A stretch of DNA of 41,511 bases from Bacillota bacterium. GTDB lineage: Bacteria; Bacillota; Clostridia; Caldicoprobacterales; DTU083. A program made the translations under genes and the position numbers. Within the stretch, counting starts at the first letter, position 1, and the number at the start of each line of letters is the position of its first letter. The notes under the pieces were generated by a model. That model had not been told where the DNA came from and ran no database searches. It worked only from the letters and a program-made list of their open reading frames with translations. Positions 1-41,511 of this stretch are shown piece by piece. The stretch spans positions 1 through 41,511 of the forward strand of contig JAKORJ010000153.1 of the NCBI GenBank assembly GCA_029777885.1. The letters are read 5' to 3'.

Positions 1-10
1 AGGGGTATTA

Positions 11-1126
11 ATGGCAAGTGTTACTTTCAAAAACATTTACAAGGTTTATGAGGGCGGCGTAACTGCAGTTAGCGACTTTAATTTGAATATAGCCGATAAA
101 GAGTTTATAGTTCTGGTTGGACCTTCGGGTTGCGGTAAATCAACCACGCTCAGGATGGTTGCCGGCCTGGAGGAGATCACGGAAGGCGAGCTGTACATCG
201 GCGACAAGCTGATGAACGATGTAGCTCCCAAGGACAGAGACATCGCGATGGTGTTCCAGAACTATGCTCTGTATCCTCATATGACCGTATACGACAATAT
301 GGCTTTCGGTCTGAAGCTGAGAAAGACACCCAAGGCTGAAATCGACCGCCGAGTCAAGGAAGCTGCAAAGATCCTCGATATCGAACACTTACTCAACAGA
401 AAGCCCAAAGCATTATCCGGTGGACAAAGACAGAGGGTTGCGTTAGGACGCGCTATAGTTCGTGAACCCAAGGTCTTCCTGATGGATGAGCCCTTGTCAA
501 ACCTTGACGCAAAGCTCAGAGTTCAGATGAGGACTGAGATCACCAAGCTGCACAACAGACTTCAGACAACATTCATCTACGTTACCCACGACCAGACAGA
601 GGCTATGACGATGGGTACCAGGATAGTTGTCATGAAGGACGGTTTCATACAGCAGGTCGACACTCCTCAGAATCTCTACGACTATCCGATAAATCTCTTT
701 GTTGCAGGCTTCATAGGCAGCCCGCAGATGAACTTCATAAATGTTAACCTTGTTAAAGAGGAAAACGACGTTTATGCAGTATTTGAAAACAACAAGATCA
801 AGATTCCGGAAGGCAAGGTCAAAAAGTTCAAAGACCTCTCATATATAGGCAAGGAAGTAATCATGGGCATCAGGCCCGAGGACCTGCATGATGAGGAGAT
901 ATTCCTCCAGAGTGCACCCGACAGCACGGTCAAAGCCTATGTAGATGTTGTTGAGCTCATGGGTTCCGAGACCTACCTCTATCTGAATGTGGCCGGCAAC
1001 AACCTTACTGCCAGAGTAGACCCCAGATCCACAGCCAGGACCGGAGATACAATCAGGATCGCCATGGATCCCAACAAGCTGCATTTCTTTGACAAGGATA
1101 CAGAAGAAACGCTGCTCAACAGATAG
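11..1126 (+). CDS. ugpC: Multi-sugar ABC transporter ATPase, MsmX/UgpC type
   Basis: ATP-hydrolysing subunit that powers carbohydrate (CUT1-type) ABC importers from the cytoplasmic face. Walker A GPSGCGKST lies at about residues 37-45, the signature LSGGQ at 135-139, Walker B VFLMDEP at 155-161 and the switch His in VTHD near 193. The roughly 140-residue C-terminal part matches the regulatory OB-fold (TOBE) tail of MalK/MsmX proteins, and 371 aa is normal for the family. The start has AGGGGT 4 nt upstream. No permease or binding-protein genes follow, and a terminator does. In Firmicutes such lone ATPases often serve several sugar importers, so a shared role is inferred. The exact substrate cannot be told. 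Confidence 0.93.
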   Translation: MASVTFKNIYKVYEGGVTAVSDFNLNIADKEFIVLVGPSGCGKSTTLRMVAGLEEITEGELYIGDKLMNDVAPKDRDIAMVFQNYALYPHMTVYDNMAFGLKLRKTPKAEIDRRVKEAAKILDIEHLLNRKPKALSGGQRQRVALGRAIVREPKVFLMDEPLSNLDAKLRVQMRTEITKLHNRLQTTFIYVTHDQTEAMTMGTRIVVMKDGFIQQVDTPQNLYDYPINLFVAGFIGSPQMNFINVNLVKEENDVYAVFENNKIKIPEGKVKKFKDLSYIGKEVIMGIRPEDLHDEEIFLQSAPDSTVKAYVDVVELMGSETYLYLNVAGNNLTARVDPRSTARTGDTIRIAMDPNKLHFFDKDTEETLLNR

Positions 1127-1157
1127 ACTTTCTAAAGGTTTTAGAAGGATATTTGTG

Positions 1158-1205
1158 AAAAAAGCAGAAATATTATCTTTGCAGATAATATCTCTGCTTT
1201 TTGTT
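1158..1205 (+). terminator. Rho-independent terminator after the ABC ATPase gene
   Basis: A long inverted repeat (AAAAAGCAGA...TCTGCTTTTT, inner arms ATATTATC/GATAATAT, TTTGCA loop) ends in a T-rich run 30-80 bases after the stop codon. Confidence 0.85.
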
Positions 1206-1284
1206 TATACCTGCATAAAATTGCATGGTATTTCCTGTGTTCATTCATCCAATAATTATGTATACTAAAGAGTAGGTGATTTTG

Positions 1285-2367
1285 ATGCTCACTGAGCGAC
1301 GAATGCAGAAAATAATCGACAAACTGATCAAAAACGTTCAGATCGATATGGATGTGCTTGATATGAACGGTTTGATCGTGGCCAGCAGCGATGCAGCAAG
1401 GGTAGGGGAACTGGATCCTGCGGTGAAGGAATTTGCCATAGGAGACAACGATGCCATTTTTATCGACAACAACAGGACGTATACCAGGTTTACAGTCGAT
1501 AAGAACATGACCTATTTTTTGACTGTTGAGGGGACAAACAGGGTATCCCGCAACTACAGTATGCTAATCGTGTCCATGATGGATGCATACCTGAAATCGA
1601 ACTACCAGAGGCTGGACAAGGAAGAAGTGATGAGGCGGATCCTGCTTGGCCAGCTGGGAGAGCTTGACCTCCAGGAGCTGGTCAGGGATTATAAGCTGGA
1701 GCTGGGCCTGCCGCGGGTAGTCTTCCTGATCCGGACCTTCGGCATGGAAGCGGAAGCTGCATACCAGATACTGATCAAGGCCTTTCCGAGGAACCAGGGC
1801 GATATACTGGTCCCCATCGACGGGATGACCGTGTGCCTTGTAAAGGCGATGACCGAGGACATGGACCCCGAGGAGCTGCTGCAGTTGGGGTCAGCCATTG
1901 AGGAGACGATAGAAAACGAAGCCTCCATCAAGGCCTATATCGGTATAGGAAATGTCAGGGACAACCTGTTCAAGCTGGGCGAGTCATACAACGAGGCTGA
2001 GAACGCCATAGCGGTCGGTAAGATATTCAGCATCAACAACCGCACCTTCCGGTATGACTCACTGCTGCTGGAGAGGTTTTTGCACAAGGTCCCCCTTGAG
2101 CTTTGTGAGCAGTACAGCAAGATAATGTTCACCAAGGAATACAAAAAGCTGTTGAACGAAGAAATGATAACCACCATCGACAAGTTCTTCGAGAACAGCC
2201 TCAACCTGAGTGAGACTGCAAGGCAGCTTTTTATCCATCGCAACACACTGGTGTACAGGCTGGACAAGGTCCAAAGGATCATGGGCCTGGATTTGCGCAA
2301 CTTTCACGACGCAGTTACGTTTAAGATTATGATGATGCTTATGGACAGATATGTGCAGGAGTGTTGA
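1285..2367 (+). CDS. CdaR/PucR-family transcriptional regulator
   Basis: Likely DNA-binding regulator of the CdaR (sugar-diacid/carbohydrate) family. The N-terminal 130 residues fit a putative sugar-diacid recognition domain, the middle a degenerate GGDEF-like region, and the last 60 a PucR-type helix-turn-helix (SLNLSETARQLFIHRNTLVY, then RLDKVQ). About 360 aa is typical. The start chosen is ATG 1285, with AGGTGAT just upstream; GTG 1276 is in frame but lies inside that ribosome site. A -10-like TATACT at 1261-1266 precedes it. Its place after a sugar ABC ATPase suggests carbohydrate control, but effector and targets are unknown. The stop overlaps the region just ahead of ftsE, so the two may be cotranscribed. 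Confidence 0.85.
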   Translation: MLTERRMQKIIDKLIKNVQIDMDVLDMNGLIVASSDAARVGELDPAVKEFAIGDNDAIFIDNNRTYTRFTVDKNMTYFLTVEGTNRVSRNYSMLIVSMMDAYLKSNYQRLDKEEVMRRILLGQLGELDLQELVRDYKLELGLPRVVFLIRTFGMEAEAAYQILIKAFPRNQGDILVPIDGMTVCLVKAMTEDMDPEELLQLGSAIEETIENEASIKAYIGIGNVRDNLFKLGESYNEAENAIAVGKIFSINNRTFRYDSLLLERFLHKVPLELCEQYSKIMFTKEYKKLLNEEMITTIDKFFENSLNLSETARQLFIHRNTLVYRLDKVQRIMGLDLRNFHDAVTFKIMMMLMDRYVQEC

Positions 2368-2369
2368 TA

Positions 2370-3053
2370 TTGATCGAGTTTAAGAATGTTTCCAAGCTTT
2401 ACGGCAATGTTCGTGCGCTTAAGGATGTCAATGTAACGATTGGAAACGGTGAATTCGTATTCATAGTAGGCGCGAGCGGTGCCGGCAAGTCTACCTTTAT
2501 AAAGCTGCTCCTTAAGGAGATCGAGCCGACTGCCGGCCAGATAATAGTCAACAACACGGATTTGTCCGCGATGAAACGGAAGCATATACCCTATTACAGG
2601 AGAAATTTGGGTGTGGTGTTCCAGGATTTCAGGCTCCTTCCTGACAAGACCGTATACGATAACGTTGCCTTTGCCATGGAGATCGTAGAGGCATCGAAGA
2701 AGGAGATCAGGAGGCAGGTACCCGCCGTGCTTGGGCTGGTCGGCCTGGCTTCAAAGGCCAATGCCTACCCCCATGAGCTGTCCGGGGGAGAGCAGCAGCG
2801 GACATCCCTCGCCCGGGCCCTGGCGAACAACCCGTCTATCCTGATTGCCGATGAGCCCACGGGCAACCTGGATCCGGCCACTGCCAAGGAGATAATGAAA
2901 ATAATCAACGTGATAAACCACAGGGGTACTACCGTTATAATGGCTACTCACGCTAAGGAAATCGTCAACGCCATGAAAAAGCGGGTCATAACCTTCAGGA
3001 AGGGCATGATTGTCTCAGACCAGGAAAAAGGGGAGTACTTCGGTGAAGTTTAG
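2370..3053 (+). CDS. ftsE: Cell-division ABC ATPase FtsE
   Basis: Cytoplasmic ATPase of the FtsEX complex, which transmits ATP-driven conformational change to peptidoglycan hydrolases outside the membrane. It has Walker [10 protein letters not shown], the FtsE-typical [17 protein letters not shown]-loop region, signature LSGGEQQR, Walker B ILIADEP and the H-loop MATHAKEI. Start TTG 2370 is preferred because CAGGAG lies 8 nt upstream and it gives the usual [12 protein letters not shown]-terminus; GTG 2361 is an in-frame alternative. It overlaps ftsX by 11 bases, which implies coupled translation. About 227 aa is normal. Confidence 0.95.
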
Positions 3054-3942
3054 GACTTGGAAAAACATGATCAGGGAAGGCATGCGCAATGTGGTTCGCA
3101 ACAGGGTAATGACCCTTGCTTCGATAGGCGCTATAATGGCAGCTCTCTTTGTGCTTGGCATCATAATGGCTACGATAATCAACCTTGACAACATAGTGGC
3201 CGGGCTGGAATCAAAGGTCGAAGTGACGGTCTATCTCAAAAAAGGCGTGACCCAGGGTGATATCAATGCCGTCAGGGATAAGATCAACAGCTGGGAAGGT
3301 ATAATCGGGGTCGACTTCATTTCCAAGGAAGAAGCCCTGGAGAACTGGCGGAAGGAAATGGGGAGCAAGAGCTATTTGCTTGATGGCTACAATGAAGAGA
3401 ACAACCCCTTGCCTGATACCTTCTTCATAAGGGTTGAGAAGCCCGAATATGTAGAGAATATAGTGAACAATGCCCAAAAACTGGATGCGGTCGACCAGGT
3501 CCGCTACAGTGCCGATGTGGTCAGGGCCATAACGAGCATAGCCGGCACGACCCGGCTGATCGGGCTGTCGATAGTCCTGCTCCTGTCTATAATGTCGATA
3601 ATTATAATCAACAATACCATTAAGCTCACAGTCTATTCAAGGCGCAGGGAAATCAACATAATGAAGTATATTGGCGCAACTGACTGGTATATAAGGTGGC
3701 CTTTCGTGATCGAAGGCATGGTATTGGGACTGTTCGGGGCTGGGCTGGCCGGAGGGGCCGTTGCGGGCGCATATGCCCTCCTGCTTGGGAAGGCCAATGA
3801 CATGGGCAGCATACTATCGATTTTTGGCCTGCTTCCGCTGAAGGATATCATGTATCCTGTGCTTCTGGTGTTCGTGCTGATCGGCTGCCTCATAGGCGTG
3901 ACCGCAAGCATGCTGTCGATCCGCAAGCACCTGAAGGTCTGA
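3043..3942 (+). CDS. ftsX: Cell-division permease-like protein FtsX
   Basis: Membrane partner of FtsE. The sequence shows one N-terminal membrane segment (about residues 20-45), an extracellular domain of about 115 residues containing VEVTVYLKKGVTQGDI, then three further segments (SIVLLLSIMSIIIINNTI and two near the C-terminus), the usual FtsX four-helix plan. The KLTVYSRRREINIMKYIGAT motif after the second helix is characteristic. GTG 3043 is preceded by GGGGAG and gives about 299 aa; TTG 3010 would add residues inside ftsE without a good ribosome site. In Bacillus FtsEX activates CwlO-type hydrolases; the hydrolase used here is not in the window. A terminator follows. Confidence 0.95.
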   Translation: MKFRTWKNMIREGMRNVVRNRVMTLASIGAIMAALFVLGIIMATIINLDNIVAGLESKVEVTVYLKKGVTQGDINAVRDKINSWEGIIGVDFISKEEALENWRKEMGSKSYLLDGYNEENNPLPDTFFIRVEKPEYVENIVNNAQKLDAVDQVRYSADVVRAITSIAGTTRLIGLSIVLLLSIMSIIIINNTIKLTVYSRRREINIMKYIGATDWYIRWPFVIEGMVLGLFGAGLAGGAVAGAYALLLGKANDMGSILSIFGLLPLKDIMYPVLLVFVLIGCLIGVTASMLSIRKHLKV

Positions 3943-3966
3943 AGCATCAAATATTGCAGAATATAG

Positions 3967-3996
3967 AGCCGTGTTGGTCTAGCCCCACGGCTTTTA
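3967..3996 (+). terminator. Rho-independent terminator after ftsX
   Basis: AGCCGTG and CACGGCT pair around a 12-nt loop and are followed by TTTTATTAT. This separates ftsEX from the protease gene, which has its own promoter. Confidence 0.8.
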
Positions 3997-4024
3997 TTAT
4001 ATGCAAAATAATTCTTTAGCGGTT

Positions 4025-4051
4025 TTGAAAAGGCAGACCCTGTGCTATAAT
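4025..4051 (+). promoter_or_regulatory. SigA-type extended -10 promoter for the S41 protease gene
   Basis: TATAAT at 4046-4051 is preceded by TGTGC, giving an extended -10. TTGAAA at 4025-4030 is a weak -35 at a short 15-bp spacing. The start codon lies 31 bases downstream. Confidence 0.7.
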
Positions 4052-4081
4052 TTATATGACATATGTATAGGAGGTAAACGC

Positions 4082-5311
4082 ATGATCAGCAGAAGAGCAG
4101 CATTTTTGATCGCCGTGGCAGTAGCACTGTTCGCCGCCTTTTTTTCGTCGGTTATCACATATACGGTTTATGAGTACAATTCCATCAACAATGGCAATAT
4201 ATCAGGGGATGAATTCGCAGAGCTGAAGGATTTCTACAAGAAGTTCAAGGAAGTGAAGAATCTTATAGAAACCAACTATCTGAAGGAACCCAATGAAGAG
4301 GACCTGCTGAACGGTGCCTTAAAGGGCATGGTGGCAGCTCTGGGTGACCCGTACTCCTATTATATGACAGCTGAGGAGTACGAGGAGATGCTGATCGGCA
4401 TTGAAGGCACATATGCCGGAGTAGGGCTTTCAGTCTCGGTCAACCCTAATGACAACCAGATCACCGTAATAAATGCCTTTAAGGGCAGTCCCGCTGCTGA
4501 AAATGGTATATTGCCCGGGGACAAGATAATCGGCATAGAAGGCGAGCCGGTGGACGGATCGATGCTGGACGAGGCTGTTGACAGGATGCGTGGCGAACCC
4601 GGTACCGAAGTCACAGTGACGATAAACAGAAACGGTGAGATACTGGAGTTCACGATCGTTCGGGCAATGATCAATTACCCGGACATGGAATACAGGATGC
4701 TGGATGACGGAATCGGCTATATATGGCTTTATCGTTTTGACTTAAAGTCCGCGGAAAACATGAAGAATGCGATAGCTGACCTGGACAGCAAGGGTATGAA
4801 GGGCCTTGTGCTGGATCTAAGGTCCAATCCCGGCGGAGTCCTGACTGCCTGCCTGGAGATCACTGATATCTTTGTACCCGAAGGCATAATCATGTATACC
4901 GAAGACAGGCAGGGCAACCGGTACGAGTACCCGTCCAGGAGCGATACGCTTGGTATCCCCCTGGTGGTGCTGGTGAACGAGTACAGCGCCAGTGCCGCAG
5001 AGGTCTTTTCAGGAGCCATACAGGACCACGGGGTAGGTACGATCATTGGCAAGACCACCTTTGGGAAAGGGCTGGTCCAGAACCTGCATCCCTTCAAGGA
5101 AGGGGATGTCTTGAGGCTGACCACATCGGAGTACTTTACGCCCAAGGGACGGAAAATCAACGAGAAGGGCGTAGTACCCGATATAGAGGTCGATGAACTG
5201 GAGGAGGCCTATGACTACATGAGGGAAAACCCCGGCAAGGAACTGCCTGTAGAGCTTGACGCCCCGCTGTCCACAGGGATAGAAGAACTTAAAAGGTTGA
5301 TAAATGAATAG
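4082..5311 (+). CDS. S41 carboxy-terminal processing protease (CtpA/CtpB type)
   Basis: Secreted or membrane-anchored serine protease that trims C-termini of extracytoplasmic proteins. An uncleaved signal anchor covers about residues 5-28. A PDZ domain follows at about 95-180 (GVGLSVSVNPN, GSPAAENGILPGDKIIGIEG), then the S41 fold. The catalytic pair is read as Ser304 in SASAAE and Lys329 in GKTTFGKGL, 25 residues apart as in Bacillus CtpB. ATG 4082 has AGGAGG 7 nt upstream; an in-frame ATG at 4001 lies before the promoter and is rejected. It sits between ftsEX and a PDZ membrane protein, as ctpB does in Bacillus. CtpB there cleaves SpoIVFA, and a spoIVFA homologue is present at 24552, so a sporulation role is plausible. 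Confidence 0.93.
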   Translation: MISRRAAFLIAVAVALFAAFFSSVITYTVYEYNSINNGNISGDEFAELKDFYKKFKEVKNLIETNYLKEPNEEDLLNGALKGMVAALGDPYSYYMTAEEYEEMLIGIEGTYAGVGLSVSVNPNDNQITVINAFKGSPAAENGILPGDKIIGIEGEPVDGSMLDEAVDRMRGEPGTEVTVTINRNGEILEFTIVRAMINYPDMEYRMLDDGIGYIWLYRFDLKSAENMKNAIADLDSKGMKGLVLDLRSNPGGVLTACLEITDIFVPEGIIMYTEDRQGNRYEYPSRSDTLGIPLVVLVNEYSASAAEVFSGAIQDHGVGTIIGKTTFGKGLVQNLHPFKEGDVLRLTTSEYFTPKGRKINEKGVVPDIEVDELEEAYDYMRENPGKELPVELDAPLSTGIEELKRLINE

Positions 5312-5333
5312 CTGAGGCAAAGGAGCCAATAGG

Positions 5334-6557
5334 ATGCTGGCATTCGTAAGGCTGCTCTTTACAGCTTTTGCCTATTCGATCACCAACTTCATATATATCA
5401 CAGCGGTACTGATGGCCTTTGTGAATATAAAGCGCAATGCCGGCCTGGAGGAGGAATGGCTGGGCTATTCCCGTGACTGTGCCCGGAATATGCTCATGGG
5501 CTCAGTGCTTGGTGGCATGCTGGCCGGGCTGGGGGCAAGCTTCCTCATCACAGGCCTTGGCATAGTGGTGGATCCGGACTCGATCCTGCTGATCTGGGGG
5601 CTGGCGATGCTCTTTATGCTGGCAACCAACAGGGGTATGGGCTTTGCGTATGCCGCAGGCATAGCGTCCCTTTCCAATCTCATTTTCGGATGGCCGGATA
5701 CGGACCCGGCCTCCATAACGGCCCTGGCAGGCATCCTGTACCTGGCCGAGGGCCTGCTGACATTGGCAGACGGCAGCAGCGGGTCTGTGCCCGTTGTCGT
5801 GAAGCACAAGAGGTTCAGCCCTACAGGCGCTTTCGTATCAAGCAAGCTGTGGCCGGTGCCCCTGGTCATGCTGGTGCCTTCGGTCCCGGCACATACCGGG
5901 TCGGAGGGGATCAGCATGCCTGAATGGTGGCCGCTTTTGGACGGCGGAAGCTCTACAGGCGCTTTTGGCATGATCTACCTGGCAGCCCTCCTGTGCTATC
6001 AGGACATGGCGGTCACCGCGACCTCAAGGCAAAGGGCCAGGGACTCAGGCCTGTTCCTGTGCGCCTACAGCCTGGTGGTGCTCATACTGGCTGCAGCCGC
6101 TGATGCCATATATATCATGAAATATGTAGCTGCCCTGCTCACGCCCATTTTGTATGGGTCAGTCGCATATATACGCAGCAGGAGCATGGAGACGGGCGAC
6201 CCGATCTATGCGCCCCCCTGGAGAGGGCTTAGGATCCTGGCTGTATATCCGGAGTCGCCGGGGAGCAGCATGGGCATAAGGCCGGGTGATATATTGCTCA
6301 GCCTGAACGGGAAACCGATCAACAGCGAAGAAATGCTCAAGACTGAGCTGAGCGGGTCACCGACCTATATCTGGATAGATATCAACAGGAACGGGAACAA
6401 GATCACCCTGGATCACAGGGACTACCGCAACGGGGTAGGGGATATCGGCCTGGTGTTCGTGCCGAGGAAGACAGGCCATTATTTCAGCTTTGGCACCAAG
6501 GGCAAAAAAAATACCCTGTTCCGCAGACTCGTGTCCGGCAGGGGAAAGAGCATATAA
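5334..6557 (+). CDS. Polytopic membrane protein with C-terminal PDZ domain, MinJ-like
   Basis: The protein has about eight hydrophobic segments over the first 285 residues, then a short basic linker and a PDZ domain at about 300-385 (LAVYPESPGSSMGIRPGDIL, SLNGKPI). This plan, the 407-aa length and the position after ftsE-ftsX-ctp match Bacillus MinJ (YvjD), which links the Min system to DivIVA at the septum. The identification rests on architecture and gene order, since sequence similarity could not be tested. AGGAG lies 8 nt before ATG 5334. The gene follows the protease by 22 bases and is probably in its operon. A generic PDZ membrane protein is the alternative. Confidence 0.72.
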   Translation: MLAFVRLLFTAFAYSITNFIYITAVLMAFVNIKRNAGLEEEWLGYSRDCARNMLMGSVLGGMLAGLGASFLITGLGIVVDPDSILLIWGLAMLFMLATNRGMGFAYAAGIASLSNLIFGWPDTDPASITALAGILYLAEGLLTLADGSSGSVPVVVKHKRFSPTGAFVSSKLWPVPLVMLVPSVPAHTGSEGISMPEWWPLLDGGSSTGAFGMIYLAALLCYQDMAVTATSRQRARDSGLFLCAYSLVVLILAAAADAIYIMKYVAALLTPILYGSVAYIRSRSMETGDPIYAPPWRGLRILAVYPESPGSSMGIRPGDILLSLNGKPINSEEMLKTELSGSPTYIWIDINRNGNKITLDHRDYRNGVGDIGLVFVPRKTGHYFSFGTKGKKNTLFRRLVSGRGKSI

Positions 6558-6573
6558 GGAAGAGTCAGATCTA

Positions 6574-6598
6574 AGCAGCCTCTTTAAGAGGTTGTTTT
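6574..6598. terminator. Terminator between convergent genes
   Basis: AGCAGCCTC pairs with GAGGTTGTT (two G-U pairs) around TTTAA, with TTTTAG after it on the + strand. It overlaps the last codons of the opposing gene, and an A-rich flank could let it work in both directions. Confidence 0.6.
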
Positions 6599-7219
6599 AG
6601 TTTTCAGGCAAAGTCTGATATGGTCAAGCTGCTTGGCCGTGTTCCACCCAATGATGCTGAAGACCGTGCTGCGGATCTGTGGCGGCAGCATGAAGTGCGC
6701 CTTGTAGATGATCGGCCTGCCCGGAGAGAGGGCCACCGTCCCTGTTGCCTGGGTGAATGCTTTGTCATCGGACCACCGCCACAGGATCCTGCCATCGGGG
6801 TAGACCGCTTCAAAATCGTACCGCTGGCTGGTGTTGTAGTTGAAAACCTCTGTCGTGCCTGAAAGGTTCAGCTTGATCAATGATATAAGGACGATGTCGC
6901 CAGGCCTGTACACAGGCTTGTCGACGGTCAGGAGCAGTAGGATGCCGGATCTCACCATCAGACTGTCATAGGGCGGGGTCTTGCAGGTCATGGTATCATC
7001 CAGCAGCAGCTTCCATACCCTGTCGTCCACATACCCGGTGGACGGCATCTGCCAGGCATCCTGAAATCTGTTTATACACTCTTCGGTATGGGCATCGAAT
7101 ATGCCGTTTATCGGGCCGTTGTAAAACCCATGCCTGACGAGCATGCTCTGGGCCAGAGTAACTAGCGGACCGGTGCTGCCCCGCCGCAAGAGGGGCAGGT
7201 GCAGGTTATATCTGAACAT
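6584..7219 (-). CDS. Peptidoglycan-binding domain protein with BsuPI-like domain
   Basis: About 211 aa with two recognisable parts. Residues 8-75 look like a PG_binding_1 repeat (LRRGSTGPLVTLAQSMLVRH, then the typical GIFDAHTEECINRFQ). Residues 90-185 look like the BsuPI beta-sandwich of the Bacillus intracellular proteinase inhibitor (KPVYRPGDIV, YDFEAVYPDGRILWRWSDD). No signal peptide or membrane segment is evident, so its location is unclear; in a spore former it could act in the mother cell. AAGGAGG lies upstream of ATG 7219. It is transcribed alone, against its neighbours. The molecular role is unknown; wall binding and protease inhibition are inferred from the folds only. Confidence 0.75.
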   Translation of the reverse strand: MFRYNLHLPLLRRGSTGPLVTLAQSMLVRHGFYNGPINGIFDAHTEECINRFQDAWQMPSTGYVDDRVWKLLLDDTMTCKTPPYDSLMVRSGILLLLTVDKPVYRPGDIVLISLIKLNLSGTTEVFNYNTSQRYDFEAVYPDGRILWRWSDDKAFTQATGTVALSPGRPIIYKAHFMLPPQIRSTVFSIIGWNTAKQLDHIRLCLKTKTTS

Positions 7220-7368
7220 TTGCGCTTCCTCCTTGCGATGATCAGTGATCGGACCTTGTCTATTAATTTATATTATCATGTCTGGCAACTATACCAATAA
7301 AATTGAAAGACACAGGTCGAAACAGGATGACTGGGACGGAAACAGGTGTTCTAATCCCGGACCGGATG

Positions 7369-7377
7369 TGGTATAAT
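7369..7377 (+). promoter_or_regulatory. Extended -10 promoter for uvrBA
   Basis: TGTGGTATAAT ends at 7377. No convincing -35 is visible, which is common for extended -10 promoters. Transcription would start near 7384, after the upstream in-frame ATG 7379, which supports the GTG 7403 start. I saw no clear LexA box. Confidence 0.65.
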
Positions 7378-7402
7378 TATGAGCCGAAGGAGTGGAGATC
7401 CG

Positions 7403-9379
7403 GTGAAATTTGAGATAAAATCCGACATGGTACCCCGGGGCGACCAGCCCCAGGCCATAGAGAAGCTTGTCGAGGGCATCCTGAGGGGCGACAGGCACCA
7501 GACCCTGCTTGGCATAACGGGGTCGGGCAAGACCTTTACCATGGCCAATGTCATAGAAAGGGTCCAGCGCCCCACCCTTGTGCTGGCCCACAACAAGACC
7601 CTGGCTGCCCAGCTTTGCAGCGAGTTTAGGGAGATATTCCCTGATAATGCCGTCGAGTACTTCGTAAGCTACTATGACTACTACCAGCCGGAGGCTTATG
7701 TGCCTTCTACCGATACCTACATCGAAAAGGATGCCTCGATCAACGACGAGATAGACAAGCTGCGCCACTCGGCTACTGCCGCCCTGTTCGAGCGCAGGGA
7801 CGTCATCATAGTCGCCAGCGTGTCCTGCATATACGGCCTGGGTAACCCCGCTGAATACAGGGACCTGGTCCTATCCCTCAGACCTGGCATGATAAAGGAC
7901 CGGGACGAGGTGCTTCATAAGCTCGTTGACATACAATACGAGCGGAATGATGTCAACTTTGTGCGCGGCACCTTCAGGGTCAGGGGAGATGTGGTCGAAA
8001 TATTCCCCGCCGGTTCGTCTGACAGGGCTGTGCGGGTGGAATTTTTCGGCGATGAGATAGACCGGATCACGGAGATCAACTGCCTGACCGGTGAGATCTT
8101 AGGGTATCTCAACCACGCGGCCATATTTCCAGCATCCCACTATGCGGCCTCCAGGGAGACCCTGGAAAGGGCTTTTGCGGCCATAGAGCGGGACCTGGAA
8201 GACCAGGTCGCGAAGTTCAAGGCTGAGGGCAAGCTGCTTGAAGCCCAGCGCCTGCAGCAGCGGACCAATTTTGACCTGGAGATGATGAGAGAGATCGGGT
8301 ATTGCAGCGGGATAGAGAACTATTCCCGGTATCTGGACGGGAGGAAGCCCGGGGAGCCGCCCTATACGCTCCTGGACTACTTCCCCGAGGACTTTCTTTT
8401 GATAGTTGACGAATCCCATGTCACCCTGCCCCAGGTCAGGGCCATGTATGCGGGCGACCGGTCCAGGAAGGATACCCTGGTCGAGTACGGCTTCCGCCTG
8501 CCTGCAGCATATGACAACAGGCCGCTTAAGTTTGAAGAGTTTGAAAGCAAGCTCAACCAGGTCATATATGTCAGTGCCACGCCCGGGCCTTATGAACTGG
8601 AAAAGTCGACCCAGATCGTAGAGCAGATAATAAGGCCGACAGGGCTGGTAGATCCAGAGATACGGGTTTACCCGATCGAAGGCCAGATAGATCACCTGCT
8701 GGGCGAGATCCGGAAACGGACTGAAAAGAACCAGAGGGTCCTGGTAACGACCCTCACCAAAAAGATGGCTGAGAAGCTTACCGATTTCCTGAAGGAGATG
8801 AATGTCAAGGTCAGGTACCTGCATTCCGATGTGGAGACCCTTGAGCGGATGGAAATAATCAGGGACCTGCGCCTGGGCGTCTTCGATGTCCTGGTGGGCA
8901 TAAACCTTTTGAGGGAGGGTCTCGACCTTCCGGAGGTCTCCCTGGTTGCGATCCTAGATGCCGACAAGGAGGGTTTTCTGCGGTCTGAAACATCTCTGAT
9001 ACAGACGATAGGGAGGGCAGCCCGCAATACGGATGGCATGGTCATCATGTATGCCGACAGGATAACGGAATCCATGGCCCGGGCCATCAATGAGACCAAC
9101 CGCAGGCGGAAGCTCCAGATCGAGTACAACAGGGTGCACGGGATAACGCCCCAGACCATAGTCAAGAATATCCACAAGACCCTTGAGATAACTAGGGTTG
9201 CTGAGGAGGACCAGGATTATGCGACCGGCATCTCCTCAGTTGAAGAAATCAATGAGCTCATAAAAGAGCTTGAAAAGCAGATGAAGGCTGCAGCCAAGGC
9301 ACTCGAGTTTGAAAAGGCGGCAGACCTTCGCGACCGCATAGCACGACTTAAGGAACAGATAGGAGAAATTGATGAGTAA
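7403..9379 (+). CDS. uvrB: Excinuclease ABC subunit B
   Basis: DNA damage-verifying helicase of nucleotide excision repair, loaded by UvrA and partnering UvrC. Walker [15 protein letters not shown] lies near residue 38, the damage-probing hairpin [18 protein letters not shown] near 90, DESHVTLPQ is the DExx-type box, and the C-terminal helicase motifs include [12 protein letters not shown] and QTIGRAARN. The last 35 residues form the UVR motif that binds UvrC ([20 protein letters not shown]). GTG 7403 is chosen over ATG 7379 because AAGGAG/GGAG lies just before it and the promoter would leave ATG 7379 untranscribed. About 658 aa is typical. It overlaps uvrA by 8 bases. Confidence 0.97.
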
Positions 9380-12206
9380 CGACAAGATCATCGTAAAAGG
9401 TGCCAGGGTCCACAACCTGAAAAACATAGACGTAGAAATCCCAAGAAACAAGCTGGTCGTAGTGACGGGCCTGAGTGGGTCGGGCAAGTCGTCCCTGGCC
9501 TTTGACACCTTATATGCCGAGGGGCAGAGGCGGTATGTGGAGTCCCTTTCCGCGTATGCCAGGCAGTTCCTCGGCCTGATGGACAAGCCTGACGTGGACC
9601 ACATCGACGGACTGTCACCGGCCATTTCCATAGACCAGAAGACCACGAGCCGCAATCCCCGGTCAACCGTGGGTACAGTCACTGAAGTATATGACTACCT
9701 GCGCCTGCTCTACGCGCGGATCGGCATACCCCACTGCCCCAAATGTCACAGGGAGATATCCCAGACCACCGTGGATCAGATGGTGGATGCTGTCATGGCC
9801 CTTGGGGAGGGCACCCGGATACAGCTGCTGGCCCCTTTGGTCAGGGGCAGGAAGGGCGAGCATGTCAAGCTGCTTGACAAAGCCCGCAAGGAAGGCTATG
9901 TCCGCATCCGGGTCGACGGTGAGATGCGGGAGCTGGCGGAGGAGATAGTCCTGGACAAGAATAAGAATCATACCCTGGAGGTCGTTGTAGACCGCCTGAT
10001 CGTCAGGCCCGGTGTGGAGCAGCGCCTGGCGGACTCCCTGGAGACAGTCCTGGCCCTGGGAGAGGGCTTGGCGGTCATAGACGTGATCGGGGGCGAGGAG
10101 CTGCTCTTCAGCCAGAACTATGCCTGCCCTGACTGCGGCATCAGCATAGAGGAACTCACACCCAGGATGTTTTCCTTCAACAGCCCCTTTGGGGCATGCG
10201 AAAGGTGCGCCGGGCTGGGAGTCCTGATGGAAATCGACCCCCATTGCGTTATACCCGACAGGTCCCTGTCCCTGGCGGAAGGCGCGATAAATGCGCCTGG
10301 CTGGAACTCGACCAACGGCGACAGCGTAGCCCGCATGTATCTTGACGCCCTGGCTGCCCATTACGGTTTCAGCCTTGACGTGCCCGTCTCCCAGCTTAGT
10401 GACGAAGCTTTGGATGTGATACTCTACGGCACCGGGGGAGAGAAGATCAGGGTGAACTACAGCAGGGAGACCGGATCGGGCAGCTTCGTTTCTCATTTCG
10501 AGGGCATCATACCTAACCTCCAGCGGCGGTACAATGAGACCCAGTCCGAGTACAGCCGCGAGGAAATAGAAGCTCTTATGAGCTACAAGCCATGCCCCGA
10601 GTGCAAGGGCGCACGCCTGAAGCCTGAAGTGCTGGCTGTGACCGTTGGCGGCAAAAACATAAATGAAGTCACAGATATGCCCATACATGATATACTGGAT
10701 TTCTTCAATGGTCTGGACCTGACAGAGAAGCACAGGCTGATAGCTGACCAGATCCTCAAGGAGGTCAAGGCCAGGCTGAAGTTCCTGGTCGATGTAGGCC
10801 TTGATTACCTGACCCTTTCCAGGCAGGCAGGCACCCTTTCAGGGGGAGAGGCCCAGAGGATCCGGCTGGCGACCCAGATAGGCTCAGGGCTGACAGGGGT
10901 CCTGTATATACTCGATGAGCCGAGCATAGGGCTCCACCAGCGGGATAATGCGAGGCTGGTCAATACTCTGAAGAGCCTGAGGGACCTGGGCAACACCCTC
11001 ATAGTTGTTGAGCATGACGAGGAGACCATGCTGGCATCGGATTACTTGATCGATATTGGGCCGGGGGCCGGCGTCCACGGCGGCACGGTCGTGGCTGCAG
11101 GCACACCGGAGGAGATCATGAAATCGGAGAAATCGATAACCGGCCAGTACCTGAGCGGGAAAAGGCGCATCGAGATCCCGACTGCCCGGCGCAGGCCAAA
11201 TGGCAAGTGGCTGACGGTAAAAGGAGCGTGTGAAAACAACCTCAAGCATATAGATGTATCCATCCCCCTGGGCGTGATAACCTGCGTCACCGGGGTCTCA
11301 GGCTCCGGGAAATCCACCCTGGTCAATGAGATCCTCTACAAGGCCCTTGCCAGGGAGCTGAACGGTGCCCATACAAGGCCGGGCAGGTACGAAGCCCTGA
11401 CAGGCACGGAGCACCTGGACAAGGTCATAGCCATCGACCAGTCGCCCATAGGGAGGACCCCCAGGTCCAATCCGGCCACCTATACCGGGGTGTTCGACAG
11501 CATCAGGGAAGTGTTTGCGATGACCAACGAGGCCAAGATCCGGGGGTACAAGCTCGGGCGCTTCAGCTTCAATGTGAAGGGAGGCCGGTGCGAGGCCTGC
11601 AGGGGCGACGGGATCATTAAGATAGAGATGCATTTCCTGCCAGACGTGTATGTGCCCTGTGAGGTGTGCAAGGGCAGGCGTTACAACCGGGAGACGCTGG
11701 AGGTCAAGTACAAGGGTAAAAACATAGCTGATGTCCTCGACATGACTGTGGAGGACGCCCTGGACTTTTTCGGGAACATACCCCGGATAGAAAAAAAGAT
11801 ACAGACCCTGTACGACGTCGGGCTCGGCTACATGAAGCTGGGCCAGCCTTCCACGACCCTCTCGGGCGGAGAGGCACAGAGGGTCAAGCTGGCTACGGAG
11901 TTGAGCAAGCGCAGTACCGGGAAAACCCTCTATATACTGGATGAACCGACGACCGGCCTGCACGCAGCTGACGTGCACAGGCTTATTGGCATACTGCAGC
12001 GCCTGGCCGAGGGCGGGAATACCATAGTGATCATTGAGCACAACCTGGACATTATCAAAACAGCAGACTATATACTGGATCTGGGCCCCGAGGGCGGCGA
12101 TAAGGGTGGACAGGTGATCGCACAGGGGACGCCTGAGGAAGTGGCTGCTGCCGAGGGCAGCTATACGGGCTATTTCCTGAAGAAAATACTGGAAAGAGGT
12201 TATTGA
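9372..12206 (+). CDS. uvrA: Excinuclease ABC subunit A
   Basis: Damage-recognition ATPase of nucleotide excision repair, with two ABC modules. Walker A motifs are [14 protein letters not shown] near residue 30 and [14 protein letters not shown] near 640; both signatures (LSGGEAQR) and both Walker B motifs ([22 protein letters not shown]) are present. Zinc-binding cysteine pairs appear as CPDCGISI...CERC and CEACRGDG...CEVC. ATG 9372 has AGGAG 6 nt upstream and overlaps the end of uvrB. The 944-residue length is full. It is expected to form UvrA2-UvrB complexes. The small gene after it starts 17 bases later and may be cotranscribed. Confidence 0.97.
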
Positions 12207-12223
12207 CGCAAGGAGGATGGAAG

Positions 12224-12532
12224 TTGGACAGAGCATTTAGATATCAAACAGGTGAAACGGATGAGGTCGCAGTCGAGCTCAGGAAAGCAGGGCATACAGA
12301 GGTCGAAGTCATCAAGGAGGACAGGATAAGGCCTTTCCTTGAGGATATGAAAGAGTACGGTTTCCATGTGCTTGAAGATGTCCCCTTTGACTACGAGGCC
12401 ATCAGCTTCTTTGACAACCAGGATTTCGTATGCCGGGTCCATCTGGAGGACAAGCATGAGGGCAAAAGGGTTTATATAGACTTCTTCTGTGATTACGAGG
12501 AAGAAGCTTATGACCCTATATACCTGGGATAG
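12224..12532 (+). CDS. Small acidic protein of unknown function
   Basis: I do not recognise this 102-aa protein. It is soluble, acidic and rich in Asp, Glu, Phe and Tyr, with a C-terminal stretch of aromatic and acidic residues (YIDFFCDYEEEAYDPIYLG) and no signal or membrane segment. AGGAGG at 12211-12216 lies 7 nt before TTG 12224, which is why that start is used; TTG 12203 upstream lacks a site. It begins 17 bases after uvrA and is probably read from the uvrBA transcript. Codon use matches its neighbours, so it looks native rather than spurious. A link to DNA repair is only positional. Confidence 0.7.
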   Translation: MDRAFRYQTGETDEVAVELRKAGHTEVEVIKEDRIRPFLEDMKEYGFHVLEDVPFDYEAISFFDNQDFVCRVHLEDKHEGKRVYIDFFCDYEEEAYDPIYLG

Positions 12533-12540
12533 GCAAGGCT

Positions 12541-12921
12541 TTAGAATATATTGGGCAAGGCCAGCCTTTCATTCTCGGGTATGTGCAGGATCGTTTGCTT
12601 AAGGACTGCTATTTCTACAAGGCAGTCCTTTATATCTTTTAAATTGATCAGTTCCCTGGTCCTGGCCAGGGCATCGTCGATCCGGTCCACTTCTGCATGG
12701 TCGATTAACGCGTTCCATTTCCTCCTCACCCTGGTCCATTCATCTGTTATCTGGTTAAGGACTGCTGCGGCCTCATCCCAGCTCTCCGCTTCGACCAGCT
12801 TCTTCAGGTGGTCCGTTTCTCCCGCTATCTCCTCTGCCGTTTTGTCGATATAATGCTGCACATATGCCCCGGTTGCAATGAACAGCGCCAGGGATAGGAT
12901 TACTGCAAGGATCACCTTCAT
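12541..12921 (-). CDS. DUF4363-like small membrane-anchored protein
   Basis: A 126-aa protein with one N-terminal hydrophobic helix (about residues 3-20) that may be a signal anchor, followed by an all-helical, charged domain likely to be exported. This and its overlap with a DUF421 gene fit the DUF4363 family, which is commonly paired with DUF421 in Clostridia. Its ATG overlaps the DUF421 stop codon as ATGA, so translation is probably coupled. The function is not known; some DUF421 proteins are tied to spores. It converges with the small gene downstream of uvrA. Confidence 0.72.
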   Translation of the reverse strand: MKVILAVILSLALFIATGAYVQHYIDKTAEEIAGETDHLKKLVEAESWDEAAAVLNQITDEWTRVRRKWNALIDHAEVDRIDDALARTRELINLKDIKDCLVEIAVLKQTILHIPENERLALPNIF

Positions 12922-13601
12922 TTTCCCCCTCCTCCTGTACGGGCCTGGATCTCCAGATTGCCGGTGCTGTCAAGGCTTGCAAAAAAAACATCCCTGGGGG
13001 AAAGCTTCCTGGCACTGAGCTCATTAATGAGCCAGGCCATATCACGATTGGCTTTCTTGAGGTTGTCATGGTGGATCTGTCCATCCATGATCAATGTCAG
13101 GGGGATCCCCTCGTAGGGTGCAGGTGTGCCCAGGTCCTCAGGGGTCACAGGGCGCTTCGCGGATTTTGGTATGACGTTGAGCTGGCCGCCCGTCTCCAGG
13201 ATCGCATACTCCACGTCAGCCACGTTGGGCACATTTTTGGACCTTAATTGCTCCAGCAGGTCATTTAGGTTTATCCGCTGCTTTTTTAACAGATCATAGT
13301 TGATTTTACCGTTTTCAATAAGTATAGTAGGCGAGCCGCACACAAAGACCCGTATCCTTTCGCTTTTCATAGTCAAAAATGACAACACCAGTTGGGACAG
13401 CAGCAGGGCGAAGATCGGCACGAGCCCGCTCACCAGCGGGATCCCGACATTCTGGGCCGGTACTGCTGCCAGGTCCGCGATCATTATGGCGACCACCAGC
13501 TCAAAGGGCTGGAGCTGGGCGATCTGGCGTTTGCCCATTATGCGCACCACCAGTACGACCACTGCGTACAAGATAAGGGCTCTTACAAAGGATACCAGCA
13601 T
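12918..13601 (-). CDS. DUF421 (YetF-like) membrane protein
   Basis: About 227 aa with three N-terminal membrane helices (residues 3-80, with MGKRQIAQLQPFELVVAIMI) and a C-terminal soluble region containing GQLNVIPKSAKRPVT and LIMDGQIHHDNL, as in Bacillus YetF/YdfS/YrbG. ATG 13601 is chosen because AGGAGG lies about 12 nt upstream and because the 26 codons of the longer reading frame (to 13679) cover a terminator hairpin for the upstream SASP gene. It overlaps DUF4363 by 4 bases. Bacillus members of the family are spore or membrane proteins of unclear function; nothing more specific can be said. Confidence 0.85.
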   Translation of the reverse strand: MLVSFVRALILYAVVVLVVRIMGKRQIAQLQPFELVVAIMIADLAAVPAQNVGIPLVSGLVPIFALLLSQLVLSFLTMKSERIRVFVCGSPTILIENGKINYDLLKKQRINLNDLLEQLRSKNVPNVADVEYAILETGGQLNVIPKSAKRPVTPEDLGTPAPYEGIPLTLIMDGQIHHDNLKKANRDMAWLINELSARKLSPRDVFFASLDSTGNLEIQARTGGGGK

Positions 13602-13635
13602 TTTTCTATAAGTCCTCCTTTCCAAAGGCGGCAGG

Positions 13636-13671
13636 TAAAACGAAAGCACAAGCCTTGCAGCCTGTGCTTTC
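13636..13671 (-). terminator. Terminator after the SASP gene
   Basis: On the minus strand GAAAGCACA and TGTGCTTTC flank a GGCTGCAAGGCT-type loop and are followed by GTTTTAC, 27 bases after the SASP stop codon. Confidence 0.7.
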
Positions 13672-13697
13672 ATTTTCATAACCGGTTAACGGTTCAT

Positions 13698-13895
13698 CTA
13701 TAGATTCTGATTCTTGCTCCTGTATTCGGCAAATACCTTCTTGACTATGGTACCACCGATTCGTCCTGCGTCTCTGGCTGAAATGTCACCGTTGTAGCCT
13801 TCATTCAACTGTACACCAAGCTCATTAGCAACCTCATACTTCATGTTCTGGAATGCTCCAGAGCCTCTTGATTGACCGCTCCTCAGTGTTGCCAT
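13698..13895 (-). CDS. Alpha/beta-type small acid-soluble spore protein
   Basis: A 65-aa DNA-binding spore protein that coats forespore DNA and protects it from damage. It shows the family's conserved core: KYEVANELGVQL, then GYNGDISARDAGRIGG. The germination-protease cleavage site normally lies around the E-(V/I)-A sequence in the first part, and KYEVANE fits it. AGGAGGTGAAAAG lies upstream of ATG 13895. Expression by SigG in the forespore is expected; I could not pick a convincing SigG promoter. It is monocistronic, with a terminator after it. This gene is direct evidence that the host sporulates. Confidence 0.96.
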   Translation of the reverse strand: MATLRSGQSRGSGAFQNMKYEVANELGVQLNEGYNGDISARDAGRIGGTIVKKVFAEYRSKNQNL

Positions 13896-14017
13896 CTCTT
13901 TTCACCTCCTTTTTTTGTTGCAATCATATTATTAACCTGTACCTACGGTTGTATGTTATTTAAATTATGGTATAGCTGGCAATTATCCTTGACAAACATA
14001 TGTTAAGCCGATTACCA

Positions 14018-14046
14018 TTTTAATATAAACACAAAATGTATATAAT
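14018..14046 (+). promoter_or_regulatory. Possible SigA promoter for the NfeD-like gene
   Basis: TATAAT at 14041-14046 has a poor -35, TTTAAT at 14018-14023, with a 17-bp spacer. A good TTGACA at 13989-13994 has no -10 at normal spacing. Confidence 0.35.
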
Positions 14047-14107
14047 TATTATAGAAGAATAAAGATTGGGCTTTGTAAAATATATAGCTGAGCAGGGGGT
14101 TGATGTT

Positions 14108-14638
14108 TTGTTGCAGGTGCTTTTTTCCTTCTGGTCTTATTTCACAGGGCTTGAAGGGCTTGTTGTCATACTGTTCGTGCTGGGCATCGCACTGGTTATA
14201 ATAGAGCTGGTCATGCCCGGGTTCGGCCTGGCCGGCACCCTGGGGATAATATCCCTTATAGCCGGCGTAGTGCTGGTATATCCGCTGGTGTCGCCTTCGG
14301 TGCTGGCCCTGATAATAGCTACGATACTGCTAATCATAACCGGGATGCTGGTTTATATGTACAAATCTGCAGTCAAGGGCGGCAGGATATCAAAGCTTTT
14401 GTTGCTGAATACCCGGACCGGCAAGGAGGAAGGCTTCTCAAGCACCAATGACAACAAGGACCTCATTGGCCTGGAAGGCAGGGCTGAGACGGTCCTGAGG
14501 CCTGCAGGGACAGGTGAGTTCAACGGAAGGAGATACGATGTCGTCACGGACGGTGAATTCATAGAAAAGGGCAGCAGGATCAAAATAGTTGATGTTGAAG
14601 GGTTCCGAATAGTAGTCAGGAAGCTGGATCAGGCCTGA
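14108..14638 (+). CDS. NfeD-like membrane protein
   Basis: About 176 aa: an N-terminal hydrophobic stretch, then three more membrane segments with the NfeD-typical VIIELVMPGFGLAGTLGIIS motif, then a soluble OB-fold-like domain of about 75 residues (LIGLEGRAETVLRPAGTGEF, ending IKIVDVEGFRIVVRKLD). NfeD proteins usually partner flotillins or stomatins in membrane microdomains; no flotillin gene is in the window. TTG 14108 has AGGGGG 8 nt upstream and is preferred; TTG 14066 is an in-frame alternative without a good site. A terminator follows, so it is probably monocistronic. Confidence 0.85.
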   Translation: MLQVLFSFWSYFTGLEGLVVILFVLGIALVIIELVMPGFGLAGTLGIISLIAGVVLVYPLVSPSVLALIIATILLIITGMLVYMYKSAVKGGRISKLLLLNTRTGKEEGFSSTNDNKDLIGLEGRAETVLRPAGTGEFNGRRYDVVTDGEFIEKGSRIKIVDVEGFRIVVRKLDQA

Positions 14639-14640
14639 TG

Positions 14641-14674
14641 ACCGGGGCAAACAAAAGCCCCGGTTGTTTTTTTT
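14641..14674 (+). terminator. Rho-independent terminator after the NfeD-like gene
   Basis: ACCGGGGC and GCCCCGGT form a perfect 8-bp stem with an 8-nt A-rich loop, followed by TGTTTTTTTT. Confidence 0.92.
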
Positions 14675-14741
14675 ACCATGCAATTTTCAAATGGGATGAG
14701 CAATACTAGTACAGAAGTCCATTGAAAAGGAGGCATACAGG

Positions 14742-14942
14742 ATGACCAGTCTTAGCCACAAGGAACTTCTGCTGCTGCAGGACAATATCAGGATGTGCCA
14801 GGAAACGGCCCAGTTTCTGCAGACATGTGTCAATATAACCACTGATCAACAGCTCAAAAACATATGCCAGCAGATACTGACCGACCACAATCAGGACGCG
14901 CAAAAGCTGTCGAGGCACATCACACAGGCAAGCATACAGTGA
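14742..14942 (+). CDS. Small helical protein, likely spore-coat related
   Basis: A 66-aa, probably all-helical protein (ELLLLQDNIRMCQETAQFLQ) with a short C-terminal basic stretch. It lies 25 bases before a CotF-like gene, and its helical pattern resembles one half of the coat F ferritin-like bundle, so a coat-associated role is inferred. AAGGAGG precedes ATG 14742 by about 10 bases. Two cysteines, in RMC and QTC, could crosslink. No signal peptide is seen. I cannot assign it to a named family with certainty. Confidence 0.7.
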   Translation: MTSLSHKELLLLQDNIRMCQETAQFLQTCVNITTDQQLKNICQQILTDHNQDAQKLSRHITQASIQ

Positions 14943-14967
14943 TCGATCCCGGAAAGGAGGAATATGA

Positions 14968-15252
14968 ATGGCACAGTATCAGACGATCAGCGACAGGGAA
15001 ATAGCCATGGCATTGCTGAACAACCATAAGCTGGCAGCCAGCGCCTTGACTAACCTGGTGCTCGAAAGCACCAACCAGGCCTTGAGGCAGGATGCCATCC
15101 AGGTGTGGCAAAAAGTCGTCCAGCATCAGAAAATGGTGTGGGATTATATGAATTCGAAGGGATACTACCAGGTCGAAGCTGCTCCCCGCCAGGAGGTAGT
15201 AAAAGCCCAGCAGCAGCTTCAACAGCAGTTTGACCAAAGGGGTATGCAATAA
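14968..15252 (+). CDS. CotF-family spore coat protein
   Basis: A 94-aa protein of the coat F domain type. The first part (TISDREIAMALLNNHKLAAS) and HQKMVWDYMNSKGYY match the helix-rich repeat of that family, and the tail is rich in Gln (QQQLQQQFDQ), as common in small coat proteins. It is expected in the spore coat, made in the mother cell under SigE or SigK, though no such promoter could be identified. AAAGGAGG lies about 8 nt before ATG 14968. It probably shares a transcript with the small gene upstream, and a terminator follows. Confidence 0.85.
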   Translation: MAQYQTISDREIAMALLNNHKLAASALTNLVLESTNQALRQDAIQVWQKVVQHQKMVWDYMNSKGYYQVEAAPRQEVVKAQQQLQQQFDQRGMQ

Positions 15253-15264
15253 GCAAGCCCTATG

Positions 15265-15304
15265 CACAAGCGGAGTACCGGTCACGTATTCCGCTTGTGT
15301 TTTA
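15265..15304 (+). terminator. Rho-independent terminator after the coat gene pair
   Basis: CACAAGCGGA and TCCGCTTGTG form a 10-bp stem, extended by GTAC/GTAT pairing, and are followed by TTTTAAAA. Confidence 0.85.
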
Positions 15305-15371
15305 AAATGCTGTATCACTGATAATGGTATAAATGCAGAATATATCTATCTATCAAAAATGATTTATAACC

Positions 15372-15399
15372 TTGTATTATGCTTTAAAAATGCTATACT
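15372..15399 (+). promoter_or_regulatory. SigA-type promoter for the DUF4321-maf genes
   Basis: TTGTAT at 15372-15377, a 16-bp spacer and TATACT at 15394-15399, with TGC forming an extended -10. It implies an untranslated leader of about 100 bases before ATG 15506. Confidence 0.65.
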
Positions 15400-15505
15400 T
15401 AAAATAAGCATAAAATAGGCAACGGATTAACAAGCTCATGCTTGCTCCGGGGACAGGCTGTGTGATTTCCGGATCGATCCGTCCGACAGGGGGTAACTAA
15501 TACCG

Positions 15506-15772
15506 ATGTACAGAGGCAACAGCAGAAGGAGTACCGGCAAGCTTTTATTGTTTTTGTTATGTGGTATTATTATAGGGACAATATCCGGCAAAATACTCGC
15601 AGACTATATAACGCATCCGATCTTTCTGAATACTGTTACTCTGGGGACTCCGAAACCGCTCGAGCTCGACCTGGCGATCATGTCTGTCGTATTTGGCCTG
15701 AGCCTGAGGATTAACCTGGGTACCGTAGCCGGCGTCATAATAGGTCTTATCCTGTATTTTAGGACTAGGTAG
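15506..15772 (+). CDS. DUF4321 small membrane protein
   Basis: An 88-aa protein with two hydrophobic segments (about residues 12-30 and 66-84) joined by a short loop containing PKPLELDLAIMSVVFGLSL. Its size, topology and place immediately upstream of maf and mreB match the DUF4321 family of Clostridia. The function is unknown; a link to envelope growth is suggested by the neighbours alone. AGGGGGT lies 11 nt before ATG 15506, slightly far. It is separated from maf by 11 bases and is probably cotranscribed with it. Confidence 0.8.
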   Translation: MYRGNSRRSTGKLLLFLLCGIIIGTISGKILADYITHPIFLNTVTLGTPKPLELDLAIMSVVFGLSLRINLGTVAGVIIGLILYFRTR

Positions 15773-15783
15773 TGATATAGATT

Positions 15784-16380
15784 ATGATACGATTACCTAA
15801 GAAGCTTGTATTGGCGTCTTCATCCCCCAGGAGGAGGGAGATATTAGATCAATTGGGGATCGAGTTCGATGTCGTACCGGGCTCAGTCGAGGAAGACATA
15901 AACGGAGCAGAAACCCCTACAGACCTTGTATGTCGGCTGGCTTTGATGAAAGCAAGGGATGTGGCAGACAGAGTCTTAGAGGATTGTCTGGTCCTGGGAG
16001 CAGATACGGTAGTGTACAAGGATCGCCTGCTGGGCAAGCCCGCTAACCGGGAAGAAGCGATCCAAATGTTTGAGCACCTCCAAAACGGGTGGCACGATGT
16101 TTATACCGGCCTGGCCCTGATAGACTTGAGTGCAGGCTATGAGTCGGTATGCTTCGAACATACCCGTGTAGAAATGATGGAGCTCACGCATGAACAGATA
16201 CTAAGCTACATAGACAGCGGAGAATATGCAGACAAGGCAGGCGGGTATGCTGTACAGGGCTTGGCGGCAGCTTTTATTCCACGAATAATTGGCTGCTACT
16301 TTAATGTTAAAGGCCTTCCGGTGAACCTGCTGTACAGGGAGCTACTGAAATACCTGAGGACAGTTGACAAATCCGGCTGA
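15784..16380 (+). CDS. maf: Maf family nucleotide pyrophosphatase
   Basis: Cytoplasmic house-cleaning enzyme that hydrolyses dTTP/UTP or modified nucleotides to monophosphates; historically tied to septum formation. The N-terminal LASSSPRRREIL motif, ADTVVYKDRLLGKP with the metal/nucleotide site, and the C-terminal DKAGGYAVQGLAA motif are all present. At 198 aa it is normal length. The ribosome site before ATG 15784 is weak (AGGT), so coupling to the DUF4321 gene is likely. Its place before mreBCD is conserved in Firmicutes. YhdE-type (dTTP) and YceF-type (m7GTP) activity cannot be separated by eye. Confidence 0.93.
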   Translation: MIRLPKKLVLASSSPRRREILDQLGIEFDVVPGSVEEDINGAETPTDLVCRLALMKARDVADRVLEDCLVLGADTVVYKDRLLGKPANREEAIQMFEHLQNGWHDVYTGLALIDLSAGYESVCFEHTRVEMMELTHEQILSYIDSGEYADKAGGYAVQGLAAAFIPRIIGCYFNVKGLPVNLLYRELLKYLRTVDKSG

Positions 16381-16437
16381 AAGACATGCCTTCCTATATT
16401 CAGGCAGTTATCAACTATTAAATAAATGGCAATAATC

Positions 16438-16454
16438 TATACATGCAATGTATA
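16438..16454. repeat. Perfect inverted repeat upstream of mreB
   Basis: TATACAT and ATGTATA flank a GCA centre, 40 bases before the mreB start. There is no T-run, so it is not a terminator. It could be an operator or part of a promoter. Confidence 0.5.
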
Positions 16455-16493
16455 CACCACTCAATCAGCAATACGGAAGGAGAAAGACATTAA

Positions 16494-17525
16494 ATGGGAC
16501 TTTTTAATATATTCACAAGAGATCTTGGTATAGATCTTGGGACAGCCAATACCCTGGTCATGGTAAAGGGGAAAGGCATAGTTATCCGCGAGCCTTCGGT
16601 CGTGGCCATGCGGAGCGACAACAAGCAGGTCCTGGCCGTTGGTGAAGAGGCCAAGCGAATGATCGGAAGGACACCTGGCAACATCGTAGCCATAAGGCCG
16701 ATGAAGGATGGTGTGATAGCCGATTTTGATGTTACCCAGGAGATGCTCAAATATTTCATACGCAAGGTCATGCCCAAGGTCATGCCCCATAGGCCAAGGG
16801 TAGTAGTTTGCGTACCATCAGGAGTAACTGAGGTTGAAAAAAGGGCAGTCGACGAGGCGACGCGCCAGGCCGGAGCCAAGGAAGCATACCTGGTAGAGGA
16901 GCCGATGGCTGCCGCCATCGGGGCAGGGCTCCCGGTCCATGAGCCGACCGGCAGCATGATCGTAGACATCGGGGGTGGCACCAGCGAGGTAGCGATCATT
17001 TCCCTGGGGGGCATTGTTACGAGCCGGTCTATCCGGATAGGCGGCAATAAGCTTGACGACGCCATCATCTCCTATATCAAAAAGGAATATAACCTGATGA
17101 TCGGCGAGCGCACAGCCGAGGAGATAAAGATAAACGTAGGCGCTGCATATCCCAGGAAGGACATCAAGGAAATGGAGGTCCGCGGCCGGGATATGGTCAC
17201 AGGCTTGCCCAAGACGCTGAAGATTTCCACCACGGAGGTCATGGAAGCCATTCGCGAGCCTGTCAACAGCATAATCGAGGCGATCAAGCTCACGCTTGAG
17301 AAAACGCCGCCGGAGCTGGCTTCGGACATCATGGACAAGGGCATCATGATGACAGGCGGAGGCTCATTGCTGGCCGGCCTGGATGACCTGGTCAGGGAGG
17401 AGACCGGTATGCCCGTCAGGATTGCTGACAATCCGCTGGACTGCGTAGTCATCGGTGCCGGCAAGGTTGTAGAAGAGATAGATACATTGAGACGAGTAGC
17501 TATACCGACTAAGAATGTGAGGTAA
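16494..17525 (+). CDS. mreB: Rod shape-determining actin homologue MreB
   Basis: Actin-like ATPase that forms membrane-associated filaments guiding side-wall synthesis. The phosphate 1 motif [19 protein letters not shown], the [16 protein letters not shown] phosphate 2 loop and the adenosine motif ([18 protein letters not shown]) are intact. An N-terminal amphipathic or hydrophobic start ([10 protein letters not shown]) fits membrane association. At 343 aa it is full length. GGAAGGAG lies before ATG 16494. It heads the mreBCD-PBP2-minCDE run and is separated from mreC by 12 bases. MreB versus Mbl cannot be decided, but position beside mreCD supports MreB. Confidence 0.97.
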
Positions 17526-17537
17526 GGGGGGAGGTAC

Positions 17538-18374
17538 TTGCCCCGCATATTCAATAGGAAACCGCAATTGATCCTGGTGATACTGGTTGCGGTCCTTGCG
17601 CTGCTTATTTTTATAGGAGGCAGGTACAAAGACAGGCTGTCCTTTGTAGAGGGAATAGTCGGTGACATAATAACGCCCGTGCAGGGCTTCATGTACAGGA
17701 TAGCAACAGACGTTTCCGGCTTTTTTACTTCGATCGGAGAACGGAGGCAGCTTGAAGAGAACTATGCCAAGCTCAAGGAACGGGTAAAGGAGCTGGAACA
17801 GCTGCAGCTCAACATGGATGAGATCATCCGTGAAAATGAAAGGCTGAAGTCACTGCTGGATTTTAAAAAAGAGCATGACGAGTATGTTGTGACCGGTGCC
17901 AGGGTAACGGGGAAAAACCCCAGCAGCTGGTTCAATACGATAACTATCAATAAAGGCGCGAAACATGGCGTGAAAGTCGATATGGCCGTGGTGACGGACA
18001 AGGGGCTGGTTGGAAGGGTGACAGAGGTCGGCAGCAGCTGGGCCAAGGTCAGGACCATTATCGACGGGCAAAGCTCTGTCAGCGGCATAATCGAGCGGAC
18101 CAGGGATACCGGGATGGTCCGGGGCAACAATACCATGATCTATGAAGACGGCCTGTGCCGGATGATGCACCTGCCCCTGGATGCGGATGTGGTCGTAGGT
18201 GACAGGGTAATAACATCAGGTCTGGGAGGTATTTTCCCAAAGGGCTTGTATATAGGGGAAATAATCGAGGTATCCTCGGAAAGCCATGACTCCTATGTTA
18301 CAGCGATCATCAGGCCTGGTGTGGACTTCCTGCACCTGGAGGAAGTCCTGGTGATAGCCTATGCCGATGAATAG
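17538..18374 (+). CDS. mreC: Rod shape-determining protein MreC
   Basis: Bitopic elongasome protein that activates PBP2/RodA from outside the membrane. One membrane helix spans about residues 9-28, followed by a coiled coil (about 60-105; EENYAKLKERVKELEQLQLN) and the beta-barrel domain with the typical VVTDKGLVGRVTEVGSSWAK and ITSGLGGIFPKGLYIG motifs. The 278-aa length is normal. The start is TTG 17538, directly after a strong GGGGGGAGGT site, with no better in-frame codon. It lies between mreB and mreD in the usual order. Confidence 0.96.
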   Translation: MPRIFNRKPQLILVILVAVLALLIFIGGRYKDRLSFVEGIVGDIITPVQGFMYRIATDVSGFFTSIGERRQLEENYAKLKERVKELEQLQLNMDEIIRENERLKSLLDFKKEHDEYVVTGARVTGKNPSSWFNTITINKGAKHGVKVDMAVVTDKGLVGRVTEVGSSWAKVRTIIDGQSSVSGIIERTRDTGMVRGNNTMIYEDGLCRMMHLPLDADVVVGDRVITSGLGGIFPKGLYIGEIIEVSSESHDSYVTAIIRPGVDFLHLEEVLVIAYADE

Positions 18375-18392
18375 GGACAGGGGGACAGAAGC

Positions 18393-18905
18393 ATGAAGGT
18401 GCTGACGATTACAGCCATACTGCTGTTCAACATTATAGTCCAGTCATCCCTGTTCCCCTTTATCCGGATAAAAGGCGCAACTCCGGACACCCTTATGATG
18501 ATAGTGGTGTCCTTTGCGCTGCAAACCGGAAGCATAAGCGGCGCAATGATCGGGTTTATTGGAGGCCTCATACAGGACATCATATACGGGGATCCATTGG
18601 GCGTATATGCCGTGATCTATATGCTGATCGGTTTCGCAGCCGGCTATGTACATGACAAGATCTTCGTAGACAATATCTTTTTCCCGTCGGTCTTTGCGTT
18701 TCTGGGTTGTGTTCTCAAAGGCCTGATGCTGATGGTTTACATGTTTTTCCTGAGATCAGGCGTAACGCTGGGCTATAGCCTGAAAAACCTGGTTTTGCCC
18801 GAAGCCATCTATACCGTTATTTTTGCTCCCCTCATCTACTACTGGATCTTCCTGCTGAACAAGAAGCAATACATGAACAGGAAATGGCATTTCCGCAGGG
18901 ATTGA
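18393..18905 (+). CDS. mreD: Rod shape-determining protein MreD
   Basis: A 170-aa membrane protein with about five hydrophobic segments, including the MreD-typical GFIGGLIQDIIYGDPLGVYA loop. It is expected to bind MreC and PBP2/RodA within the elongasome. AGGGGGA lies about 10 bases before ATG 18393. It follows mreC by 18 bases and precedes the PBP2 gene by about 50, within one likely operon. Confidence 0.93.
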   Translation: MKVLTITAILLFNIIVQSSLFPFIRIKGATPDTLMMIVVSFALQTGSISGAMIGFIGGLIQDIIYGDPLGVYAVIYMLIGFAAGYVHDKIFVDNIFFPSVFAFLGCVLKGLMLMVYMFFLRSGVTLGYSLKNLVLPEAIYTVIFAPLIYYWIFLLNKKQYMNRKWHFRRD

Positions 18906-18956
18906 TGCATCAAAAGCTATGATCGAAGGGGCAAAAGCCTAAAGGGGCTGTTGACC

Positions 18957-21146
18957 ATGAAACTGAAGAAAATACTGAAAATAATCAAGAGCAGGTTTTT
19001 CATATTCGGTGTGATAATAACCGTCATGTTTTCGGTGCTGGGCTTAAGGCTGGCCTATTTGACTGTTGAAATGGGTGAAACGTATTACAACAAGGCCCAG
19101 GAAACGAAAATAATTAACATTACGCTGCGTGGTGAAAGGGGCAGCATCCTTGACCGCAACGGCATACCCCTTGCAACGAACAGGCAGACATATGCTGTTC
19201 AGGTGGACAGGCAGTGGCTGCCCGCTACAGACAGTGAGATAAATGAGGTGCTCGAGCTGGCTGTCAGCATTATTGACAGGAACGGGGATGAGCTCATCAA
19301 CAGCATTCCGATCAAATACGGCATAAAGGTTTATGAGGATGCTGTGCCTTATGCAGTTGAAGGCTTCTACTACGATTTTGGCACCAGTGACGTTAGCGTG
19401 CAAAAGGAGAGGTATGACAGGTGGCGCAATGATGCCAAAATAGAGGTGGACCTGCCTGCAGAGGAAATGCTCAGGTTTTTAAGGCAAAGGTATAAAATAG
19501 ATGACGACCTGCCTGATGTAACCGCGCTGAAAATCATTTCGATCAGGCTTGACCTGTATATGAACAGGTACAGGCAGAATGAACCTGTAATAATAGCAGA
19601 AGATGTCAGCTCGAAGACGATGGCCCAGCTTGAGACCTATTCCGACAAGCTGCCCGGTGTTCAGACTACAACGGTATCAAGCAGGTACTATCCATACGGC
19701 ACCAGCGCCCAGCATATCGTTGGATTCGTTGGACAGATAACCGGGGAACAAATGGATGACTTTAAATCAAAATATGGCATATCCATAACAGAGGCAGGTT
19801 ACAGCCTTAATTCGGATATATATGGCCGAAGCGGCATAGAAGCTTATGCTGAGAAATGGCTGACCGGCAGTACGGTGGACAAGCATGGATCTCTTACGGC
19901 TGAAGTCAATGCCTTGAGGCAGGTCATCAAGATCCTCGATAAAAAGCCTCCGAAGAATGGCGATGATATCATACTGACGATCGACAGCCGGTTGCAGAAA
20001 GCCGCTGAAAATGTATTGAGGGAAGAGACAGCCAAAATCCGTGAAGGGATAGCGCCCTACAACGGCGACATGCAGTCACCTGAAGCCAACACCGGAGCCA
20101 TTGTGATCCTTGATGTAAATACCGGTGAAATACTCGCCATGGCAAGCTATGCCAACAGTGTATACACTTATGACCTCAATACAGTAGTCCGGGATTACGC
20201 AAAGCTTGAAAGGGATCCTTCAGGGACAAGGCCCCTGCTCTCCAATGCCTTTCAAAGCGTTTATACCCCAGGCTCGACATTTAAGATGATAGTAGGGATA
20301 GCCGCACTTGAGGAAGGCATAGTAACGGTGAATGACAGGATATATGACCGTTACAAGCTTACACCTAATTCGCCTGCCTGCTGGAGCACATCCGCCCACG
20401 GCGTCGGGAGCCTGAATTTGCTGGATGCGATCAAGGCATCCTGCAATTACTATTTTTCATACGTTGGCTATAAAATGGGGATAGACACCATATACGAATG
20501 GGCGGTCAGGTTCGGCCTGGAAGGTCCCCTCGGGCTTGAACTGCCTACTACTGACAACAGCAGGGTGGCTCATCCCAGCAAGGACAACAGGCACTGGACC
20601 CCTGAGCTGGAAACGACTCGTGCTGCCATTGGTCAAAGCAGCACGCAGATTACTCCCCTCCGATTGGCCAGGTATATAGCAGCTATAGCAAACGGGGGCA
20701 AGGTGCTGGAAACCCATGTAGTCAAGGAGATAAGGTCACAGGATGGCAAGGTGGTAAAAAAGACCGAGCCTGTATATACACAGCTGGATATCAAGCAGAA
20801 AAACCTGGATGCCATAAAGGAAGGTATGCACAGGGTGGTGTACCAAACCGGAGGCCCCAGTGGCAACAGCTCTGTAATAAGGGCGTTTCGCGACCTGGAT
20901 CCCAATATAACCCTGGCCGGCAAGACAGGGACAGCACAAGTCACGGAAAACGCGCCTACTACTGCCTGGTTTGCCATGTTCACTCCCTATGAAAAGCCTG
21001 AGGTTGTGATCGTCGTTACCCTTCCCAACGGCGGAGCGTCAGGCAATGCAGTCAATGTGGCGCGCAGGATGCTCGATGAATACTACAGGCTGAAAAACGA
21101 AGAGCTCCAAAATGGGCTTCCTGGGTTCAATGACATAACTCCTTGA
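18957..21146 (+). CDS. mrdA: Penicillin-binding protein 2 (elongation transpeptidase)
   Basis: Class B transpeptidase that crosslinks side-wall peptidoglycan with RodA. A signal anchor covers about residues 13-34, then the pedestal domain with RGERGSILDRNGIPLA. The transpeptidase domain shows Ser440 in TPGSTFKM, S495-C-N497 and K656-TGT, so all three active-site motifs are intact. About 729 aa is typical of the Firmicute and Clostridial forms. ATG 18957 has AAAGGGG about 9 nt upstream; TTG 18951 lies too near that site. It sits between mreD and minC. RodA, its partner, lies past minCDE. Confidence 0.95.
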   Translation: MKLKKILKIIKSRFFIFGVIITVMFSVLGLRLAYLTVEMGETYYNKAQETKIINITLRGERGSILDRNGIPLATNRQTYAVQVDRQWLPATDSEINEVLELAVSIIDRNGDELINSIPIKYGIKVYEDAVPYAVEGFYYDFGTSDVSVQKERYDRWRNDAKIEVDLPAEEMLRFLRQRYKIDDDLPDVTALKIISIRLDLYMNRYRQNEPVIIAEDVSSKTMAQLETYSDKLPGVQTTTVSSRYYPYGTSAQHIVGFVGQITGEQMDDFKSKYGISITEAGYSLNSDIYGRSGIEAYAEKWLTGSTVDKHGSLTAEVNALRQVIKILDKKPPKNGDDIILTIDSRLQKAAENVLREETAKIREGIAPYNGDMQSPEANTGAIVILDVNTGEILAMASYANSVYTYDLNTVVRDYAKLERDPSGTRPLLSNAFQSVYTPGSTFKMIVGIAALEEGIVTVNDRIYDRYKLTPNSPACWSTSAHGVGSLNLLDAIKASCNYYFSYVGYKMGIDTIYEWAVRFGLEGPLGLELPTTDNSRVAHPSKDNRHWTPELETTRAAIGQSSTQITPLRLARYIAAIANGGKVLETHVVKEIRSQDGKVVKKTEPVYTQLDIKQKNLDAIKEGMHRVVYQTGGPSGNSSVIRAFRDLDPNITLAGKTGTAQVTENAPTTAWFAMFTPYEKPEVVIVVTLPNGGASGNAVNVARRMLDEYYRLKNEELQNGLPGFNDITP

Positions 21147-21224
21147 TAAAAAATAGAGGAGTTTGTACTATTTTGTAGAACTAAAATATCTGAGAGATTC
21201 CATATATCAACGGGGGTTTAGTGC

Positions 21225-21884
21225 ATGAATGAAACGCCGGTGCTGTTCAAAGGCACCAGGAATGGGCTAAGCATATACACAGACAGCAGGGCTGACATTT
21301 CAGCGGTAAAATGCGCATACGAGAAAAAGCTCAAGGAGAGCAGACCCTTCTTCAACGGTACCACTGTGAACCTGACCTTCACCGGCAGGGTGTTCAGCGA
21401 ACAGGAACAGCAGGAAATGATCGAAATATCAACCCGCTACATTACAGCAGGCTCAATTGAGTTCAAGGGCCAGGAAAGCCTTCAAGCGCAGGAAGATCGC
21501 CGGGTAGCAGACCCCTTCGAATCCTTGAGTGGATCAGAAGAAGGCCTGACCAAATTCATACGAGGCACTGTCAGGAACGGACAGCGGATATATTACAACG
21601 GGAATATCGTGATCTTAGGAGACGTGAATCCCGGCGCCGAGATCATCGCCGAGGGCAACATACTGATACTGGGAACCATCAGGGGCATGGCCCATGCTGG
21701 CGCGGCAGGCGATACCAAAGCCGTAGTCGCCGCCTTCTGCCTGCAGCCCACCCAGCTCAGGATAGCAGGCTATATAGCCAGGGCACCCGAGGGTGAGGCG
21801 GAAAAGCCCCAGTATCCCGAAATCGCCTACATTAAGGACGATCAACTGGTCATAGAGCCGTACCTGCCCGGCAAGGGCAAATAA
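21225..21884 (+). CDS. minC: Septum site-determining protein MinC
   Basis: FtsZ-assembly inhibitor that, bound to MinD at the membrane, blocks polar septa. The N-terminal domain (about residues 1-100) is diverged, while the C-terminal beta-helix domain is clear (GTVRNGQRIYYNGNIVILGD, then VNPGAEIIAEGNILILGTIRG). At 219 aa it is normal length. ATG 21225 follows CGGGGG. It directly precedes minD and minE, as expected. A possible -10 (TAAAAT) lies in the 78-base gap behind PBP2 but without proper spacing to a -35, so separate transcription is unproven. Confidence 0.94.
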   Translation: MNETPVLFKGTRNGLSIYTDSRADISAVKCAYEKKLKESRPFFNGTTVNLTFTGRVFSEQEQQEMIEISTRYITAGSIEFKGQESLQAQEDRRVADPFESLSGSEEGLTKFIRGTVRNGQRIYYNGNIVILGDVNPGAEIIAEGNILILGTIRGMAHAGAAGDTKAVVAAFCLQPTQLRIAGYIARAPEGEAEKPQYPEIAYIKDDQLVIEPYLPGKGK

Positions 21885-21928
21885 TTTACCAATATGCAAG
21901 AACACTTTATACAATAGGGGGAAAAGCC

Positions 21929-22741
21929 ATGGGAGAAGTAATCGTTATCACATCAGGTAAAGGCGGAGTAGGCAAGACCACTACTACAGCCAATATCGGG
22001 ACTGCCCTTGCCCTGGAGGGGAAAAAGGTAGTGCTGGTTGATGCGGATATCGGGCTCAGGAATCTGGATATCGTGCTTGGATTGGAGAACAGGATCGTTT
22101 ACGACCTGGTGGATGTCGTAGAAAAAACCTGCAGGCTCAAGCAGGCATTGGTCAGGGACAAGCGCTTCGAAGGCCTGTACCTGCTGCCGGCCGCCCAGAC
22201 AAGGGATAAAAATGCCGTGTCGCCTGAGCAGATGCAGCAATTATGTGAAGAGCTCAAGCAGGAATTCGACTATGTACTGATCGACTGCCCGGCAGGGATA
22301 GAGCAGGGCTTCAAGAATGCAGTGGCCGGCGCTGATAAGGCTATCATAGTTACGGTGCCAGAGGTTTCGGCTGTCAGGGACGCCGACAGGATCATCGGCC
22401 TGCTGGCTTCCAGCGAGCTGCCGGATCCCAAGCTTGTCATCAACAGGGTCAGGACAGATATGGTCAAACGCGGTGACATGATCAACATCGACGATACCCT
22501 GGATATCCTGGGTATCGATCTCATCGGAGTAGTGCCCGATGACGAGAAGATCATAGTTTCCAGCAACAGGGGCGAGCCTGTGGTGGCAGAGACATCATCC
22601 CCGGCCGGAAAAGCCTTCAGGAATATCGCCAAAAGGATCCTCGGTGAAAATGTCCCTTACCAGGAGCTGGAGGTCGAGGAATCCTTCATGGAAAAGCTGC
22701 GCAAGCTCTTTTTGTCCAAAAAAGGCACCAGAAGCTTATAA
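21929..22741 (+). CDS. minD: Septum site-determining ATPase MinD
   Basis: Membrane-cycling ATPase that recruits MinC and is stimulated by MinE. The deviant Walker A SGKGGVGKTTTTANIG is at about residues 9-24, the switch II DCPAGIEQGF near 120, and the C-terminal amphipathic membrane-targeting helix (FMEKLRKLFLSKK) is intact. At 270 aa it is standard. AGGGGGAAAAG lies before ATG 21929. minE starts 17 bases after its stop, so the Min genes form one unit. Confidence 0.97.
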   Translation: MGEVIVITSGKGGVGKTTTTANIGTALALEGKKVVLVDADIGLRNLDIVLGLENRIVYDLVDVVEKTCRLKQALVRDKRFEGLYLLPAAQTRDKNAVSPEQMQQLCEELKQEFDYVLIDCPAGIEQGFKNAVAGADKAIIVTVPEVSAVRDADRIIGLLASSELPDPKLVINRVRTDMVKRGDMINIDDTLDILGIDLIGVVPDDEKIIVSSNRGEPVVAETSSPAGKAFRNIAKRILGENVPYQELEVEESFMEKLRKLFLSKKGTRSL

Positions 22742-22758
22742 AGGGGTGAAAACTAGCG

Positions 22759-23046
22759 ATGGACTTTTTCAAATTCTTCGGAAAAGATGACAACACCAGC
22801 AAGGACATAGCCAAGGAACGCCTAAAGCTGGTGCTGATCCATGACCGGGCAAATGTTTCACCCAAGTTTCTGGAGATGATAAAGGGGGATATCCTAAAGG
22901 TCATCTCAAACTACATGGAGATCGAGGAGAAGGGCTTCGATATCCGCTTGTCCAGGATAGAGCAGGATGATGACACCTATACTTCAGCCCTTATCGCCAA
23001 CATCCCTATAAAGAAAATGAAAAACATCGGTAAGAACAACGGATAA
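22759..23046 (+). CDS. minE: Min oscillation factor MinE
   Basis: Topological specificity factor that releases MinD from the membrane and stimulates its ATPase. The N-terminal amphipathic start (MDFFKFFGKD), the anti-MinCD segment AKERLKLVLIHDRAN and the C-terminal dimer region (FDIRLSRIEQDDD) are visible in a 95-aa protein, the expected size. AAGGGGTGA lies before ATG 22759, and a strong terminator follows. MinE is common in Clostridia but absent from Bacillus subtilis, which uses DivIVA-MinJ instead. Confidence 0.96.
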   Translation: MDFFKFFGKDDNTSKDIAKERLKLVLIHDRANVSPKFLEMIKGDILKVISNYMEIEEKGFDIRLSRIEQDDDTYTSALIANIPIKKMKNIGKNNG

Positions 23047-23073
23047 ATAAGAGGTTTTACCTCTTTTTTATTT
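23045..23073 (+). terminator. Rho-independent terminator after minE
   Basis: AAGAGGT and ACCTCTT form a 7-bp stem with a TTT loop; flanking A and T runs extend it, and TTTTTATTT follows. Confidence 0.88.
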
Positions 23074-23126
23074 AAAATGCATTTTCTGTATATAGCCATG
23101 TATATATACTCAAGAATCCGGCTATA

Positions 23127-23135
23127 TGTTATAAT
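23127..23135 (+). promoter_or_regulatory. Extended -10 promoter for rodA
   Basis: TATGTTATAAT ends at 23135, just after the minE terminator and 36 bases before the rodA start. The -35 region is not conserved. Confidence 0.65.
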
Positions 23136-23170
23136 ATGCAAGGCATATTCACAGCAAGGGAGGCGGGCGG

Positions 23171-24340
23171 ATGTTTGACAACCTGAGGCTGAAAAATCTG
23201 GATTATATCATTATTATCATAATCCTGTCGATAGTCGGCATAGGGCTCATAGCCATAGGCCTGGCCACACGCTCGCCTGTGGATGATGCTGAAAATATAA
23301 CCGGGGCCCTGGAAAGCTTTAATTTCGGCCAGGTCAGGCTGCAGCTCATCTGGTTTGGCACCGGTATACTACTGATGGTCATTACCGCATGCATCGACTA
23401 CCACTTTCTAAGCAATGCTTCACCGTATTTATACTGGGCGGTCGTAGGCCTTTTGGTCCTTGTCATGTTTGCCGGCACTACGGGCGGCGGGGCCCAGCGC
23501 TGGATAGCGATCGGTTCCTTCCGGCTCCAGCCCTCTGAGTTTTCCAAGCTGGCCCTTATATTGAGCCTGGCCAGAGTCATATCCAAGAGAGAGGAAAAGG
23601 GGATAAACAATATAAAGAGCCTGGCCATGGTCGTACTGACCCTGGGCATACCCTTCGCCCTGATCGCAATGCAACCGGACCTTGGAACATCGATAGCCCT
23701 GATCGCTATAACCCTTGGCATGCTATTCGTTGCGGGCATAAGCTATAAGCTCCTCCTGGCCGGGGGCGCGGCCGTAGCCGCAGCCGTACCTGCAGCCTGG
23801 TTCTTCCTCCTGAAGGAATACCAGAAAAAGAGGATCCTGGTATTCCTCAACCCGGAGCTTGACCCCCTGGGTGACGGCTTGAACGTCTTGCAGTCCATAA
23901 TGTCAGTCGGGTCCGGCCAGATCTGGGGCCAGCTCAGAAACGGCGCCCTCTTTTCCGGCAATACCTTGAGCCAGCTCAATTTTCTGCCGGCAAAGGATAC
24001 GGACTTTATCTTCTCCGTTGCAGCAGAGGCCTTTGGCTTTGTCGGAGGGATCACTATCATCGCCTTGTTTTTCCTTTTGATAATCAGGACGATCCGCATA
24101 GGATCCAAGGCGGCGGACAAGCTTGGCTCAATGATTGCCATAGGAGTCGCTTCCATGACCCTGTTCCATGTATATGAAAATATCGGGATGACCATGGGCA
24201 TCATGCCTGTCACCGGTATACCGCTGCCATTCATGAGCTATGGCGGCAGCTCGATGTGGGCCAACATGATAGCGTACGGCATGGTGCTGAGCGTAGGCAT
24301 GCGCCGTAAGAAGCACGGATTTCTAAGTAGTCAGTATTGA
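23171..24340 (+). CDS. rodA: Peptidoglycan polymerase RodA (SEDS family)
   Basis: Ten-helix membrane glycosyltransferase that polymerises lipid II for the side wall together with PBP2. SEDS signatures seen are GGGAQRWIAIGSFRLQPSEF, KDTDFIFSVAAEAFGF (with the catalytic-region Asp) and GIPLPFMSYGGSSMWANM near the C-terminus. At 389 aa it is normal length. Its place next to mreBCD, PBP2 and min favours RodA over FtsW or SpoVE, which share the fold. GGGAGG lies before ATG 23171. It has its own promoter and terminator. Confidence 0.93.
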   Translation: MFDNLRLKNLDYIIIIIILSIVGIGLIAIGLATRSPVDDAENITGALESFNFGQVRLQLIWFGTGILLMVITACIDYHFLSNASPYLYWAVVGLLVLVMFAGTTGGGAQRWIAIGSFRLQPSEFSKLALILSLARVISKREEKGINNIKSLAMVVLTLGIPFALIAMQPDLGTSIALIAITLGMLFVAGISYKLLLAGGAAVAAAVPAAWFFLLKEYQKKRILVFLNPELDPLGDGLNVLQSIMSVGSGQIWGQLRNGALFSGNTLSQLNFLPAKDTDFIFSVAAEAFGFVGGITIIALFFLLIIRTIRIGSKAADKLGSMIAIGVASMTLFHVYENIGMTMGIMPVTGIPLPFMSYGGSSMWANMIAYGMVLSVGMRRKKHGFLSSQY

Positions 24341-24357
24341 TCATAGATTTTCCTGCT

Positions 24358-24415
24358 ATGCTCCCCCTAAGGCAGACAGTTGAAACAGGTGCTGACCGTA
24401 GGGAGGGGCATTTTT
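24358..24415 (+). terminator. Probable terminator after rodA
   Basis: ATGCTCCCCCTA (24358-24369) pairs with TAGGGAGGGGCAT (24399-24411), 12 bp with one bulged A and one G-U pair; GG-CC and CAG-CTG extend it inward. TTTTT follows at once. It could instead be a structured leader of spoIVFA. Confidence 0.65.
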
Positions 24416-24551
24416 AATGCCAAAATCAACATGGCGGAGCCACTAAAAGAATGGCAGTGTCATTATAAAGTCATATAATCATCGGCCTGGCAATATATTT
24501 AATTAAGACATGCTGCAGCTTGTCTCAAGGCAGCAAACCGGGGTGATATGT

Positions 24552-25331
24552 ATGATGGATGACAAGCCGCCATTGATCATCAAGGGCAGGCCAATAACAA
24601 GGGAGAGGACCAGGCCGAGGCTTCCGCACGGCCCTGTCCCGAGGAGCCGCAGCTCCAGGAGCAGGCCTGCCGGCATGAGCCTGACCGGCGGACCGCCGGC
24701 TTTGATGATAAAATCGGCTGCAGCCGTGATCATAGCCTTGCTGGTGCTGCTGCTCAACAGTATAAACCTGCCCTTTGCCAGGGGCATGATCTCCCATGTC
24801 AAAACTGCCCTTACCTATGAGCCCGAGCTCGAGGACCTGGTGGGCGGCCTGAAATTCGTAGGGAGCCTGATGCCTAGCCTCGAGTCGGTATTCGGCGAGC
24901 AGGATCCAACTAAGGCCGATCAGGAGGACTTAAGCTTTACTGCGCCTGTCAACGGCAAGGTGATAAGGCTTTTCAACAATAAGGGCGGCAAAGGTGACAA
25001 GAACAGCGGCATAGATATATTGGCGGAAGGCAGTACTTACTTCTACTCCTGTGAAGACGGGCGGGTCGCAGCCGTTGAGGAGGATGAGACATACGGCAAG
25101 TCCTTGTGGCTGGACCATGGGAATGGCGTATTTTCCTTTTACGGGGGCGTGGATGAGCTCCTGGTAGAAGAGGGGCAAAGGGTGAAGCGGGGAAGCAAGC
25201 TGGGCAAGCTTGCCTATGTAGCTGACGACAGGTATATATTGCACTTTGAGGTCTGGATCGACAACGAGCCTGTGGATCCCCTGGAGGTAATTCGGGAAGA
25301 GAGCAGAGTTACTGAAAAAAAGGGTGTGTAG
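24552..25331 (+). CDS. spoIVFA: SpoIVFA-like M23-domain protein, regulator of SpoIVFB
   Basis: About 259 aa: a basic N-terminal tail, one membrane helix (about residues 52-70), then an M23/LytM domain. The LytM zinc ligands are degraded: the expected His before D is Asn (NSGIDI) and the second His is lost (FYGGVDEL), while LHFEV keeps one. This fits an inactive, regulatory SpoIVFA rather than a hydrolase. The next gene is SpoIVFB, 5 bases on. In Bacillus SpoIVFA anchors and inhibits SpoIVFB and is cut by CtpB and SpoIVB. GGGGTGAT lies before ATG 24552; ATG 24510 is an in-frame alternative. CATATAAT at 24472-24479 is -10-like, without a matching -35. Confidence 0.82.
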   Translation: MMDDKPPLIIKGRPITRERTRPRLPHGPVPRSRSSRSRPAGMSLTGGPPALMIKSAAAVIIALLVLLLNSINLPFARGMISHVKTALTYEPELEDLVGGLKFVGSLMPSLESVFGEQDPTKADQEDLSFTAPVNGKVIRLFNNKGGKGDKNSGIDILAEGSTYFYSCEDGRVAAVEEDETYGKSLWLDHGNGVFSFYGGVDELLVEEGQRVKRGSKLGKLAYVADDRYILHFEVWIDNEPVDPLEVIREESRVTEKKGV

Positions 25332-25336
25332 CCTTA

Positions 25337-26224
25337 ATGCGCATAGCGAATATTTTCGATGTCGACATACGGATCAGCAAGTTCCTCCTACTACTTACGG
25401 CAGTCCTGATCATAACCGGATACGGCGGTAAACTAACCGCTGTTTTTTTAGTCTTTTGCGTGCACGAAGCGGCCCATATTATCACAGCGCGCCTCTTGGG
25501 CAAGAAGGTCAAGGAGATCGAGCTCCTGCCCTTCGGAGGGGCGATACATATTCAAAGCATATTTGAACTGAACCCTGCCCATGAGATCATGATATCCCTT
25601 GCAGGCCCCTTGTCCAACATTATGTTGCTGCTTGGATATTTCGGCCTGGCCCAGATGGGCTGGATCAAGGAGGGGCCCGGGCAGGACTTTGTGAACATAA
25701 ACCTGATGCTGGCAGGCTTCAACCTCCTGCCGGCCCTCCCCCTGGACGGGGGCAGGATACTCAGGGCAGCGCTGGCGCAGACCTGGGGGATAAACAAGGC
25801 CACCAGGGCTGCGTCCTGGGCCGGGGTGGTACTGGCAGTGCTGGTCTTCACCGCAGGCCTGTACAGCTTGCTGTTTTACAGGGTGGTGTACTATTCCTTA
25901 TTTCTGCTCTCCGGCTTTCTCCTGTATTCAGCCCTCAAGGAAAGGCGTACCGCAGCCTATATCCTGCTCAGGGACATCACCTACAAAAAGGAATCCCTGC
26001 TCAAGGAGGGCAGCATGTCGATACGGGATATCGCCGTTTTGTACGATCTCCAACTCAAGGATGTGGTCAAACGCTTTATGCCCCACCGGTACCATTATAT
26101 ACAGGTCATGGACGAACAGTTCAGGGAACTGGGGGAGCTCAGCGAAAGCCAGGTCATAAACGGTCTTTTGGACTATGGGGCCCACATCCAGATCGGCAGG
26201 CTGCTGAAAAAAAAGAACATATGA
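25337..26224 (+). CDS. spoIVFB: SpoIVFB-type intramembrane metalloprotease (M50)
   Basis: Site-2 protease that in Bacillus processes pro-SigmaK in the mother cell. The zinc motif HEAAH is at residues 43-47 and the second ligand Asp137 lies in LLPALPLDGGRIL, the same residue numbers I recall for Bacillus SpoIVFB. About six membrane segments precede a CBS-like C-terminal domain (SMSIRDIAVLYDLQLKDVVK). At 295 aa it is typical. AAGGGTG lies about 11 nt before ATG 25337. It pairs with SpoIVFA. A pro-SigmaK gene is not in the window, so its substrate is inferred. Confidence 0.93.
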   Translation: MRIANIFDVDIRISKFLLLLTAVLIITGYGGKLTAVFLVFCVHEAAHIITARLLGKKVKEIELLPFGGAIHIQSIFELNPAHEIMISLAGPLSNIMLLLGYFGLAQMGWIKEGPGQDFVNINLMLAGFNLLPALPLDGGRILRAALAQTWGINKATRAASWAGVVLAVLVFTAGLYSLLFYRVVYYSLFLLSGFLLYSALKERRTAAYILLRDITYKKESLLKEGSMSIRDIAVLYDLQLKDVVKRFMPHRYHYIQVMDEQFRELGELSESQVINGLLDYGAHIQIGRLLKKKNI

Positions 26225-26241
26225 ACATTAAACACTTGATT

Positions 26242-26270
26242 TTGCAATTCCACCCGGGAAAATATATACT
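26242..26270 (+). promoter_or_regulatory. SigA-type promoter for the radical SAM-rng operon
   Basis: TTGCAA at 26242-26247, a 17-bp spacer and TATACT at 26265-26270, about 50 bases before the GTG start. Confidence 0.7.
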
Positions 26271-26318
26271 ATATAAAGATAAACCAAGCATAAGACAAAA
26301 CAACCGAGGAGGCAGCGC

Positions 26319-28154
26319 GTGAATAAAGGGCAAATCGATAAAATTATCGGACGAGTCAGCAAGCCTGTAAGATATATGGGCAATGAATACAATATGGTGG
26401 AAAAGAATCCTGCAAGCGTGCAAATACGCTTTGCCTTCGCATTTCCCGATGTTTATGAGATAGGGATGTCTCACCTGGGCATGAAGATCCTTTACCACCT
26501 CCTGAATGAGCGAGAGGACACATACTGTGAAAGGGTGTTTGCCCCCTGGCCGGACATGGAGGCTAGAATGCGCGAGGCGGATCTGCCGCTGTTTGCGCTG
26601 GAAACCAGGGACCCCGTGTCCGAGTTTGATTTTGTGGGCTTCACGCTCCAATATGAACTGAGCTATACGAATGTGCTCAACATGCTGGACCTTGCCCGCA
26701 TACCCTTGCTGGCCAGGGACAGGACCCTGGATGACCCCTTTGTCATAGCCGGCGGTCCCTGTGCGTACAATTGTGAGCCCCTTGCAGACTTCCTGGACCT
26801 GGTAGCCCTGGGCGAGGGAGAGGAACTGATAGAAGACCTACTTGATGCCTACAGGGAGTGGAAAGCTGACGGTGGCGACAGGGACGCATTTTTGCTTAAG
26901 GCGGCCCAAATACCGGGCATATATGTGCCGAAGTTCTACGACGTTGAGTATATGGACAATGGACAGGTCAAGGCTGTCAAACCTAACAGGGCGGGGATCC
27001 CGGACCGTGTGCAAAAGCGGGTGGTAAAGGACCTGGACAGGGTATACTTTCCCGATAAAATAATAGTGCCCTTTATGGACATAGTCCACGACAGGATCAT
27101 GCTGGAGATTTTCAGAGGCTGCACCAAGGGCTGTCGTTTCTGCCAGGCAGGCATGATCTACCGCCCCGTCAGGGAGAGGTCCCTGGAGACCCTGCTGGAC
27201 CTTGCGGACAAGCTTATAAAGAATACAGGATATGAGGAAATGTCGCTGTCTTCCTTAAGCACCGGCGACTACTCAAGGCTGGAAGACCTGGTACGCGACC
27301 TCATGGCGCGACATTCCTCGGAGCGGGTCTCCCTGTCCCTGCCCTCCCTGCGCCTGGATTCATTTGCCAAGGAGTATATAGAGCAGGTACAGCGGGTCAA
27401 GAAGACCGGCTTGACCTTCGCGCCGGAGGCAGGCACCCAGCGCCTGCGTGACGTCATCAACAAGGGCATAACCCGGGAGGATCTCAGGCGCAGCCTGACC
27501 GATGCCTTTGGGTCAGGCTGGAGCAATGTCAAGCTCTATTTCATGATAGGCCTCCCCACTGAGACGGATGAAGACCTGAAGGGGATCGCAGACCTGGCAA
27601 ATATGGCCATAGACTGCTATTATGGCATCGAAAAGGACAAAAGGGAAAAAGGGCTGAAGATCACGGTCAGCACCTCGTCCTTCGTGCCCAAGCCCTTCAC
27701 TCCCTTCCAGTGGGAGCCCCAGGATACGATTGACCGGCTGAGGGAAAAACAGCATATGCTGCAAAAGCTTCTGAAGCTCAAGCATGTGGAATACAACTGG
27801 CATGACCCTGAGACCAGCTTCCTTGAGGCAGTCCTGGCCAGGGGCGACAGGCGGATAGGGCAGGTCCTGTTTACAGCATGGCAGAATGGCGCCAGGTTCG
27901 ACAGCTGGGCTGAATACTTCAGCCTTGATCGCTGGATCGACGCATTTGCCGGCTGCGGCCTGGACCCGGCCTTCTATGCCCACCGCAAGCGCAGCCGGGA
28001 CGAGGTCCTGCCCTGGGATCATATAGATACGGGGGTCACTAAGGCCTTCCTGTGGAATGAATACATGAAAGCGCTCAACGAGGAGACGACGCCGGACTGC
28101 CGTTTGGGCTGCACCGGCTGCGGCGTCAGAAGGCTGGGAGAGGGGTTGTGCTGA
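26319..28154 (+). CDS. Radical SAM protein of the TIGR03960 type, function unknown
   Basis: A 611-aa protein with an N-terminal domain like a B12-binding fold (about residues 25-190; FAFAFPDVYEIGMSHLGMK), then the radical SAM barrel with the cluster motif CTKGCRFC (CxxxCxxC) near residue 270. A second CRLGCTGC triad lies at the C-terminus, and could bind another cluster. It is not an identified modification enzyme; the substrate is unknown. The next gene, overlapping by one base, encodes the DUF2344 partner that normally accompanies this family. GTG 26319 has AGGAGG 6 nt upstream. Position beside rng and rplU suggests a role near RNA or ribosome maturation, but this is inference only. Confidence 0.88.
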   Translation: MNKGQIDKIIGRVSKPVRYMGNEYNMVEKNPASVQIRFAFAFPDVYEIGMSHLGMKILYHLLNEREDTYCERVFAPWPDMEARMREADLPLFALETRDPVSEFDFVGFTLQYELSYTNVLNMLDLARIPLLARDRTLDDPFVIAGGPCAYNCEPLADFLDLVALGEGEELIEDLLDAYREWKADGGDRDAFLLKAAQIPGIYVPKFYDVEYMDNGQVKAVKPNRAGIPDRVQKRVVKDLDRVYFPDKIIVPFMDIVHDRIMLEIFRGCTKGCRFCQAGMIYRPVRERSLETLLDLADKLIKNTGYEEMSLSSLSTGDYSRLEDLVRDLMARHSSERVSLSLPSLRLDSFAKEYIEQVQRVKKTGLTFAPEAGTQRLRDVINKGITREDLRRSLTDAFGSGWSNVKLYFMIGLPTETDEDLKGIADLANMAIDCYYGIEKDKREKGLKITVSTSSFVPKPFTPFQWEPQDTIDRLREKQHMLQKLLKLKHVEYNWHDPETSFLEAVLARGDRRIGQVLFTAWQNGARFDSWAEYFSLDRWIDAFAGCGLDPAFYAHRKRSRDEVLPWDHIDTGVTKAFLWNEYMKALNEETTPDCRLGCTGCGVRRLGEGLC

Positions 28155-28843
28155 TGCGGGTTTTACTGGAATATATGATAGGGGGCAGGGTCAGGTTCAT
28201 ATCCCATCTTGACTTTATGCGGGCCATGCAAAGGACGATCCGAAGGGCGGGCATACCCATAGCATACTCCGAGGGCTTCAATCCCCATCCAAGGCTTTCC
28301 TTCGGCTTGCCCCTGCCGGTAGGAGTCACAAGCAGTGCTGAATATATGGATATAATATTGGATGGACCCATGGATACAGAGGAGGTCAGGCTTAGGCTCA
28401 ACACCCACCTGCCCAAAGGCATTGTAGTTACAGCCGCCGCTGAAATAAGCCCTTCTGCACCATCGCTCATGAGCCTGATCAGGCGGGCTGATTACAGGAT
28501 CATCCTGGATACCGCCCTACCCGGGCTGGACTCAGGCATACAGCTGTTTTTGCAGCAGGTGGAAATACCCTATGACAAGCCGGGCAAGAAAGGCACAAGC
28601 AGGATAAATTTACGGGACTCGGTGTTCAGCCTGGAGCCCGGCGAGGATGCGACAAAGGAGTTCCTGGTCTCATTAAAAGCCGGCGACAGCGGCAGCGTTA
28701 AGCCGGAGATCATCGCGGGGAAAGTGCTGGAGTTTACGGGGGCGGAAGGCACCGTGGATACAGGGCTCAGCATCCACAGGACCGGGCTTTACATGTACAA
28801 GGGCGGCCAATGGGTCACTCCTATGATGCTCAAGGAGGGCTAG
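28154..28843 (+). CDS. DUF2344/TIGR03936 radical SAM-linked protein
   Basis: A 229-aa protein whose N-terminal half matches the DUF2344 pattern (RFISHLDFMRAMQRTIRRAG, then IPIAYSEGFNPHPRLSFG). Family members are always near, or fused to, TIGR03960-type radical SAM proteins, and here the two genes share the TGATG overlap. It may present the substrate, but this is unproven. ATG 28154 has GAGAGGGG about 8 nt upstream; GTG 28148 is an in-frame alternative. rng starts 1 base after its stop, so the three genes are cotranscribed. Confidence 0.85.
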   Translation: MRVLLEYMIGGRVRFISHLDFMRAMQRTIRRAGIPIAYSEGFNPHPRLSFGLPLPVGVTSSAEYMDIILDGPMDTEEVRLRLNTHLPKGIVVTAAAEISPSAPSLMSLIRRADYRIILDTALPGLDSGIQLFLQQVEIPYDKPGKKGTSRINLRDSVFSLEPGEDATKEFLVSLKAGDSGSVKPEIIAGKVLEFTGAEGTVDTGLSIHRTGLYMYKGGQWVTPMMLKEG

Positions 28844-28844
28844 G

Positions 28845-30098
28845 ATGGATATCGACAGGAGGATAATCATCGACAATCAAAAGACCCAGACCCGGGTAGC
28901 CGTGCTGGAAAATGATGAGCTGGCGGAAATATATATCGAGGATGTCGACCACAGGCGGATTGTCGGCAACATATACAGGGGAAGGGTGGCAAACGTATTG
29001 CCTGGTATCCAGGCTGCCTTTATCGATATCGGCATGGAAAAGAACGCCTTTTTGTATATCGATGACATATGCGCCGGCAGGGACCGCCATATCGAGGATG
29101 TGCTCAAGGAAGGCCAGGAGCTGACGGTCCAGGTATATAAGGAGCCGATCGGCACAAAGGGCGCCAGGGTCACGACCAACTTCGCCCTGCCCGGCAATTA
29201 TGTGGTCCTCCTGCCCGGGGCCGACTATGTCGGGGTTTCAAAGAAGATAGTCGACGAGGCTGAAAGACAGCGGCTGAAGGACCTGGCGGAGGGCATCAAG
29301 CCGCTCAATGCCGGCCTGATAGTTAGGACTGCCGCCAGGGGCAAGAATTTTGAAGCTATTGCCCATGAGGTTGACTTGTTGGAAAGGCTTTGGGCAAAAA
29401 TAAAGGAGGATGAGCATACAGCCAGGGTCCCCGGCCTGCTGTACAAGGATGAAAACCTCATTTACCGGACATTGAGGGACATGTATGGCCAGGATGTCAG
29501 CAAGCTTGTAATAAACGATTTTGACGAGTACAACAGGATCCTTGAATGGATCAGGGCAGTGTCCCCGGATTCAAAGCGTGTCGTCGAATACTTCGAGCCT
29601 GAACGCTGCGGCATCTTTGAATATTTCGGGATCGAGGACCAGATAGAAAAGGCTGTGCGGAAAAAAGCATGGCTCAAAAGCGGAGGCTATATCGTTATCG
29701 AGCCTACGGAAGCCCTGACAGTGATAGACGTCAATACCGGCAAATATGTCGGAGGCGCCGACCTGGAGGATACGGTGCTCAGGACCAACCTGGAGGCGGC
29801 CGATGAAATAGCGTCACAGATCAGGCTCAGGGATATCGGTGGCATAATCATAATCGATTTCATCGACATGGAAAGGCACGATCACCGGCAAATGGTCATC
29901 GAAGCCCTGAAGGCTGCCCTGAAGCGGGACAGGACCAAGACCAACGTGCTGGGGTTCACCGGGCTGGGTCTGGTGGAAATGACCAGGAAGAAGGCGAGGG
30001 ACAAGCTCTCTGCATCCCTGCTCAAGCCCTGCCCCCACTGCGGTGGTACCGGCTGGGTATACCCGCACAGGCCGGACCTGGTTGAGGACAGTGTCTGA
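28845..30098 (+). CDS. rng: Ribonuclease G/E family endoribonuclease
   Basis: Endoribonuclease of the RNase E/G family, acting on single-stranded A/U-rich RNA. It has an S1-like domain (about residues 37-120; GNIYRGRVANVLPGIQAAF), the catalytic Asp motifs VIDVNTGKYVG (about 295) and IIDFIDMERHDHR (about 337), and the zinc-link CPHCGGTG near the end. At 417 aa it is RNase G length, without the long RNase E degradosome tail. AAGGAGG lies before ATG 28845. It is the last gene of the radical SAM operon. It directly precedes the rplU promoter. Confidence 0.95.
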   Translation: MDIDRRIIIDNQKTQTRVAVLENDELAEIYIEDVDHRRIVGNIYRGRVANVLPGIQAAFIDIGMEKNAFLYIDDICAGRDRHIEDVLKEGQELTVQVYKEPIGTKGARVTTNFALPGNYVVLLPGADYVGVSKKIVDEAERQRLKDLAEGIKPLNAGLIVRTAARGKNFEAIAHEVDLLERLWAKIKEDEHTARVPGLLYKDENLIYRTLRDMYGQDVSKLVINDFDEYNRILEWIRAVSPDSKRVVEYFEPERCGIFEYFGIEDQIEKAVRKKAWLKSGGYIVIEPTEALTVIDVNTGKYVGGADLEDTVLRTNLEAADEIASQIRLRDIGGIIIIDFIDMERHDHRQMVIEALKAALKRDRTKTNVLGFTGLGLVEMTRKKARDKLSASLLKPCPHCGGTGWVYPHRPDLVEDSV

Positions 30099-30121
30099 CT
30101 GCAGATTTATCGGGGTTTTTG

Positions 30122-30151
30122 TTGACAATATCACCAGGGTTGTGCTACAAT
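30122..30151 (+). promoter_or_regulatory. SigA promoter for rplU-prp-rpmA
   Basis: TTGACA at 30122-30127, an 18-bp spacer and TACAAT at 30146-30151, with TGTGC forming an extended -10. It is the strongest-looking promoter in the window. Confidence 0.85.
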
Positions 30152-30157
30152 GACATC

Positions 30158-30236
30158 TGTGTGAGCCGCTCGGATCTGGTCGTAAAGCCCCCATGGGGTA
30201 CCAAAATCCGGCGAGACTGGTTAGAGGAGGTGCTTT
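30158..30236 (+). ncRNA. Structured rplU leader, probable L21 autoregulatory element
   Basis: The leader folds into a nested hairpin: CGC-(T)-CGGAT (30167-30175) with ATCCGGCG (30206-30213), TGGT (30177-30180) with ACCA (30200-30203), and CCC with GGG at the apex. It ends just before the ribosome site. Firmicute L21 operons are known to have such leaders; the match to that family is inferred, not tested. Confidence 0.6.
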
Positions 30237-30240
30237 ATCT

Positions 30241-30552
30241 ATGTATGCTGTTATCAGAACCGGAGGCAAGCAGTACAGGGTCCAGGAAGGTGATGTCCTG
30301 AACGTTGAAAAGCTGGATGCCCAGGAAGGTTCGACGGTAACCTTTGATGAGGTATTGGCGCTTAGCACCAATGACGGTTTCAAGGTCGGCACACCGGTCG
30401 TTGAGGGTGCTGCTGTTGAAGCCAAGGTTGTCGGCCATGGCAAGGGCAAGAAAATAATCGTGTTCAAATACAAGCCCAAGAAGAATTACCGCAGGACACA
30501 GGGACACCGACAGCCCTATACAAAGGTCCAGATCACCAGGATAATCGGTTAG
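30241..30552 (+). CDS. rplU: Ribosomal protein L21
   Basis: Large-subunit protein binding 23S rRNA. The N-terminus [18 protein letters not shown] and the C-terminal [19 protein letters not shown] motif are diagnostic. At 103 aa it is normal. ATG 30241 has GAGGAGGTG about 8-10 bases upstream; the in-frame ATG at 30193 lies inside the leader hairpin and is rejected. It heads rplU-prp-rpmA, the standard Firmicute order. Confidence 0.98.
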
Positions 30553-30563
30553 AGCTGTTGGTC

Positions 30564-30899
30564 ATGATCGATATAATCATTGAACGCGACAGCAAGGGAT
30601 TCATCAGGAGGTTTTCAATAAAGGGCCACGCTGGTTATGATGAAGCCGGCCGGGATATCGTATGTGCGGCAGTCTCAGCCATTGCACAGACTGCTGTGCT
30701 GGGCCTCATCGAGGTGGCGGATGCGAAACCCCTGTATACGCAAAAAGATGGGTTTTTAAGCTGTGAACTTCCGGATGATATCGCAGATGAGAGCAGGGCA
30801 GCCGCAGGCGCGATACTCGACACGATGGCTGCTGGGCTTAAAAGCATGGGATACGACTACAAGGATTATATCTCCATTATCGAAAGGGAGGTGGAGTAG
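30564..30899 (+). CDS. prp: Ribosomal-processing cysteine protease Prp
   Basis: Cytoplasmic cysteine protease (YsxB family) that removes the N-terminal extension of L27 in Firmicutes. The catalytic His in KGHAGY and Cys in DIVCAAVSA are in place, about 12 residues apart, in a protein of about 111 aa. ATG 30564 gives the usual MIDIIIER-like N-terminus; TTG 30558 is in frame but its ribosome site is no better. It lies between L21 and L27, and its substrate, the L27 N-terminal extension, is visible in the next gene. Confidence 0.94.
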   Translation: MIDIIIERDSKGFIRRFSIKGHAGYDEAGRDIVCAAVSAIAQTAVLGLIEVADAKPLYTQKDGFLSCELPDDIADESRAAAGAILDTMAAGLKSMGYDYKDYISIIEREVE

Positions 30900-31199
30900 A
30901 TGTTCAAAATAAATTTGCAGCTTTTTGCATCTAAAAAGGGTGTAGGTAGCACCAAGAACGGACGTGACAGCGAATCCAAGCGTCTGGGCGTCAAGAGAGC
31001 CGACGGACAGTTCGTACTGGCAGGGAATATTTTGGTCAGACAGAGAGGAACTAAAATACATCCCGGGATCAATGTTGGTATCGGATCAGACGATACACTG
31101 TTTGCAATGGCTGATGGTGTCGTTAGATTCGAACGCAAGGGTAAAGACAAAAAGCAGGTAAGTGTTTACCCGAACGGACACCAGGTAGCACTCCAGTAA
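30900..31199 (+). CDS. rpmA: Ribosomal protein L27 with Prp-cleavable extension
   Basis: Large-subunit protein near the peptidyl-transferase centre. The mature part begins [20 protein letters not shown]; before it lies INLQLFA, the Firmicute extension that Prp removes. At 99 aa it is the normal precursor size. GGGAGGTGGAG lies before ATG 30900, which follows the prp stop directly. Cleavage is essential in Staphylococcus, because uncut L27 would place its tail in the catalytic centre. A strong terminator follows. Confidence 0.97.
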
Positions 31200-31210
31200 T
31201 AGGATCAAAA

Positions 31211-31238
31211 CTCACTGCCACAGGCAGTGGGTTTTTTT
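31211..31238 (+). terminator. Rho-independent terminator after rpmA
   Basis: CTCACTGCC and GGCAGTGGG form a 9-bp stem (one G-U) around ACA, followed by TTTTTTT. Confidence 0.92.
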
Positions 31239-31309
31239 GTGGATACGTATAAAGCTGTTCCATGTTTGATTTGCGTTGAAACAAGGAATATTGTTAATAT
31301 GGGCAATTG

Positions 31310-31335
31310 TTGATATGGTCAATATATTATATCAA
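31310..31335. repeat. Inverted repeat upstream of obg
   Basis: TTGATAT and ATATCAA flank a 12-base AT-rich centre, 20 bases before the obg start. It could overlap the promoter, whose exact -35/-10 I could not fix. Confidence 0.4.
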
Positions 31336-31339
31336 TTAG

Positions 31340-32632
<1,293 letters not shown>

Positions 32633-32700
32633 TGCCGGTATATGTCAGGGGCAAAGGTCTAACCTGATGATCTCGGATAATAACAATGAAAGGTGATATG

Positions 32701-32991
32701 ATGCTGACAAGCAAGCAAAGAAGTTATTTGCGCAGTATTGCAAATAGCCATGATTCCATATTTCAGATAGGGAAGGGCGGCATAACCCCTGCCTTTGTCA
32801 GGCAGGTAGATGAAGCCCTTGAAGCCAGGGAGCTTGTGAAGATCCATGTGCTGGAAAGCGCCGGGCTCACTGCCCGTGAGGCATGCGATGAGCTGATTGC
32901 AAAGACCGGGGCCGACGGCGTACAGGTCATAGGCAACAGGTTCGTCATATACAGAAAATCCAGGGAAAACCCGAGGATAACCCTTCCTTAG
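32701..32991 (+). CDS. YhbY family RNA-binding protein
   Basis: A CRM-domain protein that binds pre-50S rRNA. The family's MLTSKQRSYLRSIANSH start, the GKGGITPAFV loop and the C-terminal GNRFVIYRKSRENP are visible in about 96 aa. ATG 32701 has AAAGGTGAT about 4-7 bases upstream; ATG 32686 and 32698 are in frame but overlap that site. It follows obg, as in many Firmicutes. Its last bases overlap those of the opposite-strand gene by 4. Confidence 0.93.
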   Translation: MLTSKQRSYLRSIANSHDSIFQIGKGGITPAFVRQVDEALEARELVKIHVLESAGLTAREACDELIAKTGADGVQVIGNRFVIYRKSRENPRITLP

Positions 32992-33974
32992 GATCCTTTG
33001 GCGAGGGAGCCTTCTGTCAGCTCAGACAAGGCTTCCGGCGAGCTGCTAGCGTCCCTGGCCTCCTTCAGGCCATACAGCCTGGTAAATAGCGCCATCAGTG
33101 CGAATACGGCAGCAAAGACAAGATAATAAGTCCTGTATGCTCCGACTACAGTGGCTGCCAGCATGAAGAAAAGCGCATACCTGAGATAGCTCATGGCCCT
33201 TTTTGGAGCCAGTATTTCCTTTCTAAGCCTGGAATAATCGCGGCGGCCGGCCTTCATCATCCTATCTATCTGGATATCTATGGCGCTGTCATCAGGGAAC
33301 ATGCCGGCCTGCTCCATCATGTCAAGCAGGTCTTCCCTGCCTAGGAGCCAGAGCTTAAGGTTTTTGACGGAATCTGCATACTTCCTGCAGCCTTCGCTGT
33401 ATTCACCGGAGGTCAGGAATATGGCATCGGAGCAACCTGCCCCTTTCGCCTTCTGTATGAAGGAAGCCAGCATCCGGGAGGACACCTTGTCGTCAAAGCG
33501 GTCATTGTAGTATCCGATGGCGGTCTTTCGGCCATTGAGCCTGGTTTCCCAGAAGCCCGGCCTGGCCTTGATACTGCCTGCTCCCGGTAGGCGGAGCACC
33601 AGCTTCAGGATCTCCCATTTGAATTCTTCAGGCCCAAGCCTGATCAGCCTGTTGTATACATATTCCCTGGCCGCCTGATCCCGTTTTTCCCGGCGCTTTT
33701 GTACAAGCAGCTTTCTTTTGTGAAGCCACCAGGCCAGGTCCAAAAGGAGCGTCAGGAGAGCTGCGAGCAGTAGGGCGGCCCGCTGCTGCCCGGTCCTGTA
33801 CATGAACCAGAGATAAGCGAAAATATATGCTATGAAGTTGAAAAATATAAAATTGAGAACCTTTCCTGCCAGTGACGGGGTAGCGCTGCCATTGAGATAG
33901 AAGCTGTTCAGCCTGTAGCGATCATACAATTCCCGCGTTTTTTTTCTGATCCTGCGTAACAGGTGCTTCATCAT
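32988..33974 (-). CDS. Four-helix membrane protein with degenerate Mrr-like nuclease fold
   Basis: About 328 aa. Two membrane helices lie at about residues 39-59 and 67-84 and two more at 262-280 and 283-301; a basic stretch (KLLVQKRREKRD) follows helix 2. Residues 105-225 follow the Mrr/type IV restriction endonuclease pattern (FKWEILKLVLRLPGAGSIKA, KAKGAGCSDAIFLTSGEYSE), but the expected D and (Q/E)xK catalytic pattern is not clear (FWETRLNGRKTAIGYYNDRF). It looks like a membrane-bound, perhaps inactive, nuclease-fold protein. ATG 33974 has GGGAGG 9 nt upstream. It is transcribed alone. Its function is unknown. Confidence 0.6.
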   Translation of the reverse strand: MMKHLLRRIRKKTRELYDRYRLNSFYLNGSATPSLAGKVLNFIFFNFIAYIFAYLWFMYRTGQQRAALLLAALLTLLLDLAWWLHKRKLLVQKRREKRDQAAREYVYNRLIRLGPEEFKWEILKLVLRLPGAGSIKARPGFWETRLNGRKTAIGYYNDRFDDKVSSRMLASFIQKAKGAGCSDAIFLTSGEYSEGCRKYADSVKNLKLWLLGREDLLDMMEQAGMFPDDSAIDIQIDRMMKAGRRDYSRLRKEILAPKRAMSYLRYALFFMLAATVVGAYRTYYLVFAAVFALMALFTRLYGLKEARDASSSPEALSELTEGSLAKGS

Positions 33975-34089
33975 CAGGATTCGCCTCCCATAAATACATT
34001 GCAGGTAGATTCTTGACATATTTCTTGCATTTTAAACATTTCAGCCTTTATCAGGCGTGCGAAATATATGTACAATATTAAAATATGTG

Positions 34090-34095
34090 TATAAT
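34090..34095 (+). promoter_or_regulatory. Possible promoter -10 for nadD
   Basis: TATAAT in TGTGTATAAT, 31 bases before the start; the -35 is weak and the TG is not at the extended -10 position. Confidence 0.4.
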
Positions 34096-34126
34096 ATATA
34101 TTGACAGCGATACAAGGAGGAAGACG

Positions 34127-34798
34127 ATGGGAAACCGCAGACGGCTGGGCATAATGGGCGGGACCTTTGACCCTGTCCATCTCGGGCACCTTTTGGCTGC
34201 CGAGGCTGCCAGGGAAAGCATGGGGCTTGACCACGTGATTTTCATACCCACCGGGGAACCGCCTCATAAGAGGCAAAGGATCCTGGCTCCCGCAGAAGAC
34301 CGGGTGGCGATGCTTAGGCTGGCAACAGGCAGCAATCAGTATTTTTCAGTGGACACGATCGAAGTAGACCGCCCGGGCGCCACCTATACCGTGGATACGC
34401 TGCTGCAGCTCAGGGAGAGATATACCGACAACCCGGAGCTTTATTTCATAGTAGGCGGGGATACCCTGATGGAATTGAAGTCCTGGAAGAGCTTCGAGCT
34501 GGTTGCCCGGCTGTGCGCCTTCGCGGTGTATCAAAGGCTCGGGGTCGGGTACGGGCAGCTCAAGGAAGAGGCCGAGTATCTGAAGGCAAGGTTTGATGCG
34601 GATATATGCTTTATCCAGGGTCCCATGGCGGATATTTCATCCAGTGAAATACGCAGCAGGGCGGCCAGGGGGAGCAGTATAAAGTACCTGGTGCCCGAAT
34701 CAGTAGAAAGCTACATTACACAAAAGCAACTATACAAGGGAGTAATAATCGATGACAAAAACGGAATGCTTGCGTATTCTCAGCACCCTGATCGATGA
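34127..34798 (+). CDS. nadD: Nicotinate-nucleotide adenylyltransferase
   Basis: NAD biosynthesis enzyme that adenylylates nicotinate mononucleotide. The GIMGGTFDPVHLGHL motif at the N-terminus holds the HxGH-type nucleotidyl-transferase site, and ISSSEIRSRAARG near residue 180 is the second motif. About 223 aa, slightly long at the C-terminus. ATG 34127 has AAGGAGG 6 nt upstream; ATG 34085 lies before the likely start of transcription. It overlaps yqeK by 47 bases, in a different frame. It heads nadD-yqeK-rsfS. Confidence 0.96.
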   Translation: MGNRRRLGIMGGTFDPVHLGHLLAAEAARESMGLDHVIFIPTGEPPHKRQRILAPAEDRVAMLRLATGSNQYFSVDTIEVDRPGATYTVDTLLQLRERYTDNPELYFIVGGDTLMELKSWKSFELVARLCAFAVYQRLGVGYGQLKEEAEYLKARFDADICFIQGPMADISSSEIRSRAARGSSIKYLVPESVESYITQKQLYKGVIIDDKNGMLAYSQHPDR

Positions 34799-35327
34799 AA
34801 GCAGGCTTGAGCATTCAGTAAATGTGTCCGAGTGCGCGCGGGATCTGGCGCTAAGGTTTGGAACGGATGCTGAGAAGGCGGAGCTGACCGGCTTGATACA
34901 TGACTGCGCCAAATGCCTGGCCTATGATAAAATGCTGGAGCTGTGCAAACAATACAACCTGGATGTTGATGATATCTCAAAAACGAGCAGGGCGCTGCTC
35001 CACGCCCCCCTGGGTGCCTGCCTGGCCAGGGACCTGTTTGGCATAGACGACGCTGAGATCCTCAGCGCCATAGCCTGCCACACCACTGGGAAAAAAGGCA
35101 TGACTTTGCTTGACAAGGTGGTATGCCTTGCAGACTATATAGAACCGCTGCGCAGCTTTGCCGGCGTGGAAGAGATAAGAAGGCTCGCCTTTACCGATAT
35201 CGATCAGGCGCTTTTGAAAGCCCTGGAGACATCGATAGTCCATGTCATAAACAGCGGCTTCCTGCTCCATCCGGCAACGGTCGAAGCCAGGAATGAACTG
35301 CTTTCCCTGAAAAGGAACAAACGGTGA
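34752..35327 (+). CDS. yqeK: HD-domain protein YqeK, probable symmetrical Ap4A hydrolase
   Basis: HD-fold phosphohydrolase; YqeK proteins split diadenosine tetraphosphate into two ADP. The metal motifs RLEHSVNVSECA, LIHDCAKCL (the HD pair) and HAPLGACLARDLF are intact, with VVCLADYIEP later. At 191 aa it is typical. GGGAG lies before ATG 34752, and the N-terminus agrees with the family, so the long overlap with nadD looks real. It sits between nadD and rsfS, the conserved Firmicute order. Confidence 0.93.
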   Translation: MTKTECLRILSTLIDESRLEHSVNVSECARDLALRFGTDAEKAELTGLIHDCAKCLAYDKMLELCKQYNLDVDDISKTSRALLHAPLGACLARDLFGIDDAEILSAIACHTTGKKGMTLLDKVVCLADYIEPLRSFAGVEEIRRLAFTDIDQALLKALETSIVHVINSGFLLHPATVEARNELLSLKRNKR

Positions 35328-35349
35328 TCATAGAAAAGGAGGAAATTTA

Positions 35350-35706
35350 TTGAACGACCCGAGGAACTTAGCAGAGGAGATAGCCAACATACTGGATGAG
35401 AAAAAAGCCGGCGATGTCGTCATACTCGACATAAGCAGGCTGACCGTAGTGGCTGATTATTTCGTTATAGCATCCGGTCGGTCCGAGATCCAGGTCAGAG
35501 CCCTGTACGATGAACTGGATAAGCGGATGGCCGAAAAAGGAGTGGCAGCCCGTCACATAGACGGGGCCCAGAGCGGCCGCTGGATCGCGGTCGATTACGG
35601 GGATGTCATAGTGCACATTTTCCATCATGAGGAGAGGGCCTTTTACAACCTTGAAAGGCTGTGGGCCGATGCCAGGCACCAGAAGGTGTCAAGTGAGCCC
35701 CAATAA
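35350..35706 (+). CDS. rsfS: Ribosome silencing factor RsfS
   Basis: Binds L14 and blocks 30S-50S joining when nutrients are short. The family motifs DVVILDISRLTVVADYFVIA, SEIQVRAL and DYGDVIVHIFHHEERAFYNL are present in 118 aa, with the expected C-terminus (LERLWADA). The start is TTG 35350, 7 bases after a strong AAAGGAGG. It ends the nadD-yqeK-rsfS run, with a hairpin terminator following. Confidence 0.96.
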   Translation: MNDPRNLAEEIANILDEKKAGDVVILDISRLTVVADYFVIASGRSEIQVRALYDELDKRMAEKGVAARHIDGAQSGRWIAVDYGDVIVHIFHHEERAFYNLERLWADARHQKVSSEPQ

Positions 35707-35710
35707 TGAT

Positions 35711-35735
35711 AAAGGATGGTTTCCCATCCTTTTAT
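35711..35735. terminator. Terminator between rsfS and the carboxypeptidase gene
   Basis: AAAGGATGG and CCATCCTTT form a 9-bp stem with a 4-nt loop, with T-rich flanks both ways. It may serve both converging genes. Confidence 0.8.
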
Positions 35736-35766
35736 CAGTTTAAATTATTTTGTCTATCGGATTACC

Positions 35767-37116
35767 TTATCTATATAAGTAATAGTATCTTCGCCTTTTC
35801 CGCCTTATCCTGGCGACCGTCATCCTGTACAGCATATAAGCGCTGATGATGCAGGCTGCCATCACCAGGTAGTTGATGAGGCTTTTGCCGTCTGAGGTGT
35901 CCGGTGGTTCGACCTGCTCCAGCGCCTTCACGTCCCTGGCGGCGGCAAGAGGAGACTGAGCCAGGAGTTCACCGCTGAGCATATACTTCACTCTGCCGAC
36001 TACCTGGCCTTTCTTAATAGGCGCCTTTAACCTGGGCAGGACGCCCGCATCCTCCGAGAGCAGGTCCTCGTCCCATTCGAGTATCCGCTCGATGCCGGCA
36101 AGCTCTGCCTTGGAAACGACTACTTCTGTCGACTCACCGGTTATCTCAAGCGCCAGGCTGCCCCAGTCATCAGCAGCATAGTCATCAACAGGGAGCGTTT
36201 CCACAATGGTTCCTTTTTTAAAGAGCTCCAGGCGCACGAAGTTGTTGAACCCGTATTCCAGCAAGGCCCTCGATTCGCTCCACTGGTCGTTATAAGCGCA
36301 TTTCATTACAACAGAGATAAGCTCCATACCATCCTTTGTGGCTGAAGCCACCAGGCAGTTGCCTGCCTCTTCTGTAAACCCTGTTTTTACGCCTGTGGCA
36401 TACTCGTAGTATTCCCTGTTGCTTTCCTGGATCAGCTTGTTGGTGTTCACCCAGTAGCGTGGATTACCGTTTTCCAGGACCCCAGATTTCACTGAAGTAG
36501 TCGCGATGGCCTTGCGAAAAAAATCCAGCCTGAGCGCTTCGAGGGTTATCAGGCCCATGTCGCGGGGGGTCGTGTAATGGTCAGGATCATGGTAGCCATG
36601 GGCATTGACAAAGTTCGAATTGACCGCACCGGCCTGTTTGGCCCGGGCATTCATCAGGCTGCTGAAAAAAGCCAGGGCTTCACTTATAGAAAGGTCTTTG
36701 CCGCCGACCTTCCTTGCTATGTATACAGCCATGGTATTGGCGGCATCGTTGCCGGATCTCAGCAGTAAGCCATAGATCAGGTGTTCCAGTGTCAAGGTCT
36801 CACCGGGGTAAAGACCTGCCTTGGAACTGTCCCAGGGTATCATTTTGACCTCTTCTCCGACAGTCACCATATCCTCAAGGTTTCCAAGCTCGATAGCCAG
36901 CATGGCGGTCAGGATCTTTGTTGTGCTTGCCGGATAGACCTTTTCATCAGGATTTTTTCCGTACAGCACCTTGCCCGTGTTCACTTCCATGAGGATCGCC
37001 CCCTGAGCTGTGAGCAGGGGGGACCCGCCTGTCTCCGCGGCCTGGGCTACAGTGATCACAGGGCATACGGATAGGAGTATAAATACTATTATGATCGTTG
37101 CTATATACTTTTTCAT
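35767..37116 (-). CDS. D-alanyl-D-alanine carboxypeptidase (DacF/DacB type)
   Basis: Class C-type low-molecular-weight penicillin-binding protein that removes the terminal D-Ala of peptidoglycan stem peptides. A signal peptide covers residues 1-27. The active-site motifs are S64-TTK67 in YPASTTKIL, S121-GN and K244-TG (VKTGFTEEAGN). The C-terminal domain and a final hydrophobic stretch plus a basic tail (RIRRKRRRYYY) anchor it to the membrane. About 449 aa is typical. ATG 37116 is preferred over 37185 because AGAGGTG lies before it and a signal peptide starts there. DacA, DacB and DacF cannot be told apart by eye; in a spore former DacB or DacF are possible. Confidence 0.92.
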   Translation of the reverse strand: MKKYIATIIIVFILLSVCPVITVAQAAETGGSPLLTAQGAILMEVNTGKVLYGKNPDEKVYPASTTKILTAMLAIELGNLEDMVTVGEEVKMIPWDSSKAGLYPGETLTLEHLIYGLLLRSGNDAANTMAVYIARKVGGKDLSISEALAFFSSLMNARAKQAGAVNSNFVNAHGYHDPDHYTTPRDMGLITLEALRLDFFRKAIATTSVKSGVLENGNPRYWVNTNKLIQESNREYYEYATGVKTGFTEEAGNCLVASATKDGMELISVVMKCAYNDQWSESRALLEYGFNNFVRLELFKKGTIVETLPVDDYAADDWGSLALEITGESTEVVVSKAELAGIERILEWDEDLLSEDAGVLPRLKAPIKKGQVVGRVKYMLSGELLAQSPLAAARDVKALEQVEPPDTSDGKSLINYLVMAACIISAYMLYRMTVARIRRKRRRYYYLYR

Positions 37117-37190
37117 ATTACACCTCTGTATAGCATGCTTTATGCTTTGGTAGAATGCTGGGAAAGACACCGGCAAGTGCTGCAATAGCT

Positions 37191-37199
37191 ATTATACCA
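37191..37199 (-). promoter_or_regulatory. Extended -10 promoter for the carboxypeptidase gene
   Basis: On the minus strand TGTGGTATAAT, the same 11 bases as before uvrB, lies about 75 bases from the start codon. No clear -35. Confidence 0.55.
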
Positions 37200-37340
37200 C
37201 ATGGATACGACCTGTTCAGCTATTCTCTTTAAAAGGCGAAAATTGCACAAGATTTCCTGAAATTCTTCCTGGAAAGAGGAAATTCAAAATTTTGGCGGAA
37301 TATATAATTTGATTTAACAAAGCAAAGGTGGTGATATGAC

Positions 37341-37970
37341 ATGTTTCACCTTGACCGTATACAGCAGCGGCTGTTTATAGCGATGGCGGTGATCATTGCA
37401 ATACTGTCGGGGATATTGATCTATGACCACTACTTTTCCGACCCCGGGATCAGGCCGGTAACGGATCCGACGGGGTCGCCTGAGCCTTCCACAAACATAA
37501 CGGAACAACCGAATGATAAAAACAATAATAGTATTATAAAGATATATATCACAGGGGCTGTGAGGCATCCAGGAGTGATCACGCTTGAGGAGGGCGACCG
37601 GCTGGCTGATGCCATAGAGCTTGCAGGCGGACCGCTGCCGGATGCGGACCTTGACCGGGTCAACCTGGCGCAAAGGGTCAGGGATGAAGGCATGTATCAT
37701 ATACCAAGGGTAGGCGAAGAAACCACCCCGGGGGTCACGGAGGCTCCAGGCAACAATAACGGCACAGGCAGCTCCGGAAAGGTGAATATAAACACCGCCG
37801 ACCAGAAGACCCTTGAGACCCTTCCTGGCATCGGCCCTGTAAAGGCCCAGAACATAATCAAGTACAGGGAGGAACATGGCCCCTTCAGATCCATCGAAGA
37901 GATCATGAACGTATCGGGTATAGGTGAAAAAACCTTTGAAGGATTGAAGGACCTTATATGCACAAATTAG
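37341..37970 (+). CDS. comEA: Competence protein ComEA (SLBB plus helix-hairpin-helix)
   Basis: Membrane-anchored DNA receptor of the competence uptake machine. A membrane helix lies at about residues 10-27, an SLBB-like domain at about 65-130 (IKIYITGAVRHPGVITLEEG), a Gly/Thr/Asn linker, then two helix-hairpin-helix motifs (VNINTADQKTLETLPGIGPV, VSGIGEKTFEGL). At 209 aa it is typical. AAAGGTGGTGAT lies before ATG 37341. ComEC and other competence genes are not in the window, so transformation itself is not shown. HhH proteins of this shape also occur in non-competent Clostridia. Confidence 0.92.
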   Translation: MFHLDRIQQRLFIAMAVIIAILSGILIYDHYFSDPGIRPVTDPTGSPEPSTNITEQPNDKNNNSIIKIYITGAVRHPGVITLEEGDRLADAIELAGGPLPDADLDRVNLAQRVRDEGMYHIPRVGEETTPGVTEAPGNNNGTGSSGKVNINTADQKTLETLPGIGPVKAQNIIKYREEHGPFRSIEEIMNVSGIGEKTFEGLKDLICTN

Positions 37971-38017
37971 GGTATATATTTATCATTCGGTATGCAGCCG
38001 CCGGAAAACGGGCAAAA

Positions 38018-38046
38018 TTGATTTTGAAGCCCTGGTATGTTAAAAT
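38018..38046 (+). promoter_or_regulatory. SigA promoter for the two-component operon
   Basis: TTGATT at 38018-38023, a 17-bp spacer and TAAAAT at 38041-38046 with a TATG extended -10. Transcription would start near 38053, which supports ATG 38079 over ATG 38037. Confidence 0.7.
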
Positions 38047-38078
38047 ATAACCAAATATCGGAAAGGATAATGCAGCCT

Positions 38079-38759
38079 ATGGACAAGAGGATACTGATAG
38101 TTGACGATGAGCCATCCATAGTCAAGGGTTTAACATTCAGCCTTAAGCAGGATGGGTATGCGATTGATGCGGCCTATGACGGGGAAGAAGCGCTTGAGGT
38201 ATTCAACAACGGCCATTACGACCTGGTGATCCTGGATGTGATGCTGCCCAAGCTGAACGGCCTGACCGTGCTTCAGCGGATCCGGGAGAGGTCCAACGTG
38301 CCCGTGATCATGCTTACAGCCAAGGGTGAGGACATGGACAAGATTCTGGGCCTGGACTATGGGGCCGACGATTATATAACCAAGCCTTTCAACGTACTGG
38401 AGCTGAAAGCCAGGATAAAGGCCCTATTCCGGCGCATGAACGGCACGAACAGCGAGAGCGTGATCAGGATCAAGAACATGGCACTGAATGTGGAAAACAG
38501 GAGCGTAACGGTGGACGGGAAGGAGATAGAGCTTACTGCCAAGGAATTTGACCTGCTCCAGTTGTTCGCGAAAAACCCCGGTAAAGTATACAGCCGTGAG
38601 AACCTGCTTGAGACAGTATGGAAGTACGACTATCTAGGGGACCTGCGTACGGTCGATGTCCATATAAGGAGGCTGAGGGAAAAAATAGAGAAGGACCCCG
38701 GACGGCCGGACTACATACTAACAAAGTGGGGAGTTGGGTACTACTTTGCGGATAAATAA
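38079..38759 (+). CDS. OmpR/PhoB-family response regulator
   Basis: A receiver domain (residues 1-120; phosphoacceptor Asp53 in VILDVMLP, acidic pair DD at 9-10, Lys102 in ITKPF) is joined to a winged-helix DNA-binding domain (about 128-224; DLRTVDVHIRRLREKIEKDP). At 226 aa it is typical. ATG 38079 has GAAAGGA upstream and follows the promoter. It overlaps the kinase gene by 14 bases. Walk- and Pho-type regulators share this form, and the target genes are unknown; the lipoprotein genes downstream suggest envelope control. Confidence 0.95.
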   Translation: MDKRILIVDDEPSIVKGLTFSLKQDGYAIDAAYDGEEALEVFNNGHYDLVILDVMLPKLNGLTVLQRIRERSNVPVIMLTAKGEDMDKILGLDYGADDYITKPFNVLELKARIKALFRRMNGTNSESVIRIKNMALNVENRSVTVDGKEIELTAKEFDLLQLFAKNPGKVYSRENLLETVWKYDYLGDLRTVDVHIRRLREKIEKDPGRPDYILTKWGVGYYFADK

Positions 38760-40212
38760 GCGCTTTTTTTCCAGTCTCCGCTGGAAAATCGCAGTAGCCT
38801 ACCTGATAGTAACCGGAGTCGGCTTCTTTGTTATAGATGCCTCGATCATGCAAATACTGGAGAAGGACTATATCGATGAAAAAAGCAAGTCATTTCAGCT
38901 TTATGCACTGCAAACAGCACAGACCATCGCCAACAGTTACTATGAAAAGGACCCCAACATATACTTTGAGATAAGAAGCTTAGGAGAAGAGTACAGCCGG
39001 ATAGAGGGAGAATCAACGCGCATACTCGTGCTGAACAAAAACGGCGTGGTAGATTATGACTCCTTCAAGAGCGTGAGCCTGCTGAGAAGGGACCTTACAA
39101 AGGACTACCCCGAGATAGAGCACGTACTCAAGGGCGATTTCGTACCAGCCAGGGACTTATATATATATACCGGCGACCCTCCGGTCAAAAAAAGGGTCAT
39201 GTATTCGTACGCGCCGATCATACATTTTTCCGATGGCATCATAGGAATGGTCCTCATTTCTACTTCCCTTGAAAGCATCGATGCCCTGCTCGGTGAAATA
39301 AGCAAGCTGTTCAGGATCTATTCCGCTGTGATCAGCCTGGCGGTCATCCTTATAAGCTTAACCATCTCGGGTTTCATCACCCAGCCCATCAAGGAGCTGA
39401 CCGACAGCATAACGAAGATGAGCCAGGGCCATCTGAACCAGCGGATCAGGATACACGGCAGCTACGAGCTCCGGCAGCTGGGGACGGCGTTCAACATCAT
39501 GAGCGAGAAGCTTGAAAACCTGGACAATGCCCGCAATGAGTTTGTTTCGAACGCGTCCCATGAGCTGAAGACCCCCCTTAGCGCCATGAAAGTGCTGGTA
39601 GAGTCCCTCCTCCACATGGATATGGATGATCCCGGGATATACAAGGAGTTTCTGACTGATATAAATTTTGAGATAGACAGGCTGAATGCAATAATCACGG
39701 ACCTCCTTAACCTGGTCCAGCTTGACAAGAATGTGGGGAGCGCACCGCTGAAAATGGAACCGGTCGAGCTCACCGAGCTGACCAGGAAGACAATCAGGAA
39801 CCTGCAGTTGCTGGCTGAGCAAAAGAATATCAACATGGAGCTTTACAGTGACGAAGACGTAGTTGTAGAGGGGGATGGCGTAAAGCTGCAGCAGGTCATC
39901 TCCAACCTGGTAGACAATGCGATCAAGTACACCCCTGAGGGCGGCAGGGTGACCATAAGCATCAGCAAGGCCCCGGAGCATGCCATAGTGAAGATCACCG
40001 ATACAGGTATAGGCATCCCTGCGGAATATATAGGCAGGATCTTTGACAGGTTCTTCAGGGTCGACAAGGCAAGGTCCAGGAGCACCGGGGGCACCGGCCT
40101 TGGATTATCGATAGCCAACCGTATTGTACTGATGCATGGCGGATATATAAGGGTAACAAGCGAGGAAGGCAAGGGATCGACCTTCCAGGTTGAGCTTCCG
40201 TACAAGCAATGA
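38746..40212 (+). CDS. Membrane sensor histidine kinase
   Basis: About 488 aa. Two membrane helices (about residues 13-33 and 186-208) flank an extracytoplasmic PAS/Cache-like domain of about 150 residues. HAMP follows, then HisKA with His272 in SNASHELKTPLSAM, and a HATPase domain with N box NLVDNAIKYT, G1 DTGIGIP, F box FDRFFRVDKARS and G2 GTGLGLSI. All motifs are intact. TTG 38746 follows GGGGAG by 12 bases and overlaps the regulator's end; TTG 38734 abuts that site. It is the cognate partner of the regulator. The general form is that of PhoR/WalK/ResE kinases; the signal is unknown. Confidence 0.94.
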   Translation: MRINKRFFSSLRWKIAVAYLIVTGVGFFVIDASIMQILEKDYIDEKSKSFQLYALQTAQTIANSYYEKDPNIYFEIRSLGEEYSRIEGESTRILVLNKNGVVDYDSFKSVSLLRRDLTKDYPEIEHVLKGDFVPARDLYIYTGDPPVKKRVMYSYAPIIHFSDGIIGMVLISTSLESIDALLGEISKLFRIYSAVISLAVILISLTISGFITQPIKELTDSITKMSQGHLNQRIRIHGSYELRQLGTAFNIMSEKLENLDNARNEFVSNASHELKTPLSAMKVLVESLLHMDMDDPGIYKEFLTDINFEIDRLNAIITDLLNLVQLDKNVGSAPLKMEPVELTELTRKTIRNLQLLAEQKNINMELYSDEDVVVEGDGVKLQQVISNLVDNAIKYTPEGGRVTISISKAPEHAIVKITDTGIGIPAEYIGRIFDRFFRVDKARSRSTGGTGLGLSIANRIVLMHGGYIRVTSEEGKGSTFQVELPYKQ

Positions 40213-40230
40213 TGGGTGTATTCATCTTTT
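40211..40230 (+). terminator. Weak terminator-like hairpin after the kinase gene
   Basis: GATGGG and TTCATC pair (two G-U) around TGTA, and TTTTT follows. It overlaps the kinase stop codon and could attenuate rather than end transcription. Confidence 0.35.
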
Positions 40231-40242
40231 TGTTAATATTGC

Positions 40243-40274
40243 TTAACTATTTCGTAAAAATATTGGTCTATAAT
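40243..40274 (+). promoter_or_regulatory. Possible promoter for the GerMN lipoprotein gene
   Basis: TATAAT at 40269-40274, 18 bases before the start, with TTAACT at 40243 at an over-long 20-bp spacing. Confidence 0.35.
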
Positions 40275-40291
40275 CTTGGTAAGAAGGGCAG

Positions 40292-41290
40292 GTGGGACAT
40301 ATCAAAAAGTTAATAGTGTCCATGGCAGCATTGCTGCTGGCGATCGCGCTGACAGGATGCTCCATGCTGTCAGGGCAGCGCAAAGACGGTAAAAATACGG
40401 CAGGTCCCAATAGCCCTGTTCCGATCGATCCCAACGCCGAGTCAAACGAAATAGAGATCACCCTGTACTACAAGCATGAGCTGGCTGACTACCTGGTCAC
40501 TGAAAAACGAACCGTGGTCCAGGAGAATCAGTCGATAGAGCAGCTGGTGTTGGAAGAGCTGCTGAAGGGCCCCAAAAAGCACGAAAGGCGCCTGGTCATG
40601 CCTCCGGATACAGACATCATCAATGTTTCCCGCCAGGGCGACACCGTGTTTGTCAACCTGACCAACAATTTTGTCGGAGCGATAAACCTTGCAGAGCTAC
40701 CTGGAAAGGAGAATGTTGCAGAGGCTGACAAGCCTGCGGTCCAGGCCAATATGAAGCGCCTGGCCATATATTCGATCGTCAATACCCTGACATACCTTGA
40801 CGGGGTCAACCAGGTAAAGCTGCTGGTAAGCAACAGGCAGATGTCCTATAAGGAGATGGGGGCCGAAAGGCTGCTGCAGGAGCAAGCTGGCAGTTTGACG
40901 CCAGACTCTCCTATGCTGGCGATCAGAAGGAATCAAAATGCCAATCTGACTCCTTCAAAGACGGTAAGGCTCGTGATGAATGCCTTGCTGGTAGAGCCTG
41001 ATTGGGATTTCGTATACAAGTTTTTGTCGGACAAGACGATGGACGGCAGCACCCTGCCACCGCTCGATGAGTTGAAATCGAAAGTACCTTCCGTTGTGGG
41101 AGGCTTGATCGAGTTTGAGGACAATCCCGTAGTAGAGGAAGAATACCTGGGCAACAAGGCATTTGTGACCGTGAATTATACTTACAAAGCTGACGGTTCC
41201 AGGAGGGAAGTCAGGGAGGTCCTGACCGTGGACTATATCGACGGCATTTGGAAAGTCAGGCTGCCCATGTTTTTAAGCCAATACAGGTAA
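40292..41290 (+). CDS. GerMN-domain lipoprotein
   Basis: About 332 aa. A signal peptide ends in lipobox LTGC (Cys at about residue 23), so it is membrane-anchored outside the cell. A GerMN domain spans about residues 55-185 (ITLYYKHELADYLV, VFVNLTNNFVGA), and the C-terminal 130 residues (SKTVRLVMNALLVEP, AFVTVNYTYKADGSRREVRE) have an NTF2-like look. GTG 40292 has AAGAAGGG just upstream; the start is not certain. It follows the kinase by 79 bases. Bacillus GerM acts in sporulation and germination, and actinobacterial LpqB, a GerMN lipoprotein, modulates the MtrB kinase. A similar link is inferred from position. Confidence 0.82.
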   Translation: MGHIKKLIVSMAALLLAIALTGCSMLSGQRKDGKNTAGPNSPVPIDPNAESNEIEITLYYKHELADYLVTEKRTVVQENQSIEQLVLEELLKGPKKHERRLVMPPDTDIINVSRQGDTVFVNLTNNFVGAINLAELPGKENVAEADKPAVQANMKRLAIYSIVNTLTYLDGVNQVKLLVSNRQMSYKEMGAERLLQEQAGSLTPDSPMLAIRRNQNANLTPSKTVRLVMNALLVEPDWDFVYKFLSDKTMDGSTLPPLDELKSKVPSVVGGLIEFEDNPVVEEEYLGNKAFVTVNYTYKADGSRREVREVLTVDYIDGIWKVRLPMFLSQYR

Positions 41291-41319
41291 CAGTCCTGTA
41301 AGAAAGGAGGGGCGTGGTT

Positions 41320-41511
41320 ATGAAAAGGTTAGCAATGGTTTTATGCTTGCTGCTGGTTTTGGCTATGGCAGCATCATGTGCGGTCAGATATAAGACAAAT
41401 CCTGAAAAGACCAATGAAACAAATTATACGGTGGAAGACCCGGAAGAGACCGGGAAGAAGCTCAATACGGAAAACCCTGTGCAGAACAACCTTAATCCGC
41501 CCCGGGTCAAT
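41320..41511 (+). CDS. Lipoprotein, N-terminal part, cut by the window end
   Basis: Only 64 codons are visible, with no stop. The start MKRLAMVLCLLLVLAMAASC is a lipoprotein signal peptide with lipobox MAASC, followed by a polar Asn/Glu/Thr/Pro-rich linker. AAAGGAGG lies about 9 bases before ATG 41320, 29 bases after the GerMN gene, so the two are probably cotranscribed. The main domain lies outside the window and cannot be named; a second GerMN or envelope lipoprotein is possible. Confidence 0.8.
   Translation, partial: MKRLAMVLCLLLVLAMAASCAVRYKTNPEKTNETNYTVEDPEETGKKLNTENPVQNNLNPPRVN

Follow-up and report, generated by a model that had tools for sequence, protein, structure and literature searches.

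Genes encoding an Mrr domain are readily annotated as 'restriction endonuclease' and so are tallied as defence genes. In the window (the whole stretch of DNA analysed here, 41,511 nucleotides from a bacterium of the clostridial order Caldicoprobacterales), a gene of this kind lies among housekeeping genes and encodes a protein whose nuclease-like domain is framed by membrane helices, raising the question of what such a protein does for the cell. An earlier note, made from the sequence letters, had read it as an Mrr-like fold without evident catalytic residues that might sense DNA or serve in defence. The conserved, catalytically dead, membrane-embedded version of Mrr described here acts like a core gene in several orders and classes, and a core cell component is more likely than a phage-defence enzyme.

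Gene and membrane architecture

The gene is present where the earlier note placed it, as an open reading frame running from 33974 to 32988 on the minus strand and encoding 328 aa. The features of the locus are the following.

32988..33974, minus strand: membrane pseudo-nuclease gene, 328 aa with the stop codon counted; ATG at 33974, stop codon at 32990-32988
33801..33860, minus strand: TM1, about residues 39-58 (hydropathy 39-57; model helix 35-61)
33717..33782, minus strand: TM2, about residues 65-86 (hydropathy 66-84; model helix 64-112)
33300..33638, minus strand: degenerate Mrr/PD-(D/E)xK domain, residues 113-225 (Pfam Mrr_cat, AlphaFold2 model, AspBHI and AF1548 matches)
33507..33554, minus strand: former active site, residues 141-156, with F141, G154 and Y156 at the D, Q/E and K positions
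33066..33206, minus strand: TM3-TM4 hairpin, residues 257-303, the best conserved part (lowest column entropy, dN/dS 0.09)
33975..34126, no strand: divergent intergenic region common to the pseudo-nuclease gene and nadD (consensus scan only)
31358..32632, plus strand: obg, neighbour (Pfam GTP1_OBG; TIGR02729)
32686..32991, plus strand: yhbY, convergent neighbour (Pfam CRS1_YhbY)
34127..34798, plus strand: nadD, divergent neighbour (TIGR00482; Pfam CTP_transf_like; start codon read from the sequence)

The matches of the neighbouring genes confirm that it stands alone between yhbY, on the ribosome-assembly side, and nadD; the genes after nadD are presumably yqeK and then rsfS, names taken from the usual gene order rather than from a family scan. 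GGGAGG at 33989-33984 lies nine bases ahead of the ATG-ATG with which the pseudo-nuclease gene starts, and the intergenic region before nadD, which is well conserved in a same-genus genome, holds overlapping promoter-like matches on the minus (34091-34063) and plus (34048-34076) strands in the consensus scan. The 2.05-Mb assembly, which comprises 249 contigs, contains no second copy of the gene. Comparison with the 82%-identical copy of a same-genus genome gives a dN/dS of 0.226 over the full gene; the domain scores 0.17, TM3-TM4 0.09 and the linker of 31 codons ahead of TM3 0, and the comparison genes obg, yhbY and yqeK give 0.06-0.11. Since these values show purifying selection, the gene is not a chance or dead reading frame.

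Hydropathy peaks at residues 39-57, 66-84, 260-278 and 285-303 give the order of two membrane helices, the Mrr-type domain and two more membrane helices, and together with the AlphaFold2 model they bear out the proposed framing of the domain by two helix pairs. Ten K/R residues in the N-terminal tail and another ten in the 25 residues after TM2 suggest, by the positive-inside rule, a cytoplasmic location for the domain and for both termini. In a simple scan, exactly four hydropathy peaks were found in 28 of 43 members of the family, with three or five in the others. The least variable columns among 29 members are Y26 and Y284, the latter the same in all 31 rows of a wider alignment (A5), and TM3 and TM4 are the segments of lowest mean entropy, so the family signature is carried by the membrane part more than by the former active site. 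Most of the 25 least variable columns hold aromatic, hydrophobic or small residues, the sole mostly acidic column being N41 in TM1 (D in most members of alignment A4).

Fold of the central domain

The AlphaFold2 model of the window protein (mean pLDDT 84.2, 16 sequences) places an alpha-beta domain at residues 115-222 with helix pairs on either side. N-terminal helices span residues 2-28, 35-61 and 64-112, and the domain follows as α115-128, β136-138, β141-146, β149-156, α166-178, β183-188, α194-202, β207-211 and α213-222, before C-terminal helices at 229-254, 257-276 and 278-310. Pfam Mrr_cat (PF04471) matches residues 160-220 with 25.8 bits (cut-off 21); of 29 diverse members, 24 match it at E <= 0.1, the strongest at 4.7e-10. 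With Foldseek, the window model has no match at E <= 0.001, the top matches being AspBHI (1.6e-3) and then the RNA polymerase subunit RPB5 (2.2e-3). When Foldseek's best 1000 chains are ranked by Z, AspBHI leads (Z 13.6, 2.8 A, 128 residues), followed by AF1548 (Z 12.7, 2.1 A, 109 residues) and, third, MspJI (Z 11.9), all three aligning within residues 99-231; RPB5 reaches about 8-9 in two models, below the true REases. A second model, of a Caldicoprobacter oshimai member 25% identical to the window protein, gives AF1548 Z 13.5, AspBHI 13.0 and MspJI 12.4. A sequence-profile search of the sequences of solved structures gave weak matches (best AF1548, E 0.15), and an NCBIfam scan gave sporadic ones, no family being matched by more than 3 of 29 members. 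Pfam also matched Phage_holin_3_6 and several membrane families weakly, which was attributed to the composition of the TM hairpins and set aside. Structure prediction and fold search thus returned the Mrr-like fold expected from the letters and not a different one, and on the models the domain is confirmed as the core alpha-beta REase fold, in the PD-(D/E)xK / Mrr_cat family.

Loss of the active site

The columns of the catalytic residues were fixed by alignment to intact Mrr domains, the reference being intact short TM-Mrr proteins of other Firmicutes such as L168 (GAD…VVQAK). In the window protein, F141, G154 and Y156 occupy the columns of the catalytic D, Q/E and K, so that it reads F141…G154-Y155-Y156 in place of D…(E/Q)xK; the alignment thus upholds the observation that no D...(Q/E)xK is evident. 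An intact site was likewise found in none of the homologues, as none of the 43 aligned members, the window included, has all three residues. By column, D occurs in 8 members, E or Q in 3 and K in 3, and two of the three residues occur together in L051 (D and K) and L155 (D and Q) alone. Of 16 control Mrr rows, 7 show all three residues in register; taken singly, D is so in 7 and E/Q and K in 12 each. A longer loop shifts D out of register in the classical Mrr controls, and two of the controls (L120 2496-3083 and L142 2105-2710) are themselves degenerate partners of intact genes. The domain of the window protein is, by this alignment, a pseudo-nuclease domain without catalytic residues. Since D is kept in 5 of 12 members from other classes against 3 of the remaining 31, a stepwise loss of catalysis is suggested, with D commoner outside the class. 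The 43 members form one clade in the domain tree (support 0.727), and catalysis was likely lost once in the family.

Distribution and inheritance

The gene was found in all 30 genomes examined from the window's order (G000-G029, with G024 at E 4.8e-5 only) and, by the same search, in 1 of 31 genomes from other orders of the class. A single-protein scan of named genomes gave no match, and a profile from a narrower alignment gave 15 loci. Of 391 class genomes, iterated profiles had any match in 52 at first and in 80 after a further round. Of these 80, 43 were assigned to the family, a set that differs from the 43 aligned members, and 15 of the remaining 37 were looked at. Placed outside the family were ten Mrr proteins (L059, L131-L139) in which QxK or ExK was read by eye, along with two short TM-Mrr pairs (L120, L142), and L118, SecF-like by eye, was rejected as a false match. 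L117:2538-3362 (G100), 275 aa long, hydrophobic at its ends and matched at an HMM E of 2e-7, is perhaps a very divergent member and was left uncounted; the 5.5 kb fetched around it hold no obg or nadD match. Two hairpin proteins without an Mrr domain, L119 and L141, were left uncounted as well, the latter (L141:7339-7953, G165) having 205 aa with the same N- and C-terminal hairpins, which suggests that the Mrr domain can be lost. In a sample of the phylum, 69 of 299 genomes had a match, including 12 near-full-length members outside the class.

The family persists in eight f8 genomes of 0.8-1.2 Mb and in six f69/f85 genomes of 1.2-1.8 Mb, where the proteins are mostly 250-280 aa with a worn domain. 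Mrr_cat found no match in L103 and L115, worn proteins taken from f8 and f69, or in L159 of f152, and the role of the domain in f8, f69 and f152 members may differ from that in the window protein. Five of the f8 genomes (G033, G071, G125, G148 and G193, 0.8-1.1 Mb) have two to four Spo0A_C matches each, which is unexpected for genomes as small as these.

Pairwise distances within the order correlate with those of nadD (r 0.81), yqeK (0.89) and obg (0.90; 27 loci each), values reached in none of 2000 permutations. Such tracking of the neighbours' distances is the pattern expected from vertical inheritance, and the family is, on the sequences sampled, an old and vertically inherited one of anaerobic Firmicutes.

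Gene neighbourhood

Across 65 loci, obg or nadD/yqeK/rsfS lies nearby in 53, representing 10 of 18 families. Within the order, the gene is antisense to obg and nadD in all 29 loci fetched, G024 being left out; obg is seen in 28 and nadD in 27 (elsewhere the sequence fetched, or the contig, stops before them), and it stands head-to-head with nadD in every one of the 27 that include it. The same slot is used, again antisense, in f74 (1/1), f85 (1/1) and f69 (5/5); three of the f69 frames (L113, L115, L116) overlap nadD, the open frame having been taken from stop to stop. In f8 the gene lies beside rsfS in 8/8 loci, antisense, with obg seen in 7, and in f25 it lies beside obg in 5/5, co-directional, with nadD seen in 4. 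The four f152 loci, from another class, all have the order rplU-ysxB-rpmA, one gene, obg, one gene, pseudo-nuclease gene, the gene before obg being SPOB_a by Pfam in L159 and alike by eye in the other three.

No linkage to obg or nadD was seen within the fetched stretch in f39, f70 (2), f22, f88, f92, f192, f114 (3) and f182 (2), 12 of 65 loci in which obg or nadD could lie beyond that stretch. An obg match in L121 (31%, E 3e-17) proved to be another GTPase, the obg of G232 lying elsewhere on the contig, and f70 is counted as unlinked for this reason. These loci mean that the neighbourhood need not be functional. In many other Clostridia, obg-(yhbY)-nadD lie only 300-900 bases apart between the matched parts (by eye, among the matches listed), with no pseudo-nuclease gene between them, and no family member was found in eight wider obg-nadD gaps fetched from other Clostridia; the gene is therefore not universally needed. 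The slot between yhbY and nadD itself accepts antisense genes, for in f39 (L123:2213-2683, G064) it holds an unrelated antisense protein of 157 aa, ferritin-like by eye and with no Pfam match at E <= 0.001. A second recurrent neighbourhood is seen in four loci of other classes (L155, L156, L159, L166), near DUF2619 (YqhV-like), DUF441, DUF1657 and an MFS-like transporter; DUF2619 and DUF441 in L159 and DUF1657, DUF1540 and DUF3842 in L155 were identified by Pfam, the rest by eye.

Function and alternative explanations

The reading preferred here, to which we give about an even chance, is that the gene encodes a core, vertically inherited membrane protein whose former Mrr-type nuclease domain is a non-enzymatic binding module. 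With both termini and the domain on the cytoplasmic side, the TM3-TM4 hairpin would dock with itself or with a membrane partner, and the pseudo-nuclease would recruit a cytoplasmic partner to the membrane, either a protein or a nucleic acid that is not cut. This recruitment would assist a housekeeping process, plausibly one of the envelope or the cell cycle. The RNA polymerase subunit RPB5 contains a pseudo-REase domain whose role is structural. A parallel for the proposed task is offered by SmdA of S. aureus, which is described as a membrane-anchored protein with a nuclease-related domain that is without several of that domain's most conserved residues, as essential in transposon studies, as interacting with PBPs by way of its TM segment and with EzrA by way of its cytoplasmic portion, and as having a role in division and the envelope (PMC9040797). 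A bolder form of this idea, which is rather improbable as it stands, makes the family an old Firmicutes membrane protein in which a restriction nuclease turned into an essential non-enzymatic adaptor, connecting the inner membrane with the nucleoid or with the Obg-linked machinery of ribosome assembly and the cell cycle; lineages with small genomes would have kept the protein while its domain became worn.

Defence is the function that kinship to Mrr would suggest, and members of the family do match the PADLOC models PDC-S02 (8/29, best 2e-8) and mREase_IV (3/29, best 1.8e-7), though such matches could stem from the common Mrr domain alone. The window protein itself matches no PADLOC model at E <= 0.1, and tblastn at E <= 0.001 matched it to none of 50,697 phage and 72,556 plasmid records, a search in which remote members would be missed. 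An old, vertical and widespread family near obg or nadD/yqeK/rsfS speaks against a mobile defence gene. The suggestion of the earlier note that the protein senses DNA or serves in defence is not supported, given the order-wide presence (30/30), the distance correlations of 0.81-0.90, the housekeeping neighbourhood of obg/nadD/rsfS in 53 of 65 loci, the retention in very small genomes and the lack of phage and plasmid matches for the window protein, and an anti-phage protein or DNA sensor is the least probable of the explanations weighed here. An active nuclease with migrated catalytic residues is scarcely more credible: residue migration is known in the PD-(D/E)xK superfamily (PMC1913061), and E117 and C196 are moderately conserved, but no acidic/lysine set within the domain was seen among the 25 least variable columns. 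A membrane-bound regulator of the divergent nadD-yqeK-rsfS operon would fit the head-to-head position in all 27 order loci with nadD and the overlapping promoter-like matches in the window, as conserved divergent gene pairs often include a regulator. This explanation is nevertheless very unlikely, because the gene is co-directional in all five f25 loci, faces rsfS instead in f8 and, in f152, has no nadD close by within the sequence fetched, and no DNA-binding motif was seen.

Catalytically dead nuclease folds can retain binding, and the top structural matches of the window model are DNA-cutting REase domains, which favours a membrane tether, a dead nuclease that would still bind DNA or RNA, keeping the nucleoid or transcripts attached to the membrane. 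The structural pseudo-REase RPB5 was also matched, however, second in Foldseek, so the REase fold does not imply free nucleic-acid binding, and the tether seems unlikely, though it is the most probable of the alternatives. A sporulation or germination factor appears less probable again. Spo0A_C was found in all 25 carriers within a 196-genome sample of the class and in 23 of 24 hand-picked carriers (G669 has none), but it occurs in 162 of the 196 class genomes anyway and the carriers are not independent. Relatives from other classes lie near DUF2619, DUF1657, DUF1540, an SPOB_a protein or a spore-germination permease (Spore_permease), the three DUF families being ones that we take to be linked to sporulation, and the fourth gene on in the window encodes a D-Ala-D-Ala carboxypeptidase (Peptidase_S11), presumably dacF-like. 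Spore-type neighbours were not seen beside the gene in the window's class, however, among neighbours inspected by eye and in part scanned.

If the preferred reading of a core envelope or cell-cycle factor is true, the family would clearly exemplify the co-option of a nuclease fold for housekeeping and would allow sharper counting of defence genes. The fixed place of the gene and its retention in genomes of about 1 Mb make it a good target for localisation or depletion work.

Relation to known systems

No paper on a four-TM pseudo-nuclease family was found by title or abstract in the open-access library searched. Within that scope, the arrangement with four TM helices, the absence of catalysis throughout the family and the linkage to obg/nadD are apparently new, the domain itself being a known fold. 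With the Mrr_cat (PF04471) type IV restriction enzymes the window protein has in common the fold and the order of strands and helices, and its sequence match lies above the curated cut-off. It differs from them in having no catalytic D/QxK, in having four membrane helices where soluble Mrr proteins have an N-terminal region, and in being the product of what behaves as a core gene, whereas those enzymes are encoded by mobile defence genes. Mrr of the E. coli type has an N-terminal winged-helix DNA-recognition domain, which is absent from the window protein, whose N-terminus is modelled as a helix and a TM hairpin. The structures of AspBHI, MspJI and AF1548 have the REase-like fold seen in the two family models (Z 11.5-13.6), with no membrane hairpins aligned, and AF1548 has IECK where the window protein has IGYY.

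SmdA resembles the window protein in combining a membrane anchor with a cytoplasmic nuclease-related domain lacking several conserved residues, a likeness drawn as an analogy and not as a claim of homology; SmdA has a single N-terminal TM helix and a NERD domain and is confined to Staphylococcaceae, whereas the window protein has four hydrophobic segments and Mrr_cat (PMC9040797). NERD is not among the Pfam matches of the window protein at E <= 10, a list from which weak matches can be filtered out. Another degenerate REase, the NACHT-associated inactive REase (PF22722), is matched by 9 of 29 members at E <= 0.1 (best 0.00027), the three matches whose scores were examined falling below the cut-off, and no NACHT ATPase domain is among the Pfam matches of the window protein.

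The short TM-anchored Mrr proteins of Firmicutes (L167-L170, L172, L173) have, by eye, a hydrophobic N-terminal stretch followed by an Mrr domain and no second TM hairpin. They are 190-245 aa long, and five of the six keep D...(E/Q)xK in register, giving the cleanest register of the active site. In family f43, such short TM-anchored Mrr proteins occur as tandem pairs (L120:1905-3083 in G169 and L142:2105-3200 in G316), one protein having an intact D...ECK and its neighbour being without catalytic residues, and the tandem is possibly a pair of nuclease and pseudo-nuclease.
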